The notes under the pieces: generated by a model | Database searches by the model: none | The model's input: only the letters and a program-made list of their open reading frames with translations | What the model was told of the DNA's origin: nothing | DNA from: Rhodospirillales bacterium | Lineage (GTDB): Bacteria; Pseudomonadota; Alphaproteobacteria; Rhodospirillales; Shumkoniaceae | NCBI GenBank assembly: GCA_028281785.1 | Contig: JANQJG010000036.1 | Location: forward strand, 1-64,000 | Length of the DNA stretch: 64,000 nt | Reading direction: 5' to 3' | Part shown: piece by piece, positions 1-64,000 of the stretch | How the letters are laid out: each line of letters opens with the position of its first letter | Numbering within the stretch: the first letter of the stretch is position 1 | Translations under genes and position numbers: made by a program

Positions 1-200
1 CCCATGTCTGAACCTCTATATCTGCCAGGTAAATACAGAGAATCACATCCCCCACCCTCAGGGAACCATGAATCTAGTTAGCCAAGACATGCTCTAGATG
101 TGGTTATGGCCGCCGGGCCGGTCAATTACCACTTTCGTGTAGCCGCCCGTGGCGCATTTCCCTCCGGACGTCGACCTCGAGGACGATGGGTTCGGGCAAC

Positions 201-220
201 ACGAAAGGGATTGGTCCCTT
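201..220 (-). terminator. possible weak terminator after uppP
   Basis: A perfect 6-bp inverted repeat (AAGGGA at 205-210, TCCCTT at 215-220, loop TTGG) lies about 35 bases beyond the uppP stop codon. Read on the minus strand it is followed by TTTCGTGTT, a short U-rich stretch. The stem is short and the call is tentative. The remaining bases 1-200 hold no gene I can support. Confidence 0.3.
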
Positions 221-254
221 CCCTCTCGGCCCTCGCCACGGAACAGCCAGCCGG

Positions 255-1064
255 TCAGGCGGTCCACCAGCCGTAAACAAAGCCGAGCAGGATAACCCCG
301 AGGATGATCCGGTAGATCACGAAGGGCGTGAAGGTCGAACGCCGAAGCCAAGCCATCAGAAGTGCGATGGAAATCAAGGCGGAAACGAAGGCCAGCGCGG
401 TGGCGAGGATCGCCGAAACGGTCAGATCCTGATCGCCCATGGCCACGAGTTCGGTCCCCTTGAGCACGCCCGCGCCGAGGATCGCCGGAATCGACATCAG
501 CATCGAGAACCGGGCCGCGTCCTGGCGCTCCATCCCGAGCATTCTGGCCGCCGACATCGTGATGCCGGACCGGCTGGTTCCCGGGATCAGGGCGAGACAC
601 TGGGCGAGGCCGATCACGACCGCGTCGCTGATCCGGAGATGCTCCACCCGGCGCAAGGTCATGCCAAGCCGATCCGTGAGCCACAGAACGATTCCGAACC
701 CGATGGTCGCCCAGGCGATGACCTCCATGCTCCGGATACCTTGAGGAAGGAAGTAGTTAAGGGCGAATCCAGCGATCACCAGGGGAATCGAGGCGATCAC
801 CACATTGGCGGCGGTCCGCGCACCGGCATCGCGGCGTCCCCCCAGAGCGCGCAGGAGGCCGACAGCCATGGCCCAGAGATCACGCCAGAAATAGATCACG
901 ACGGCGCCCAGCGTGCCCACATGGACCGCGACGTCGATGATCAGCCCCTGGTCGGGCCATTCGGTCAGCTGCGGAACCAGGATAAGATGGCCCGACGAGC
1001 TGATCGGCAGGAACTCGGTGATCCCCTGGACCAGGGCTAAAACTGCAATATGTAGAAGGTCCAC
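255..1064 (-). CDS. uppP: undecaprenyl-diphosphate phosphatase UppP/BacA
   Basis: This 269-residue multi-pass inner-membrane enzyme dephosphorylates undecaprenyl pyrophosphate, recycling the lipid carrier for peptidoglycan and other envelope polymers. The family motifs are visible: QGITEFLPISSSGHL at residues 14-28 near the N-terminus and a PGTSRSG motif near the middle, both belonging to the conserved phosphatase site. Length matches the family (about 265-275). The rest is hydrophobic helices with short charged loops. It follows gltD on the same strand after a gap of about 100 bases and may be independently transcribed. Overexpression of this family gives bacitracin tolerance, which is family knowledge only. 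Confidence 0.96.
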   Translation of the reverse strand: MDLLHIAVLALVQGITEFLPISSSGHLILVPQLTEWPDQGLIIDVAVHVGTLGAVVIYFWRDLWAMAVGLLRALGGRRDAGARTAANVVIASIPLVIAGFALNYFLPQGIRSMEVIAWATIGFGIVLWLTDRLGMTLRRVEHLRISDAVVIGLAQCLALIPGTSRSGITMSAARMLGMERQDAARFSMLMSIPAILGAGVLKGTELVAMGDQDLTVSAILATALAFVSALISIALLMAWLRRSTFTPFVIYRIILGVILLGFVYGWWTA

Positions 1065-1167
1065 CCCAGGCGCGCCCCAAGTATGGGGCGTTTATATCAT
1101 CCGCCCGCGCCCTTCCCAAGACTCAAATCGCCGCAAACGCAAAAGTGGGGCTGGTCCGATAATGCTC

Positions 1168-2610
1168 TCAGCGCGGCAGGGTCGAGGTTCCCATCAGGAA
1201 GGCATCCACGGCGTGCGCGCATTGGCGTCCCTCGCGAATCGCCCAGACCACGAGGGACTGGCCGCGCCTCATATCGCCTGCGGCGAAAACACTCTCGATC
1301 GAGGTGCGATACTCGTCCGTATCCGCGCGGACATTGCCCCGATCATCGAGCTCGATCCCCAGCGTGTCGACCATGCCCGAATGGACGGGATGCACGAAAC
1401 CCATGGCAAGGAGCACGAGATCCGTCTTGATCTGAAACTCGCTGCCGGGCACCTCCTGAAGGGTCATCCGGCCATCGCCGCCGGGGGCCCACTCGACGCG
1501 CACGGCGTTGAGCGCCGAAACCCGCCCCTCATCGCCGGTGAAGGACTTGGTCGCGACGGTCCATTCCCGGCGGCAGCCTTCCTCCTGCGACGACGAGGTC
1601 CTCATCTTCATCGGCCAGTTCGGCCAAGTGAGCATTTTGTTCTCGCGCGAGGGCGGCTGGTCGAGGATCTCGAGCTGAGTCACACGCCGGGCACCCTGGC
1701 GGATGGAGGTGCCGATGCAGTCCGACCCCGTATCGCCGCCGCCGATCACGACGACGCGCCGGTCACCGGCGGTAATCTCGCGGATATTAGCCAGAGAATC
1801 CCCGGCAAGGCGCTTGTTCTGCTGGATCAGGAAGTCCATGGCGAAATGGATGCCGTCGAGCTCGCGTCCGGGCACGTTCAGATCCCTGGGCTTCTCCGCT
1901 CCGCCCGCCAGGACGACCGCGTCGAACTCGTTAAGCAGCTGCTTGGCGGGAAGATCGACGCCGACATGGACCCCGGGAACGAATCTGACACCCTCGGCCT
2001 GCATCTGGCTCATGCGCCGATCGATATGCAGTTTGCTCATCTTGAAATCGGGAATGCCATAGCGCAGGAGGCCGCCGATGCGGGGACTCTTCTCATAGAC
2101 CACGACGTGGTGGCCGGCCCGCGCGAGTTGCTGCGCGCAGGCCAAGCCCGCCGGCCCCGAGCCGACCACGGCAACCCGCTTGCCGCTTCGATGCTTCGGC
2201 ACCTGGGGATGGACCCAGCCTTCCTCCCATCCCTTGTCGATGATGGCGCATTCGATCGTCTTGATGGTCACCGGCTCATCGGTGAGATTGAGGGTGCAGG
2301 CCGCCTCGCAGGGCGCCGGACATACCCGGCCCGTGAATTCCGGGAAATTGTTGGTGGAGTGGAGGACCTCCAAGGCCTCGCGCCAGCGATCCCTGAAAAC
2401 GAGATCGTTCCAGTCCGGAATGATGTTGTGGATCGGGCATCCCGTATGACAGAACGGAATGCCGCAATCCATGCAGCGCGCGCCCTGGCGGCGCACATCC
2501 TTGTCGTCCAAGGGAAGGACGAACTCGTCAAAATGCCGAATGCGGTCGCTGACAGGCTCGTAGGCGTGATCCTGCCGCTGAATCTCGACAAATCCGGTGG
2601 GCTTACCCAT
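1168..2610 (-). CDS. gltD: glutamate synthase (NADPH) small subunit
   Basis: This 480-residue beta subunit of NADPH-GOGAT takes electrons from NADPH through FAD and iron-sulfur clusters and passes them to GltB for glutamate synthesis. An N-terminal cysteine cluster ([14 protein letters not shown]) binds Fe-S, followed by an FAD Rossmann motif (VGSGPAGLA) and an NADPH site ([11 protein letters not shown]). I start at 2610 ([11 protein letters not shown]), because the frame's extra upstream residues are unlike the family and a GGGAG ribosome-binding site lies about 10 bases upstream of this ATG. The gene begins 16 bases after the gltB stop, so the two are surely one operon. Confidence 0.96.
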
Positions 2611-2626
2611 GCGCGGTTTTCTCCCG

Positions 2627-7249
<4,623 letters not shown>

Positions 7250-7619
7250 GTGGTCTTCTTCTCCCCAAGTCCGCGTTTTGCGCAGCTGTTTACATGGCTT
7301 GATCTTCCCGACCAAGCCGAAAAATGCCCGGTACTGGGGGCGCAGGCGAACGTCGCGCCCCGTCTGACCCCGGAGAGCCGTTTTCAGGCGCTCGGAGTCG
7401 GAAAGGCGGGTTCGGTCATCGAACCGAATGCCTCGGATGCCGTTGCACAGTCCGCACGGCCCTTTGCGGCGCAGCGGCAGTCATACTCGCTCGGGCTTTT
7501 TCCCGAGCGGACTTGTAGATGGTATCACAACGTCGAATTAAAAGGGAACCGAGCCGCAAAATCTATCGGTTCATCGGCACTGCGCGGCCGGCGCGGTTCC
7601 AAGAGGGTCATCGCGTGGA
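7250..7619. other. 370-base intergenic region, gltB leader/promoter region
   Basis: No convincing coding frame is visible here; short open frames on the plus strand have no recognisable product. The region must hold the gltB promoter and a leader of up to about 300 bases. It also receives the 3' flank of nothing on the plus strand, so the isolated hairpin at 7488-7509 is not explained by a terminator of a neighbouring gene. Confidence 0.6.
7488..7509. promoter_or_regulatory. perfect 8-bp stem-loop upstream of gltB
   Basis: CGCTCGGG at 7488-7495 and CCCGAGCG at 7502-7509 form a perfect inverted repeat with a loop of CTTTTT on the plus strand. Neither side is followed by a clear T-run, so a classic terminator is not well supported. 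It lies between gltB and the small gene at 7620, both on the minus strand, with gltB downstream of the hairpin. A role as terminator for the small upstream gene's neighbour, an operator, or a leader structure is possible. Confidence 0.4.
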
Positions 7620-7958
7620 TCATCTCGAGCGATCTGACTTGACCATGTTGTCCTCAAGATCATCCAGCCGGGACCGCAGCCTATCCAATGATTGGCTCTG
7701 AGCCTCCAATTCCCGCAAGGCCTCCGGCAGGTTGTTCGACAGGGCCGCGGTTCGCTTCTCCAATTCGATGATGGCGGGCTCCATCTTTTCCACCCTCTTG
7801 AGGCCTTCGTCCAGTTTCCGCGTCAGCCCCGCGATATGCGTTTCGATCAGGTTTCGGTTCTGCTCTCCCAGGCGCTTGGCCATGTCATTCGCGAACCACA
7901 GGGCAGCGAGGCCGACAAACAGGGCGAGTGCCGCGAGAACGATGCCGATGCCTTCCAT
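7620..7958 (-). CDS. small membrane-anchored coiled-coil protein
   Basis: I do not recognise this 112-residue protein. Residues 1-24 form one hydrophobic segment (IGIVLAALALFVGLAALWF), probably an uncleaved membrane anchor. The remainder is charged and heptad-like (KLDEGLKRVEKMEPAIIELEKR, then LRELEAQSQSLDRLRSRLDDLED), predicting a long coiled coil. It sits between pckA and gltB on the same strand, with gaps of about 210 bases to pckA and 370 to gltB, so it is probably its own transcription unit. GC and codon use match the neighbours. Small anchored coiled-coil proteins of this kind are common and mostly uncharacterised in alphaproteobacteria. Confidence 0.7.
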   Translation of the reverse strand: MEGIGIVLAALALFVGLAALWFANDMAKRLGEQNRNLIETHIAGLTRKLDEGLKRVEKMEPAIIELEKRTAALSNNLPEALRELEAQSQSLDRLRSRLDDLEDNMVKSDRSR

Positions 7959-8110
7959 GCCCGCCTCTCATCACGATGTCCGCTGGTCGCGCGTACGTCG
8001 GAATTGAAACCCATATCCGGCCTTCCGGCAAGGATGGCTCGCGAGGCGGCGGACTCCCGCCTGGACGAGGCGGTGCAACAGATCCCCCAATCGGCGAATC
8101 CGCGATCGGG

Positions 8111-8142
8111 AAAAGCGGGGGTAAAGTCGACCAAACCCCCGC
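8111..8142 (-). terminator. Rho-independent terminator of pckA
   Basis: GCGGGGGT at 8115-8122 pairs perfectly with ACCCCCGC at 8135-8142. Read on the minus strand, the stem is followed directly by TTTTCCC. It lies 28 bases beyond the pckA stop, the expected place for a terminator of that gene. Confidence 0.75.
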
Positions 8143-8169
8143 CGACAGAACCGGGAAGCCTTGGCGGCG

Positions 8170-9777
8170 TCAGGAGGCCGGCCGCACGGCAACGGCCTTC
8201 ACTTCGTCGTTCACGGCGCTCTCGAACTGAGCAAAGTTCGTCGCGAAACGGCGCGTAAGATCGCGGGCTGCGTCGTCATAGCCGGCCTTGTCGGCCCAGG
8301 TTGTGCGCGGATCAAGGATTTCGGCGGGCACATCCGGGCAGCTTTCGGGGACCAGGACACCGAAATTCCCGTCTTGGCGTACCGGTGCGTCGTCTAGACG
8401 ACCGCTCAGGACGGCGCGGATCATGGCCCGGGTGTGGCCGATCCTGATCCGCTCGCCGACGCCGACACGGCCTCCGCTCCACCCCGTGTTGATAAGCCAG
8501 CATTTCGCCTGGTGTTCAGCCATCAGCTTACCAAGAAGATCGGCGTAGACCGTGGGATGGCGCGGCAGAAACGGCGCCCCGAAGCAGGTCGAAAACACCT
8601 CCTGCGGCTCCTTCACACCTCTCTCCGTCCCGGCGAGTTTCGCCGTGTAGCCCGAGAGGAAATGGTACATCGCCTGCTCCGGCGTCAGCCGGCTGATCGG
8701 CGGCATCACCCCGAACGCATCGCAGGTGAGCATGATGATGTTCTTGGGATGGCCGCCGCGGCCCGTGCGGGAGGCGTTGGGAATGTGCGACAGGGGATAG
8801 GACGCGCGCGTATTTTCGGTGAGCGAATCGTCGTCGAGCTCCAGCCGGCGGTCGTCCATATGCACCATTACGTTTTCGAGGATGGTCGCGAACCGCTTGG
8901 TCGTGGAGTAGATCTCCGGCTCCGCCTCCGGGTCGAGCCGAATCACCTTGGCATAGCAGCCGTCCTCGAAATTGAAGACGCCGTTGGGACCCCAGCCATG
9001 CTCGTCGTCGCCGATGAGCGTCCGGGACTTGTCGGCCGAAAGCGTGGTCTTGCCGGTTCCCGAAAGGCCGAAGAAGATGGCGACGTCGCCCTCCGGCCCT
9101 TCGTTTGCCGAGCAGTGCATCGGCAGAATCCCCTGCGACGGCAACAGATAGTTGAGCACGCTGAAGATCGATTTCTTGATCTCGCCCGCGTAGCTGGTGC
9201 CACCGATCAGAATCAGCCTCTTGCCGAAATGGACGACGATGAACACGCCTGATCGGGTCCCGTCCGTCTCCGGCACGGCATGGAACCGCGGCGCATGGAT
9301 GATCGTGAAGTCCGGCCGTAAGTTCTCGATATCCTGGCGTGTCGCCCAAAAGAACATGTTGCGGGCGAAGAGGTTGTGCCAGGCCGTCTCGGTGATAACT
9401 CGGATCGGCAGCCGAAGGGCCGGATCGGCCACCGCGTAGCAGTCCTGGACAAAGAGGTCGCGACCCTGGAGGTATGCGAGCATGCGCCGGTGCAGCTCCT
9501 CGAACTGCGGCTCGCTCATGGGGCGATTGATGTCTCCCCACCAGATCTGGTCACGGCTGGAGGGCTCGTCGACGACGAACCGGTCGTTGGGCGAGCGACC
9601 GGTGTGATGGCCGGTTCGCGTGACCAACGCACCGCCATGGGCGAGAATGCCCTCGCCCCGACGGACCGCCTGTTCATAGAGGGCCGGCGTGGGGAAATTC
9701 CAGAACGCCATGCCAATGTTGCGAATTCCATGGTTGTCGAGACCATATGGACTGACAAAAGGACCGACTTCTTGCAT
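8170..9777 (-). CDS. pckA: phosphoenolpyruvate carboxykinase (ATP)
   Basis: This 535-residue cytosolic enzyme converts oxaloacetate and ATP to PEP, CO2 and ADP, the entry step of gluconeogenesis. The P-loop kinase-1 motif is GLSGTGKTTLS, followed by the metal-binding kinase-2 segment GDDEHGWGPNGVFNFEDGCYAK region, both characteristic of the ATP-dependent (not GTP-dependent) family. Length fits (about 530-540). An AGGGAG ribosome-binding site precedes ATG 9777. The gene is divergent from chvI-chvG across a 396-base spacer; the same arrangement is known in rhizobia, where ChvI-type regulators affect pckA expression. That regulatory link is inferred here. Confidence 0.97.
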   Translation of the reverse strand: MQEVGPFVSPYGLDNHGIRNIGMAFWNFPTPALYEQAVRRGEGILAHGGALVTRTGHHTGRSPNDRFVVDEPSSRDQIWWGDINRPMSEPQFEELHRRMLAYLQGRDLFVQDCYAVADPALRLPIRVITETAWHNLFARNMFFWATRQDIENLRPDFTIIHAPRFHAVPETDGTRSGVFIVVHFGKRLILIGGTSYAGEIKKSIFSVLNYLLPSQGILPMHCSANEGPEGDVAIFFGLSGTGKTTLSADKSRTLIGDDEHGWGPNGVFNFEDGCYAKVIRLDPEAEPEIYSTTKRFATILENVMVHMDDRRLELDDDSLTENTRASYPLSHIPNASRTGRGGHPKNIIMLTCDAFGVMPPISRLTPEQAMYHFLSGYTAKLAGTERGVKEPQEVFSTCFGAPFLPRHPTVYADLLGKLMAEHQAKCWLINTGWSGGRVGVGERIRIGHTRAMIRAVLSGRLDDAPVRQDGNFGVLVPESCPDVPAEILDPRTTWADKAGYDDAARDLTRRFATNFAQFESAVNDEVKAVAVRPAS

Positions 9778-10173
9778 CGATCAACTCCCTTTCAATCGAT
9801 GGCTGGCCCAGGGACCCGGACACGAAAGTCAATTGCATTCGCGTATAAGCACGAAAGTCGGGTTCGTGCAAACGGCAAATGACGGCTCCTGTGCTCGCCC
9901 GACTTACGAGAACGCCGGACCGACGGATCCGCTGGCCCACACTCCCTCGATCCGCAGCGCCAAAACCGCTGAAAGCTCCCTCTGGCGCGCAATTTGTGGC
10001 GCTCCCAACGCGGCTTGCAAGGGGGAGTCGAACAGGCCGGTCTATTTCGGCTATAATTCCGCCACAAATGCCACATGAACTCGCCGCCGCGCGGCGTGTC
10101 CGTTTCGTTTGCATGGGGATACGCGGACGGGACGCGGATCTGCCGGCCTGGCTCGGAAGGAAAGGGCGGTGAT
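9778..10173. other. divergent promoter region pckA / chvI
   Basis: This 396-base gap contains no supported gene. Towards pckA it has two direct copies of CACGAAAGTC (9821-9830 and 9850-9859, spaced 29 bases) around a minus-strand TTATAC-like element. Towards chvI it has an inverted repeat, ATTTGTGGC at 9992-10000 and GCCACAAAT at 10061-10069, and a TATAAT box. These are candidates for shared regulator binding sites between the two units. Confidence 0.55.
10028..10057 (+). promoter_or_regulatory. candidate sigma-70 promoter of chvI
   Basis: A perfect TATAAT lies at 10052-10057, about 117 bases upstream of the chvI start. The best -35 partner is TCGAAC at 10028-10033 with an 18-base spacer, only a partial match to TTGACA. 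The box lies between the two arms of the ATTTGTGGC/GCCACAAAT inverted repeat, so a factor bound there could control it. Confidence 0.4.
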
Positions 10174-10872
10174 ATGTCTCATTCGATTGCGCTGGTTGAT
10201 GATGATCGCAACATTCTGGCGTCGGTCTCCATGGCTCTGGAGTCGGAAGGCTTCGTCGTTCGCACCTATCGTGACGGGATGGAGGCTCTCGACGGCCTGA
10301 ACCGCGAGGCCGCCGATCTCGTCGTCCTTGACATCAAAATGCCTCGCATGAACGGAATGGAGCTGCTTGAGCGGCTTCGCCAGTCAAGTGATCTTCCGGT
10401 GATCTTTCTCACCTCGAAGGATGACGAGATCGACGAAATGCTCGGCCTGCGCATGGGCGCCGACGACTACATCAAGAAACCCTTCTCCCAACGCCTGTTG
10501 ATCGAGCGGATCCGAGCCGTCCTGCGCCGTTGGGAGTCAAGCCACGGGAGCGCCCCTGCGGTCGGCGAGGAGGTCTTGCGCCGCGGCCCACTCACGCTCG
10601 ACTCCGCGCGTCATTTGTGCACCTGGCATGACGGGCAGGTGAGCCTCACCGTCACCGAATTCCTGATCCTTCAGGCGCTGGCGCGTCGACCGGGCCATGT
10701 GAAAAGCCGTGATCAGCTTATCGACGCCGCCTATGGCGAAAACATCTATGTCGACGACCGGACGATCGACAGCCACATCAAGAGGCTGCGCAAGAAGTTC
10801 AAGGAGGTGGATCGGAACTTCGCCGAGATCGAAACTCTGTACGGTGTAGGGTACAGATATCGCCAAAGCTGA
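10174..10872 (+). CDS. chvI: response regulator, ChvI family
   Basis: This 232-residue OmpR-class response regulator has an N-terminal receiver domain with acidic pocket VDDD (residues 8-11), phosphoacceptor Asp53 (VVLDIKMP) and the conserved Lys in DDYIKKPF. The C-terminal winged helix ends with a typical [15 protein letters not shown] recognition segment. I start at ATG 10174 ([11 protein letters not shown]); the frame's longer start adds a non-family leader. It is followed 3 bases later by its sensor kinase. In alphaproteobacteria ChvI/ChvG senses acidity or envelope stress (named BvrR/BvrS in Brucella, ExoS/ChvI in Sinorhizobium). Assignment by sequence and by hprK/pckA neighbourhood. Confidence 0.92.
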
Positions 10873-10875
10873 GTC

Positions 10876-12498
10876 ATGGCACCGGCTCCCTCAGGCCTGA
10901 AAAAAAGGCGGCACGTCTCTCCTATTCTGAGGCGAATTCTTGCCGTCAATCTGCTCGCCCTCGGCATTCTCGTGGCAGGCCTACTCTATCTGGGGGAATA
11001 TCGGCGCAACATGATCTCTGCCGAAATAGGGGCGCTGGCCATGCAGGTGGAGATGTTCGCCGCTGCCCTCGGCGAGAGCGCGGTCACAACCAACGACGGC
11101 GGCCAGGCACACCAGTACCAGGTCATCAACCCCAGCGCCGCGCGCCAGATCGTGCGCCGGCTAGTCGAGCCGACCGGCACGCGGGCCCGTCTTTTCGGGG
11201 CAGATGGCGTGCTGATCGTCGACAGCCGTCTTCTGTTCGGCCCGGGCGGAATCGTGCAGATCGAAACGCTACCGCCACCCGCCGAGCCAGGGGGCGCTCT
11301 TGGCGTGTTGCTGGGCCTCTATGACCGCCTGGCAAGTCTTCTCCCGGGAACGGAGGATCTCCCGAAATATCGCGAAAACCGAGAGCAGCGGGCGGCGGAC
11401 TATGAGGAGGTTGTCGTCGCGCTCTCCGGCGAAACCGGGGAGGCCCTGCGCCGGACCCGAAGCCGTTTGCTGCTGAGCGCGGCCGCGCCCGTCCAACGCT
11501 ATAAGCAGGTCTCCGGCGCCTTGATGTTGTCGAAGGATTCGCGGGATATCGACGCGGCGCTCCTCGATGTGCGGGTCGATATCCTGAAAGTGTTTGGCGT
11601 GGCCCTCGGCATCACGATTCTGCTTTCCATCTATCTCGCCGGAACCATCGCCCGCCCCCTTCGCAGACTGGCGGCTTCGGCCCAGTTGGTCCGCCATGGC
11701 CGTAACCGTCAATATGGAATCCCGCGGTTTTCGGGGCGAAACGACGAAATCGGTGATCTTGCCGAATCGCTCAGCGAAATGACCGAAGCGTTGTGGCAAC
11801 GCCTGGACGCCATCGAGGGATTTGCCGCCGACGTCGCCCATGAGATCAAGAACCCGCTGACCAGCCTCCACAGCGCGGTCGAAACCGCGGCCCGTGTCAA
11901 GGACCCCGAGCAGCAACGGAAGCTCATGGGAATCATCAAGGAGGACGTCCTGCGGCTCGACCGTCTGATCAGCGACATCTCGGACGCGTCACGGCTGGAC
12001 GCGGAGCTTTCGCGAGCGGAATCCGGCCCGGTGAATGTCGGCGGAATGCTGGCGACCGTCGCCGACCTGCACCAGCAATCCGGCTCCCCGGACGCGCCCC
12101 ATATCTCCCTAGATATCGCTAATGGACAGGATCTCACCGTGCAGGGCATCGAAGGACGGCTCGTCCAGGTCTTTCGCAACCTGATCACGAACGCCGCGTC
12201 CTTCAGCCCGCCCGGGGGAGAAATCTCAATGCGGGCCCACAGCGAAAACGAGTGGATCGAGGTGGAGATATCGGACCAGGGCCCCGGCATTCCCGAGGGC
12301 AAGGAAGAGGACATCTTCGAGAGATTCTACACCGAGCGTCCGGAGGACGAGGCTTTCGGCACCCACTCCGGATTGGGGCTCAGCATCTCGAAGCAAATCG
12401 TCGAGGCGCATCGCGGGCGGATCACGGCCGCAAACCGAATTGGCGGGGAAGGCCAGGTTCAGGGCGCGAGGTTCGTCGTCCGTCTTCCCCGGAACTAG
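10876..12498 (+). CDS. chvG: sensor histidine kinase, ChvG/BvrS family
   Basis: This 540-residue inner-membrane kinase pairs with ChvI. It has an N-terminal membrane segment (about residues 18-40), a periplasmic sensor region, a second membrane segment (about 235-258), a HAMP linker (TIARPLRRLAASAQLV), a HisKA box with His322 (DVAHEIKNPLTSLHS), and an ATP-binding domain with N box, GPGIP and GLGLSISKQIVE. All catalytic elements are present. It starts 3 bases after the chvI stop with a weak ribosome-binding site, so translation is probably coupled. hprK follows 62 bases downstream on the same strand, consistent with one transcription unit for stress sensing and PTS control. Confidence 0.93.
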   Translation: MAPAPSGLKKRRHVSPILRRILAVNLLALGILVAGLLYLGEYRRNMISAEIGALAMQVEMFAAALGESAVTTNDGGQAHQYQVINPSAARQIVRRLVEPTGTRARLFGADGVLIVDSRLLFGPGGIVQIETLPPPAEPGGALGVLLGLYDRLASLLPGTEDLPKYRENREQRAADYEEVVVALSGETGEALRRTRSRLLLSAAAPVQRYKQVSGALMLSKDSRDIDAALLDVRVDILKVFGVALGITILLSIYLAGTIARPLRRLAASAQLVRHGRNRQYGIPRFSGRNDEIGDLAESLSEMTEALWQRLDAIEGFAADVAHEIKNPLTSLHSAVETAARVKDPEQQRKLMGIIKEDVLRLDRLISDISDASRLDAELSRAESGPVNVGGMLATVADLHQQSGSPDAPHISLDIANGQDLTVQGIEGRLVQVFRNLITNAASFSPPGGEISMRAHSENEWIEVEISDQGPGIPEGKEEDIFERFYTERPEDEAFGTHSGLGLSISKQIVEAHRGRITAANRIGGEGQVQGARFVVRLPRN

Positions 12499-12560
12499 AT
12501 CATGTCACCCCGTTTGACCAGCGGTTGACAGGTCTCGCTGCCGGAACCACTTTGCCCGCG

Positions 12561-12995
12561 ATGTCCCAGGTCCATGCCACTTGTATCGAGGTCGAGGGAA
12601 TCGGTGTATTGCTGCGGGGCCCATCGGGTTGCGGCAAGTCTGATTTGGCTCTTCGATTGATCGAGCGCGGAGCGCAGCTTGTGGCCGATGATCGCGTCGA
12701 CCTGACCCGCGAGGACGGCTTGGTGGTGGCCTCGCCACCAGAGGAAATCGCCGGCCTGCTTGAGGTTCGCGGGCTCGGAGTGGTAAGCGTCGGCTGTATT
12801 CCGCGAACCATTCTGGGCCTCGTTCTGGATTTGGTGCCGGCTACGGAAACGGAACGTATTCCCGAATTCGGTCAGTGGAACTATATGGGAGTGGCGGTGC
12901 CTCAGCTCAGGCTGGCACCGAAAGAAGCGTCGGCCGCCATGAAGGTGTATCTGGCCGTGAACATGGTAATTGGAAAGGTTACAAGCGTCCCATGA
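12561..12995 (+). CDS. hprK: HPr kinase/phosphorylase, short alphaproteobacterial form
   Basis: This 144-residue protein corresponds only to the C-terminal catalytic half of Gram-positive HprK, the usual form in alphaproteobacteria. The P-loop GPSGCGKS spans residues 20-27 and the family signature EVRGLGVVSV follows at about 68-77. It should phosphorylate HPr (encoded downstream) on a regulatory Ser. I chose ATG 12561 (MSQVHATCIEV), since the frame extends far upstream through the chvG 3' end without family similarity. Its TGA overlaps the ATG of rapZ (ATGA), showing translational coupling. Confidence 0.92.
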   Translation: MSQVHATCIEVEGIGVLLRGPSGCGKSDLALRLIERGAQLVADDRVDLTREDGLVVASPPEEIAGLLEVRGLGVVSVGCIPRTILGLVLDLVPATETERIPEFGQWNYMGVAVPQLRLAPKEASAAMKVYLAVNMVIGKVTSVP

Positions 12996-13951
12996 CCGTC
13001 AGTTCCGTGCGAACGGATTCATCAACGCAAGAACAGAGCGCGGCGGACTCTCCAGATCCCGGAGATTCGAGCGGTTGTCCCCAACGCCTGCTACTCGTGA
13101 CGGGGCTTTCGGGCGCCGGCAAGACCTCGGCCCTGAAAGCGCTCGAGGACCTGGGTTACGAGGCTGTGGACAACCTGCCCCTGTCGCTGTTACGGGCCCT
13201 GGTCTTTCCGAATCAGCGCAGCCTTGATGTCGACACCTTCCATCGCCCGCTCGCCATAGGCGTCGACATCCGTACACGGGATTTCGGCGTCGATCTCCTG
13301 CTTCGCGAGATCGGCCAGCTTACGGCGGCGGAGGATGTCGCGGTCAAGGTTTTGTTCCTGGACTGCGAGGACGATGAACTGGGGCGACGCTACATAGAGA
13401 CCCGCCGCCGGCACCCCCTCGCCCATGATCGCCCGGTTCGCGACGGCATCGCACATGAACGTCGCCTCATGGGCGGTATCCGTGATCGGGCTGATCTGGT
13501 GATCGACACCACTCGTTTGAACAGGGGCGACCTCAAGCGAATCCTCGAAGGGCATTGCGGCCTTGACGATAAGCCAAGCCTGTCCATTTTCGTGACCTCC
13601 TTCGGCTTTCGCCGCGGACTACCCCGAGAGGCTGACCTCGTATTCGACGTTCGCTTTCTCAAAAACCCCTACTATGATCCCGTATTGCGGCCGATGACCG
13701 GCCGTGACAGCGCCGTAGCGGAGTACATTCGGGCCGACCCGGATCTGGAGGGCTTCTTTGGAAGTTTGTGCCGCCTCCTCCAGCCATTGTTGCCGAGGTA
13801 CGTTGCCGAAGGAAAAAGCTATTTAACTTTGGCGATTGGTTGTACAGGTGGGCGGCATCGTTCGGTCTTCGTCGCCGAGCGGCTGGCGAAATGGCTCGGT
13901 GACCAGGGAGAGCAGGTTCACCTTCACCATCGGGACGTAAGCGCCGGATAA
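12992..13951 (+). CDS. rapZ: RapZ-type nucleotide-binding protein
   Basis: This 319-residue protein belongs to the RapZ (YvcJ/YhbJ) family. Walker A is VTGLSGAGKTSALKALEDLGYEAVDN region (about residues 35-60), and the C-terminal domain carries the conserved IGCTGGRHRSVF motif. In E. coli RapZ delivers the sRNA GlmZ to RNase E to tune GlmS; whether this holds in alphaproteobacteria is unknown. The N-terminal 30 residues are Ser/Asp-rich and probably disordered. The start is ATG 12992, overlapping the hprK stop by 4 bases. Position within the PTS cluster is typical for proteobacteria. Confidence 0.93.
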   Translation: MTVSSVRTDSSTQEQSAADSPDPGDSSGCPQRLLLVTGLSGAGKTSALKALEDLGYEAVDNLPLSLLRALVFPNQRSLDVDTFHRPLAIGVDIRTRDFGVDLLLREIGQLTAAEDVAVKVLFLDCEDDELGRRYIETRRRHPLAHDRPVRDGIAHERRLMGGIRDRADLVIDTTRLNRGDLKRILEGHCGLDDKPSLSIFVTSFGFRRGLPREADLVFDVRFLKNPYYDPVLRPMTGRDSAVAEYIRADPDLEGFFGSLCRLLQPLLPRYVAEGKSYLTLAIGCTGGRHRSVFVAERLAKWLGDQGEQVHLHHRDVSAG

Positions 13952-13999
13952 GGTCGGAACGCCGGTGGACGGGGACAAGGTAGCGGAAGTTCGCAACAT

Positions 14000-14404
14000 A
14001 TGATCGGAATGGTGCTCGTGACCCATGGCCGGTTGGCCGAGGAACTTGTGGCCGCGCTGGAACACGTGGTCGGTCCCCAGCGTAATCTTGCGGCCGTGGG
14101 CATTGGGCCGGATGACGACATGGAAGAACGGCGCATGGAAATCATGGAAAACGCCGTTAAAGCCGATGAGGGGGACGGAGTCGTCGTTCTCACCGATATG
14201 TTTGGAGGGACACCCTCCAACCTCGCCATTTCCATTATGGACAAGGCGAATGTCGAGGTGATCGCGGGCGTCAATCTGCCGATGCTGATCAAACTGGCGA
14301 GTGTGCGCGAGAGCGAGGACTTGGCCGACGCGGTCACCAGTGCCCGCGAGGCCGGCCGCAAGTACATCAACATCGCCTCGCAACTGCTGGCGAAGGACAA
14401 GTAG
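14000..14404 (+). CDS. PTS EIIA component, mannose family
   Basis: This 134-residue protein matches the EIIA(Man) fold family. His9 in VTHGRLAEEL is the expected phosphorylation site, and the segment VVLTDMFGGTPSNLA is the conserved active-site loop. No EIIB, EIIC or EIID gene is present in the cluster, so it probably acts as a regulatory phosphate acceptor rather than in sugar uptake. It starts 48 bases after rapZ, with GGTAGCGGAAG upstream, and its TAG overlaps the GTG start of HPr by one base. Often labelled manX or ptsM in relatives. Confidence 0.9.
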   Translation: MIGMVLVTHGRLAEELVAALEHVVGPQRNLAAVGIGPDDDMEERRMEIMENAVKADEGDGVVVLTDMFGGTPSNLAISIMDKANVEVIAGVNLPMLIKLASVRESEDLADAVTSAREAGRKYINIASQLLAKDK

Positions 14405-14706
14405 TGGGCGACAGACGGGCTTCGCGTTCCACGGCCAAGGCGATCATTGCGCGACCCGCGATGATCTGCAACGAAAGGGGGCTCCACGCCAGGGCCGCCA
14501 GTAAGTTCGTGAAGCTGGTTGGGCAATTCGATGCCGACATCACGGTCACCAAGGGGTCGCAGACGGTCTCCGGACAGTCGATACTGGGACTGATGATGCT
14601 TGCCGCCGGTCCCGGCTGCGAGATCGAAATCAGCGCCACGGGGCCGCAGGCCGAGGAGGCCGTGAGCGCCCTTTGCGGCTTGGTGGACGCCAAGTTCGAA
14701 GAGTAG
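14404..14706 (+). CDS. ptsH: phosphocarrier protein HPr
   Basis: This 100-residue HPr has an N-terminal extension of about 15 residues before the core. His28 in NERGLHARAAS is the EI-dependent phosphorylation site. Ser59 in SGQSILGLMML corresponds to the Ser46 target of HprK in Gram-positive HPr, so both control points are retained. The start is GTG, overlapping the TAG of the EIIA gene by one base, which implies coupling. It passes phosphate from EI (next gene) to EIIA. Confidence 0.93.
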   Translation: MGDRRASRSTAKAIIARPAMICNERGLHARAASKFVKLVGQFDADITVTKGSQTVSGQSILGLMMLAAGPGCEIEISATGPQAEEAVSALCGLVDAKFEE

Positions 14707-14732
14707 CGGCAATCGGGCAGACCGAGAGAGGC

Positions 14733-16496
14733 ATGGCCGTAAAATCGGTCAAGGAGAAGCATTTTATTGGCCTGGGCGTTTCCCCGGGAATTGGGATCGG
14801 TACGGCTCACGTCCGAGACCGGGGCAGCGTGTCGGTGCGCGAATACCGCGTGCCCAGCCGTCTTCTGAAAGCCGAGCTTGATCGCTTCAAGGCGGCCATT
14901 CGTCGAACGCGGCGACAGTTCATGGCGCTTCGCAAAAAGGCGCTGGACTCCCCCGATACGGCCGATGACGATTTGGTGCTGCTGCTCGATGCCTATCTGC
15001 AAATGCTCGAGGAGTCGCGCTTGGTGCGCGGCGCTGAACACCGCATCCGCGACGGTCACATCAACGCGGAAGCAGCCGTCCAGGCGGAAGTCGACGAAAT
15101 CGCCGCCGGTTTTGCCGCCCTCGAAGATGCCTATATCGCGGCCCGAATTGCCGATATCCGCGAGGTTGCCGATCGGTTGTTGCGGAATCTCACGCGCACC
15201 CGCGAGACATCCCTTTCGCGCCTGCCCAAATGGTCGGTCGTCGTGGCCGACGAGTTGAGCCCCGCCGACACGGCACGGCTCAGCCCGCAGCGCGTCGCGG
15301 GCATCGCGGCGATGAGCGGCGGAGCCGAGGGACACACCAAAATCATGGCGCGCGCGCTCTCGCTGCCCGCCGTGCTTGGCGCCCCAGGACTATTGGAAGG
15401 CGTCCGGTCGGGCGATACGGTCGTCGTCGACGGAGACGCTGGGCACGTCATCGTCAATCCGACGTCTGGAACCCTCACCCGGTACACCAAGCGACGTGAA
15501 GAGCGCTTGCGGGAAAAACGCGTACTCTCCAAGCTCCGGCGGCAGCCCGCGGTTACCCGGGACCGCGTGGAGGTCAAGCTCATGGCCAATGTGGAGCTGC
15601 CCCTGGAAATGGCGCAGGTCAGGCAATCCGGCGCCGAGGGCATCGGGCTGCTTCGGACCGAGTTCGTCTTCATGAACCGAAACGGAATGCCAGAGGAGAA
15701 CGAGCAGTATCGCGTGTTGAGCGAAATGGTGTCGGGCATGAACGGCCGTCCCGTCACCATACGAACTCTGGACGTGGGCGGCGACAAAATCTCCGACGCG
15801 CTGATCGGAGACTTCGGTGAAAGCGTGTCCTCGCCTTTGGGTCTCCGGGGCATCCGGCTCTCGCTGTCCCGGGCGGAGATCCTCGAGACTCAGTTCCGCG
15901 CGATCTTGAGAGCGGCCAATCACGGCCCGGTCCGAATCCTGCTGCCCATGGTGACCACCGTCTCGGAGGTTCGCCGGGCCCGGGAGGCTTTGTCGCGCGC
16001 CGCGCGAAGCCTGGAAAGGCAGGGCGTCACGATTCCCCACCCCCTGCCTCCCTGCGGGATCATGATCGAGGTTCCGGCAGCCGCCCTCGCGGCCGATGGC
16101 TTGGCACGGGTCAGCGACTTTTTCGCTATCGGCTCCAACGACCTGACCATGTACACCTTGGCCACGGATCGCAGCGACCAACAGGTCGCGCAATACTTCG
16201 ATTCCTTGCATCCGGCCGTGCTGCGCCTGATGCAGTTCGCCGCCGAGGCCGGGCTGCGTGCCCGGATCCCCATCAGCATCTGCGGCGAAATGGCCGGGGA
16301 TCCGCGATACACCGCGCTGCTCCTCGGGCTCGGCTTTCGCGAGCTCTCGATGACCTCGGCCAGCATCCCGCGCGTCAAGCATCGCATTCGCGCGCTTGAC
16401 TTGAGCGCCGCCAATCAACGCGCGCGGCTGATCATGGATCAGGTCGACGGCGGCCGCATCGCCACCCTTCTGGACGACTTCAACGCCCTGGCCTGA
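14733..16496 (+). CDS. ptsP: PTS enzyme I (PEP-protein phosphotransferase)
   Basis: This 587-residue enzyme I starts the phosphorelay with PEP. The phosphohistidine is His201 in GGAEGHTKIMAR; the family more often reads GGxTSHxAIxAR, so the flanking residues vary. The PEP-binding barrel has IGLLRTEFVFMNR, IRTLDVGGDK and the catalytic Cys in ICGEMAGDP. There is no N-terminal GAF domain, which separates it from the nitrogen-type EI. I start at ATG 14733 (MAVKSVKEKHF). It is 26 bases after HPr and is the last gene of the hprK-rapZ-EIIA-HPr-EI series. Confidence 0.93.
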   Translation: MAVKSVKEKHFIGLGVSPGIGIGTAHVRDRGSVSVREYRVPSRLLKAELDRFKAAIRRTRRQFMALRKKALDSPDTADDDLVLLLDAYLQMLEESRLVRGAEHRIRDGHINAEAAVQAEVDEIAAGFAALEDAYIAARIADIREVADRLLRNLTRTRETSLSRLPKWSVVVADELSPADTARLSPQRVAGIAAMSGGAEGHTKIMARALSLPAVLGAPGLLEGVRSGDTVVVDGDAGHVIVNPTSGTLTRYTKRREERLREKRVLSKLRRQPAVTRDRVEVKLMANVELPLEMAQVRQSGAEGIGLLRTEFVFMNRNGMPEENEQYRVLSEMVSGMNGRPVTIRTLDVGGDKISDALIGDFGESVSSPLGLRGIRLSLSRAEILETQFRAILRAANHGPVRILLPMVTTVSEVRRAREALSRAARSLERQGVTIPHPLPPCGIMIEVPAAALAADGLARVSDFFAIGSNDLTMYTLATDRSDQQVAQYFDSLHPAVLRLMQFAAEAGLRARIPISICGEMAGDPRYTALLLGLGFRELSMTSASIPRVKHRIRALDLSAANQRARLIMDQVDGGRIATLLDDFNALA

Positions 16497-16520
16497 GGAA
16501 AGCTTGCAGGGGCGCGGACA

Positions 16521-16562
16521 TTCGACCCTTGCGGGGTCGAAGTGTGGCTGTTAAGACCCCGC
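16521..16562 (+). promoter_or_regulatory. two mutually exclusive hairpins in the ahcY leader
   Basis: TTCGACCC (16521-16528) pairs perfectly with GGGTCGAA (16534-16541). The middle segment GCGGGGTC (16531-16538) can instead pair perfectly with GACCCCGC (16555-16562). The two 8-bp stems share bases and so cannot form together. The region lies 42-83 bases upstream of the ahcY start. It could be an attenuator-like or pseudoknot structure, or a terminator of the PTS operon, although no T-run follows. I could not match it to the SAH riboswitch consensus I know. Confidence 0.4.
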
Positions 16563-16603
16563 GACTCCCGTAGCGATCAGTCTCGAGGAAAGCGAGAATA
16601 GGC

Positions 16604-17893
16604 ATGTCAGACGATTACAAAGTCGCCGATATCGGCTTGGCCGAGTGGGGCCGCAAGGAAATCGACATCGCCGAGACCGAGATGCCGGGACTTATGGCGT
16701 TGCGCGAGGAGTATGCCGGGCAGAAACCCCTTCGCGGGGCACGCGTCGCCGGCTGCATCCACATGACGATCCAGACCGCCGTTCTGATCGAGACCCTGGT
16801 CGAACTCGGCGCGGAGATCCGCTGGAGCTCCTGCAATATCTTTTCCACCCAGGACCATGCCGCCGCGGCCATCGCAGCCCGGGGCCTGCCGGTTTTCGCC
16901 TGGAAGGGTGAAAGCGAGGAAGAATACTGGTGGTGCGTGGAGCAGACGATCCTGGGCCCCAACGACTGGCGGCCCAACATGCTGCTCGACGACGGGGGCG
17001 ACCTGACCCAGGTGATGCACGAGAAGTATCCGGACCTTTTGGCCGAGGTCCGCGGCCTCTCCGAGGAGACGACCACGGGCGTCCACCGCCTCTACGAAAT
17101 GGAGAAGCAGGGAACCCTGAAGATCCCGGCGATCAACGTCAATGACTCGGTGACCAAATCGAAGTTCGACAACCTGTATGGCTGCCGCGAAAGCCTGGTC
17201 GACGGCATCAAGCGCGGTACTGACGTGATGCTGGCCGGCAAGGTCGCCGTCGTTTGCGGCTATGGCGATGTGGGCAAGGGCTCCGCCGACTCGCTGCGCG
17301 GACAGGGCGCGCGGGTGATGGTCAGTGAGATCGACCCGATCTGCGCCCTTCAGGCGGCCATGGAAGGCTATCAGGTGGTGACCATGGAGGAGGCGGCGCC
17401 CATCGGCGACGTTTTCGTCACAGCCACCGGCAACAAGGATGTGATCACCCTCGATCATATGCGGCAGATGAAGGACCGGGCCATCGTCTGCAATATCGGC
17501 CACTTTGACGCCGAGATTCAGGTGTCCGCGCTGCGCAATTTGAAATGGCACAACGTCAAGCCGCAGGTGGACGAGATCGAGTTCCCCGACGGCAAGCGCC
17601 TGATCCTCCTGGCCGAAGGCCGGCTGGTGAATCTTGGTTGCGCGACGGGCCATCCGAGCTTCGTGATGAGCGCGTCCTTCACCAACCAGGTTCTCGCCCA
17701 GATCGAGCTCTGGACCAACACCGACAAATACGAGAACAAGGTTTACGTCCTGCCCAAGCATCTCGACGAAAGGGTGGCCCGCCTCCACCTCCGGAAGCTG
17801 GGCGCGTCGCTCACCAAGCTCAGCGATGAACAGGCGCAATACATCGGCGTGTCGGTGAACGGCCCGTACAAGCCCGACTACTACCGGTATTGA
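16604..17893 (+). CDS. ahcY: adenosylhomocysteinase
   Basis: This 429-residue cytosolic NAD-dependent enzyme splits S-adenosylhomocysteine into homocysteine and adenosine, relieving product inhibition of methyltransferases. Conserved substrate residues appear in [15 protein letters not shown] and [15 protein letters not shown]. The NAD site is [20 protein letters not shown], and the C-terminus ends with the family's PYKPDYYRY. It lacks the roughly 35-residue insert seen in some bacterial homologues, since it is only 429 residues long. It is preceded by a structured leader and followed by a PAS kinase gene on the same strand. Confidence 0.97.
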
Positions 17894-18042
17894 TCCTGGC
17901 GATACTGATCCTGGGCGGCCGGGGCTGAGCCGGAAGGGCCTTGGTCAGAATGATTCCATTTGGTCCAGCAGTGCTCTAGGATACGATGAAACGAAATCGG
18001 AGGCTTCTTTAAGCCGGGCATCGCCTGGCCTTCTGGGCAAAC

Positions 18043-20334
18043 ATGACGTCGCTGGCCGCTTTCCTCCTCGGCATTCTTCTGACCATGGCGGCCCTCGTGC
18101 CGCTTTTTGTTTCGTTCCGACGAAGACTGAAGCAAACGGAAAGGCGCTGGCGGTTCGCCGAGAACGCGGCCGAGGCGGGGCGGGAAATCCTGGCGGCCAC
18201 GCCGGAGGGGATGTTCCTCTGGGACGCCCGCAGCGGCAACACCTGCTGCTCGGCAAGACTGGCCGTTCTTCTCAGCCTGCCCAACGGTATCGAGAGCAGC
18301 TATGCCGATCTTGTCGGGCGCTTCGACGAAGCCAGCGCGGCCCGGCTCGACGACGGTGTCGAGAAGCTGCGGCGCGACGGAACGGGTTTTTCCTTGACGC
18401 TCGATTCGATTGAAAACAACCGCACCGTTCAAGCCGTCGGCACCCGTGCCGAGACCCCCGACGGCAGAGCCCTGGCAGACCTGATCTGGATCCGCGAGCT
18501 GGGCGATGACCAGGACGAGGCGGAGATATCGAGGGCTGACCTGATCGACCGGGCTTGGCGGGAAATCATGGACAGCCTGCCCTTGCCAATCTGGTGTCGG
18601 GACTCCGGTTTTCATCTGACCTTCACCAACCGGGCTGCTGAAAAGCTGAACTTCTCCAGCTCGGCCGCGCTGCTGGCGGAGCGGGCCGCGGCCTATGGGC
18701 GACCGGTGACGGAACGCCGGGGTTGGCTGCGGGGCCGCGCCCAGCGACTTGTCGAGATCACGGAAACGCCGCTCGACGGCGGCGGCACCGTCGGTTGCGC
18801 GCGCGAGATCCCTGGCCGACCGGCCATGGCTTCCCGAGACACCGGACGAGAGGAGTTGGCGCGGATTCTCGAAGCCGCGCCGCTTGCGATTTCCGCGTTC
18901 GACGCGGAAGCACGGCTTCGATTTCACAACTCCGCCTATGCCGAGCTGTGGCACCTCGATCCGGAATGGCTGGCCACGCGCCCCAAGCTCGGAGAGATCC
19001 TAGACCGCCTTCGCGAGCTTAGGCGTCTCCCCGAGGTCGCCGACTATCGTGCCTTCAGGGATGAACAGCTGGCCCAGATCGAGTCCCTTCCGGCCCCCGA
19101 CCGGACCCTGCTTCACCTTCCCGACGGCACCAGCCTGGATTCGGTCGTCAGCCCCCATCCGGAGGGCGGTCTGATCCTGGTCCAGGAGGATGTCACCGCG
19201 CGTCTGAGCCTGGAACGATCGGTCAACGAATTGAGCGCCGTGCAGCGGGAGACCCTGGACAATCTTCACGAAGGAATCAGCGTTTTCGGGAGTGACGGGC
19301 GACTCAAGCTCGGCAATCCGGCGTTCCTTCGCCTCTGGAGCTTGGCCCCGGAGGATGTCTCCGACGGCATTCACGTCACCGACTTCCTGGAGCGGGTTCA
19401 GCCCCTGCTGGCCGAGATTCAGGATTGGCCAGCCTACAAGGAACGCATTGTTTCGTCCCTGATGGCGAGACGCTTCCGACACGGGCGGCTGGCAAGGTCG
19501 GACGGGAGCGTTCTGGACTATGCGCAGGTTCCGCTTCCCGATGGCGGCACCTTGATCAGCTATCTGGACGTCAGCGACAGCGCCCGGGTGGAGGAGGCTC
19601 TGCGCCTTCGCGCCGAGGCGCTGGATGAGGCAAACCGGCTGAAATCCCGTTTCATCGCCAACGTCTCGCAAGAGGTGCGCAACCCCGTTACCAGCCTGAC
19701 CGGCTTCGCCGAGACCCTGAGCGCCGAATCTTTCGGAACGCTGAACGCCCGCCAGAAGGATTGCGTGAAAGGCATTCTGGAAACCTCCCGACACCTGACG
19801 ACGATCGTCGACGGCATCCTCGATCTGACCAGCATCGAAGCCGGCATGATGACGTTGCAGTTGGACAGCGTGGACCTTTATGACCTTCTCCTCGGTCAGA
19901 CGGGGCTGATCCGCGAACGGGCCCGCCGCAAAGGGCTGCAGGTGGATTTCGATTGCTCCTCCGACATCGGCTGGATCGTGGCCGATGAAAAGAGACTCAA
20001 GCAGATCCTTTTCAATCTTCTCAGCAACGCCTTGCGGTTCACCCCCCGGGGCGGCCGAATCCGCCTTGACGCCAAGCGGCAGGACGGTGAAGCGATCATT
20101 CGCGTCATCGATACCGGCGTCGGTGTCGCCCCCTCGGACCTCGAAACCACGACGAGCCGAGCCGCAACCGATTCGTCGACCGGGGTCGATCTGGAGTGGG
20201 CGGGTCTGGGTCTCGGCCTGGTGTCGAGGTTCGTCGAACTTCATGGCGGCCGGCTGGAGGTCGCGTCGACGCCGGGTCAGGGAACCACGGTCACCTGCTA
20301 TCTGCCGACCGGCGACGTTCCCGCGGCCGTCTGA
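18043..20334 (+). CDS. PAS sensor kinase with Gln in place of the catalytic His (DivL-like)
   Basis: This 763-residue protein has one N-terminal membrane segment (residues 1-24), several PAS-like segments (about 35-510), a HisKA-like dimerisation helix and an HATPase domain. In the helix, the position normally held by the phosphorylated His is Gln543 (NVSQEVRNP; codon CAA at 19669-19671). The ATPase keeps its N box (KQILFNLLSNALRF), the DTGVGV motif and GLGLGLVSRFVELHGG. Architecture and length resemble Caulobacter DivL (769 residues, Tyr at that site), a cell-cycle regulator. Function as a signalling scaffold or pseudokinase is inferred. It is followed by the minus-strand ferredoxin reductase gene, so it is the last gene of its direction here. 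Confidence 0.85.
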   Translation: MTSLAAFLLGILLTMAALVPLFVSFRRRLKQTERRWRFAENAAEAGREILAATPEGMFLWDARSGNTCCSARLAVLLSLPNGIESSYADLVGRFDEASAARLDDGVEKLRRDGTGFSLTLDSIENNRTVQAVGTRAETPDGRALADLIWIRELGDDQDEAEISRADLIDRAWREIMDSLPLPIWCRDSGFHLTFTNRAAEKLNFSSSAALLAERAAAYGRPVTERRGWLRGRAQRLVEITETPLDGGGTVGCAREIPGRPAMASRDTGREELARILEAAPLAISAFDAEARLRFHNSAYAELWHLDPEWLATRPKLGEILDRLRELRRLPEVADYRAFRDEQLAQIESLPAPDRTLLHLPDGTSLDSVVSPHPEGGLILVQEDVTARLSLERSVNELSAVQRETLDNLHEGISVFGSDGRLKLGNPAFLRLWSLAPEDVSDGIHVTDFLERVQPLLAEIQDWPAYKERIVSSLMARRFRHGRLARSDGSVLDYAQVPLPDGGTLISYLDVSDSARVEEALRLRAEALDEANRLKSRFIANVSQEVRNPVTSLTGFAETLSAESFGTLNARQKDCVKGILETSRHLTTIVDGILDLTSIEAGMMTLQLDSVDLYDLLLGQTGLIRERARRKGLQVDFDCSSDIGWIVADEKRLKQILFNLLSNALRFTPRGGRIRLDAKRQDGEAIIRVIDTGVGVAPSDLETTTSRAATDSSTGVDLEWAGLGLGLVSRFVELHGGRLEVASTPGQGTTVTCYLPTGDVPAAV

Positions 20335-20344
20335 GACGCGCGGA

Positions 20345-21364
20345 TCACGCGCTAGGGATCCCCTTGGTCGTGGAATACTCGAAGTGGAGCGCCTCGCCCG
20401 GAAAAACGATGGGATGGGCGGCGTGGGCCGCGGCCGCCGCTTCGGCGAATCCGGTCAGGATCAGCTTGAGCTTGCCGGGATAGGTGACGATATCGCCGAT
20501 CGCGAAAAGTCCCCGCCGGCCAGTGCAGAAGGTGGCCGGGTCGACCGCGATATGATTCCGCTCGAGATCGAGGCCCCAGTCGGCGATCGGCCCTAGCTTC
20601 TGGGAAAGGCCGAAGAAAGGCAGGAGCACGTCGGCCGGAAGCCGCCTCGTCTGCCCGTCGAGATCCTTGACGATCACCGCGCCGAGCACGTTCCCGTCGC
20701 CTTCGATCGCCGCGAGCTGGTAGGGCACGACCAGTTCGATCACGCCTTCCTCCGCCAGGCTTTGCAGCTTGGCCGCGCTGTCCGGCACGGCGCGAAACTT
20801 GGCGCGCCGATGAACGACGGCCAATGAAGACGCCAACTCGGCCAGGGACAGGGCCCAATCGACCGCCGAGTCGCCCCCGCCGGCGATGATCACCCTTTTG
20901 TCCCGGAAGTCCTCGCGGCGTTTGACGAGGTACTGAACGCCGCGCCCCTCGAAACGCTCGATGCCGGCCAACGGCGGACGGTTGGGGCCGAAGGCGCCGA
21001 CTCCCCCGGCGATGACCACGACGGCGGCATCGATCCGCGTTCCCTTGGCTGTTTCCAAATGCCAGCGGCCATCCGCGCCATCGGTCACGGCGGTGACCTG
21101 CTGGTCGAGATGGTAGACGGGCTCGAAGGGCGCCGCCTGATTCTGAAGCTGATCCACCAAGTCCTGCGCGAGGATCTTCGGATATCCCGGAATGTCATAG
21201 ATCGGCTTCTCGGGATAGAGGGCCGAGCATTGCCCCCCGATCACTTCCAGCGCGTCGACGACGTGGCAGCGCATGCGCAACATGCCGCATTCGAAAATGG
21301 CGAAAAGGCCGACCGGACCGGCGCCAATGATCGCCACGTCGGTCTGGTGAACGTGATTGGACAT
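20345..21364 (-). CDS. thioredoxin-reductase-like ferredoxin--NADP reductase
   Basis: This 339-residue FAD flavoprotein has the FAD motif IIGAGPVGLFAIFECG at the N-terminus, the GGQCSALYPEKPIYDIPGYP segment, and an NADPH motif IAGGGDSAVDWALSL. The CxxC redox pair of true thioredoxin reductase is missing, which identifies the ferredoxin-NADP reductase type (YumC-like). It would exchange electrons between NADPH and ferredoxin, possibly supporting Fe-S assembly or nitrogenase-type reactions. CGGAGAT precedes ATG 21364. It is the only minus-strand gene between 10 and 30 kb, convergent with the upstream kinase gene (10-base gap) and divergent from tsaE. Confidence 0.92.
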   Translation of the reverse strand: MSNHVHQTDVAIIGAGPVGLFAIFECGMLRMRCHVVDALEVIGGQCSALYPEKPIYDIPGYPKILAQDLVDQLQNQAAPFEPVYHLDQQVTAVTDGADGRWHLETAKGTRIDAAVVVIAGGVGAFGPNRPPLAGIERFEGRGVQYLVKRREDFRDKRVIIAGGGDSAVDWALSLAELASSLAVVHRRAKFRAVPDSAAKLQSLAEEGVIELVVPYQLAAIEGDGNVLGAVIVKDLDGQTRRLPADVLLPFFGLSQKLGPIADWGLDLERNHIAVDPATFCTGRRGLFAIGDIVTYPGKLKLILTGFAEAAAAAHAAHPIVFPGEALHFEYSTTKGIPSA

Positions 21365-21503
21365 GGAATCTCCGGAATCAAACGGCTAAAACAGCCGCGT
21401 CGTCTTGAGACCGCCCCTAACATGGCCGCCGGCTTTTCTCCGATCAAGCCCGGCGGACACAAACGGTCCCAGGCGCGACGTCGAGACGAAACGGCCGGTA
21501 GAA

Positions 21504-21992
21504 ATGCCCGAGGTCGATCTCGCGACAACCCACGTTTCGGTGGAACTGCGCAACGAGTCCGCCACCGCCGCGCTTGCTGCCCGCCTTGCCCGGGTGGCCC
21601 GCCCCGGAGATGTCCTGGCGTTGTTCGGCGATCTCGGCACGGGCAAAACCGTTTTCGCCCGCGCCTTCATCCGCGCCCGCGGCGACAGGACCGACGAGGT
21701 CCCTAGCCCCACCTTCACCCTTGTCCAGGCCTACGAGCTGAAAGAAGGAACGGTCTACCATTTCGACCTCTACCGCCTCTCGGCCTCGGAGGAAGCGTTG
21801 GAACTCGATATCGAAGACGCGTTCGCGGAGGGGATCAGCCTGATCGAATGGCCGGAGCGGCTGGGCAGGCTGCTACCGCGTCGGCGCCTCGACCTGCACT
21901 TGGCCCATGGCGACGATCCCGACCTCCGGCTTGCGACGCTGTCTGGGACGGGAGATTGGCCGTCTCGGCTGGAGGAGGCCGGCCTTGCCTGA
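21504..21992 (+). CDS. tsaE: tRNA threonylcarbamoyladenosine biosynthesis ATPase TsaE
   Basis: This 162-residue P-loop protein works with TsaB and TsaD to make t6A37 in ANN-decoding tRNAs. The P-loop is GDLGTGKTVFAR, followed by SPTFTLVQAY and YHFDLYRL, all family signatures. The start is ATG 21504 (MPEVDLATTHV); earlier in-frame starts lie in the divergent promoter region. Its TGA overlaps the TTG start of amgK, so they are coupled. Confidence 0.95.
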   Translation: MPEVDLATTHVSVELRNESATAALAARLARVARPGDVLALFGDLGTGKTVFARAFIRARGDRTDEVPSPTFTLVQAYELKEGTVYHFDLYRLSASEEALELDIEDAFAEGISLIEWPERLGRLLPRRRLDLHLAHGDDPDLRLATLSGTGDWPSRLEEAGLA

Positions 21993-23019
21993 CAGCACGA
22001 CCAGCTCCACGCGCGAGGCCCGGATCGAGGCGTTCCTGAGGACGGCCGGCTGGGGTGACGCAAAACGGGGGCCCCTGGCCGGCGACGCCTCCTTCCGCCG
22101 CTACGAACGGCTGACGGAGGGGGAGCGGCGCGCCGTCCTCATGGACGCGCCGCCGCCTCAAGAGGATGTAAGCCCCTTCGTCAGCCTGGCCCGCCATCTC
22201 GGCGCGCTAGGATTCAGCGCACCGCAAATCCATGCGGAGGACCCGGCGGCGGGGCTTCTGCTCATCGAGGATCTGGGCGATCAGACCTTCGCCAGCCTGC
22301 TCAACGGGGGCGCCGTCCCTGAACCGCTCTATGCGCTTGCCGTGGAAGTGCTGGTCGCGCTCCACGAAATGCCTTCGGACTCCGTCATTCCGCCCGGTCT
22401 GCCGCCCTACGACGTCTCTGCGCTGTTGGACGAAGCGTTTCTTCTGACCGACTGGTTCATGCCGGCGGCTCTGGGCGACCCGACGCCGAAGCCGGTTCGC
22501 GCGGCCTATGAGGAAGCTTGGCGAAGCGTTCTGGCACCCCTTGAAGCCCAGCCCAGAACCCTCGTGCTCCGCGATTTCTTTCCCGACAATCTGATGTGGC
22601 TGGAGGGACGCGAAGGCATCCGCCGTTGCGGCCTGCTCGACTTCCAGGACGCGCTGGCCGGGCCGACGGCCTATGACCTCGTCTCGCTGCTCGAGGACGC
22701 CCGACGTGACGTCGATCCAGCGCTCTCGAAGGCCATGAGAGAGCGTTATCTCGCGGCCTTCCCCGATCTTCCCCGCACCCCCTTCGAGACAGCCTTCACT
22801 GTTCTCGGCGCGCAGCGGCACGCCAAGGTCATCGGCATCTTCACGCGATTGCGGGTGCGTGACGGCAAATCGAACTATTTGGGCCATATTCCGCGCGTTT
22901 GGCGTCTGTTCGAGCGCGCACTCGCGCATCCGGCTCTATCACCGGTCGCCGAATGGATCAACGCGCATATCCCCCCGGAAAAGAGGACATCGCCCCCATG
23001 CCCGACGACGCCGACGTGA
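21985..23019 (+). CDS. amgK: anomeric MurNAc/GlcNAc kinase, AmgK-like phosphotransferase
   Basis: This 344-residue aminoglycoside-phosphotransferase-fold kinase carries the catalytic loop LRDFFPDNLMWL and the metal-binding GLLDFQDALAGP. It is followed immediately by a MurU-like nucleotidyltransferase, the pairing that defines the AmgK-MurU peptidoglycan recycling route: AmgK phosphorylates the anomeric carbon of MurNAc, giving fosfomycin-insensitive UDP-MurNAc synthesis. I choose TTG 21985, overlapping the tsaE stop, because GGAGGAGG sits 7-10 bases upstream; the frame's ATG at 21907 lies within tsaE. The substrate is inferred from context, not proven. It is not a resistance gene. Confidence 0.88.
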   Translation: MPDSTTSSTREARIEAFLRTAGWGDAKRGPLAGDASFRRYERLTEGERRAVLMDAPPPQEDVSPFVSLARHLGALGFSAPQIHAEDPAAGLLLIEDLGDQTFASLLNGGAVPEPLYALAVEVLVALHEMPSDSVIPPGLPPYDVSALLDEAFLLTDWFMPAALGDPTPKPVRAAYEEAWRSVLAPLEAQPRTLVLRDFFPDNLMWLEGREGIRRCGLLDFQDALAGPTAYDLVSLLEDARRDVDPALSKAMRERYLAAFPDLPRTPFETAFTVLGAQRHAKVIGIFTRLRVRDGKSNYLGHIPRVWRLFERALAHPALSPVAEWINAHIPPEKRTSPPCPTTPT

Positions 23020-23792
23020 CAGCGCCCGCAGCGACGTCGCGGCTGCCGCGCGAAGCAGCCGCTCCCCTGCCCAAGTGGGCAATGCTGCTCGCCGCCGGGC
23101 TGGGCATGCGCCTCAGGCCGTTGACGGAGTCGCGGCCCAAGCCCCTCGTCGAGGTCGCCGGCCGGACCCTGATCGACCACGCCCTCGACCGCTTCGAGGA
23201 GGTCGGGGTGGAAACGGTCGTGGTCAACCTCCATCATCTCGGCCATATGATCCAGGATCACCTGGCCGGACGCGATAGCCCCGAAATCCTTTACTCGCAC
23301 GAGCCGGAATTGCTGGAGACGGGCGGCGGCGTGGCCAAGGCCCTCTCCCATTTCGACGACTCGCCTTTCTTCGTGGCCAACACCGACATCATCTGGCTGA
23401 GCGGCCCCCAGAACGCCCTTCAAAGGATGGCGGAGACCTGGGACGACGCCCGGATGGACGGCCTGCTCCTGCTCCATCCGACCGTCACCGCCCATGGCTA
23501 TAACGGCTCCGGCGATTTCCTGATCGATCCCGCCGGCCTCCTTAGTCAAAGGCCCGAGCGCGAGATCTCGCCCTACATGTTCGCGGGGGTTCAAATCCTC
23601 CATCCGCGCCTGTTCGAGAAGGCCCCCGAGGGCGCGTTCAGCCTACGTGTACTCTACGACCGGGCCATTGAACGGGAACGCCTGTTCGGCATCGTCAGCG
23701 ATGGCGTCTGGTTCCACGTTGGAACCGCCGAAGGTTTGGCGGAAGCCGAGGCCTTCATGCAGATCCGATATGCGGACACCAACCTCCGGTGA
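22998..23792 (+). CDS. murU: MurNAc-1-phosphate uridylyltransferase, MurU-like
   Basis: This 264-residue nucleotidyltransferase has the sugar-nucleotide signature LAAGLGMRLRPLTESRPKPLVEV at about residues 32-54, with a Mg-binding NTDI motif further on. Length and position directly after amgK fit MurU, which makes UDP-MurNAc from MurNAc-1-P. I use ATG 22998 (MPDDADVT), overlapping the amgK 3' end by 22 bases. The first 25 residues are Ala/Pro-rich and atypical. Its TGA overlaps the GTG start of addB. A GlcNAc-1-P or mannose-1-P uridylyl- or guanylyltransferase is the alternative reading. Confidence 0.87.
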   Translation: MPDDADVTAPAATSRLPREAAAPLPKWAMLLAAGLGMRLRPLTESRPKPLVEVAGRTLIDHALDRFEEVGVETVVVNLHHLGHMIQDHLAGRDSPEILYSHEPELLETGGGVAKALSHFDDSPFFVANTDIIWLSGPQNALQRMAETWDDARMDGLLLLHPTVTAHGYNGSGDFLIDPAGLLSQRPEREISPYMFAGVQILHPRLFEKAPEGAFSLRVLYDRAIERERLFGIVSDGVWFHVGTAEGLAEAEAFMQIRYADTNLR

Positions 23793-26788
23793 CGACGACG
23801 ACCGAAACTTTCGCACACCCTGGAAAGCCGGCGATCTACACCATTGCGGCGGGATTGCCCTTCGTCGACGCCTTGGCCGCGGGTCTGGTGGCGCGCCTCG
23901 GCGAGGACCCGGAAAGCCTAGCGGACGCCCGGGTTCTCCTCCCCACAAGGCGGGCCTGCCGAGCGCTGCGGGAGGCCTTTCTCCGACAATCCGAGGGCCG
24001 GGCACTCTTGCTTCCCCGCATCACGCCGCTGGGTGATCTCGACGAGGACGAGCTGTCCCTCGGCGCCTGGGAGGGCGGGGAGGTTTCCCGCCTCGGGGAG
24101 GATGGAGCGGCGGCGTTCGAGGTCCCGACGGCCTTGTCCGGGCTGCGGCGGCAGGTCTTGCTGACGCGGTTGGTGATGGCCATCGATCCAGGCGGACGCA
24201 CACCCGAGCAGGCGGCGCGTCTGGCCGGAGAGCTCGGCCGCCTGCTGGACCAGGTACAAACCGAGCGGCTGAGCTTTGACCGGCTCGCCGATCTGGTGCC
24301 GGAGGACTTGGCGTCCCACTGGCAGATTACGCTGGATTTTCTGAGAATCCTGAGCGAGCAGTGGCCGCGCATTCTTGCGGAGGAGAGCGCAATCGACGCG
24401 GCCGACCGGCGGAACCGTCTGCTCGAGGCCCAGGCGCGGAGTTGGCGGGACCGCCCTCCTTCTCATCCAGTTATCGCCGCGGGCTCGACGGGAAGCATTC
24501 CGGCGACCGCCAATCTGCTCGCCGTGATCGCCGAGCTTCCGGCCGGCTGCATCGTCCTCCCCGGGTTGGTGCGAGACTGCCGGCCGGAGGTTTGGGCGGC
24601 CTTCGACCCCACCCATCCGCAATACGGCATGGCGCGTCTCCTCGACCGTCTGAACGTCGCCCCCGCAGACGTCGCGGACTGGCCGGCACCGGGATTTCAA
24701 CCGTCGACAGGCGGCCGTGTCATGCTCATTGAACGGGCCCTGCGTCCGGCCGATACGATCGATGGCTGGTTGTCCGACCCGCCCCTGCGGGAGGACGCGC
24801 TGGCCGGCGTCCAACGCATCGACTGCCCGGGCCCACGGGAAGAGGCCGGCGTGATCTCGCTGCTGATGCGGGAGGCGCTGGAGACACCGGGAAGAACCGC
24901 GGCCCTGATCACCCCGGACCGGGCCCTGGCGCGCCGGGTCGCTGCCGAGCTCCGGCGCTGGGACATCGACGTCGATGATTCCGCCGGCCGGCCGCTCGAC
25001 CAGACGCCGGCGCTGACCCTGTTGCGCCTCGCGGTGCGGATGGCCGCTGAGGATTTCGCTCCCGTCGCCCTGCTCGCAGCCCTGAAACATCCGCTGGTCG
25101 CCGCCGGATGCGATCCCGCAGCCTTTCGCAGCCTAGTACGGGAGTTGGAGCTGACGATCCTTCGCGGCCCTCGCCCGGCCCCCGGTACCGTGGGGCTGAG
25201 GAGGGCGCTCTCTCGACCCGCGCCGCATCTTTTGGAGCTCGTGGACGATCTCGAGCGATGCGTCGAGCCGCTCGTCACGGCGCTCGCGGCCCCGCACGCC
25301 GGCTTTTCCGCGCTGCTGAAAGCCCATGTGACGGTGGCCGAATCGCTTGCCTCGACCGCGCTGGAGGCCGGCGCGAATCGGTTGTGGGCGGGGGATGCCG
25401 GCGAAGCCGCCGCCGTTTTCGTCTCCGAACTGGCCGAGGCCGCGGAGGCGCTGGGGTCGATCTCGCCCCGCGACTATCCACGGCTGTTTGACGCTCTGGC
25501 GGCCGGCCGCGTCGTCCGTCCGCGCTTCGGGCAGCATCCCCGGCTCCAAATCTGGGGCCCGCTGGAAGCACGGCTGCAACAGGCCGACCTGCTCATCCTT
25601 GGCGGCCTCAACGAGGGCACTTGGCCGCCCGAAGCTGTGGCCAGCCCCTGGATGAGCCGCCCCATGATGGAAGGGTTCGGCCTGCCCCTGCCGGAACGGC
25701 GCATCGGCTTGGCCGCCCACGACTTCGCCCAGGCCCTCGCGGCACCCCGTGTCGCCCTTACCCGGGCGACCCGCGTCGAGGGCACGCCCACGGTGCCGTC
25801 ACGCTGGCTGAGCCGGATCGAGGCCCTGGTTCGCGACACGCCGCTATCCGAGGCCCTGCGGCCGGAGACGCGCTGGCTGCGCTGGCATGCGGCGCTCGAC
25901 GACCCCGGCGCGCCGCGCCCGACCCCGCCACCCCGGCCCTGCCCACCCGTCGAAGATCGGCCTCGGGAGTTGTCGGTGACGCGGGTCGAGACCTGGATCC
26001 GGGATCCCTATGCCATCTATGCGCGTCATATTCTCGGCCTCAAACCCCTCGATCCGCTCGACGCCCCGCCCGACGCGATGGAACGGGGCATTATCATTCA
26101 CGAGGCGCTTGACGCGTTTGTTCGCCAATATCCGAACGAGCTGCCCGAGGATGCCGAGTCGGCGCTCCTGGCCATCGGCGAGCAGGTCTTCCGCGACACG
26201 CTGGACCGCCCTGGCGTTCGTGCCTTCTGGTGGCCCCGTTTCCGCCGCATCGCGCGCTGGTTTGTGGCCTTCGAGCGCCAGCGCCGTGCCGACGGCTGGA
26301 CCATCCTGGCCACTGAAGTTCGCGGCGCCATGGACCTCGGAGGCCCCGCCGGGCCGTTCCGGCTGACCGCGCGCGCCGACCGTATCGAGCGTTCGGCCGG
26401 GGGAGAGCTCGCCATCGCCGACTACAAGACGGGTGTGCCGCCGAGCTGGCGGCAGGTGAAGGCCGGTCTCGCGCCCCAGCTCCCCCTCGAAGCGAGCATG
26501 GCCCAGGCGGGGACGTTCGAAGGCATCGCCCCGCAAGGGATCGCAGAGCTCCTCTATCTCCGGCTGTCGGGAGGCCATACGCCCGGGGAAAGCCGGATTC
26601 TCGACAAGGACATCGAGGCGCTGGCACATCAAACCATGGAGGGTCTGAGGGGTCGCATCGCCGCCTATGACGATCCAAAAACGCCCTACTTGTCGCGGCC
26701 TAGGCCGATGTTCTTGTCGCATGTCGGGGACTATGACCATCTTGCCCGGGTCAAGGAATGGGCGAGCGCGGGGGGTGAGGGAACATGA
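23789..26788 (+). CDS. addB: AddB subunit of the AddAB helicase-nuclease
   Basis: This 999-residue protein is the inactive-helicase/nuclease partner of AddAB, which resects double-strand DNA ends for RecA loading. The N-terminal part has a degenerate helicase core (VLLPTRRACRALREAF in place of clear Walker A). The C-terminal PD-(D/E)XK nuclease shows ELAIADYKTGVPPSWRQVK and the preceding GIIIHEALDAF. The start is GTG 23789, overlapping the murU TGA. Its TGA overlaps the addA ATG, so the two subunits are translationally coupled. Length is normal for the alphaproteobacterial form. Confidence 0.94.
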   Translation: MTTTTETFAHPGKPAIYTIAAGLPFVDALAAGLVARLGEDPESLADARVLLPTRRACRALREAFLRQSEGRALLLPRITPLGDLDEDELSLGAWEGGEVSRLGEDGAAAFEVPTALSGLRRQVLLTRLVMAIDPGGRTPEQAARLAGELGRLLDQVQTERLSFDRLADLVPEDLASHWQITLDFLRILSEQWPRILAEESAIDAADRRNRLLEAQARSWRDRPPSHPVIAAGSTGSIPATANLLAVIAELPAGCIVLPGLVRDCRPEVWAAFDPTHPQYGMARLLDRLNVAPADVADWPAPGFQPSTGGRVMLIERALRPADTIDGWLSDPPLREDALAGVQRIDCPGPREEAGVISLLMREALETPGRTAALITPDRALARRVAAELRRWDIDVDDSAGRPLDQTPALTLLRLAVRMAAEDFAPVALLAALKHPLVAAGCDPAAFRSLVRELELTILRGPRPAPGTVGLRRALSRPAPHLLELVDDLERCVEPLVTALAAPHAGFSALLKAHVTVAESLASTALEAGANRLWAGDAGEAAAVFVSELAEAAEALGSISPRDYPRLFDALAAGRVVRPRFGQHPRLQIWGPLEARLQQADLLILGGLNEGTWPPEAVASPWMSRPMMEGFGLPLPERRIGLAAHDFAQALAAPRVALTRATRVEGTPTVPSRWLSRIEALVRDTPLSEALRPETRWLRWHAALDDPGAPRPTPPPRPCPPVEDRPRELSVTRVETWIRDPYAIYARHILGLKPLDPLDAPPDAMERGIIIHEALDAFVRQYPNELPEDAESALLAIGEQVFRDTLDRPGVRAFWWPRFRRIARWFVAFERQRRADGWTILATEVRGAMDLGGPAGPFRLTARADRIERSAGGELAIADYKTGVPPSWRQVKAGLAPQLPLEASMAQAGTFEGIAPQGIAELLYLRLSGGHTPGESRILDKDIEALAHQTMEGLRGRIAAYDDPKTPYLSRPRPMFLSHVGDYDHLARVKEWASAGGEGT

Positions 26789-29700
26789 GCCCCGGCCCCG
26801 CCGGCCCCATGGTTTCCACCGAAACCCTCGACGCCCTCCAGGCTCAGACGCAGGCGGCCGACCCGCGGCGCTCGGTCTGGGTTTCGGCCAATGCCGGAAC
26901 CGGCAAGACGCGGGTCCTCGTCGATCGCATCTCCCGTCTCCTGCTGCTCGGCGTCGCGCCCGGCCGCATCCTTTGCCTGACCTTCACCAAGGCGGCGGCG
27001 GCCGAGATGGCCAACCGCCTGAGCGACCGGCTGGGTATCTGGGCGACCCTGCCCGAGGACGACCTCGCCGGAGAGCTCGAACGCCTTCTCGGCGAGCCGC
27101 CCGACGACGCGACCCGGACCCGCGCGCGCAGGCTTTTCGCCCGCGTGCTGGACGTACCCGGCGGCCTAAAGATCCGTACCATCCATGCTTTCTGCGAATC
27201 GCTTCTCGGGCGGTTCCCTCTTGAGGCTGGCATCGCGCCTCATTTCTCGGTGATCGACGAGCGTAGCGAGGCGGAGCTGTTGAGCGAGGCGCGTGATCGC
27301 GTCTTCCGAGGGGCCTTTGACGGGCCGTCCGGCGAGCTCTCGGATGCTCTCGACCTTGTCTCGGGACTCGTCGACGAGAACGGATTCGCCGACGTCATTC
27401 GGGAGCTCGCGAACCATCGGAACCGCCTGCGAACGATGCTGCGGCGGCGCGGATCGGCGGGGGAGGTCATGGTCGCCGCGCGGACCCAACTCGGCCTTGG
27501 ACCCGAGGACGGCGCGGAGTCGGTTCTTGCCCGGGCTTGCGCCGACGGTGCTTTCGACGCCCTCGGCCTGCATCGTGCCTGCCGGGCGCTCGACAAGGGC
27601 ACGGCGCGGGACCAGGCACGCGCCGCGACAATCCACGCCTGGCTTGCCGACCCCGACCAACGCCTGGAACGTTTCCACGAACCCTATGCCCGTCTGTTCC
27701 TCACATCTGTCGGCGAGCCGGTCTCGGAAAAGAACCTGATCACCAAGCGGGCACGGGACGCCGATCCTCGGGCGTATGATGTGCTCCGCGCCGAGCAGGA
27801 CCGGATACTCGCGGTTAAGGAGCGATTGAAGGCGGTCGCGGTCGCGGAGGCGACGGCCGCGCTGCTCGCGGTTGGCGCGGCCCTGCTGGACTCCTATGAG
27901 CACCTCAAGGCGGCACGGGCGCTGCTCGATTATGACGACCTGATTCTGGCCGCGCGGGCGCTGCTGCTCGGTGGCGGGCGGATCGCCTGGATCCACTACA
28001 AGCTCGACGGCGGCATCGACCACATCCTGGTCGACGAGGCCCAGGACACGAGCCCAGAGCAATGGGACGTGATCGCCGCGCTGGCCGAAGAGTTCTTCAC
28101 CGGCGAGAGCGCGCGCGAAGCTGGCCGGACCATCTTTGCGGTCGGCGATGAGAAGCAGTCGATCTACAGCTTCCAGGGCGCCGACCCTGCGGCTTTCGAA
28201 CGCATGCGCGCGCATTTCGCCGCCCGCGCCGCGGATGCCGGTCTCGGGTGGCGTTCGGTCGAAATGCCGTTGTCCTTCCGCGCGACCCCGGTTCTCCTCG
28301 AAGCGGTCGATCAAGTTTTCGCATCCGAGCCGGCCCGTATCGGATTAACCTTCGATCACTCGCCACCGCACCACCTTTCGGCCCGCCTGGGACAGGCTGG
28401 GCAGATCGAACTTTGGCCGACTGTCCGGCCGGAGGAGGCGCTGGAGGGCGATCCGTGGGACGCACCTCTCGATCAGCTCCCCGCTCGGAGCGCGCCTTCC
28501 CGCCTTGCCGACCGCATCGCCCGACGAATCAAGGATTGGCTCGACACGGGCGAAACTCTCGAGTCGGAGGGGCGCCCGATTCGTCCCGGCGACGTCATGA
28601 TCCTGGTGCGGAAGCGGCATCCGTTCGGCGAGGAGATGGTGCGTTGCCTCAAGGAACGCGGTATTCCCGTGGCCGGCAGCGACCGCATGGTGCTGACCGA
28701 GCATCTGGCGGTTATGGACCTGCTTGCGCTCGGCCGGTTCGCTCTCCTGCCCGAGGACGATCTGAGCCTCGCCGAGGTCCTCAAGGGCCCGCTCTTTGGA
28801 TGGGACGACGATGCCCTCTTTTCCCTTGCCCGCCCGCGAAGGGGCACGCTCTGGCAGGCGCTGCGCCACCGCGCCCAGGTCGACCCGGCTGCCGAGCGGG
28901 CCCGCCTGCAACTGGCGGCTCTGCTCAACCGCGCCGACTTCATGCCGCCCTTCGAGTTCTACGCGACCCTGCTGGGCCCCGAGCGTGGACGCGAGGCTTT
29001 GCTCGCAAGGCTCGGTCCCGACGCCGCCGACCCCATCGACGAATTCCTTGCCCTCGCCCTCGACTATGAGCGTGAGCACGTGCCTTCGCTTCAGGGCTTT
29101 CTACAATGGGTCGAGGCCGGCGCGACCGAAGTCAAGCGGGACCTCGAACATGGGGACGGTGAGGTAAGGGTGCTGACCGTGCACGGCGCCAAGGGTCTGC
29201 AGGCCAATATCGTCTTCCTTCCGGATAGCTGCACCGTCCCGGACACGCGGCTGGGCGCGCGCGTGCTGTGGACCGAGGAGGCGCCCCTGTGGCCCGGACT
29301 GCGCGCCAACGAGGAAACGATCTGCAAGCAACTGCGCGAGAACGTCCGTATCCGCCAGGAGCACGAGTATCGTCGCTTGCTCTATGTCGCCATGACCCGG
29401 GCCCGGGATCGCCTGTATGTCTGCGGCTGGGAGACCGCGCGCGGCCGCGACGCGGGGTGCTGGTACGATCTCGTCGCCGAGGGCCTGATACCGGAAGCCG
29501 AGGAGCTGACGCTGGAATTCGGGGAGACGGGCTGGCTCTGGCGGACAGAGCAGCAGATCGCTCCCAAAACCGTGACGGCGCCACCTTCCGGCACGGCGGA
29601 TCTCGACGCCCTCCCGGCCTGGGCCGGGGCACCGCCGCCGCCCGAGCCGGACCCGCCGCAGCCCCTCGCACCCTCGCAGGCGGATGACGACGACCCGCCT

Positions 29701-30225
29701 GTCGTTTCTCCCCTCGGATCGGATGACGGCATCCGTTTCCGGCGGGGGCGGCTGATTCACCGGCTTCTTCAGTCGCTTCCGGAGTTGCCGCCAGAACGAC
29801 GCGCCGCCGCTGCGCGAGACTATCTCATGCGCCCCGCCCACGACCTCGACGAGACCGCCCGCAATACAATCGCGAACGAAGTCCTGCGGCTTCTCGATGA
29901 TCCCCGCTTCGCCGGGCTGTTCGGCCCGGGAAGTCGTGCCGAGGCGCCGGTCGTCGGGCTGGTCGGCGGCCACGTCGTCTCCGGCCAGATCGACCGTCTG
30001 GTGGTCGGGGAGAACGCGATCACCGTCGTCGACTTCAAGACGAATCGTCCCCCGCCCCGCGAGGAGAACGAGGTGCCTCGCGTTTACCTGCGGCAGATGG
30101 CGGCCTATCGCGCGTTGCTGCGGCGGATCTGGCCGGATTGTGACGTGCGTTGCGCCCTGCTCTGGACGGACGGCCCGTTCCTTATGCCGCTCAGCGACGA
30201 ACTGCTCGACCGCCACGCGCCTTGA
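26785..30225 (+). CDS. addA: AddA subunit, UvrD-family helicase/nuclease
   Basis: This 1146-residue ATP-dependent 3'-5' helicase and nuclease is the motor subunit of AddAB. Walker A is VSANAGTGKT (residues 33-42); other helicase motifs are TFTKAAAAEMANRL, HILVDEAQDTSPEQW, VGDEKQSIYSFQGADP and RLLYVAMTRARDRLYVCG. The C-terminal nuclease shows AITVVDFKTNRPP followed by the YLRQMAAYRALL helix. It starts with the ATGA overlap with addB. trxA follows after about 96 bases. Confidence 0.96.
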   Translation: MSPGPAGPMVSTETLDALQAQTQAADPRRSVWVSANAGTGKTRVLVDRISRLLLLGVAPGRILCLTFTKAAAAEMANRLSDRLGIWATLPEDDLAGELERLLGEPPDDATRTRARRLFARVLDVPGGLKIRTIHAFCESLLGRFPLEAGIAPHFSVIDERSEAELLSEARDRVFRGAFDGPSGELSDALDLVSGLVDENGFADVIRELANHRNRLRTMLRRRGSAGEVMVAARTQLGLGPEDGAESVLARACADGAFDALGLHRACRALDKGTARDQARAATIHAWLADPDQRLERFHEPYARLFLTSVGEPVSEKNLITKRARDADPRAYDVLRAEQDRILAVKERLKAVAVAEATAALLAVGAALLDSYEHLKAARALLDYDDLILAARALLLGGGRIAWIHYKLDGGIDHILVDEAQDTSPEQWDVIAALAEEFFTGESAREAGRTIFAVGDEKQSIYSFQGADPAAFERMRAHFAARAADAGLGWRSVEMPLSFRATPVLLEAVDQVFASEPARIGLTFDHSPPHHLSARLGQAGQIELWPTVRPEEALEGDPWDAPLDQLPARSAPSRLADRIARRIKDWLDTGETLESEGRPIRPGDVMILVRKRHPFGEEMVRCLKERGIPVAGSDRMVLTEHLAVMDLLALGRFALLPEDDLSLAEVLKGPLFGWDDDALFSLARPRRGTLWQALRHRAQVDPAAERARLQLAALLNRADFMPPFEFYATLLGPERGREALLARLGPDAADPIDEFLALALDYEREHVPSLQGFLQWVEAGATEVKRDLEHGDGEVRVLTVHGAKGLQANIVFLPDSCTVPDTRLGARVLWTEEAPLWPGLRANEETICKQLRENVRIRQEHEYRRLLYVAMTRARDRLYVCGWETARGRDAGCWYDLVAEGLIPEAEELTLEFGETGWLWRTEQQIAPKTVTAPPSGTADLDALPAWAGAPPPPEPDPPQPLAPSQADDDDPPVVSPLGSDDGIRFRRGRLIHRLLQSLPELPPERRAAAARDYLMRPAHDLDETARNTIANEVLRLLDDPRFAGLFGPGSRAEAPVVGLVGGHVVSGQIDRLVVGENAITVVDFKTNRPPPREENEVPRVYLRQMAAYRALLRRIWPDCDVRCALLWTDGPFLMPLSDELLDRHAP

Positions 30226-30321
30226 CGCCCCACCAGGCACTATCTAGATTTCTCGGATGGTCGCCGGCAAGACCGCCGCACCCACCGCGCCTTCCCTTAA
30301 GCCTATGACAGGATTGAATAA

Positions 30322-30639
30322 ATGCCGAAAACCGTGACAGACGCGTCTTTTGACTCGGACGTCCTCAAGTCCTCGACGCCCGTCCTCGTGGACTTCTGGG
30401 CCGAATGGTGCGGCCCTTGCCTGCAGATCGCTCCGGCGCTGGAGGAAATCGACGATGAGATGGGAGATCGCGTGACGGTCGCCAAAATCAATATCGATCA
30501 GAATCCGTCCACGCCGACGCAATACGGCGTGCGCGGCATTCCCACCCTGATGCTGTTCAAGGACGGCCAGGTCGCGGCCACCAAGATCGGCGCGCTGCCC
30601 AAGAGCAAGCTCGTCGAATGGGTGGAATCGGTCATTTAG
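30322..30639 (+). CDS. trxA: thioredoxin
   Basis: This 105-residue cytosolic disulfide reductase has the WCGPC active site at residues 29-33 and the cis-Pro loop GIPTLMLF. Length is canonical. The third residue of the usual CKM/CRM-like context reads CLQIAP here. The gene is convergent with folC, only 15 bases from its stop, and follows addA as in many alphaproteobacteria. Confidence 0.97.
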
Positions 30640-30654
30640 GGCTCTAACCGCCCA

Positions 30655-31935
30655 TCACCCGTTATCTCGCAGAACCGTTCCCGCGAGGTACAAGGACCCA
30701 CAGATCAGCACACGGGCCGGTGTCGGATCGGCGCCGGCCAGACTTCTAAGCGCTTCCGCCACGGAGTCCGCGGGCGCCGAGGCAATGGCGAGCCTTTCGG
30801 CGGCGTCCGCCAAGGCCTCCGCCGGCAGGCTCCCGGACGCGCCGGGAATGGGGACGGCCCGCAGCCTGACGACGCGGGGCGCCAGGGGCTTGAGGAAGCC
30901 GATCGGGTCCTTCGCCGACATCATGCCGACGACGAGGTGCAGCGGCTTGCCACGCCACTGCCGGCCCTGTTCGGCCAGCGCCCGTCCGGCGGCGGGATTG
31001 TGACCGCCATCGAGCCACAGTTCCCATCCCTCGGGCAGAAGATCGGGCAGCGGTCCCCGGGAAAGGCGCTGAAGCCGCGCCGGCCATTCCACGGCCCCGA
31101 GCCCTTTTTCGATGGATGCCTCGGGAACCGAGAAACCGGGCAACGCGTCGATACAAGCGAGCGCAAGGGCGGCATTGCGGGCCTGATGCTTGCCGGGAAG
31201 GCCGAGCATGGGCAGGCGCCGCGATCGCTCTCCCGCCCGGTAGGCGAGCTCGCTGCCCCGCTGGACAACGAAAAAGTCCCGTCCTTCTCGGATCAGGGGA
31301 CATTCGAGGGAGTCGGCACGTTGCTCGAACACCGGCGCGGCCTTTCGTGGTTGCGCGGCACAAACACAGGTGACGCCGCGTTTGAGAATGCCCGCCTTCT
31401 CGGCCGCGATGCGGTCGATCGTATTGCCGAGAAAGTCCTGGTGATCCATGGAGACCGGGGTAATCACGGTCAGCGCCGGGCGCGCGACCAGATTCGTCGC
31501 GTCGAGGCGGCCGCCCAGCCCCGTCTCCAAAAGCAGGATGTCGGCGGGTTGGCGCGCGAAGGCGAGAAAGGCGGCGGCGGTCGTGATCTCGAAGAAGGTC
31601 ACGGGACGGTCCGCGTTGACCCGCTCGCACTCCTCAAGCAGAGCGACCAGCGCCGCGTCCTCGATCTCGGCGCCGGCCAATCGGATACGCTCGTTGAAGC
31701 GCACGAGATGGGGAGAGGTGTAGACATGAACGGCGTGGCCTGCCGCTTCCAGGATCGCCCGGAGGAAGGCAATGACCGAGCCTTTGCCGTTGGTTCCCGC
31801 CACGTGGATCACCGGCGGCAGCCGATCCTGCGGGTTGCCGAGATCGCGCAGCAGCTCGGCCACGCGGTCGAGCGACAGGTCGATGAGCTTGGGATGGAGC
31901 CCCAGCAGGCGGTCGAGAACCGCGTCGCTACTCAG
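30655..31935 (-). CDS. folC: folylpolyglutamate/dihydrofolate synthase, probably CTG start
   Basis: This enzyme of about 426 residues adds glutamate to (dihydro)folate. The ATP site is HVAGTNGKGSVIAFL and the Mur-ligase-like middle has TVITPVSMDHQDFLG and LVLETGLGGRLDATN-type motifs (here LLLETGLGGRLDATN). No ATG, GTG or TTG lies at a sensible place: the only ATG (32028) would add an Arg/Pro/Lys stretch that is only the antisense-frame image of the accD tail. CTG at 31933-31935 has GGGAGG 7 bases upstream and gives [16 protein letters not shown], matching where the family begins. It overlaps the accD stop. Start inferred; protein identity firm. Confidence 0.9.
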   Translation of the reverse strand: MSSDAVLDRLLGLHPKLIDLSLDRVAELLRDLGNPQDRLPPVIHVAGTNGKGSVIAFLRAILEAAGHAVHVYTSPHLVRFNERIRLAGAEIEDAALVALLEECERVNADRPVTFFEITTAAAFLAFARQPADILLLETGLGGRLDATNLVARPALTVITPVSMDHQDFLGNTIDRIAAEKAGILKRGVTCVCAAQPRKAAPVFEQRADSLECPLIREGRDFFVVQRGSELAYRAGERSRRLPMLGLPGKHQARNAALALACIDALPGFSVPEASIEKGLGAVEWPARLQRLSRGPLPDLLPEGWELWLDGGHNPAAGRALAEQGRQWRGKPLHLVVGMMSAKDPIGFLKPLAPRVVRLRAVPIPGASGSLPAEALADAAERLAIASAPADSVAEALRSLAGADPTPARVLICGSLYLAGTVLRDNG

Positions 31936-32980
31936 CCGGTTGCCTCCCGTCCTGGACCTCGGCCTTCGCCCGTGCTTTCGGCTTGGCCTCGGCTTTGGGT
32001 TCGGCTTCGGCCTCCGTCTCCGGCACAACCTCCACCTCGACGACGGCCTCCACCTCGGGCTCGGGCTTGGATTCGGCCTCCATCTCGGTCGCCGTTTCGG
32101 GCAACGGGATCGGAAGCAGCTCGCCGGGCCGGCCCGGGTTGCGTAAGAGGCCGGTCGCGCGGATCAGGGTATCGCGCAGCTCGTGTCGATCGACGACGAT
32201 ATCGACCATGCCGTGCTCATGAAGGTATTCGGCCGTCTGAAAACCCTCGGGAAGCTTTGCGCGGATCGTCTGCTCGATGACCCGCGCGCCGGCAAAGCCG
32301 ATCACCGCGCCCCGTTCGGCAACCGCGATATCGCCCAGCATCGCAAATGAGGCGGAAACACCGCCGGTCGTCGGGTCGGTGAGCACCACGATGTAGGGCA
32401 GGCCGGCCTCGCGGACCTCGTTCACGGCGATGGTCGTTCGCACCATCTGCATCAGCGAGAGAATCCCCTCCTGCATGCGGGCACCACCCGAGGCTGAGAC
32501 GACGATCAGCGACGCCTCCTGGACCACGGCCAGGCGCGCCGCGACCAGCAAGCCCTCGCCCACGGCGATACCCATCGATCCGCCCATGAACCCGAAGTCC
32601 AGCACCGCCACCACCACATTCATGCCGCCCATCGTTCCATGGGCGACAGTCAGCGCGTCATGCGACCCATTCTTGTTGCGGGCGTCCCGCAGACGATCGG
32701 AATAGCGTTTCTGGTCGCGAAACTTCAGAGGGTCCTGAACCGACTCCGGCAGCTCGGCGGTTTGATAGGCCCCCTCGTCGAAGAGCATCTCCAACCGCTC
32801 CGTCGCGGAGAGCCGCATGTGATGGGTGCAGTGGGGGCAGACCCGAAGATTTGTGTCGAGGTCCCGATGAAAGATCATCTGTTCGCAGGACGGACATTTG
32901 TGCCAGAGATTCTCGGGGATCTCCCGCGTTCCGACGAGATCCCTGAGCTTCGGCCGCACCCAGTTCTTCAGCCAGTTCAT
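31928..32980 (-). CDS. accD: acetyl-CoA carboxylase carboxyltransferase beta subunit
   Basis: This 350-residue protein forms the carboxyltransferase with AccA for malonyl-CoA synthesis. The N-terminal zinc ribbon CPSCEQ...CPHCTHH is at residues 29-54, and the crotonase-like core has [11 protein letters not shown] and [12 protein letters not shown]. The core ends near residue 295. The last 55 residues are a low-complexity tail of alternating Glu, Val, Pro, Ala, Lys ([17 protein letters not shown] type). The ATG overlaps the trpA stop by 4 bases (TCAT on the plus strand at 32977-32980). Confidence 0.96.
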
Positions 32981-33822
32981 CCAACGGTCTCCCGCTTACG
33001 GGCGCCGGCCACGCCCGCCGCCAAATCACGCACCAGCTCCAGCACCGCGTCGGTGGCACCGGGTCGGGCCCGGCCTTGCTCATCAAGGTTGGCCGCCACC
33101 CGTGCAACCAAGGCCGAGCCGACGACCGCGGCATCCGCCACGTTGGCGATCTCGCCCGCCTGGACCGACGTCTTGATGCCGAACCCGACGGCGACCGGCA
33201 GATCGGTATGGCGCCGCAACCGCTCGACGGCGATCCGGACATCCCCGGCCGACGCCGACCGCGTGCCGGTGATCCCGGTTATGGACACGTAATAGACGAA
33301 GCCGCTCGCCTGCGCCAGAACCGTCTTGAGCCGCGCGTCGTCCGTCGTCGGCGTCGTCAAAAAGATGAAGTCCAGGCCGGCCGCTTGGGCGGGCGTCACC
33401 AGTTCCGGTTCCTCGGGCGGAAGATCGACGATGATCAGCCCGTCCACGCCGGCCGCCGCGGCGTCGCTGACGAACGCCTCGACGCCATGGGCATGGATCG
33501 GGTTGAAATAGCCCATGAGCACGATGGGGGTTTCGTCGTCGCGGCGTCGGAACGCGGCCACCATGTCCAGCGTCTTCCGGAGCGTCATCCCCGCCTTGAG
33601 TGCTCGCTGCGAGCTCTGCTGAATGGCCGGGCCGTCGGCCATGGGATCGCTGAACGGCATGCCGAGTTCGATGAGATCGGCCCCGGCCGCCGGCAGTCCC
33701 TGGAGAATGACCGCCGAAGTTGCCGGATCGGGATCGCCGGCGGTGACGAAGGCCACGAGCCCGCCGCGCCCCTCGCGCTGCAGCGCGTCGAAGCGGCGGG
33801 CGATGCGGCGCTTTCCCGTCAC
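32977..33822 (-). CDS. trpA: tryptophan synthase alpha subunit
   Basis: This 281-residue TIM-barrel subunit cleaves indole-3-glycerol phosphate to indole, which is channelled to TrpB. The catalytic Glu lies in [16 protein letters not shown] and the catalytic Asp in IIVDLPPEE; the phosphate site is near VGFGIKT. Length is slightly above the 268 of enteric enzymes because of N- and C-terminal extensions. It overlaps both trpB upstream and accD downstream by 4 bases, so the three are tightly coupled. Confidence 0.97.
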
Positions 33823-35030
33823 GGCCCGTCTCCCGTGAGGTTGGCCACCATGTCCAGATCCTTGTCGCCGCGGCCGCTCATATTGAGCACCGCAAGGTGG
33901 TCGCGGCCTAGGTCGCCGGCGATCTTGACCAGTTGGGCCACGGCATGTGCGCTTTCCAGCGCCGGGATGATGCCTTCGAGCCGCGTGCAGAGATGGAACG
34001 CCTCCAAGGCCTCGCGATCCGTCACCGAGACATACTCGACCCGGCCGATATCGTGGAGCCAGGCATGCTCCGGCCCGATACCGGGATAGTCGAGCCCGGC
34101 CGAGACCGAATGCGCTTCCTCGATCTGGCCATCCCCGTCCTGCAGCAAGTAGGTCCGGTTGCCGTGCAACACGCCGGGCTTGCCCGCGGTCAGGCTGGCC
34201 GCGTGCTTGCCGGTCTCGACGCCCTCTCCGGCGGCCTCGACGGCGATGATGCGGACATTGCGGTCATCGAGGAAGGGGTGGAAGAGTCCCATGGCATTGG
34301 AGCCGCCGCCGATGCAGGCGATGAGGCTGTCCGGCAGCCGGCCCTCGGCCTCCTGCATCTGCTCGCGCACTTCCTCGCCGATGACGGACTGGAAGTCACG
34401 TACCATGACCGGGTAGGGGTGCGGTCCCGCGGTCGTGCCGATCAGGTAGTAGGTGCTCTCGACATTTGAGACCCAGTCGCGCAGGGCCTCGTTCATCGCG
34501 TCCTTCAGCGTCGCCGAGCCCGAGGTCGCCGGCCGCACCTCGGCCCCCAGCATCTTCATGCGGTATACGTTCGGCGCCTGACGGGCGATATCGACGGCGC
34601 CCATATAGACGACGCAAGGGATGCCGAACAGGGCACAGACCGTGGCCGTCGCCACGCCATGCTGGCCGGCGCCCGTCTCGGCGATGATCCGTCGCTTTCC
34701 CATGCGGCGGGCGAGCAGGGCCTGGCCGATACAGCTGTTGATCTTGTGGGCGCCGGTGTGGTTGAGGTCCTCCCGCTTGAGATAGATCTTGGCGCCGCCG
34801 AGCTCGCGGGTCAGACGTTCAGCGAAGTAGAGCGGGCTTGGCCGCCCGATATATTGGCGGAAGTAATGCGCCTTCTCGGCGGCGAAGTTCGGATCCTCCT
34901 TGGCGGCGTCATAGGCGCGCTCGACCTCGAGGATCAACGGCATCAAGGTTTCGGCCACATAGCGGCCGCCATAGATGCCGAAATGACCCTTTTCGTCCGG
35001 CCCGGCACGATAGGTGTTGAGGCTTTTCAT
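33819..35030 (-). CDS. trpB: tryptophan synthase beta subunit
   Basis: This 403-residue PLP enzyme condenses indole and serine to tryptophan. The PLP lysine is Lys96 in HTGAHKINS, and the phosphate loop is GGGSNAMG. I start at ATG 35030 ([10 protein letters not shown]); the frame runs far upstream through the trpF end without family similarity. An ATG in the same frame at MSRYEQRV would add 35 residues and is less likely. It is about 128 bases after the trpF stop, and its TGA overlaps the trpA ATG. Confidence 0.96.
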
Positions 35031-35157
35031 ACGCGTCTCAAGGGTCCCCGCGATGCGCAGCGTCACGCCGCAGGCCGGGTAATAGAGCATAATCGGGCCG
35101 TTGGCGAGAACCCTTTGTTCGTATCGAGACATGGCGATTGGCGGGTGTGGGGCAAGC

Positions 35158-35811
35158 CTAGCCCGTGGGTTGGCAGCGCGTCGCAGCTGCAAGGAACGCC
35201 CGGATCTTTTCCGGATTCTTCGCCCCCGACGCGTCCTCAACGCCGGACGAGACATCGACCGCGGACGCCCCGCTGACCCGCACCGCCTCTTCGACATTGT
35301 CCGCATCGAGGCCGCCGGCCAACATCCAGGGCCGGTGCCAGCTCTGACCGGCAACCAGCTCCCAGTCGAAGGCGAGGGCGTTGCCGCCGGGCCGCGTCGC
35401 CCCCTTCGGCGGCTTGGCGTCGAAGAGCAGCCGGTCGGCCACGTTTTCGTAGGCACGGGCGCGGTCGACATCGGCCGCCTCTGCAATGGCGACCGCCTTC
35501 ATCACCGGCAGCCCGAACCGGTTTCGGATCTCGGCCACCCGCGCCGGCGTTTCCTTGCCATGGAGCTGCAGAAGGTCGAGCCTCGCCGTCTCAACGATCT
35601 CCGCGAGTGTTTCGTCGTCCGCGTCCACGACCAGCCCGACCTTGGCCACACCGGCGGGTACGGCGGCCACGAGCGCGGCGGCTTGCGAGACCGTGACGAA
35701 GCGCGGCGAACGCGGGAAGAAGACGAAGCCGACAAACCGCGCGCCGCCGTCGACCGCCGCCTCCACCGCAGGCAGCGTACTCACCCCGCAGATCTTGACC
35801 TCAAGTGTCAT
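35158..35811 (-). CDS. trpF: phosphoribosylanthranilate isomerase
   Basis: This 217-residue TIM barrel performs the Amadori rearrangement in tryptophan synthesis. The catalytic Cys is in VKICGVST (residues 5-12) and the catalytic Asp in [11 protein letters not shown] near the C-terminus; LLQLHGKE is a family marker. The start ATG 35811 lies only 4 bases after the pyrF stop. The standalone arrangement with trpB and trpA, separate from trpE/G/D/C, is normal for this class. Confidence 0.96.
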
Positions 35812-35815
35812 GGGC

Positions 35816-36541
35816 CTAACCGACCGAGCTGGCCGCCATTTCCTCGGCGATCGCGGCTGCCGCCGCGGTCGGATCGGGGGCCGCCGTGATGGGCCTGCCG
35901 ATGACCAGTACGTCGGCGCCAAGGGCCAGCGCCTCGGCTGGCGTGACCGCCCGCTTCTGATCGCCCATGGCCGCGCCCGCCGGGCGGATGCCGGGAACCG
36001 CGAGCTTGAAATCGGGCCCGCAGGCTTGGCGCAGCGCGCCAATCTCGCGGGCCGAGCAGACGACGCCGTCGAGCCCGCAGTCCTGGGTAAGCCGGGCCAG
36101 ACGCACGACCTGCTCCTCCGCCGTCCCGGTGACGCCCGTCACCCCAAGCTCATCCCCGGCGAGCGAGGTGAGCACCGTGACCCCGAGCACCAGCGGCCGT
36201 TCGGCGGGGGCTTCCGCGGCCGCGGAAGCCGCCGCCCGCATCATTGCCGCCCCGCCCGCGGCATGGACGTTGAGCATCATGGGCCGGAGCGGCAGGACCG
36301 AGCGGACCGCGCCCGCCACCGTGTTCGGGATGTCGTGGAACTTGAGGTCGAGAAAAAGGGGCAGACCAGCCGTGGCCATAACTTGGCGCGCGCCATCCAG
36401 CCCCCGGGCCATGAAAAACTCCAGGCCGATCTTGATGCCGCCGACCCGGCCCTTGACACGCCCGGCCAGATCCACCGCGCGATCGACTTCTGCCGTGTCC
36501 AGTGCGACGAACACGCGCTCATGCGGCGCTGAGATGGTCAT
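35816..36541 (-). CDS. pyrF: orotidine-5'-phosphate decarboxylase
   Basis: This 241-residue TIM-barrel enzyme makes UMP from OMP. The catalytic array D-K-D is in LFLDLKFHDIPNT, and the phosphate loop appears in VPGIRP and VIGRPIT. The C-terminus is Ala-rich. It lies 9 bases after lapA and 4 bases before trpF, so it belongs to the same transcription unit. Confidence 0.96.
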   Translation of the reverse strand: MTISAPHERVFVALDTAEVDRAVDLAGRVKGRVGGIKIGLEFFMARGLDGARQVMATAGLPLFLDLKFHDIPNTVAGAVRSVLPLRPMMLNVHAAGGAAMMRAAASAAAEAPAERPLVLGVTVLTSLAGDELGVTGVTGTAEEQVVRLARLTQDCGLDGVVCSAREIGALRQACGPDFKLAVPGIRPAGAAMGDQKRAVTPAEALALGADVLVIGRPITAAPDPTAAAAAIAEEMAASSVG

Positions 36542-36550
36542 GGCTGCTCC

Positions 36551-36901
36551 TCAGGCGGCGTCGGCGCGCGCCGGAAGGGTGGTCTGCACCGGCTTCGGCG
36601 CGTCGTCCGATTCCACCTCGCTCAGTCGGTCGCGCAGGCTCGCCGCCTGGCGCTCGGCGGTCATCGCCCGGCGAGTCTCGACCCGGGCCCGGCGTCGCGT
36701 CCGGCCCCCGGACAGCCAGGCGAGAACGGCCCCGATCATCATGCCGGCAAGGATGCTGATCAGGACGATCGCAAAGATGGGCGCGTCCACGGTAAAGGGC
36801 GCCGGCCAGATATCGACCGGGATACGCTCGCGGTTGTTCAGGGAGAACGTCACCACGGCCACCGCAACGGGCACCATGATGATCCAGGACACAAACCTCA
36901 C
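36551..36901 (-). CDS. LapA-domain inner-membrane protein
   Basis: This 116-residue protein has two hydrophobic segments (about residues 5-20 and 42-62), separated by SLNNRERIPVDIWPAPF, the typical hairpin of the lipopolysaccharide-assembly LapA (YciS/DUF1049) domain. After the second helix come an Arg-rich stretch (GGRTRRRARVETRR) and a short coiled-coil tail. E. coli LapA with LapB regulates LpxC; no lapB is adjacent here, so that role is only inferred. It lies between ihfB and pyrF, the conserved order in alphaproteobacteria. Confidence 0.85.
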   Translation of the reverse strand: MRFVSWIIMVPVAVAVVTFSLNNRERIPVDIWPAPFTVDAPIFAIVLISILAGMMIGAVLAWLSGGRTRRRARVETRRAMTAERQAASLRDRLSEVESDDAPKPVQTTLPARADAA

Positions 36902-36966
36902 TGTGCGGGACCTTTTCTCAATCGGACGGACGTCGGCACGGCACGGCCGATGCCCCGGTCACGTTG

Positions 36967-37251
36967 TTACCCTTCGCTGTTCAGCCGCTGCCGCAACTGC
37001 TTGCCGGTCTTGAAGTAGGGAATGTACTTCGCCGGCACATCCACCGCGTCCCCCGTGCGCGGATTGCGGCCCAGCCGCGCGCCCCGCTCCTTCACCGAGA
37101 AGGCACCGAACCCGCGCAGTTCGACGCGATCGCCGTCTGCCAGCGCGTTCGTAATCTCCTCGAAAATGGTTGTGACGATGCGCTCGACGTCGCGGTGATA
37201 GAGGTGCGGGTTGGCCTCGGCAAGGCGCGCGATCAACTCCGACTTCGTCAT
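36967..37251 (-). CDS. ihfB: integration host factor beta subunit
   Basis: This 94-residue DNA-bending protein pairs with IhfA. It shows the HU/IHF signature [22 protein letters not shown] and the DNA-intercalating Pro in the arm, then [19 protein letters not shown]. It assists sigma-54 activation, recombination and nucleoid structure. It starts about 83 bases after sppA and 65 bases before lapA. The ihfB-beside-rpsA location is also seen in E. coli. Confidence 0.95.
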
Positions 37252-37334
37252 GCCCGTTCCTTTCTCGTGGTATTTCCCCCGGGGGCAGGCGGCGGGCCCG
37301 GAAGGACCTCGCCATGGCCGTCACGGCGACCCGG

Positions 37335-38246
37335 CTACCAAAGGTCAGGGTGCCAGAGCGAAATCAGGCCGTCAAGTCTAAGCCGTTCAGAAAACAGAAC
37401 TTTTCCGACCGGCCCTTCGAGAAATTCGCGCCAGATCTCATCCTCGCGCTCGATCTCGACGTCGCGCAGGGGTAAACGGATATCGATGTCGAAACTTTCG
37501 GCCAGCCAGGATCGCGCTTCCGACTCGCCGCCGAGCTCGTCGACGAGACCCCGGTCGACCGCTTGCCGGCCGGTGAACACGCGGCCATCGGCAAGCGTGA
37601 TGACATCGTCCCGCGTCAGCGCGCGGCGCTCGGCCACCATGTCGACAAAAAGCTCGTAGAAATCCAGCACGACGGTCCGAATCGCCTCCTGTGCCTGCGG
37701 CGTAAAAGGCTCCAGGGGATTCGGCTGCGCCTTGAGGGGGGCACTCTTGATGGCTTCCGGCTTGATACCGAGCATGTCGAGCAGGCCGGTGATATCCGCC
37801 GACTGCATGATGACGCCGATGGAACCCGTGATCGAGCCGGCACGCGCGAAGATGCGGTCGGCGCCGAGCGCCGTCATGTACCCGGCCGAGGTGGCGACCT
37901 CGCTCATGACCGCGACGACCGGCTTGCGTTCGGAAACCTTGCGGAGCTCTCGAAACAGGGTCTCGCCGCCGACCACTGTCCCTCCCGGGCTGTCGATTTC
38001 GACAATCAGCGCCTTCGCGCGGTCGTCCTCGGCGACGCGCCGCAAGGCGGCCAGACGCTCGCGGTCATCGACGATCACGCCGAACACGGACAGGCGCGCG
38101 ACATAATCCGTGCCACGAAAGTCGATGTTTCGGCCCACGGTTACCACAACAAGTCCGACCACCGCGAGAATCGCCACCACACGCCATATGGTCAGCCCCC
38201 TTTTGAGGCGGCGGCGATCGATGTACTGGTCGGTCTCGAACGGCAT
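37335..38246 (-). CDS. sppA: signal peptide peptidase SppA, short type
   Basis: This 303-residue inner-membrane serine protease has one N-terminal membrane anchor (about residues 20-38). Catalytic Ser120 sits in SEVATSAGYM and the general base is probably Lys167 in IKSAPLK, a Ser/Lys pair of the S49 family. IDSPGGTVVGGE is a conserved core motif. The size matches the single-domain (36K) form, not the double-domain E. coli type. It degrades remnant signal peptides. It follows rpsA after a 51-base gap. Confidence 0.93.
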   Translation of the reverse strand: MPFETDQYIDRRRLKRGLTIWRVVAILAVVGLVVVTVGRNIDFRGTDYVARLSVFGVIVDDRERLAALRRVAEDDRAKALIVEIDSPGGTVVGGETLFRELRKVSERKPVVAVMSEVATSAGYMTALGADRIFARAGSITGSIGVIMQSADITGLLDMLGIKPEAIKSAPLKAQPNPLEPFTPQAQEAIRTVVLDFYELFVDMVAERRALTRDDVITLADGRVFTGRQAVDRGLVDELGGESEARSWLAESFDIDIRLPLRDVEIEREDEIWREFLEGPVGKVLFSERLRLDGLISLWHPDLW

Positions 38247-38297
38247 CAGCGTTCCGCTGGTCCCGATTCCCAGGCCCCTAGGGGCGGTTCGGTGGAA

Positions 38298-40238
38298 TCA
38301 CGACTTGGCTTCGTCCTCGCCGGAGGGCGCGGCCTCGACGGCCTCGGCCTCCGGTTCCGCTTCCTCGGCAGCCGGTTCGGACGATGCGTCCTCGGCCGCG
38401 GCAGCCGGCTCCGGTGTCGGCTCCGCCTCCTCCGCTGCCGGCTCTTCGGTTTCCGAGGCGGACGCTTCCTGGGCTTCGGCCGACTTCTTCTTGTTCGAAG
38501 CCTTCTCCCGTTCCGCGCGCTCCGCTTCCTTCTGCATGATGGCCGCGCCGAGGATATCACCCAGGCTGGCGCCGGCATCGGACGAGCCGTACTCCTTCAT
38601 GGCCCGCTTCTCCTCCTGGATCTCCAGCGCCTTGATGGAGAGCGTCATGCGGCGTCCGGCGCGATCGATCTGGGTGACCTTGGCATCCACCTTCTCATCC
38701 GGCGCGAACCGATCGGGACGCTGCTCGCTGCGGTCCCTCGATAGATCCGACTTGCGAATGAAGCCCGGAACGCCATCCCCGACGCTGACCTCGATTCCGT
38801 TGTCCTGAACGGCCGTAATCCTGCAGGTCACGACATCGCCCTTTTTCAGCCCCGTCGTGCCGGATTCGAACGGATCCTTGGCGAGCTGCTTGATGCCCAG
38901 GCTGATGCGCTCTTTCTCGATATCGATGTCGAGGACCTTGGCCTTGACCTGGTCGCCCTTCTTGTAACCGCCGATGGCCTGCTCGCCGGATTCGCTCCAC
39001 GAGAGGTCGGAGAGATGGACCATGCCGTCGATGTCGCCGGGCAAACCGACGAAGAGCCCGAACTCCGTGATGTTCTTGACCTCGCCCTCGACCTCGACTC
39101 CGGCCGGATGGGACTCGGCGAAAGACTCCCAGGGATTGGCGAGACACTGCTTCAGGCCGAGACTGATCCGCCGTTTCTCGGGATCGGCGTCGAGGACCAT
39201 GACCTCGACTTCCTGGCTGGTCGAGACGATCTTCCCGGGATGCACGTTCTTCTTCGTCCAGCTCATCTCGGAAACATGGACAAGCCCCTCGACCCCCGGC
39301 TCCAGTTCCACGAAGGCCCCATAGTCGGTGATGTTGGTGACCCGGCCCACGAACTTGGCGCCGGCGGCATACTTCACTTCCACGCCTTCCCACGGGTCGG
39401 CTTCGAGCTGCTTCATGCCGAGGGAGATACGCTGAGTCTCCGGATTGAAGCGAATCACCTGAACGTTGACGGTCTGGCCGATCTGCAACGCCTCGCTGGG
39501 GTGGTTGATCCGCCGCCAAGCGATGTCGGTAACGTGCAGGAGCCCGTCGACCCCGCCGAGATCGACGAACGCGCCGTAGTCGGTGATGTTCTTGACCACC
39601 CCTTCTAGAACCTGGCCTTCCTTGAGGTTGGCCACCAGCTCCGCCCGGGCCTCGGCGCGCGCCTCCTCGAGAACCGCGCGGCGCGACACCACGATGTTCG
39701 AGCGGTTGCGCTCCATCTTGAGGATTTGGAAGGGCTGAGGCGTGCCCATCAGCGGGGTGATGTCCCGCACCGGGCGAATGTCGACCTGGCTGCCCGGCAG
39801 AAACGCCACGGCGCCGGAAAGATCCACGGTGAAGCCGCCCTTGACCCGGCGGAAAATGACGCCGGTGACCCTGCGGCCTTCCTGGAACGCCTTCTCCAGT
39901 TCGGTCCAGGCCTCCTCGCGGCGGGCCTTTTCGCGGCTGAGGCGAACGACGCCATCCTTGTCTTCATAACGCTCGACGAAGACATCCACATTGTCGCCGG
40001 CCTTGAACGCGACGTCCTGGCCGGGACTGACAAACTCCTTGAGCGGAACGCGGCCTTCCGACTTCAGTCCGACATCGATCAGAACCATGTCGTTTTCGAT
40101 GCCGAGAACCGTGCCGGTGACCACACGGCCGTCAAAACTCTCGCCGTCGCCGATCACCTCGTCCAGGAGATCTGCAAAATTCTCGCCGGTGGATGGAATC
40201 GACCCTTCGCCGGCAATATCCGAGTTCGCGGAAACCAT
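38298..40238 (-). CDS. rpsA: 30S ribosomal protein S1
   Basis: This 646-residue RNA-binding ribosomal protein holds six S1 repeats, recognisable by recurring NITDYGAFV and RISLGMKQL segments (about residues 38-525). It helps load structured mRNAs on the 30S subunit. The C-terminal 90 residues are a Glu/Ala/Pro-rich acidic tail ending EDEAKS, longer than the E. coli protein (557). Start ATG 40238. Downstream of cmk and upstream of sppA and ihfB as in most proteobacteria. Confidence 0.97.
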   Translation of the reverse strand: MVSANSDIAGEGSIPSTGENFADLLDEVIGDGESFDGRVVTGTVLGIENDMVLIDVGLKSEGRVPLKEFVSPGQDVAFKAGDNVDVFVERYEDKDGVVRLSREKARREEAWTELEKAFQEGRRVTGVIFRRVKGGFTVDLSGAVAFLPGSQVDIRPVRDITPLMGTPQPFQILKMERNRSNIVVSRRAVLEEARAEARAELVANLKEGQVLEGVVKNITDYGAFVDLGGVDGLLHVTDIAWRRINHPSEALQIGQTVNVQVIRFNPETQRISLGMKQLEADPWEGVEVKYAAGAKFVGRVTNITDYGAFVELEPGVEGLVHVSEMSWTKKNVHPGKIVSTSQEVEVMVLDADPEKRRISLGLKQCLANPWESFAESHPAGVEVEGEVKNITEFGLFVGLPGDIDGMVHLSDLSWSESGEQAIGGYKKGDQVKAKVLDIDIEKERISLGIKQLAKDPFESGTTGLKKGDVVTCRITAVQDNGIEVSVGDGVPGFIRKSDLSRDRSEQRPDRFAPDEKVDAKVTQIDRAGRRMTLSIKALEIQEEKRAMKEYGSSDAGASLGDILGAAIMQKEAERAEREKASNKKKSAEAQEASASETEEPAAEEAEPTPEPAAAAEDASSEPAAEEAEPEAEAVEAAPSGEDEAKS

Positions 40239-40384
40239 TAACTTCTCGATCCTTGTCCTGTGTCACATCTTTCTGGCCAGCCGGTTAAATCCGGCGGTCT
40301 CTTCGCCTACTCCCAAGAAAAATTGGCCCCTTCTCAACGAGACAACCCGCACACGACATCCTTCACCGGACACCGTGTCGGGCC

Positions 40385-41026
40385 TCACAACCGTTCCTGC
40401 CGACTTTTGATGAATTTCAACGCCTCAGCGAAAACCGCATCCGGGTCAAGCTCGGAGGTATCGAGCACAAAAGCATCTTCAGCCGGCTCCAAGGGTGCAA
40501 CGTCGCGTCCCGAGTCGCGACGGTCACGTTCCTGCATGTCTCGCAGAACCCGGCTATGTATAGCTTCGCGCCCACGCTCCCGCAACTCCTTAAGACGACG
40601 CGCCGCACGCACCTCCAGACTCGCCGTAACGAAGAGCTTGGCTTCGGCATCGGGACAGACGACGGTGCCGATGTCGCGGCCGTCAAGCACCGCGCCGGCC
40701 GCGCCGGCCGGCGGAGACGCGGCGAAGCGGCGCTGAAAGTCGAGCAGCGCCGCGCGAACTTCGGGGATCGCGCCAACCTTCGAGGCGGCATTGGCCGCCT
40801 CGTCGCCCCGCAATTGAGGATCCCGCAGATCCTCTTCCGTCAGCTCCGTTGCCGATCGGATCGCCGCTTCACGGTTCGATGGATCGGTTCCGCCTCGGAG
40901 TGTCCTCAACCCGACAGCCCGATAAAGGAGCCCCGTATCGAGCAGGGCAAATCCGAAATGGTCGGCGAGGCGGCGGGCGAGCGTCCCCTTGCCGGCGGCG
41001 GCCGACCCGTCGACGGATATGATCAA
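40385..41026 (-). CDS. cmk: cytidylate kinase
   Basis: This 213-residue nucleotide kinase converts CMP and dCMP to diphosphates. The P-loop is SVDGSAAAGKGTLARRLA at residues 4-21 and VLDGRDIGTVVCPDA is the CMP-site marker. Its ATG overlaps the aroA stop by 4 bases. The gap to rpsA is 146 bases and may hold an rpsA promoter. The aroA-cmk-rpsA order is widely conserved. Confidence 0.95.
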   Translation of the reverse strand: MIISVDGSAAAGKGTLARRLADHFGFALLDTGLLYRAVGLRTLRGGTDPSNREAAIRSATELTEEDLRDPQLRGDEAANAASKVGAIPEVRAALLDFQRRFAASPPAGAAGAVLDGRDIGTVVCPDAEAKLFVTASLEVRAARRLKELRERGREAIHSRVLRDMQERDRRDSGRDVAPLEPAEDAFVLDTSELDPDAVFAEALKFIKSRQERL

Positions 41027-42354
41027 GACGCGCTCTCCCGCTCGATTTTTGCGCCGAGTCCGTTCATCATCTCGATGAATTGCGGGAAGCTGGTGGCGAT
41101 GGGCGCGGCGTCGTCAATGCCGACGGGCTCTTGAGTGGTCATCCCAAGGACAAGAAAAGCCATGGCGATCCGGTGATCGAGTTCGACGGCAATCTGGGCG
41201 CCTCCAGGCGGTGGCCGACCCTTGCCGCGGATCGTCAGGTCGTCGCCCGCTTGCTCCACGCGGACGCCACAGGCCTCCAGCCCCCGCGCGATCGCGGCCA
41301 GGCGATCGGTTTCCTTGACCCTGAGCTCTCCGAGACCGCGCAGCTTGGTTGTTCCGTTCGCGCAGGCCGCGGCCATGGCGAGGATCGGAAACTCGTCAAT
41401 CATCGCCGGCGCGCGCTCGGGCGGAACGTCGGTACCGCGCAGCTCGCTCGCACACACCTGGAGATCCGCGAGCGCTTCGCCGTCGCCATCGTTCAGCGTG
41501 GTCACCGTGATCTCCGCTCCCATCTCCCTGAGCGTTGGGAGAAGACCAGATCTCAGAGGATTGATGCCGACGCGCCGAAGGGTCAGTTTCGAGCCCGGCA
41601 CGATCAAGGAGGCAACGATGGCGAAGGCTGCGGAGGAAAAGTCCCCGGGTACGGTTATATCGCTTGCCGCCAGTTCCGGCTGCCCCGTAACCGTGACCGC
41701 GCGACCGCCCTCGGGCAACGGCTCGACAACAACCTCGGCCCCGAATTTACGGAGCATGATCTCGGTATGATCGCGCGTCGGCCGTGGCTCGACGACAGTC
41801 GTCGCGCCGGGCGCGTTCAAGCCGGCGAGAAGGACCGCCGATTTCACCTGCGCGGAGGCGACGGGAAGCTCGTAGACGAGGGGGATGGGGTCCGGGGCTC
41901 CCGTGACCGCGAGCGGCAGCCGTCCGCCCGATCTTCCGAGGAACGACGCCCCCATGCGCGAAAGGGGAGCCGTCACCCGCTGCATCGGCCTGGCGGAAAG
42001 CGAAGCGTCGCCGGAGAAAAAGCTCGTGAAGGGATGGCCGGCGGCGAGCCCCAGCAGCAGCCGCACCCCGGTTCCGGAGTTGCCCATGTCAAGCACGCTC
42101 GAGGGTTCGGCAAGTCCGCCCACACCCCGGCCGGCGACACGATACTCGCCTCCGTCCCGGCGCTTGACAGACGCGCCCAGGGCAGACATCGCCATCGCGG
42201 TGCGATGCACGTCTCCGGCCTCCAGGAGTCCGTGGATCGCGGTCTCCCCAACCGCCAGTCCGCCGATCATCAGGGCGCGGTGCGAGATCGACTTGTCACC
42301 GGGAACCGCCACTTCGCCATGCAAGCCTTGCGTCAGGCGGGACATGTGCGACAT
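41023..42354 (-). CDS. aroA: 3-phosphoshikimate 1-carboxyvinyltransferase (EPSP synthase)
   Basis: This 443-residue shikimate-pathway enzyme joins PEP and shikimate-3-phosphate. Motifs are VPGDKSISHRALM at residues 17-29, LDMGNSGTGVRLLLG, and ETDRL in the C-terminal half. The segment GNSGTGVR carries the Ala/Gly context that separates class I from class II enzymes; I see no basis to assign glyphosate tolerance. It is the first gene of the minus-strand series down to folC and is divergent from the TIGR02300 gene. Confidence 0.95.
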   Translation of the reverse strand: MSHMSRLTQGLHGEVAVPGDKSISHRALMIGGLAVGETAIHGLLEAGDVHRTAMAMSALGASVKRRDGGEYRVAGRGVGGLAEPSSVLDMGNSGTGVRLLLGLAAGHPFTSFFSGDASLSARPMQRVTAPLSRMGASFLGRSGGRLPLAVTGAPDPIPLVYELPVASAQVKSAVLLAGLNAPGATTVVEPRPTRDHTEIMLRKFGAEVVVEPLPEGGRAVTVTGQPELAASDITVPGDFSSAAFAIVASLIVPGSKLTLRRVGINPLRSGLLPTLREMGAEITVTTLNDGDGEALADLQVCASELRGTDVPPERAPAMIDEFPILAMAAACANGTTKLRGLGELRVKETDRLAAIARGLEACGVRVEQAGDDLTIRGKGRPPPGGAQIAVELDHRIAMAFLVLGMTTQEPVGIDDAAPIATSFPQFIEMMNGLGAKIERESAS

Positions 42355-42639
42355 GTAATCGAGTGCTCCTTCCCTCGTGGAGCCGAAGAATATTCGCCAG
42401 GTGTCCTATCACAGCTTGGATCGAATTGAACAGCGGCAGATGCTGCCGGCGGAAAGGCCCCTGAGCGGTTCTCGTCCGTCTCATGACCGTCTTATGCCGC
42501 GGTTGCCGCAACGACACACTGAATTCGCCTTTGACAGCGCCGCCGGAATCTGCTTTTGACAGCGTCCTTCGAACGTGGCAAGTGCACCAAGAGTGGCCGC
42601 ACGGCCCTCCCCGCACCTTAGACTTGTGAGGTGACACAG
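42355..42639. other. divergent region aroA / TIGR02300 gene
   Basis: This 285-base spacer has no supported gene. On the plus strand it contains two direct copies of TTTGACAGCG (42530-42539 and 42555-42564, 25 bases apart). Each includes a perfect TTGACA -35 hexamer, but no good -10 hexamer lies at the right distance from either. The palindrome-free, moderately GC-rich sequence shows nothing else notable. Confidence 0.45.
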
Positions 42640-43062
42640 GTGGCGAAACCCGAATGGGGCACCAAACGGATCTGCCAAAGCTGTGGGGCAAGGTTCTACG
42701 ATCTCCTCCGCGACCCGCCGACATGCCCCGGTTGTGGCGCGGTTGCCGCCGGAAAGCCCGCCGCCAAGCTAAAGCGCCCGCCGGCAGCGGCACTGGAGGA
42801 GACGGCACCGGTGGCGAATGAAGCGCCTCCGACCACCACAGCGGCAGTTGAGAAAGACCTTCCCGAAGGTGCCAAGGAAGAGCTCGACGAGGAAGACGAG
42901 ATTCTAGACAGCGATAGCAACAGCGAGGACACCGATGACCTCAATGAAGACGAGGAGGACGATTCGCTGATCGAGGACACGTCGGAACTTGGCGAGGACG
43001 ACGACGACATGTCCGAGGTCATGGAGCATATCGACGACGACGATCTCTCCGATCGGAGTTGA
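42640..43062 (+). CDS. TIGR02300 (FYDLN acid domain) zinc-ribbon protein
   Basis: This 140-residue protein starts with a four-Cys zinc ribbon (CQSC and CPGC, about residues 12-33) flanked by FYDLLRDPP, the FYDLN family mark. A Pro/Ala linker follows, then a highly acidic tail of Glu and Asp runs. Function is unknown; the family is confined to alphaproteobacteria. I choose GTG 42640 (VAKPEWGTKR, i.e. MAKPE) over GTG 42631, because family members begin MAKPELGTKR and GAGG lies 9 bases upstream. Confidence 0.88.
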   Translation: MAKPEWGTKRICQSCGARFYDLLRDPPTCPGCGAVAAGKPAAKLKRPPAAALEETAPVANEAPPTTTAAVEKDLPEGAKEELDEEDEILDSDSNSEDTDDLNEDEEDDSLIEDTSELGEDDDDMSEVMEHIDDDDLSDRS

Positions 43063-43176
43063 TCGAGACCCCGTTTTTCGCTTGCCCCGGCCGGCCGATC
43101 CTCAGTAGGTTTCCCGCTTGGCGCCCCGGGGCAGCGCGGATTTACGCGGAAGCTTCGTGTTTCTTGGGCGCTCCAT

Positions 43177-43252
<76 letters not shown>

Positions 43253-43260
43253 GTTTCCCT

Positions 43261-43298
43261 AAGGGCCTAGCCGCACGCGGTTAGGCCCTTTCGTGTTT
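43261..43298 (+). terminator. Rho-independent terminator of tRNA-Ala
   Basis: AAGGGCCTAGCCGC (43261-43274) pairs with GCGGTTAGGCCCTT (43277-43290) through 14 positions, one a G-T wobble, with a 2-base apparent loop that would open to about 4-6 bases. It is followed by TCGTGTTT. It lies directly after the tRNA 3' end and before the convergent molbindin gene. Confidence 0.85.
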
Positions 43299-43320
43299 AA
43301 GCGGTCGCCACGACAGCCCT

Positions 43321-43527
43321 TCAAACGCCCAGCATCACCGACGACGCTTTGATAAGGACGGAGACCTCTTTTCCTTCGCCGATGCCGAGTTGCTCGACCG
43401 AATCGACCGTGATCACCGAGGTGATGACGTTTCCGCCGCCGATGTCGACCGTGACCTGGGCGTTGACATCGCCGGCCTTCACGGCGGTCACCCGGCCTTT
43501 CAAAACGTTGCGAGCGCTGATTTGCAT
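43321..43527 (-). CDS. single TOBE-domain molbindin (Mop-like)
   Basis: This 68-residue protein is a lone Mop/TOBE domain: SARNVLKGRVTAVKAGDVNAQVTVDIGG, then ITSVITVDSVEQLGI and VSVLIKASSVMLGV, the standard molybdate-binding fold. Such small proteins bind molybdate or molybdopterin-related anions in oligomers. No molybdate transporter (modABC) or moa/moe genes are visible nearby. It is convergent with the tRNA. GGGAGAACAACG precedes the ATG 43527, a good ribosome-binding site. Confidence 0.9.
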   Translation of the reverse strand: MQISARNVLKGRVTAVKAGDVNAQVTVDIGGGNVITSVITVDSVEQLGIGEGKEVSVLIKASSVMLGV

Positions 43528-43666
43528 GGTCGTTGTTCTCCCCTGTCTCGGTAAGAGTTCGACACCGCTCTTGGCATGGGCGCCGATCGGATTTCAACCC
43601 AAGAATGCCCAGAGCGTCCACCGAAAGAAAGGGACGGCTGCGGCCGCGCGGAGAGCATGACTCGAA

Positions 43667-43688
43667 CCGGCTCGGCGTACCCCGAGCC
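43667..43688. terminator. possible stem-loop after the 86-residue gene
   Basis: CGGCTCGG (43667-43674) and CCGAGCCG (43681-43688) form a perfect 8-bp stem with loop CGTACC, 40 bases beyond the stop of the minus-strand gene at 43728. A palindrome AGCTGATCAGCT (43692-43703) lies beside it. There is no T-run, so termination is not certain. Confidence 0.35.
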
Positions 43689-43727
43689 GAACAGCTGATC
43701 AGCTATCATTCGACAGATCGACCGCCG

Positions 43728-43988
43728 TCAGGCGCGAATGCTGGAAATGGTGCTCCTGAAATCGTTCGCCACCTCGTGGTGGCCGTGAAAATACTGAGAC
43801 TCCATCAAATCTTGAATGGCCGCGCCCTCGGTCGGGAAATGCCCGGCCCGGCGAACGAACGAGCGGTCGACCCAGGCGACCTCTCGCCAAAGGCCGTCGG
43901 ATTCGCTCTGATAGACATAGCCGAGGAAATCCTCGGCGCAGAACACGGAGGTCAACTGGCCTTCTCGACATGCCAGAATCTTGTTCAC
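43728..43988 (-). CDS. unknown 86-residue protein
   Basis: I do not recognise this protein. It is compact and soluble, with no membrane segment, and contains ACREGQLTSVFCAEDFLGYVY and a His/Phe-rich stretch ESQYFHGHHEVANDF near the C-terminus. Two Cys residues lie near the N-terminus. I choose GTG 43988 (VNKILACREG) over GTG 44009, because AAGGAG lies 9 bases upstream of it. Gaps on both sides are about 200 bases, so it is probably monocistronic. It may be a stress or redox-related small protein, but nothing in the sequence shows it. Confidence 0.6.
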   Translation of the reverse strand: MNKILACREGQLTSVFCAEDFLGYVYQSESDGLWREVAWVDRSFVRRAGHFPTEGAAIQDLMESQYFHGHHEVANDFRSTISSIRA

Positions 43989-44190
43989 GGACGCTTCTCC
44001 TTCTTTCACGCTACTGACCCATTCTCGGCAACTTCGATCTTCCCCCCGCGCTGAGATTTAGCGCTTCCCATGCCGTTCTCGCCCGCATTTTCGTTCTCTC
44101 AACACCGGCACCGATTGGAAGGCGATACCCAAGGCACCGCCTTCTCTTCGGCCGGCGCGCCTTCATTTTCGCCTGCCCACCCTTTTGCCC

Positions 44191-45735
44191 TCACGCGGCC
44201 TCGGCGCGCGGGGATTCCCGAAGCGTGGTCCGCGAAGGGGCGGACCGCTTGAAAAATGTCCTTCGAACGTCGGGAATGCCGCGGACCACACACCACGCCA
44301 TGATCGCGTAAGTCTGCCAAACGCCAAACACGGCGCCGAACCCCATGACCAAGCCGAACACCCCCAATAGCGAGAAGAAAAACATCATTCGAATGAGGTG
44401 TCCGGGGAAAAGCTGGCGGTCGCCGTCGCTGCGTCGGATGGCGTATTTCGTCCAGGTCCGTGTGATCTGTCCGAACAGCAACGCGAGCCCCGCCGGCCCG
44501 GAGGCGAATATCAACGCCGGCGCAAAGTACTTGACCAGATGAAGCGGATAGAAGATCGCGATACGCCAAATCAGCGGGGCATGATTGAACAGAAAGAAGA
44601 TGGATCGCGCGACGCCAATCAAGGCCAGCCAACCCGCGACAAGCACGCTTCGGGCCGCCATCGTCCCGATCTCTGGGTCGAATCCCAGACGCGTGACCGA
44701 TGCGAGGACAAACTCCGCGTCAAGGACGAAGATGCCGAAGAAGGTCAGGGCAACAGCCCAGTACCAGGCATAAGGCGTGACCCGGTAGTCTTTGTAGCGA
44801 TAGTATTCCTTGCTGAGCTTCGGGTTGGCTTCGTAAAGAAAACCAACACGGTCGTTTTCCACGTAACCGATCTCGTATGTCAGCCGGAAGGCCAAGAACA
44901 AGGAAAACGCGCAGATCCAGATCGACCAATGCCAAGGCTGATACAAGAGGAAGCAGAACGCGACGAGGGCGAACTCGTCAAGCAGGATGGTTCTTATGAA
45001 GAAGCCCTGCCCCGGGCGTTTGACGACATCGGTGTAGAAGAACGGGACGTAGACCTTGTCGTGCGGCCGCGGCTTCTTGGTCGCCGTCCAGCGAATATGA
45101 AAGCCTTGCTCGAACCGCGCCAGGACATCGGCGTCGTCGACTTCGGAATCGGTCACGAAGATATCGCGAGTCGCATCGGCCGCGACCCGCTTGCCAAACA
45201 ACCGCGAGGCCTTGCCTTCACGCCGGAATCGCGATGCGTCCAGCATCGAGCTCGCGATCACGGACGCTCCCTCAAGGGGTGTCCCGACAATCAGGCGGCG
45301 GATCACGAAGGAATAGCCGAAGCTGACGATCACCACCCGGTCGGCGCCCACCTCAGCCAGCAGCGGAGCCAGAGCCCGATTATAATGACGTTCGAAGATG
45401 GCATGGGCCCGCCGCCGGAAGAGAAGCAGGGTCCACGGCATCAGAATCACGACCGCAAGCACGCGAATCGGGTCCCGCCATACGAAGGACCGCCGTTCGC
45501 CGGGGAGGAAAGACCAGGGCTTCAGAAGGCCCAGAACGCGCAGGAGTAGAGCCGCCAGGAACGCTGGCCTCGCGCATTCGAGAAACTCGTCGGTCGAGTT
45601 CGCGAGGAAAAGTGTATAGTCGAAGTCGACAAAGACCCTGCTGTCGCCGCGATCCTTGTGCAGCGCTTGGCGCAGACCGTCAAACTGGTTGGCCGTGGCT
45701 GGATGGCAGAGGCTCGTCATCGCTTTGGGCGGCAT
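44191..45735 (-). CDS. HAD-superfamily phosphatase domain fused to a multi-pass membrane domain
   Basis: This 514-residue protein begins with a HAD domain: motif I DFDYT gives Asp37, Asp39 and Thr41, motif II Ser is near VIVSFGYSFVIRR, and the acidic motif is TDSEVDDAD. Two short hydrophobic stretches interrupt it (about residues 53-70 and 90-107). The C-terminal half has about six membrane helices. The segment EIGYVENDRVGFLYEANPKLS sits where UbiA prenyltransferases carry an Asp-rich motif but lacks it, so a relation to HAD-UbiA fusions is possible and unproven. It is alone on its strand between AT-rich spacers, with the acidic-tail codon use of its neighbours not shared. Confidence 0.65.
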   Translation of the reverse strand: MPPKAMTSLCHPATANQFDGLRQALHKDRGDSRVFVDFDYTLFLANSTDEFLECARPAFLAALLLRVLGLLKPWSFLPGERRSFVWRDPIRVLAVVILMPWTLLLFRRRAHAIFERHYNRALAPLLAEVGADRVVIVSFGYSFVIRRLIVGTPLEGASVIASSMLDASRFRREGKASRLFGKRVAADATRDIFVTDSEVDDADVLARFEQGFHIRWTATKKPRPHDKVYVPFFYTDVVKRPGQGFFIRTILLDEFALVAFCFLLYQPWHWSIWICAFSLFLAFRLTYEIGYVENDRVGFLYEANPKLSKEYYRYKDYRVTPYAWYWAVALTFFGIFVLDAEFVLASVTRLGFDPEIGTMAARSVLVAGWLALIGVARSIFFLFNHAPLIWRIAIFYPLHLVKYFAPALIFASGPAGLALLFGQITRTWTKYAIRRSDGDRQLFPGHLIRMMFFFSLLGVFGLVMGFGAVFGVWQTYAIMAWCVVRGIPDVRRTFFKRSAPSRTTLRESPRAEAA

Positions 45736-46245
45736 ATCCTACCCCGCGCGGTTTCATGCGACATCTCCGCCCCTCCCCGACGTATTGAAAGGCGGGCGCG
45801 GGCCCCCTCCTTAGCAGTGACGATAAGCCTCTCCGGGCTTCACATCCTCCATGTACTGCGGACTGTAATCGATCCGATCTCACCCAACTATTATACTTTT
45901 GGGACACTCATCTCCTTTGTGCCGATTTGGGAGTAACTCTATCGGATAGATAACTTCCAAACGACGGGCCACCTATCCATTAGTTTCCCCAAAAACTCGG
46001 CTCGGAAGGATCAATAGCTCTTGAGTGGCAGCATTCTCTTTCGAAATCGCCGGGAATCAACGGGCTAAGGGCCCCGCGGAACTTGGCGGTGGAGTCCTTG
46101 CCCACGCCTTGCGCGAGGGGTGGTTTAGGCGTCAACGGCAACTGCGTCCATGCGATGCGATATCTGGCAATTTTGCTACCAAAGGGGAACGCGCTCTCCC
46201 ATCTCTTAAATAATGTCCATGCGACGACGAGACGGGGAGTGTCTG
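45736..46245. other. AT-rich 510-base intergenic region
   Basis: No supported gene. Bases 45,860-46,020 are clearly richer in A and T than the surroundings. On the minus strand a TATAAT box is at 45890-45895, a possible promoter for the HAD gene 155 bases away, but there is no good -35. An 11-base palindrome CTATCGGATAG lies at 45939-45949. Short open frames in the rest have no recognisable product. Confidence 0.5.
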
Positions 46246-47172
46246 ATGGGTATCAGGCCGTCAGTTTTGTCCGGCATTGCCGCTTTCTCGTGGATTCTGA
46301 CGCTTTGGACCGCGCCGGCGGAAGCGAGGAAGGTGGATCTCGAGTTGGTTCTGGCCGTTGACGTGTCGGGAAGCGTCGACATCGAAGAGGCCAAACTCCA
46401 ACGACAGGGTTATGTCTCCGCGTTGGTTGATCCCGCCGTGATCAGCGCCATAGAGGGTGGCTACCAGGGTGCGATCGCCGTTACCTATCTGGAATGGGCG
46501 GGTAGCCACCACAAGTCGGTGGTGGCCGAATGGGCCGTAATCGAAGACGAGGCCAGTGCCCGAGCCTTCGCCGCCGCAATTGGTGAAGCGCCGATCACAT
46601 CCGGGCTCTGGACATCCATCAGCGGCGCGATCGAATTCGCCATGCCGATGTTTGATCAAAACGGGTATGAAGGATCCCGGCGAGTCATCGATATCTCCGG
46701 CGATGGCGCCAATAACGACGGCCGTCTAGTCACGCTCGCACGCGACGACGCGGTGGCCGCCCGCGTCACCATAAACGGCCTGCCGATCGTGAACGACCGG
46801 CCGAATCCGTTTGGCTGGCGTCAGATCCCCGATCTCGACCTCTACTATCGCAACTGCGTGATCGGCGGGATGGGTGCCTTCATCGTCGTCGCGGAGGGAT
46901 TCGAGGATTTCGCCGCAGCTATTCGCAAGAAGCTCATTTTCGAAATCGCGGGCACGGCTCCTTGGAACGGGCAAACGGTCCTGAGAGGCCAGGGGCGTGT
47001 TTTCTTGGGGTCGCCATCCGCCTTGTATACCCTGGCAACCGCGCCGCTTTCAGCCGCACCGTCCCGGCATAGTGACGTCGGGCTGCAGCAGGCTGCACGA
47101 ACCCCGCCGAGTTGCGACATCGGCGAGCGGCTATTGCGGCAGCGGCGCGGGTACTGGGGCAACGACAACTAG
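46246..47172 (+). CDS. secreted DUF1194 von Willebrand A-domain protein
   Basis: This protein of about 308 residues has an N-terminal signal-like segment (MGIRPSVLSGIAAFSWILTL, cleavage after AEA near residue 28). It has a vWA-like domain with metal-site motif DVSGSVD and the later TSGLWTSI. Family DUF1194 is typical of alphaproteobacteria and of unknown role. I choose ATG 46246, since GGGGAG lies 7 bases upstream, against ATG 46213. After the domain is a 50-residue Ala/Pro/Arg-rich tail. It lies between two AT-rich spacers. Confidence 0.82.
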   Translation: MGIRPSVLSGIAAFSWILTLWTAPAEARKVDLELVLAVDVSGSVDIEEAKLQRQGYVSALVDPAVISAIEGGYQGAIAVTYLEWAGSHHKSVVAEWAVIEDEASARAFAAAIGEAPITSGLWTSISGAIEFAMPMFDQNGYEGSRRVIDISGDGANNDGRLVTLARDDAVAARVTINGLPIVNDRPNPFGWRQIPDLDLYYRNCVIGGMGAFIVVAEGFEDFAAAIRKKLIFEIAGTAPWNGQTVLRGQGRVFLGSPSALYTLATAPLSAAPSRHSDVGLQQAARTPPSCDIGERLLRQRRGYWGNDN

Positions 47173-47229
47173 CGTGCTGACCGACCATAGGAGCTATCGT
47201 GACGGAACTCAAATTACACATATATATGG

Positions 47230-47235
47230 TATAAT
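47230..47235 (+). promoter_or_regulatory. -10 box for the peroxiredoxin gene
   Basis: TATAAT at 47230-47235 lies in a strikingly AT-rich stretch (about 47,210-47,275), some 120 bases upstream of the peroxiredoxin start. The -35 region at about 47207-47212 (ACTCAA) is a poor match, so control by an activator is likely. The whole gap from the DUF1194 stop to the peroxiredoxin start is 182 bases. Confidence 0.4.
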
Positions 47236-47354
47236 AAATAATAACTTCTCGAAGATATGTGTTTTTTGCATATTCCTCTCGAAAGCGCTTCCGTCGCACC
47301 CTAAATCAGCGGAATCACAGATGGGGCCATCAACGATGCACGGAGGATGATTCA

Positions 47355-48014
47355 ATGGCCATTCGCTTGGGGGATACGGCGCCCGATTTCACCGCCGAGA
47401 CGACCGAAGGAACGATCAGCTTTCACGATTGGATCGGGGATGGCTGGGCCATTCTCTTTTCTCATCCAAAAGACTTCACGCCGGTCTGCACCACGGAACT
47501 CGGCTACATGGCCGGCCTGAAGTCGGAATTCGACAAACGGAACTGCAAAATCATAGGCCTCAGCGTCGACCCGGTCGGCAGTCACGAAGGGTGGGCAAAA
47601 GACATCGAGGAAACCCAGGGGCATGCCGTCAACTACCCGTTGATCGGCGATCCCGAGCTGAAAGTCGCAAAGCTCTACGACATGCTCCCGGCCGAAGCCG
47701 GCGAGACGTCCGAGGGCCGGACACCGGTCGACAATCAGACGGTCCGGACCGTTTTCCTCGTTGGGCCCGACAAAAAGGTCAAGCTGTCCTTGACATACCC
47801 GATGAGCACCGGACGCAACTTCGACGAGGTCCTGAGGGTGCTCGATTCCTGCCAGCTGACGGCCAAACACCAGGTGGCGACACCGGTCAATTGGAAGCAG
47901 GGCGAGGACGTGATCATCGTTCCGGCGGTGTCGGACGAGCAGGCAAAGCAGAAGTATCCCGAGGGGTGGAAGACCCTGAAGCCTTATCTGCGAATCGTGT
48001 CGCAGCCGAAGTAA
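47355..48014 (+). CDS. 1-Cys peroxiredoxin (Prx6 type)
   Basis: This 219-residue peroxidase has the peroxidatic Cys45 in FTPVCTTELG. A resolving-type Cys elsewhere is not in the standard 2-Cys place; length and the long C-terminal arm (VATPVNWKQGEDVIIVP, ending PYLRIVSQPK) mark the 1-Cys Prx6 group. It reduces H2O2 and lipid hydroperoxides in the cytosol. ATG 47355 has GGAGGATG about 6 bases upstream. The frame's longer start lies in the AT-rich leader. It is convergent with the TetR-like gene. Confidence 0.93.
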   Translation: MAIRLGDTAPDFTAETTEGTISFHDWIGDGWAILFSHPKDFTPVCTTELGYMAGLKSEFDKRNCKIIGLSVDPVGSHEGWAKDIEETQGHAVNYPLIGDPELKVAKLYDMLPAEAGETSEGRTPVDNQTVRTVFLVGPDKKVKLSLTYPMSTGRNFDEVLRVLDSCQLTAKHQVATPVNWKQGEDVIIVPAVSDEQAKQKYPEGWKTLKPYLRIVSQPK

Positions 48015-48026
48015 TTTGGACAGCCG

Positions 48027-48057
48027 GGCCGAGTGGTCATTGGCACTGCTCGGCCCT
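48027..48057. terminator. hairpin between convergent peroxiredoxin and TetR-like genes
   Basis: GGGCCGAG (48027-48034) pairs perfectly with CTCGGCCC (48050-48057). It overlaps the end of the TetR-like gene on the other strand and lies 13 bases after the peroxiredoxin stop. Both genes end here, so it could terminate either, though T-runs are poor. Confidence 0.4.
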
Positions 48058-48684
48058 GTCCTCCCATCGCCTTTGCGGCCGGTGTTCAAAATCGGGCCAA
48101 AAGATGACCATCGCCCGATCTGCCTCGAAAAGCCGCTTGGCCAGGAACCGCCTTGTCCTTTTGGAGCCCGCGCTTTCATCCCGGAGCCAGACTCCCAGGG
48201 TCGCCAGCAGCAGGGCGGTCAGCCCGACTTCCTCGATCTGACGTCTGAAACCCGAGGCTTCGAGCCGTGCCGCGTCGCGGATCCAATGGACTGTGCGTGA
48301 CAGATTGAAGACCAGCGGCACCCAATGATGCGGATGGCTGGGATGGAGCTTGACAGCGATCATCTGTCCCGTCACCCGGCGGTGGAGCGATAGCGCTTCG
48401 AACCAGGCCATGATGACCCGATAGAGGCGCTCGGGCGCGGGCAGGCCGGCGGCGGCATCGTCGTCCGCCTGGATCATCGCCATCAGCGCCCGCCCGAACC
48501 AAGCGTTGGCCACCGCGTCGAGATCCCGAAACTCCTTACGGATCTCCGCGAGCGACACCCCCAGATCGGCGGCGACTGAATGGAGGCTCATGTTATGCCA
48601 CCCGACCACCTCCGCCCTCTCCAACGCGGCGTCAACGATGCGATCCGCCAGATCTGCGCGCGGCTTGCTGCTTGAGCGGGCCAT
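48037..48684 (-). CDS. TetR/COQ9-like helix-turn-helix protein
   Basis: This 215-residue protein has an N-terminal TetR-type helix-turn-helix (DRIVDAALERAEVVGWHNMSLHSVAADLGVSLAEIRKEF region) and a helical C-terminal domain with GFRRQIEEVGLTALLLATLGVWLRDESAGSKRTRRF-type residues, similar to COQ9/ubiquinone-linked or TetR regulators. Which one cannot be settled by eye. No ubiquinone gene is adjacent. It is divergent from rrf2 across 209 bases. It may simply be a regulator. Confidence 0.65.
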   Translation of the reverse strand: MARSSSKPRADLADRIVDAALERAEVVGWHNMSLHSVAADLGVSLAEIRKEFRDLDAVANAWFGRALMAMIQADDDAAAGLPAPERLYRVIMAWFEALSLHRRVTGQMIAVKLHPSHPHHWVPLVFNLSRTVHWIRDAARLEASGFRRQIEEVGLTALLLATLGVWLRDESAGSKRTRRFLAKRLFEADRAMVIFWPDFEHRPQRRWEDRAEQCQ

Positions 48685-48868
48685 TCCGAGACGCCTCCCC
48701 TTCCGTGACCGGGGTGCTCACCTTTCGAGAGACACGTGGGGATGCGACCGTCGGTGGGCAACTCAGCCCGGCGCAAGGCTACCGGTAAATCGCCATGTTC
48801 GATCCGGGTTGTTTTGGGGAGTCAATACCCTTGAAAACCTGACTGCTCCGCTCTATTTTGCAATCGGG

Positions 48869-48879
48869 ACTAATTTAGT
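48869..48879 (+). promoter_or_regulatory. candidate Rrf2/IscR operator upstream of the SUF operon
   Basis: The 11-base palindrome ACTAATTTAGT (ACTAA-T-TTAGT) lies 14 bases upstream of the rrf2 start. It resembles the ACTAA..TTAGT Fe-related boxes described for alphaproteobacterial IscR-type regulators and sits beside a weak promoter. Autoregulation of rrf2 and the suf genes by their Fe-S regulator is inferred. Confidence 0.6.
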
Positions 48880-48893
48880 ACTGTATTGGCGGG

Positions 48894-49364
48894 ATGCTCA
48901 AACTCAATCGGATGACCGACTATGGAGTGGTCGTGCTGGCCCATTTGGCGGAGGCCGACGGCCAAGTGCTGACGACGCCGGAGATCGCGGCGGCCACCAG
49001 GCTTTCCCAGCCCACGGTCGCCAAGCTGCTCAAACTCCTGGCGCAAGGCGGCTTGGCCGTGTCGCACCGCGGCGCACGTGGCGGTTACACCCTGGCACGG
49101 CGCCCCGCCGAGATTTCGATGTTCGAGGCGGTCGAGGTGCTGGACGGGCCTGTCGCCGTGACCTCTTGCGTGGAGACCGATCACGAAGGCTGCAACCGTG
49201 AACCTGTGTGCCCGATGTCGGGCCGCTGGGACCCGGTAAACGTAGCCATCCGGACGACCCTCGAAAGAATCACCTTGGCCGACATGATCGCGCCCGACAG
49301 TCTTTTCCATTTGCGCAAGGCGGCGCCGGCCCCGCCCGCCCAAAAGGCCGCATTGACGGCGTAA
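48894..49364 (+). CDS. SUF system Rrf2-family Fe-S regulator
   Basis: This 156-residue winged-helix regulator has an N-terminal DNA-binding domain and three Cys at residues 92, 100 and 106 (SCVETDHEGCNREPVC), the usual cluster ligands of IscR/SufR-type Rrf2 proteins. It heads the suf operon, so it probably senses Fe-S status and controls the operon. Start ATG 48894 (MLKLNRMTDY) with GGCGGG upstream. The C-terminal 25 residues are Ala/Pro-rich. It is called iscR or sufR in some annotations; the exact name is uncertain. Confidence 0.88.
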   Translation: MLKLNRMTDYGVVVLAHLAEADGQVLTTPEIAAATRLSQPTVAKLLKLLAQGGLAVSHRGARGGYTLARRPAEISMFEAVEVLDGPVAVTSCVETDHEGCNREPVCPMSGRWDPVNVAIRTTLERITLADMIAPDSLFHLRKAAPAPPAQKAALTA

Positions 49365-49408
49365 TCCCATGAGCCCATGCCCCGAAAAAAATCGCTGAGG
49401 AGATCGCG

Positions 49409-50866
49409 ATGCCGCCCGTGACCGAAACCATCGACCACGTCCGTTCGGTGACCGAACAGAAGTACAAGTACGGCTTCGTGACCGACATCGAAACCGATAC
49501 GGTGCCGAAAGGCCTGAATGAAGGCATTGTCCGATTCATTTCGGCCAAGAAAGGCGAGCCCGAATGGATGTTGGAGTGGCGCCTGCGAGCCTTCCGGCTC
49601 TGGCAGACGCTTGAGGAGCCGAGTTGGGCGAAGATCGGCTATCCCGAGATCGACTATCAGGATGCCTACTATTATTCGGCCCCCAAACAGGCATCGGATC
49701 GCCCCCAGAGCCTCGACGAGGTCGATCCAAAGCTCCTTGAAACCTACGAAAAGCTCGGAATTCCGCTGCGAGAGCAGGAAGTGCTGGCAGGCGTCGCCGT
49801 TGACGCGGTGTTCGACAGCGTCTCGGTGGCCACGACCTTCAAGGGAAAACTTGAGGAGCAGGGAATCATCTTCTGCTCGATGTCGGAGGCGATCCGCGAA
49901 CACCCGGAACTGGTCCGCAAATATCTCGGCAGCGTTGTCCCCTATTCGGACAACTATTTCGCCACCTTGAACTCGGCGGTCTTCACGGACGGATCCTTCG
50001 TCTATGTTCCGAAGGGCGTGCGCTGCCCGATGGAGCTGAGCACCTATTTCCGCATCAACGCCGCGCAGACCGGCCAGTTCGAACGCACCCTCATCATTGC
50101 CGAGCCGGGAAGTTATGTAAGCTATCTCGAAGGCTGCACGGCACCGATGCGCGATGAGAATCAGCTCCACGCCGCGGTGGTCGAACTGATCGCCATGGAT
50201 GACGCCGAAATCAAATACTCGACGGTGCAAAACTGGTATCCCGGAGACGAGGACGGGAAGGGCGGGATCTACAATTTCGTCACCAAGCGCGGCGCCTGCC
50301 GCGGCCGGAATTCCAAGATCTCCTGGACCCAGGTCGAAACCGGCTCGGCGGTGACCTGGAAGTATCCGAGCTGCATCCTCCAAGGCGACAACTCGGTCGG
50401 TGAGTTCTACTCCATCGCCATCACCAACAACTTCCAGCAGGCCGACACCGGGACCAAGATGATCCATATCGGCAAGAACACGCGCAGCACGATCGTGTCC
50501 AAGGGGATCTCGGCCGGCCGGTCCGACAATACCTATCGCGGGCTGGTTCGCGTTCAGCCCAAGGCCGAGAACGCCCGCAACTACACCCAATGCGACTCTC
50601 TGCTCGTGGGCGATCAGTGCGGGGCCCACACCGTTCCCTATGTCGAATGCCGCAACCGAACGGGAAAGATCGAGCACGAGGCGACCACCTCGCGGATCAG
50701 CGACGACCAGCTGTTCTATTGCACGCAGCGCGGGATGTCGGCGGAGGAGGCGGTGTCGTTGATCGTCAACGGTTTCTGCCGGGAAGTCCTGCAGGAACTG
50801 CCGATGGAATTCGCGGTGGAGGCCCAGAAGCTCGTGGGCATCAGCTTGGAAGGCAGCGTCGGCTGA
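49409..50866 (+). CDS. sufB: Fe-S scaffold component SufB
   Basis: This 485-residue beta-helix protein forms the SufBCD scaffold for new Fe-S clusters. Motifs such as [16 protein letters not shown] and [22 protein letters not shown], with the Cys in FYCTQRG, are present. It lies 44 bases after the regulator, with a good GAGG-type upstream site, and heads the structural genes. Confidence 0.96.
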
Positions 50867-50903
50867 CGTCGGACGCCTCGTCGAAAACAAGGAAAGAACA
50901 AAC

Positions 50904-51656
50904 ATGCTTGAGATCAAGAACCTGCACGCCACCGTCGAGGACAAGAAGATCCTCAACGGCCTCGACCTAAAGGTGAATTCCGGCGAGGTGCACGCCATCA
51001 TGGGGCCCAACGGCTCGGGCAAGAGCACGCTGGCCTACGTCCTCGCCGGCCGTGACGGCTATGACGTCACGGAGGGCAGCGTTACCTATCTCGGCAAGGA
51101 TCTCCTTGACCTGGAACCGGACGAGCGCGCCGGTGAGGGCGTGTTCCTCGCCTTTCAGTATCCGGTGGAGATCCCGGGTGTCGACAACGCGACCTTCCTG
51201 AAAACGGCCTACAACGCGGTCCGTAAATACCGCAGCGAACCTCAGATGGACGCGATGCAGTTCCTCAAGCTTCTCCGCGAGAAGCGGGAGCTTCTGCACA
51301 TGGGCGACGAGATGCTGCGCCGGCCCGTCAACGTTGGATTTTCCGGCGGCGAGAAGAAGCGGAACGAAATTCTCCAGATGGCGGTTCTCGACCCCAGACT
51401 CGCGGTGCTCGACGAGACGGATTCGGGGCTCGACATCGACGCCCTGAAGACCGTCGCCGACGGCATCAATACGCTGCGCAATCCGGAGCGCGCGGTCGTG
51501 CTCATCACCCACTACCAGCGACTCCTGGACTATGTACAGCCGGATTACGTCCATGTGCTCTCGGCTGGCCGCATCGTGAAATCCGGGGACAAGGAGCTGG
51601 CGCTGGAACTCGAGCGATCGGGCTACGCCGGCATCGCCGCCCCGGCCGCCGCCTGA
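50904..51656 (+). CDS. sufC: SufC ATPase of the SUF complex
   Basis: This 250-residue ABC ATPase drives SufB/SufD. Walker A is GPNGSGKSTLAYVLAG, the signature is FSGGEKKRNEILQM, and Walker B is LAVLDETDSGLDIDA. It belongs to the soluble, membrane-free ABC group. It lies 37 bases after sufB with AAGGAAAG upstream. Confidence 0.96.
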   Translation: MLEIKNLHATVEDKKILNGLDLKVNSGEVHAIMGPNGSGKSTLAYVLAGRDGYDVTEGSVTYLGKDLLDLEPDERAGEGVFLAFQYPVEIPGVDNATFLKTAYNAVRKYRSEPQMDAMQFLKLLREKRELLHMGDEMLRRPVNVGFSGGEKKRNEILQMAVLDPRLAVLDETDSGLDIDALKTVADGINTLRNPERAVVLITHYQRLLDYVQPDYVHVLSAGRIVKSGDKELALELERSGYAGIAAPAAA

Positions 51657-51666
51657 GGACCCGGCC

Positions 51667-53013
51667 ATGAGCGCATCGCGGAGCATTACCCTCCCTTACG
51701 CCGATCGGTTCGCCGAGATCGAAACAAGCCTGCCCGGAGGCGGAGCTGGCTGGCTCTCGACCCTTCGCCGCGAATCGATTTCTCGGTTCAATGAGACGGG
51801 CCTGCCGTCCCCCAAGGTGGAGGCCTGGAAATACACGAATCTCAACGCCTTGGCGCAGCTGGACCTGCGCCCCGCCGGCGCGGAGCATGCGGGGATGTCG
51901 GTCGCCGTCACCGAGGTCCCGAGGATCGACGGTGCCCACCGGCTGGTTTTCGTCAACGGCCGCTTCCGGTCCGACCTTTCAGGCATTGAGGGTCTCCCCC
52001 CCGGCGTCGAACTGACGACCTTTGCCGCCGCCGCCGACAGCCGGGCGGACTTTCTGCAGGCGCATTTGGGGCAGGTTGCGCAGACCAATGGCCACGCCGT
52101 CGTCAACCTCAACACGGCGTTTATGGGAGACGGGTACGTCCTGACCGTGCCGGAAGGCGTGGAGATCGAGGCACCGGTGCATGTCGTGTCGGCGTTTGTC
52201 CCGGGAACCGACGGCGCGGCCCTGGCCTACCACCCGCGCAATCTGGTCGTTGCCGGGCCGGGCAGCCGCGTCACGATCATTGAGACCCATCTCAGCCTCG
52301 TGTCCGATTCTCCCTATTGGGCCAACCCCGTCGGCGAGATCTCCATCGGCCGGGATGCGGAGGTGCGCCATATCAAGATCCAGGAGGAATCCCTGGCCGC
52401 GTCCCATCTTGCCTTTACGCGGGCCCATATAGAGGCGGGCGGACATTTCGACAGCTTCGTCATGACCGTCGGCGCGCAGCTCTCGCGCAACGAGATTCAA
52501 GTGATTCTGGATGGCGAGAACGGCACCTGCCGGCTCAACGGAGTCTACCTCCTGCGCGGGCGCCAGCACGCAGACACCACCACCTGGATCGACCATGCCA
52601 AACCGCATTGCGACAGCGATGAGGTGTATAAGGGTGTGCTCGACGATCGCGCGCACGGCGTTTTCCAGGGCAAGATCACGGTGCGCCGCGACGCCCAGAA
52701 GACCAACGGCAATCAGCTCAACCGTACGGTGCTGCTATCCGAGAAGGCCGAGATCGACACCAAGCCGGAGCTTGAGATCTATGCCGATGACGTCAAATGC
52801 AGCCACGGCGCGACGGCCGGCGAACTCGACGAGAACTCGATGTTTTACATGCGATCGCGGGGTATACCTCAAAAGGAAGCACGCACCCTCCTGATACGGT
52901 CGTTCGTCGAGGAGACGCTCGAAGAGGTCGCACAAGCGGAAGCACGAACCTATATGGAGAGAAAATTGGAGACATGGCTCCAAAAGCTCCATCGGGAAGG
53001 AGACGCCCAATGA
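51667..53013 (+). CDS. sufD: SufD component of the SUF complex
   Basis: This 448-residue SufB paralogue completes the SufBC2D complex. The beta-helix region is recognisable from FQGKITVRRDAQKTNGNQLNR and AEIDTKPELEIYADDVKCSHGATAGELDE. Its TGA overlaps the sufS ATG by 4 bases. It starts 10 bases after sufC with a GAGGACC-type ribosome-binding site. Confidence 0.95.
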   Translation: MSASRSITLPYADRFAEIETSLPGGGAGWLSTLRRESISRFNETGLPSPKVEAWKYTNLNALAQLDLRPAGAEHAGMSVAVTEVPRIDGAHRLVFVNGRFRSDLSGIEGLPPGVELTTFAAAADSRADFLQAHLGQVAQTNGHAVVNLNTAFMGDGYVLTVPEGVEIEAPVHVVSAFVPGTDGAALAYHPRNLVVAGPGSRVTIIETHLSLVSDSPYWANPVGEISIGRDAEVRHIKIQEESLAASHLAFTRAHIEAGGHFDSFVMTVGAQLSRNEIQVILDGENGTCRLNGVYLLRGRQHADTTTWIDHAKPHCDSDEVYKGVLDDRAHGVFQGKITVRRDAQKTNGNQLNRTVLLSEKAEIDTKPELEIYADDVKCSHGATAGELDENSMFYMRSRGIPQKEARTLLIRSFVEETLEEVAQAEARTYMERKLETWLQKLHREGDAQ

Positions 53014-54275
53014 TCGCAGCAGCCGCCTTGGCGGATCGGCCCATGGTCAACACATGTCCGGCTTTCGATGCCGATGCCGCCCGGCGAGATTTTCCGATCC
53101 TGGCGACCCCCGTGGTCCATGGGCGGGCATTCCTCGACAGCGCGGCCAGCGCGCAGAAGCCGATTCAGGTGATTGATGCCGTGCGCCGATGCTACGAGGC
53201 GGAGTACGCCAATATCCACCGCGGCGTCTACGAGCTGAGCGCGCTCGCAACGCGTAATTATGATGCCGCGCGCGAGAAGGTGCGGGCTTTCATAAACGCC
53301 AAGGAGGCGAGCGAGGTCGTCTTCGTGCGCGGCGGCACTGAGGGCGTCAACCTGGTGGCCAGCACCTATGGGGAGAAGTTCGTGGGCTGGCGGGACGAGA
53401 TCATCATCTCCCACCTCGAGCACCATTCTAACATCGTGCCTTGGCAGCTCTTGGCCGAGCGCAAGGGTGCGACGATCCGGGTTATTCCCATCAACGACGC
53501 CGGCGAACTGATCCTCGAGGAGTACGAAAAGCTCCTTGGACCACGCACGAAAGTGGTTGCGGTGACCCATGCCTCCAATGCCTTGGGTACGATCGTTCCG
53601 GTGAAGGAAATCACCGCGATGGCCCATGAACACGGCGCGGCCGTCCTGGTCGACGGCTGCCAGGCGGCGCCGCACATGCCCATCGATGTGCAGGAGATGG
53701 ATTGCGACTTCTATGTCTTTTCCGGCCACAAGGTCTATGGGCCGAGCGGCATCGGCGCTTTGTATGGCAAGAAGGCCCTTCTCGAAGACATGCCGCCTTG
53801 GCAGGGCGGCGGCGACATGATCGACAGCGTCACCTTCGAGAAGACGACCTATGCGCCGCCGCCGGCGAAGTTCGAGGCCGGCACGCCGCATATTTCTGGA
53901 GCGACCGGCCTGGCCGCTGCTCTCGACTACGTCAGCAGCCATGGCCTCGACCGCATTGCCGCCCATGAAAAGAACCTGCTTGCGGAGGCGACCGAACGGT
54001 TGAGGCAATTCAACGGTATTCGCATCTTCGGGGAGGCCCGGCAAAAGGCGGCGATTCTCTCGTTTCTGATCGACGATATTCATCCCCACGACGTGGGAAC
54101 CATCGCCGACCAGATGGGCGTCGCGGTGCGCGCGGGCCATCATTGCGCGCAGCCGGTAATGCAGCGCTATGATATTCCGGGGACGGTGCGCGCATCCTTC
54201 GGTCTGTACAACACATCGGGGGACATCGACCTGCTCGTCAACTCGGTGCGCAAAGCGAAGGAGATTTTTGGGTGA
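53010..54275 (+). CDS. sufS: cysteine desulfurase SufS
   Basis: This 421-residue PLP enzyme supplies sulfur from cysteine. The PLP Lys is in FSGHKVYGPSGIGALYG and the catalytic Cys in AGHHCAQPVMQRY. GGAAGGAGA precedes ATG 53010, which overlaps the sufD stop; a second in-frame ATG (MVNTCPAFD) 11 residues later is an alternative. Its end overlaps the GTG start of the next gene. Confidence 0.95.
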   Translation: MIAAAALADRPMVNTCPAFDADAARRDFPILATPVVHGRAFLDSAASAQKPIQVIDAVRRCYEAEYANIHRGVYELSALATRNYDAAREKVRAFINAKEASEVVFVRGGTEGVNLVASTYGEKFVGWRDEIIISHLEHHSNIVPWQLLAERKGATIRVIPINDAGELILEEYEKLLGPRTKVVAVTHASNALGTIVPVKEITAMAHEHGAAVLVDGCQAAPHMPIDVQEMDCDFYVFSGHKVYGPSGIGALYGKKALLEDMPPWQGGGDMIDSVTFEKTTYAPPPAKFEAGTPHISGATGLAAALDYVSSHGLDRIAAHEKNLLAEATERLRQFNGIRIFGEARQKAAILSFLIDDIHPHDVGTIADQMGVAVRAGHHCAQPVMQRYDIPGTVRASFGLYNTSGDIDLLVNSVRKAKEIFG

Positions 54276-54748
54276 CCTTCGAGCTGCGGGAACTCTATCA
54301 GGAGGTCATACTCGATCACGGCCGAGCCCCGCGCAATTTCGGCAAGCCAGACCGTGTCAGCCATGAAGCGCACGGCAACAACCCGCTCTGCGGAGACAAG
54401 GTGACGATCTATCTCCAGGTCGACGACGGCGTCGTGAAGGACATCGGCTTCGAGGGGCAGGGCTGTGCCATTTCGACGGCGTCCACCTCGATGATGACGG
54501 AGGTTCTCAAAGGTAAGACGCTGGACGAGGCGCACACGCTATTCCACCGGTTCCACGCCCTTGTGACGGGCTGCGACGAGAGCACGGACGGCGAGGACGA
54601 TCCGAACCTGGACTGCGAGGCGCTCGAAAGGCTCAGCGTGCTCTCGGGGGTGCGAGAGTTCCCTATGCGCGTGAAGTGCGCGACGCTGTGCTGGCATACG
54701 ATGGAAGCGGCGGTCAAAGGGCATGGCGAGCCCGTGACATCGGAATAG
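54272..54748 (+). CDS. sufU: SufU-like Fe-S assembly (NifU N-terminal) protein
   Basis: This 158-residue protein starts with GTG overlapping the sufS TGA. Conserved Cys lie in NPLCGDKVT, GQGCAISTAS and CATLCWHTM, typical of SufU/IscU zinc- or cluster-binding proteins that accept sulfur from SufS. Between them is a Gly/Asp-rich linker of about 20 residues (CDESTDGEDDPNLDC), longer than in IscU and like SufU. Confidence 0.9.
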   Translation: MTFELRELYQEVILDHGRAPRNFGKPDRVSHEAHGNNPLCGDKVTIYLQVDDGVVKDIGFEGQGCAISTASTSMMTEVLKGKTLDEAHTLFHRFHALVTGCDESTDGEDDPNLDCEALERLSVLSGVREFPMRVKCATLCWHTMEAAVKGHGEPVTSE

Positions 54749-54776
54749 GCCCGCATCAAGGAACTTCGAGGAAAGC

Positions 54777-55175
54777 ATGAGCGATTTCGTCTTCGACAAG
54801 GGTGAAACCTCGCGGATCGAACAGCCGGACACTTCGGCATCAGCCGGCACGGACACCGGCGGCGCGGGTGGGTTGGGAGAGCGCATCGTCGAGGCGCTGC
54901 GCACCGTTTATGACCCCGAGATCCCGGTGAATATTTACGAGTTGGGCTTGATTTACCGAATCGACATCGCACCCGATCAGGATGCGGTGGAGATCGACAT
55001 GACCCTGACGGCGCCTGGCTGCCCCGTGGCCGGGAGCATGCCGGGAATGGTTGAACACGCCGTGCGCGGGGCGATTCCCGAGCTCAAGGATGTGACGGTG
55101 GAGCTCGTATGGGACCCGCCCTGGACACCGGACCGGCTGTCGGAGGCCGCGCGTCTCGAACTGGGTATGTTTTGA
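54777..55175 (+). CDS. sufT: SufT-like DUF59 protein
   Basis: This 132-residue protein has a disordered 33-residue N-terminus and then the DUF59 (MIP18) domain: TVYDPEIPVNIYELGLIYRI and LTAPGCPVAGSMPG. SufT helps mature Fe-S proteins. The domain is shared with PaaD, so identity rests on the suf context. GAGGAAAG precedes the ATG. Confidence 0.88.
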   Translation: MSDFVFDKGETSRIEQPDTSASAGTDTGGAGGLGERIVEALRTVYDPEIPVNIYELGLIYRIDIAPDQDAVEIDMTLTAPGCPVAGSMPGMVEHAVRGAIPELKDVTVELVWDPPWTPDRLSEAARLELGMF

Positions 55176-55188
55176 CGGAGGCCATGAC

Positions 55189-55533
55189 GTGACGATCCCG
55201 CGACCTCAAGTCATCACGATGACCGACGCCGCCGTCGAGCGCGTGCGTTTTCTGCTTTCGAAACAGAACGATAGGCAAGGAGCCCTACGCATCGGCGTCA
55301 AGGCGAGGGGTTGCTCGGGCATGTCCTACCACATCGAGTTTGCGGCCGCGCCAAACCCCCATGACGAGATGGTGGAGGCGGACGGGGTCACCGTTTATGT
55401 CGACCCGCAGGCAACGCTCTATCTCCTCGGCAGTCAAATGGACTATGTCGAGGACAAGCTGCAATCGGGCTTCGTGTTCAACAATCCCAATGAAAAAGCG
55501 CGCTGTGGTTGCGGCGAGTCTTTTCAAGTCTAG
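55189..55533 (+). CDS. sufA: A-type Fe-S carrier SufA/IscA-like
   Basis: This 114-residue HesB-like carrier has three conserved Cys: one in GVKARGCSGMSY and two in the C-terminal ARCGCGESF. The start is GTG 55189, 8 bases after GGAGG; the alternative MTDAAVERV would be 10 residues shorter. It hands clusters from the SUF scaffold to target proteins. Confidence 0.93.
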   Translation: MTIPRPQVITMTDAAVERVRFLLSKQNDRQGALRIGVKARGCSGMSYHIEFAAAPNPHDEMVEADGVTVYVDPQATLYLLGSQMDYVEDKLQSGFVFNNPNEKARCGCGESFQV

Positions 55534-55577
55534 GTCTTTCCGGGTCGCGTCCGGGTCTCGATGGAGTGGAACTGGCG

Positions 55578-55916
55578 ATGAGCGAAAACATGGTATTCGA
55601 GCGCATCCGCAAGGAAATCGACGACAACGATGTCGTGTTGTTCATGAAGGGCACGCCGCTGGCGCCGCAATGCGGCTTCTCGGCCCAGGTCGTGCAGGGC
55701 CTGGACTATCTGGGTGTGAAGTACAAGGGTGTCGATGTCCTGGCGGATCCTGAGCTGCGGCAGAACATCAAATCCTTCAGCAATTGGCCGACCATCCCCC
55801 AGCTCTATGTGAAGGGCGAATTCGTGGGCGGTTGTGACATTTTCCGGGAGATGTTCCAGAGCGGAGAAATACAGACCTTCTTCGCGGACAAAGGCATACA
55901 GGTCCGGGCCGCCTGA
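55578..55916 (+). CDS. grxD: monothiol glutaredoxin GrxD (CGFS type)
   Basis: This 112-residue protein has the CGFS site with Cys32 (LAPQCGFSAQ), followed by TIPQLYVKGEFVGGCDI. Such glutaredoxins bind and pass 2Fe-2S clusters. It is the last gene of the suf series, 44 bases after sufA. ATG 55578 gives MSENMVFERI. Confidence 0.95.
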   Translation: MSENMVFERIRKEIDDNDVVLFMKGTPLAPQCGFSAQVVQGLDYLGVKYKGVDVLADPELRQNIKSFSNWPTIPQLYVKGEFVGGCDIFREMFQSGEIQTFFADKGIQVRAA

Positions 55917-56046
55917 GGACGGGGCAAAGGGTGAAACGCCCGGTAAGCCCCCTATTGACTTTCGACGACCATCGACCGACATAGGTGGTGGTCGGGCGGT
56001 GCTGGTTTGACCGCCGACCGGGCGCCTCGACGAGGGCCCATTTAAA

Positions 56047-56082
56047 GACGTCGTCGCTCAACCTCGGCAAGGAGGGCACGTC
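56047..56082 (+). promoter_or_regulatory. candidate RNA thermometer over the hsp20 ribosome-binding site
   Basis: The 36 bases before the hsp20 ATG can fold so that GACGT (56047-56051) pairs with ACGTC (56078-56082), and CCTC (56062-56065) or GCTC (56056-56059) pairs with the GAGG/GGGC of the GGAGGG ribosome-binding site (56071-56076). Both would hide the site at low temperature, as in the ROSE elements of rhizobial small heat-shock genes. Not verified by folding. Confidence 0.4.
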
Positions 56083-56556
56083 ATGGCTCGCCTCTCTGTC
56101 TTCGACAGCCCGCTGCTCCTGGGGTTCGATCATTTCGAACGCGTGCTCGACCGCGTCGCGAAGTCATCCCACGACGGCTATCCTCCGTATAACATCGAGC
56201 AGGTAGAGGAAAACCAGCTGAGGATCACCCTGGCGGTGGCAGGATTTTCCATGGACGATCTGGCGGTGTCGATCGAGGACAACCAACTCATCATTCGCGG
56301 ACGAAGCGGCGAGGACGACGGCGGGCGCATATTCCTTCATCGCGGAATCGCCTCGCGCCAGTTTCAGCGCAGCTTCGTTCTCGCTGAGGGTATCGAGGTC
56401 AAGGGCGCCAGCCTCGATAATGGCCTTCTGCACATCGACATCGAGCGCGTGATGCCGGAACCGCGAGCGCGAACCGTCAAGATCGAGGCCGGATCTGGAA
56501 ATCGTCGTTCGTCGGACAAGCAGACAAAGTCCATCGAGATGAAGTCGGACGTTTGA
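56083..56556 (+). CDS. small heat-shock protein, Hsp20/IbpA family
   Basis: This 157-residue chaperone has an alpha-crystallin domain (NIEQVEENQLRITLAVAGFS to IASRQFQRSFVLAEGIEVKGASLDNGLLHI) and a short N-terminal arm. The C-terminal tail has no clear I-X-I motif beyond the SSDK-rich end. It binds unfolding proteins under heat stress. GGAGGG precedes the ATG, and a candidate RNA thermometer overlaps it. It is followed 71 bases later by the DUF1150 gene, its usual partner. Confidence 0.92.
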   Translation: MARLSVFDSPLLLGFDHFERVLDRVAKSSHDGYPPYNIEQVEENQLRITLAVAGFSMDDLAVSIEDNQLIIRGRSGEDDGGRIFLHRGIASRQFQRSFVLAEGIEVKGASLDNGLLHIDIERVMPEPRARTVKIEAGSGNRRSSDKQTKSIEMKSDV

Positions 56557-56627
56557 GCACTAATCCACGTTCAGCCATTCACCGAAAGGCGCGCTTGAGC
56601 CTTGAAGGCGCTTGAGGGAGATAAGCA

Positions 56628-56873
56628 GTGACCGATAATCCCAACCATCCCAACAATGCCGACGATCGGCTGGTCCCGCCCAACCTGTCCGCGAGGGAAC
56701 TGAACGCCCTCGGGCTCGAGCAGGTGGCCTACATCAAGCCGATCTCCAGCCACGGCACCCGCGCCTACGCCATTCATGCCGCCGACGGAAGCCAGCTCGC
56801 CGTCGTTCCCAACCGGGCTATCGCCCTGGCGACGGTTCGACAAAACGATCTCGACCCCGTAAGCGTCCACTGA
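56628..56873 (+). CDS. DUF1150 protein
   Basis: This 81-residue protein of unknown function belongs to DUF1150: it carries LGLEQVAYIKPI and YAIHAADGSQLAVVPNRAIALATVRQNDL. The GTG start 56628 follows GGGAGATAAGCA. It follows the hsp20 gene on the same strand, a placement common in alphaproteobacteria, hinting at a heat or stress link. Length matches the family. Confidence 0.88.
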   Translation: MTDNPNHPNNADDRLVPPNLSARELNALGLEQVAYIKPISSHGTRAYAIHAADGSQLAVVPNRAIALATVRQNDLDPVSVH

Positions 56874-57044
56874 CACCGCAAGGGGCGAAATCACCCGCAA
56901 CATTCGCAGCTTTATATTAATTCGGATCGTTTCGTTTCGAAAAAAGATCGCGGAATTTCCCTGCCCCGCTCGCAATTGGGTTTGTCGAGGTAACCTCGGA
57001 CGCGCGCAGTTTTGGGCGTGCGGTTTAGGAATCTCGCCAACGCG

Positions 57045-57506
57045 TCAGGCCGCGCGCGCTTCCGACTGTGTAAGAAGGGCGTACAGGGCCTCGGCGCCAT
57101 CCGTGCCTCTCAGCTTTTCGCATTCGGACTTGTCGCGGAGCAGCCGCGATACACGGGCAAGCGCCTTGAGATGATCTGCGCCGGCCGATTCCGGAGCGAG
57201 CAGGAGAAAGATGAGGTCTACGGGCTGATCGTCGATGGCGTCGAAGTTGATCGGTGTATCAAGGCGAGCGAACAGCCCATGCAGACGTTCCAGATTGGGA
57301 AGCTTGCCGTGGGGGATGGCGATCCCGTTGCCGACGCCGGTTGTGCCCAGTCTTTCGCGCTCCAGCAAGACGTCGAAGATGGCTCGTTCATGCACCCCCG
57401 TGATCTCCGCAGCCCGTTTGGCGAGTTCTTGAAGCGCCTGCTTTTTGCTCGTGGCCCGAAGGTGGGGAATGACGCTTTCGGGCGTGAGCAGATCGACGAT
57501 TTCCAT
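57045..57506 (-). CDS. ptsN: nitrogen-PTS EIIA component PtsN
   Basis: This 153-residue EIIA(Ntr) has phosphorylation site His66 in GIAIPHGKLPN. It regulates K+ transport, nitrogen or stress responses in response to PTS phosphate. It lies 9 bases after the hpf gene, with rpoN upstream, the conserved rpoN-hpf-ptsN order. EI with GAF is not in the window, so it may be fed by the EI at 14.7 kb. Confidence 0.94.
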   Translation of the reverse strand: MEIVDLLTPESVIPHLRATSKKQALQELAKRAAEITGVHERAIFDVLLERERLGTTGVGNGIAIPHGKLPNLERLHGLFARLDTPINFDAIDDQPVDLIFLLLAPESAGADHLKALARVSRLLRDKSECEKLRGTDGAEALYALLTQSEARAA

Positions 57507-57515
57507 GATGGTATC

Positions 57516-58097
57516 TCAGCCCTCCCGGGTTCCGCGAGGATCGATCCAACCGATGTGGCCATCGTTCCTGCGGTAAACCACGTTCAGCCCGCCATGAGCA
57601 CGATTGCGGAACATCATGACAGGCGAGTCCGCAAGGTCCATGCGCATAACGGCTTCACTTACGGTCAGCGTGTCGATTTCCGCGGTCATCTCGGCAATCA
57701 CCGCAGGCTGGCCGTCCTGAGGTACCTCGTCGTCCTCGTGCTCCGGTGCAAGCACATATTGCTGAGCGGACAACACTTCCTCGGTCTCGGCGCCCCGGCC
57801 CTTGTGGTGGTCCCGCAGGCGCCGCTTGTAGCGGCGCAGACGCTTGCTGATACGCGACAACGCGGCATCGAAGGCCGCGTATATCTCGTCGGCGGTTGCG
57901 CCACCTTGCATGACCAAGCCACGCCCCGCATGTACGGTAATCTCCGAGCGGTACATATGGGCTTCCCGCGAAAAGATGACGGTCGCCAGCAGGGCACGAT
58001 CGAAGAACTTGGTTACGTCGGCGACGAGGTTACCCTCCACATGGGCCCGCAAGGCCTCGCCGACATTCAGATTTTTGCCTTTGACGGTGATATCCAT
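57516..58097 (-). CDS. hpf: long-form ribosome hibernation promoting factor
   Basis: This 193-residue protein has the N-terminal S30AE domain (MDITVKGKNLNVGEAL) and a C-terminal dimerisation domain (MRMDLADSPVMMFRNRAHGGLNVVYRRNDGHIGWI). The long form makes 100S ribosome dimers in stationary phase. I start at ATG 58097 since residues before it are atypical. ptsN follows after 9 bases. It is the likely sigma-54 modulation protein of older annotations. Confidence 0.93.
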   Translation of the reverse strand: MDITVKGKNLNVGEALRAHVEGNLVADVTKFFDRALLATVIFSREAHMYRSEITVHAGRGLVMQGGATADEIYAAFDAALSRISKRLRRYKRRLRDHHKGRGAETEEVLSAQQYVLAPEHEDDEVPQDGQPAVIAEMTAEIDTLTVSEAVMRMDLADSPVMMFRNRAHGGLNVVYRRNDGHIGWIDPRGTREG

Positions 58098-58280
58098 GAA
58101 AAAAGCTGTCCTGCCGTAAAAGGGCTCACAGCCTTCCGATCGCTGCACATTTTCAGATATGTCCAGATCGCTGGGGCAGCAATGTCTGCGCTTATCCCGC
58201 GCGGCCTCCAACAAAGGTCCGGAAGGTAGTGGCCGGAGATGGCGGTGTCAATAGATGGTACCCCCAAACTCCCACGGGTC

Positions 58281-58316
58281 AGAGCATTTCTCGACCGTGT
58301 TGGCGAGAATTGCTCT
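58281..58316 (-). terminator. imperfect 13-bp stem-loop at the rpoN end
   Basis: AGAGCATTTCTCG (58281-58293) pairs with CGAGAATTGCTCT (58304-58316), one mismatch, loop ACCGTGTTGG. It overlaps the rpoN stop codon. Without a T-run it may be a weak terminator, or one copy of a short intergenic repeat containing TGCTCTAG (58311-58318), also seen at 90-97 and 17972-17979. Confidence 0.45.
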
Positions 58317-59844
58317 AGATCCTGCTCCTCTTTTGTCGCCGGCGCTGTACCGACGACGGAATTCCAAGTGATTCCCGATACTTAGCCACGGTACGGCGGG
58401 CGATGTCCACGCCTTCGCGCGCCAGCAATTCGACAATCTTGTCGTCGGATAAAACGGCGTCGGCCGGCTCGTCCTCGGTCAGAACCTTGATTCGGTGGCG
58501 TACCGATTCGGCGGCGTACGCCTCGCCTCCCGATGCACTCGCGATCGCAGGTGAAAAAAAGTACTTCAGCTCATAGATCCCTCTTGGCGTCGCGATGTAC
58601 TTGTTCGAGGTCACCCGGCTGACCGTGCTCTCATGCATTTCGATCGCCTGGGCGATGTCCCGCAGCACCAGGGGGCGCAGCGCCTCGACACCGTGGCGGA
58701 AAAAGCCGTCCTGCTGACGCACGATGTCCCGGGCGACCTTCAGAATCGTCGTCGCCCGCTGATGCAAAGCCTTGACGAGCCAGTTGGCCGATTGCAGGCA
58801 TTCATCCACGTAGTGCCGTTCTTCCCGATTCCGGGCCGCCTGGCGGACTTCGGCATGATAGCGGTTGTTGATCAAAACCCTCGGCAACGTCTCGGGGTTC
58901 AGCTCCACGATCCAGCCGCCACCCGACTGCGCGCGCATCAGCACGTCGGGCGTGATCGGCTGCACCACGCTCCGGTCGAACGCCAGGGCGGGTTTGGGAT
59001 CAAGGGCCCGAACCTCGGCCACCATTTCGGCGAGATCATCGTCGTCGACCCCGCACAAGGCGCGCAACTCGTCGATTTCGCGCCGGGCCAGCAGGTCCAG
59101 ATGGTCGAGCAGGGCCTGCATGGCGGGATCCAGTCGATTGAGATCCCGCAGCTGCAGGGCCAGGCACTCGGCCAGCGAGCGGGCAAAAATCCCGGACGGC
59201 GTAAACTGCTGGAGCCGGGACAAGGTCGCTTCGACCCGCGCCAAGTCGCATCCGAGCATGTCCGCAACCGGTGTCAAATCGGCGGAAAGATACCCCGCTT
59301 CGTCCAACCGATCGATCAAATGCAGGCCGATCAATCGGTCCGCCGGGTCGGCCAACTCCATGTTGAGCTGTCGCGTCAGATGCTCGGTGAGCGTCTCCTC
59401 CCGGGAGAGGGTCAGTTCGAGATCGGCCTGCGGAGCCTCGAAGTCACGGCGGCCGCCTTGCCCCCAGTCGCCGATTGTCTGCTCCGGCGCCCCGGCGGCA
59501 TCGGCCGGGCTGTCGTTGTTCCAGACGTTTTCGTAGTCGGCATCCAGGTCTTCCGTCAGGTTTGGCTGATCCGCCGTGGCCTCGAAGTCCACGCTGGACA
59601 AAAGATCGGCCTCCGTGGAGCCGCCATCCGCGGCTGCTCCGTCCTCTGGTCCATCCCACTCATCGGCCGGGTCAAAGCCGTCCGCGTCCTCCCGCTCGAG
59701 CAGGGGGTTGCTGGCCAGCTCCTGCTCCACATAGGCATCCAGTTCGACGCTCGACAACTGCAGCAGCTTGATGGCCTGCTGGAGTTGCGGCGTCATGACC
59801 AGGGATTGGCTCTGCCGGAGTTCCAGACGCGGGGTCAGGGCCAT
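58315..59844 (-). CDS. rpoN: RNA polymerase sigma-54 factor
   Basis: This 509-residue sigma factor transcribes nitrogen and other activator-dependent genes. The Gln-rich N-terminus (LELRQSQSLVMTPQLQQAIKLLQLS) is region I, an acidic region II follows (about residues 57-140), and the C-terminus has the RpoN box ARRTVAKYRE, near residue 485. It is 85 bases after lptB and 218 bases before hpf in transcription direction. Confidence 0.96.
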   Translation of the reverse strand: MALTPRLELRQSQSLVMTPQLQQAIKLLQLSSVELDAYVEQELASNPLLEREDADGFDPADEWDGPEDGAAADGGSTEADLLSSVDFEATADQPNLTEDLDADYENVWNNDSPADAAGAPEQTIGDWGQGGRRDFEAPQADLELTLSREETLTEHLTRQLNMELADPADRLIGLHLIDRLDEAGYLSADLTPVADMLGCDLARVEATLSRLQQFTPSGIFARSLAECLALQLRDLNRLDPAMQALLDHLDLLARREIDELRALCGVDDDDLAEMVAEVRALDPKPALAFDRSVVQPITPDVLMRAQSGGGWIVELNPETLPRVLINNRYHAEVRQAARNREERHYVDECLQSANWLVKALHQRATTILKVARDIVRQQDGFFRHGVEALRPLVLRDIAQAIEMHESTVSRVTSNKYIATPRGIYELKYFFSPAIASASGGEAYAAESVRHRIKVLTEDEPADAVLSDDKIVELLAREGVDIARRTVAKYRESLGIPSSVQRRRQKRSRI

Positions 59845-59928
59845 TCCGCCCTCCCACCCAGGCGGACGCGGGCTTGCGCCCGATCCGAAGGCCGGCTCCG
59901 ATGCGACCGGGGAAAAACAGATTGGGGT

Positions 59929-60732
59929 TTAAAGACTGAAACGATCGCCCAGGTAGACACGCCTGACGTCCTCGTTTCCCACGATGTCCGAGGGCGTGCC
60001 CTCCATCAGCACCATGCCGTCATGAATGATATAGGCACGATCGATGACATCCAGGGTTTCCCGAACGTTGTGATCGGTGATCAAAACGCCGATCCCGCGG
60101 TCCTTGAGATGTGACACCATGTCGCGGAGATCACCGACGGCGATCGGGTCGATACCGGCGAACGGTTCGTCGAGGAGGACGAAGTGAGGGTCCGTGGCCA
60201 GCGTCCGCGCGATCTCGACCCGGCGCCTCTCGCCGCCCGAAAGGGCCAGGGCCGGCGCGCGCCGCAGATGGGTGATCGAGAATTCGGCGAGAAGGGAGTC
60301 GAGGATGGCCTCGCGCCGTTCGCGAGATTTCACGACGACCTCGAGCACCGCCCGGATGTTGTTTTCGACCGTTAGGCCGCGAAAGATCGAAGCTTCCTGC
60401 GGCAGATAGCCGATCCCAAGGCGCGCTCGGCGGTACATGGGCAGACCGGTCAGATCCTGGCCGTCCAGCAGAATGCGCCCATGATCCGGCGAAAGCAGCC
60501 CGATGATCATGTAAAAGCAGGTGGTCTTCCCCGCGCCGTTCGGTCCCAGCAGGCCGACGACCTCGCCGCGTTGCATATGGAGGCTGACGCCGCGAACGAC
60601 GGGACGCTTCTTGAAGCGCTTGCCCAGATTCTGGGAAACCAAACCGTGGGTCAGCGCGACCAGGCGCGGACGCTGACCAGCGTTCGGCGACGCGCCATCG
60701 GCTTTGCCGGGAAATGATGTGAGCGCGTCCAT
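59929..60732 (-). CDS. lptB: LPS export ABC transporter ATPase LptB
   Basis: This 267-residue ATPase powers lipopolysaccharide extraction from the inner membrane with LptFG. Walker A is GPNGAGKTT, the signature is [12 protein letters not shown] and Walker [15 protein letters not shown] Ser/Ala/Gly N-terminal extension of about 30 residues precedes the family core. It starts 7 bases after lptA and is followed by rpoN. Confidence 0.95.
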
Positions 60733-60738
60733 TCTCGA

Positions 60739-61605
60739 TCAGCGTTCCGATGGATCCTTGGCCTTGTCGGGCGAGTCGATCTGCTTTCTGTCTTCCGGAA
60801 GCAGGAGTCCGCGAACCCGGCGTCCTCCTTCCTTGCAGCTTTTGAGCCTGCTGATGCCGGTTTCGAGGTTCACTTCCGCCGTGCAGCCGGCGAGGGTGTT
60901 CTCACCGCGCACGATTGTAACCTCTCCCGTTAGTGTAGCGATACTGGTTTCAACATCGTAAACGCCGCGATCCGCCCAGGCCTCGTCCTGGGGCGTCACG
61001 ATGTGGATGTTGTCGAATGCCTCCACCCGATGGATGCGGTTCTTGCCTTCTTGATCTCGACGGAAATGGGCCACCAGCACGTCGCCGCGCAAGCTGTTTT
61101 CACCGCGACGCGCATAGGCGTTGCCGCGCGCAACGGCCATTTGTTTTACGTTGAAGTATTCAAGCTGCTGATCGGCTGTGATCTCGTCCTCGCCGCTCGT
61201 CAGGCGCACCTTGCGGCCACTCAGCACGAGCACCGCTTTTTCGACGTCGTAGACGCCGGCGTCGCCCCAGGCCCGCTCGGTCTGGGAGGAGATCTCCACA
61301 GATCCCTCGGCGTCCAGCCGGGAGATTTCGTTTCCGCCCGCTTCCGACTTCCGATAGTAGGCGCGCAGGATATCGGCGCGGACCTCGACTTCACCGCGGA
61401 TGGCCCGTGCGTTTCCGCGCGCCACCACAACCTCGTTGTCCTGCTGCCATTCAATCCCGTCGTCGGCCTCGATCTCGATGGGCTGGTCGGAGTCGCCCGC
61501 TCCGAAGTTGAGCATTTGGCCCCACGCGCCGCCATCGAATACCAGCAGAAACGCCGCTGTCACGACAGCCACTCGCGGAAGGAGGGAACGACCGCGGCAC
61601 CTCAT
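60739..61605 (-). CDS. lptA: LPS transport periplasmic protein LptA
   Basis: This 288-residue protein has a signal peptide (residues 1-29, ending GAWGQM) and two OstA-like beta-jellyroll repeats (EVVVARGNARAIRGEVEVRAD, then QMAVARGNAYARRGENSLRGDVLVA). It bridges LPS from LptC to LptD. The C-terminus is charged (DRKQIDSPDKAKDPSER). Its ATG overlaps the lptC stop by 4 bases. Confidence 0.92.
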   Translation of the reverse strand: MRCRGRSLLPRVAVVTAAFLLVFDGGAWGQMLNFGAGDSDQPIEIEADDGIEWQQDNEVVVARGNARAIRGEVEVRADILRAYYRKSEAGGNEISRLDAEGSVEISSQTERAWGDAGVYDVEKAVLVLSGRKVRLTSGEDEITADQQLEYFNVKQMAVARGNAYARRGENSLRGDVLVAHFRRDQEGKNRIHRVEAFDNIHIVTPQDEAWADRGVYDVETSIATLTGEVTIVRGENTLAGCTAEVNLETGISRLKSCKEGGRRVRGLLLPEDRKQIDSPDKAKDPSER

Positions 61606-62339
61606 TGGGGGTCCTGACGGGTTACCCCCGGATAGAGCGTCAGGCTCGATTTGCCCGTGAAATGGATCCGACCTCCGCGTTTCTCCAGGCGAAAGCCCTC
61701 CGCCGTAATGTGTCCGAACGGCCCATGTCCGTCGACGATTTCGTCTCCCGAGGCGATGCTGTTGGCGAGATCGATCATCGCCCTGGAGGTCTCGAACTCA
61801 TAGCCTGAATCATGGTAGAGATTGACTTCTCCCATGAGTTCCAGCGTCCTATCCGGCGGCAGAAGGACTCCCGACTCGGCCGTCAGCACGACCCAGGTGT
61901 CGTCCTCCAGAATCATATCCGCCTTTGGCATTTCGAACTCGACCGGATCCGCCGTTTCCCAGAAGTCGGCCGACGGTGTGATGTTTTTCGCGAGATCGGC
62001 GGTCAACGAGAAGGGCTGGTCCTGAGAGTCGAAGCCCACGAGACGGGGATTGACCATTTCGAGGTCCATCGCCTCCGTCGCCGCCAGCGAGCTGAAACCC
62101 ACGCGAAATCTTTTTTCCGAAGGGTTCAAATGCGGCCAGGTCAGCACCACGCCGATCAGGACAAGAGCGATAAAGGGCAACAGAAACTTCATCGCGCCGA
62201 CGAATCGGCTGTAAGTGGTGCTGAGTTGGCGGGCGGCGGCCCATTCGGCGCCCTCCGCGAGCCGCCGCGGGGCTCGTTCCATGATGCCCTCGGCGACCGG
62301 CCGTATCGTCAGGCTGTTATCTTGCGTCACCACGCTCAT
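61602..62339 (-). CDS. lptC: LPS export system protein LptC
   Basis: This 245-residue protein has an N-terminal cytosolic segment of about 50 residues, one membrane helix (residues 52-68, KFLLPFIALVLIGVVLTW), and a periplasmic LptC-type beta domain. It is longer than E. coli LptC (191) because of the cytosolic arm. It starts 7 bases after kpsF and overlaps lptA. Confidence 0.9.
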   Translation of the reverse strand: MSVVTQDNSLTIRPVAEGIMERAPRRLAEGAEWAAARQLSTTYSRFVGAMKFLLPFIALVLIGVVLTWPHLNPSEKRFRVGFSSLAATEAMDLEMVNPRLVGFDSQDQPFSLTADLAKNITPSADFWETADPVEFEMPKADMILEDDTWVVLTAESGVLLPPDRTLELMGEVNLYHDSGYEFETSRAMIDLANSIASGDEIVDGHGPFGHITAEGFRLEKRGGRIHFTGKSSLTLYPGVTRQDPQ

Positions 62340-62346
62340 GGTGGCC

Positions 62347-63342
62347 TCAAGCGACTCCCGCGCGCAGGCAATCGTGAATATGGACGATCCCGCTCGGCCG
62401 GCCGTCCGAGACGACGAATAGGTTCGTGATCGTACGTGCGTTCATCAATCGCAAGGCTTCGCTGGCCAGGACGTCGGGACGGATGGTTTGAGGGTTGGAC
62501 GTCATCACTTCAACGGCCGGCTTGGCGAGGAGGTCCTGGCTCATATGCCGCCTCAAATCCCCGTCGGTCACGATACCTACAAGCATACCGTCATCGTCCA
62601 CGACGCCGACACAGCCAAAACCCTTGCCCGTCATGGTGATCAGGACGTCGGCCATCACCGCGCCCGGCTCGACCAATGGCAAATCAGATCCGCCATGCAT
62701 GATATCGGAGATTTTGAGGAGTTTTCTGCCAAGCCGTCCGCCGGGGTGGAGAATCTGGTAGTCGTCCCGCGAGAAGCCTTTGCGCTCCAAAAGGGCGACG
62801 GAAAGGGCATCGCCCAGCGCCATCATGATCGTGGTCGAGGTCGTCGGCGCCAGCCCCATCGGGCAGGCCTCGACATGTCCGGGTAGAACAAGAGCGACGT
62901 CCGCGGCACGCGCGAGCGCGCTCCCGCCGTCTCCCGTGATTGCGATGACGGGGATCGCGAAGCGCTTTGCATAGCCGAGAAGATCCGCGAGTTCCGCCGT
63001 TTCTCCCGAGTTCGACAAAGCGAGCAGGGCGTCCCCCTCGACAATCATGCCCAGATCCCCGTGGCTCGCATCGGCGGGGTGCACAAACAGCGCCGGCGTG
63101 CCGGTCGAGGCCAGGGTCGCGGCGATCTTCCGGGCCACCTGACCGCTCTTGCCCATGCCGGTGACGACGACCCGGCCGGGGAGTTCCGCCAACCGGTCCA
63201 ACGCCTCCAAGACGGCCGAACCCACCTCCCTCGCGGCGGCCTCGATTCCCGCTGCCTCAAGGCGCAGCACCCGGCGCACCGAGTCAAGATCCCGGTTCGA
63301 ATCGAGATCAACCGTTAGCGGGAGTCTCTCCGGCGAGTTCAT
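62347..63342 (-). CDS. kpsF: arabinose-5-phosphate isomerase, KpsF/KdsD/GutQ family
   Basis: This 331-residue enzyme makes D-arabinose-5-phosphate for KDO synthesis. The SIS domain has VVTGMGKSGQVARKIAATLASTG and LALSNSGETAEL; the C-terminal half has two CBS domains (from about residue 205). It precedes lptC by 7 bases, so it is the first gene of the kpsF-lptC-lptA-lptB series, joining KDO and LPS export. The gene name is interchangeable with kdsD. Confidence 0.93.
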   Translation of the reverse strand: MNSPERLPLTVDLDSNRDLDSVRRVLRLEAAGIEAAAREVGSAVLEALDRLAELPGRVVVTGMGKSGQVARKIAATLASTGTPALFVHPADASHGDLGMIVEGDALLALSNSGETAELADLLGYAKRFAIPVIAITGDGGSALARAADVALVLPGHVEACPMGLAPTTSTTIMMALGDALSVALLERKGFSRDDYQILHPGGRLGRKLLKISDIMHGGSDLPLVEPGAVMADVLITMTGKGFGCVGVVDDDGMLVGIVTDGDLRRHMSQDLLAKPAVEVMTSNPQTIRPDVLASEALRLMNARTITNLFVVSDGRPSGIVHIHDCLRAGVA

Positions 63343-63511
63343 GGTATTTCGTCTTCTGGTTTCGAAACGGCGCCTCTATTTCACGCCCCGGAGGTCTGGG
63401 TCGCGACCCCGGTCGGCGCCCGATCTTTCGGCTGTTCCATCCAGTATGGGCCCGCGGAACACGGAGGTCAATGAATCGAGTAATTTCTTGCACTTCAGCA
63501 AAGTGTTGAAA

Positions 63512-64000
63512 TCAATGCTCGAAGATGTTCGGCGCATCCCAACCGAGAAGATCCAGCTCCGCCCGAGCCGGCAGGAAGTCAAAGCAGGCCTGGGCCAAAG
63601 CGGCCCGTCCCTCCCGCGCGAGCAAGGCGTCCAAGCGCTCGCGCAAGGCGTGGAGATGAACGACGTCTCCGGCGGCATATCTGAGTTGCTGCGGGGCCAG
63701 GCTCGCGGCTCCCCAATCCGACGTCTGCTGTTCCTTGGAGAGTTCAACCCCCAGAAGATCTCGGCACAAATCCTTCAAACCGTGGCGATCGGTATAGGTT
63801 CGCGTCATCTTGGAGGCGATCTTCGTGCAATAGACCGGCCGACATGCGATGCCGAGATACCGCCGGATCACAGCCACATCGAAGCGCGCGAAATGAAACA
63901 GCTTGGTGATGTCGGGATCGCCGAGAAGCCGTTTCAGGTTGGGCGCGTCATAACTGCCCTTCGCGAACTGGACGAGATGGCATGTGCCGTCCCCGCCCGA
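63512..64000 (-). CDS. rnd: ribonuclease D, 5' end missing
   Basis: This is the C-terminal 162 residues of an RNase D-like DEDD exonuclease involved in tRNA 3' maturation. The frame is open across the window edge. Visible are DAPNLKRLLGDPDITKLFHFARFDVAVIRRYLG, the DLCRDLLGVELSKEQQTSDWG segment and the exonuclease-III Tyr-Asp region AAGDVVHLHAL. It ends at TGA or TAG 63512, so it lacks HRDC domains: this is the short form. The rest lies beyond 64000. Confidence 0.88.
   Translation of the reverse strand, partial: SGGDGTCHLVQFAKGSYDAPNLKRLLGDPDITKLFHFARFDVAVIRRYLGIACRPVYCTKIASKMTRTYTDRHGLKDLCRDLLGVELSKEQQTSDWGAASLAPQQLRYAAGDVVHLHALRERLDALLAREGRAALAQACFDFLPARAELDLLGWDAPNIFEH

Follow-up and report, generated by a model that had tools for sequence, protein, structure and literature searches.

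DivL is a textbook bacterial pseudokinase. The Caulobacter crescentus protein has no kinase activity and senses phosphorylated DivK (DivK~P) through its DHp-CA module; residue H579 is a docking residue for DivK~P, and the substitution A601L disrupts DivK~P binding allosterically (PMC4211667). Exchange of the tyrosine at the phosphosite for histidine (Y550H) keeps binding and disturbs growth (PMC4211667). This tyrosine has been called conserved throughout alphaproteobacterial DivL, with one exception (PMC4211667). In Brucella, divL is found in the order ptsM-ptsO-ahcY-X-divL-tsaE (PMC9491525), and short DivL has been described as always accompanying the loss of DivK (PMC2877005).

The uninterrupted open reading frame at positions 18043..20334 (+ strand, ATG start, 763 aa) of the window, i.e., the 64,000-nucleotide stretch analysed here, is a divL orthologue encoding a PAS-DHp-CA pseudo-histidine kinase, as evidenced by PDB match, fold, neighbourhood, and phylogeny. 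In the PDB, its product matches C. crescentus DivL (4q20) best, at 152 bits as compared to 106 for the chain ranked second. The same structure is the top-ranked stand-alone DHp-CA structure in Foldseek (rank 17, TMt 0.75), with the ranks above it occupied by long multidomain chains that align over the full length of the model. Its sequence identity (36-38%) is also the highest in the Foldseek list. DivL sequences form one clade apart from 42 paralogous kinases (SH-aLRT 99) in a tree from which five distant kinases of the window's own genome, which had fallen outside the split in a first tree, were omitted. The first-pass annotation placed the gene beside ahcY, which lies directly upstream (16604..17893, +). 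It is a conserved neighbour, located upstream and on the same strand in 98/98 orthologue loci where ahcY was found. The conserved downstream neighbour tsaE (ORF 21405..21992, +; true start probably downstream of 21405) was near divL in 51 of the 188 fetched loci, whose flanks are short. The gene order of the window reads HprK-RapZ-PTS IIA-HPr-EI-ahcY-divL-(reductase, opposite strand)-tsaE, in which all names except ahcY, tsaE, and divL were assigned by sequence reading, and thus contains the ahcY-divL-(FNR)-tsaE order expected of DivL loci. Before the PTS genes, the window also encodes a ChvG/BvrS-type kinase with a normal histidine and an HPr-kinase-like ORF (10876-12995). This layout of ChvG/BvrS kinase, HPr-kinase-like ORF, and PTS genes presumably corresponds to the arrangement of the Brucella bvrRS operon.

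Pfam and the AlphaFold2 model agree on the layout expected of DivL: a hydrophobic helix at the N-terminus, several PAS domains, and the DHp and CA domains. The hydrophobic helix (residues ~2-30; 18046..18132, +; MTSLAAFLLGILLTMAALVPLFVSF) is the start of a longer model helix (2-52) and probably inserts as a membrane anchor. It is followed by the PAS region (residues 45-518; 18175..19596, +), which matches Pfam PAS_7, PAS_8, and PAS and contains four PAS-like folds with pLDDT mostly >85. The DHp (HisKA) dimerisation helices (residues ~526-602; 19618..19848, +; Pfam HisKA 534-601, E 9.3e-16) are modelled as H511-560 and H569-599, and the CA (HATPase_c) domain comprises residues ~610-757 (19870..20313, +; Pfam HATPase_c 648-756, E 3.8e-24). 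Mean pLDDT of the model is 86, while its domain placement is unreliable because pTM is low (0.40). The first-pass annotation was right that glutamine occupies the site of the catalytic histidine: codon CAA at 19669..19671 (+) encodes Gln543 (context FIANVSQEVRNPVTSL) in an open frame whose HisKA and HATPase_c domains both match Pfam, and phmmer aligns this residue with Tyr550 of the crystallised C. crescentus DivL (4q20). The protein has the DivL hallmark of no phosphorylatable histidine and departs from a frequently cited one, tyrosine at the phosphosite. As DivL is a known pseudokinase, loss of the histidine is the rule of the family. The annotation's further statement that all ATP-binding motifs remain proved incorrect. 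The N box NLLSNA (658-663; 20014..20031, +), the G1 box DTGVG (690-694; 20110..20124, +), and the G2 box GLGLGL (721-726; 20203..20220, +) are present, but the F box is absent. The F box/ATP lid region (697-719; 20131..20199, +) reads ETTTSRAATDSSTGVDLEWAG where the nearest relatives have RVFETFERG...GAG; ETTTSRAATDSSTGVDLEW replaces the F box and ATP lid, including the F..FERG-type motif that most close relatives carry, and the model is disordered exactly at the lost lid (pLDDT <50 at 705-719). The protein therefore has neither the phosphoacceptor histidine nor the F box of catalytic HisKA kinases, yet ATP might still be bound because the N, G1, and G2 boxes persist.

The same genome encodes the pathway in which DivL acts in C. 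crescentus. CtrA is present with 68% identity, on which its identification rests. ChpT (PF10090 above cut-off) lies ~1.2 kb away in the same neighbourhood, and CckA is represented by the single AHDFNNLL match in the genome, with 5idj and CckA 5idm as best PDB matches. A DivK-like receiver has 49% identity to Caulobacter DivK; the match was checked against the PDB, where DivK came first with PleD close behind. The candidate retains the receiver core. The source is an uncultured alphaproteobacterium near Rhodospirillales. It is highly probable that the gene encodes a kinase-dead, membrane-anchored DivL that regulates CckA by protein binding, with an input from DivK that has probably been weakened or re-tuned; we infer the loss of kinase activity, the control of CckA, and the altered DivK binding. 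Briefly, this DivL would be unable to autophosphorylate at the normal site and would work via protein binding. Its PAS/DHp-CA module would set the kinase/phosphatase balance of CckA and thereby act on CtrA, with the DHp face as the putative docking site for DivK~P, and Gln543 may be one of many residues tolerated where the catalytic job is gone. The DHp-CA module is best seen as a binding scaffold, and in the window's lineage its DivK input may have been weakened or re-tuned.

Changes on the DHp face are consistent with such an altered input. In the same motif as Gln543, Asn547 (19681..19683, +) replaces the threonine of the family (C. crescentus Thr554). Cys574 (19762..19764, +) replaces a family tyrosine and corresponds to C. 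crescentus His579, the tested DivK~P docking residue, and Thr596 (19828..19830, +) stands in place of the family alanine, equivalent to C. crescentus Ala601. Among 30 conserved DHp positions, the window deviates at three (L549V, Y574C, A596T) and three sisters at none. DivK itself is divergent in the window's clade, with 49-56% identity to Caulobacter DivK versus 65-77% in most of the order. The window has the lowest value of its clade (49%, E 1.9e-28; sister genomes 52-56%). The sister DivLs have kept tyrosine and the docking consensus although their DivK is divergent, which speaks against a tight link between the two. Comparison of the divK loci L257-L261 (from G000, G001, G002, G004, and G003) showed a ctpA-type protease gene and no pleD near the divergent divK of the window's clade, whereas G003 retains the usual divK-pleD pair. 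Docking drift (Y543Q, T547N, Y574C, A596T) together with DivK divergence is no more than suggestive of a weakened or re-tuned DivK input, and we regard this as probable because Y543Q accompanies DivK-linked changes, a lost F box, and a divergent DivK.

An alternative hypothesis, possible but in our judgement unlikely, takes this further and proposes that DivK sensing is wholly lost and that CckA is controlled solely via PAS, as with the short DivL of Rhodobacterales. It would account for the alteration of both docking positions 574 and 596 in the genome with the weakest DivK of its clade, below the range of most of the order, and Hyphomonas offers a precedent in that its DivL is essential and its DivK dispensable (PMC7200025). 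A separate glutamine-bearing DivL (L115, family f21) derives from a genome without a clear DivK (G081, best E 4e-22); the f21 relatives of L115 have DivK with ~74% identity. However, the window protein has kept the DHp-CA module with R546, T550, and F555 conserved in DHp, and its DivK candidate, with a receiver core and DivK as first PDB match, argues against complete loss. A relation between DivK strength and HK-module decay was not upheld: raw medians differed (128 with weak and 239 with strong DivK), but the Spearman coefficient was 0.08 and the test on independent pairs came out empty. The correlation of DivK divergence with DivL change was not significant after phylogenetic correction, which left only 7 usable independent pairs. 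A weakened or re-tuned input remains our preferred reading.

The phosphosite was surveyed in 188 DivL orthologues from the order and the class, partly from MAGs, of which 185 have the HK module and three do not. Site residues in the 185 were Y 91, H 30, A 21, F 14, R 6, N 4, E 4, Q 3, M 3, V 2, and G 2, with C, S, T, K, and L once each. In the sequences that have degenerated furthest, such as L143, L152-L155, L191, and L197, assignment of the site residue is uncertain. A strict-motif subset (n=161) gave Y 89, H 28, F 13, A 13, N 4, M 3, E 3, Q 2, and R 2, plus V, C, S, and T. Position 543 has an entropy of 2.5 bits with 16 residues, as compared to 0.1-1.1 bits at its neighbours F537, S542, E544, R546, and P548, and the same column is histidine in 47/47 paralogous kinases, including seven encoded in the same genome as the window. 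Tyrosine does not define DivL, as 94/185 orthologues at the same locus type lack it, and DivL function seems not to need it, because in the strict subset only 31/95 sequences inside the window's order have tyrosine (58/65 elsewhere in the class). This free change of the DivL phosphosite across one alphaproteobacterial order contradicts the published statement of a conserved tyrosine. A search of the literature available to us found neither a glutamine DivL nor a survey of the DivL phosphosite. The first-pass suggestion of a cell-cycle pseudokinase stands insofar as the protein is a kinase-dead DivL-type homologue, in fact a DivL orthologue. The accompanying idea of glutamine as a third natural solution does not hold, given 16 residues at the site and alanine already published for Magnetospirillum magneticum DivL (PMC4211667). 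Neither is glutamine unique, as it occurs at the aligned site of two further genes, L115 and L197. The main surprise is how freely the site changes; the glutamine is real but not singular. With Q, M, A, R, N, F, and H forms at hand in nature, the role of the residue in the sensing of DivK~P and the control of CckA can be tested.

A scan of 386 genomes of the class for glutamine-type H-boxes returned a recurrent TTCATGGCTCATATTGGCCAGGAA type, which was rejected as antisense to an ordinary kinase H-box (one checked), and a sole other look-alike, in G484, which is not a kinase. The complement of ordinary H-box DNA encodes this recurrent HIGQEFR-like peptide (L264 and similar; one locus checked), a trap for DNA-pattern searches for glutamine kinases.

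Unit-cost parsimony required 44-45 changes on the trees, at least 44 of them since a tyrosine ancestor. A tyrosine root for DivL costs 44 steps and any other state at least 46, despite a histidine outgroup; tyrosine is thus the parsimonious ancestral state at the site, by a small margin of two steps and with weak deep branches. The window gene falls in a clade (support 99/98) with L019, L037, and L109 of the same family, all with tyrosine (codons TAT, TAC, and TAC), while a fourth same-family genome, G003, has histidine and is placed elsewhere in the tree. The refutation proposed earlier, in which histidine in homologues of the same genus was to remove the claim, would therefore misfire: one same-family genome has histidine and three have tyrosine, and a non-histidine residue is the norm of the family. 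L115 (CAG) sits inside a His/Asn clade, and the alignment of L197 (CAA) is less certain. One parsimony reconstruction includes ~12 returns from tyrosine to histidine. It is tempting, although rather doubtful as a whole, to propose a free phosphosite at which tyrosine replaced an ancestral histidine and was then swapped many times, with some histidine forms possibly DivK-responsive kinases again and the window's lineage re-tuning or losing its DivK input. Candidates for such kinases are those histidine forms in which all CA boxes are intact, among them L014, L018, L049, and L029. The site is not functionless everywhere, because Y550H causes defects in Caulobacter. The expectation that histidine forms are more kinase-like was rejected: median scores against a canonical HK profile were 226 for histidine and 252 for tyrosine forms (paralogues 367, window 241), and independent pairs were not significant. 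In family f21, DivL (L030, L033, L092, L100, L106, L107, L119) has histidine at the site and the entire ATP lid deleted (e.g., DGGTGLKENEVPPGLALI), so that these forms are probably unable to bind ATP normally. Histidine at the DivL site consequently does not imply a kinase, and since all DivL forms fit the HK profile much less well than the paralogues, tyrosine or histidine at this position is uninformative on catalysis.

Could Gln543 be a sequencing or assembly artefact of a real histidine (CAC) or tyrosine codon? The organism is represented here by a single assembly, one base suffices for a CAC-to-CAA error, and when 317 genomes from the order were scanned with a strict DNA pattern for glutamine, no second example emerged. 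A one-base error is nevertheless not the simplest account, because the tyrosine codons of the nearest relatives (TAT/TAC) are two substitutions away from CAA. The open frame, the further lineage-specific changes in the same DHp, and the glutamines of L115 and, with less secure alignment, L197 also speak against an artefact, which we consider very unlikely; a route from tyrosine via histidine (CAC) to glutamine is plausible. Similarly unlikely is a decaying pseudogene, derived from an ordinary sensor kinase by recent loss of the histidine. Such decay would fit the lost F box and the four DHp departures, but the 763-aa frame is open, PAS, DHp, and CA conservation is kept with an HK-profile score near that of the tyrosine forms, and by parsimony the family lost its histidine long ago. 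An active kinase that uses the glutamine, a neighbouring residue, or another substrate can practically be dismissed despite the retained N, G1, and G2 boxes, as the F box is missing, all DivL forms are off the canonical profile, and Caulobacter DivL is inactive. No histidine kinase is known to phosphorylate glutamine.

Three ahcY-adjacent DivL proteins of family f27 (L157, L158, and L159, from G093, G117, and G101) have 554-577 aa and end after the PAS region, with DHp-CA absent within the fetched flank. Their genomes keep a DivK with ~70% identity, which runs against the published rule that couples short DivL to DivK loss (PMC2877005).

Compared with described systems, DivL itself is known and its glutamine residue is previously undescribed. 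The window protein resembles C. crescentus DivL (CC3484; 4q20) in its PAS/DHp/CA layout, in lacking a phosphosite histidine, and in the CckA-ChpT-CtrA set of its genome. It differs by glutamine in place of Tyr550, the loss of the F box, changed equivalents of H579 and A601, and a partner DivK only 49% identical to that of Caulobacter. The ahcY-divL-tsaE order is common to the window and the Brucella operon (PMC9491525). M. magneticum DivL is likewise neither a tyrosine nor a histidine form, but has alanine where the window has glutamine (PMC4211667); alanine forms in our survey were mostly from other families (f22, f4, f18). The short DivL/DvlL of Rhodobacterales and Anaplasmataceae also acts without a catalytic domain (PMC9430884, PMC4426382), yet lacks the DHp-CA module that the window protein retains as a whole. 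With the DivJ/PleC kinases, finally, the window protein has in common the DHp-CA fold and the response-regulator partner family, whereas those kinases have histidine and a canonical CA domain and the window protein groups with DivL.
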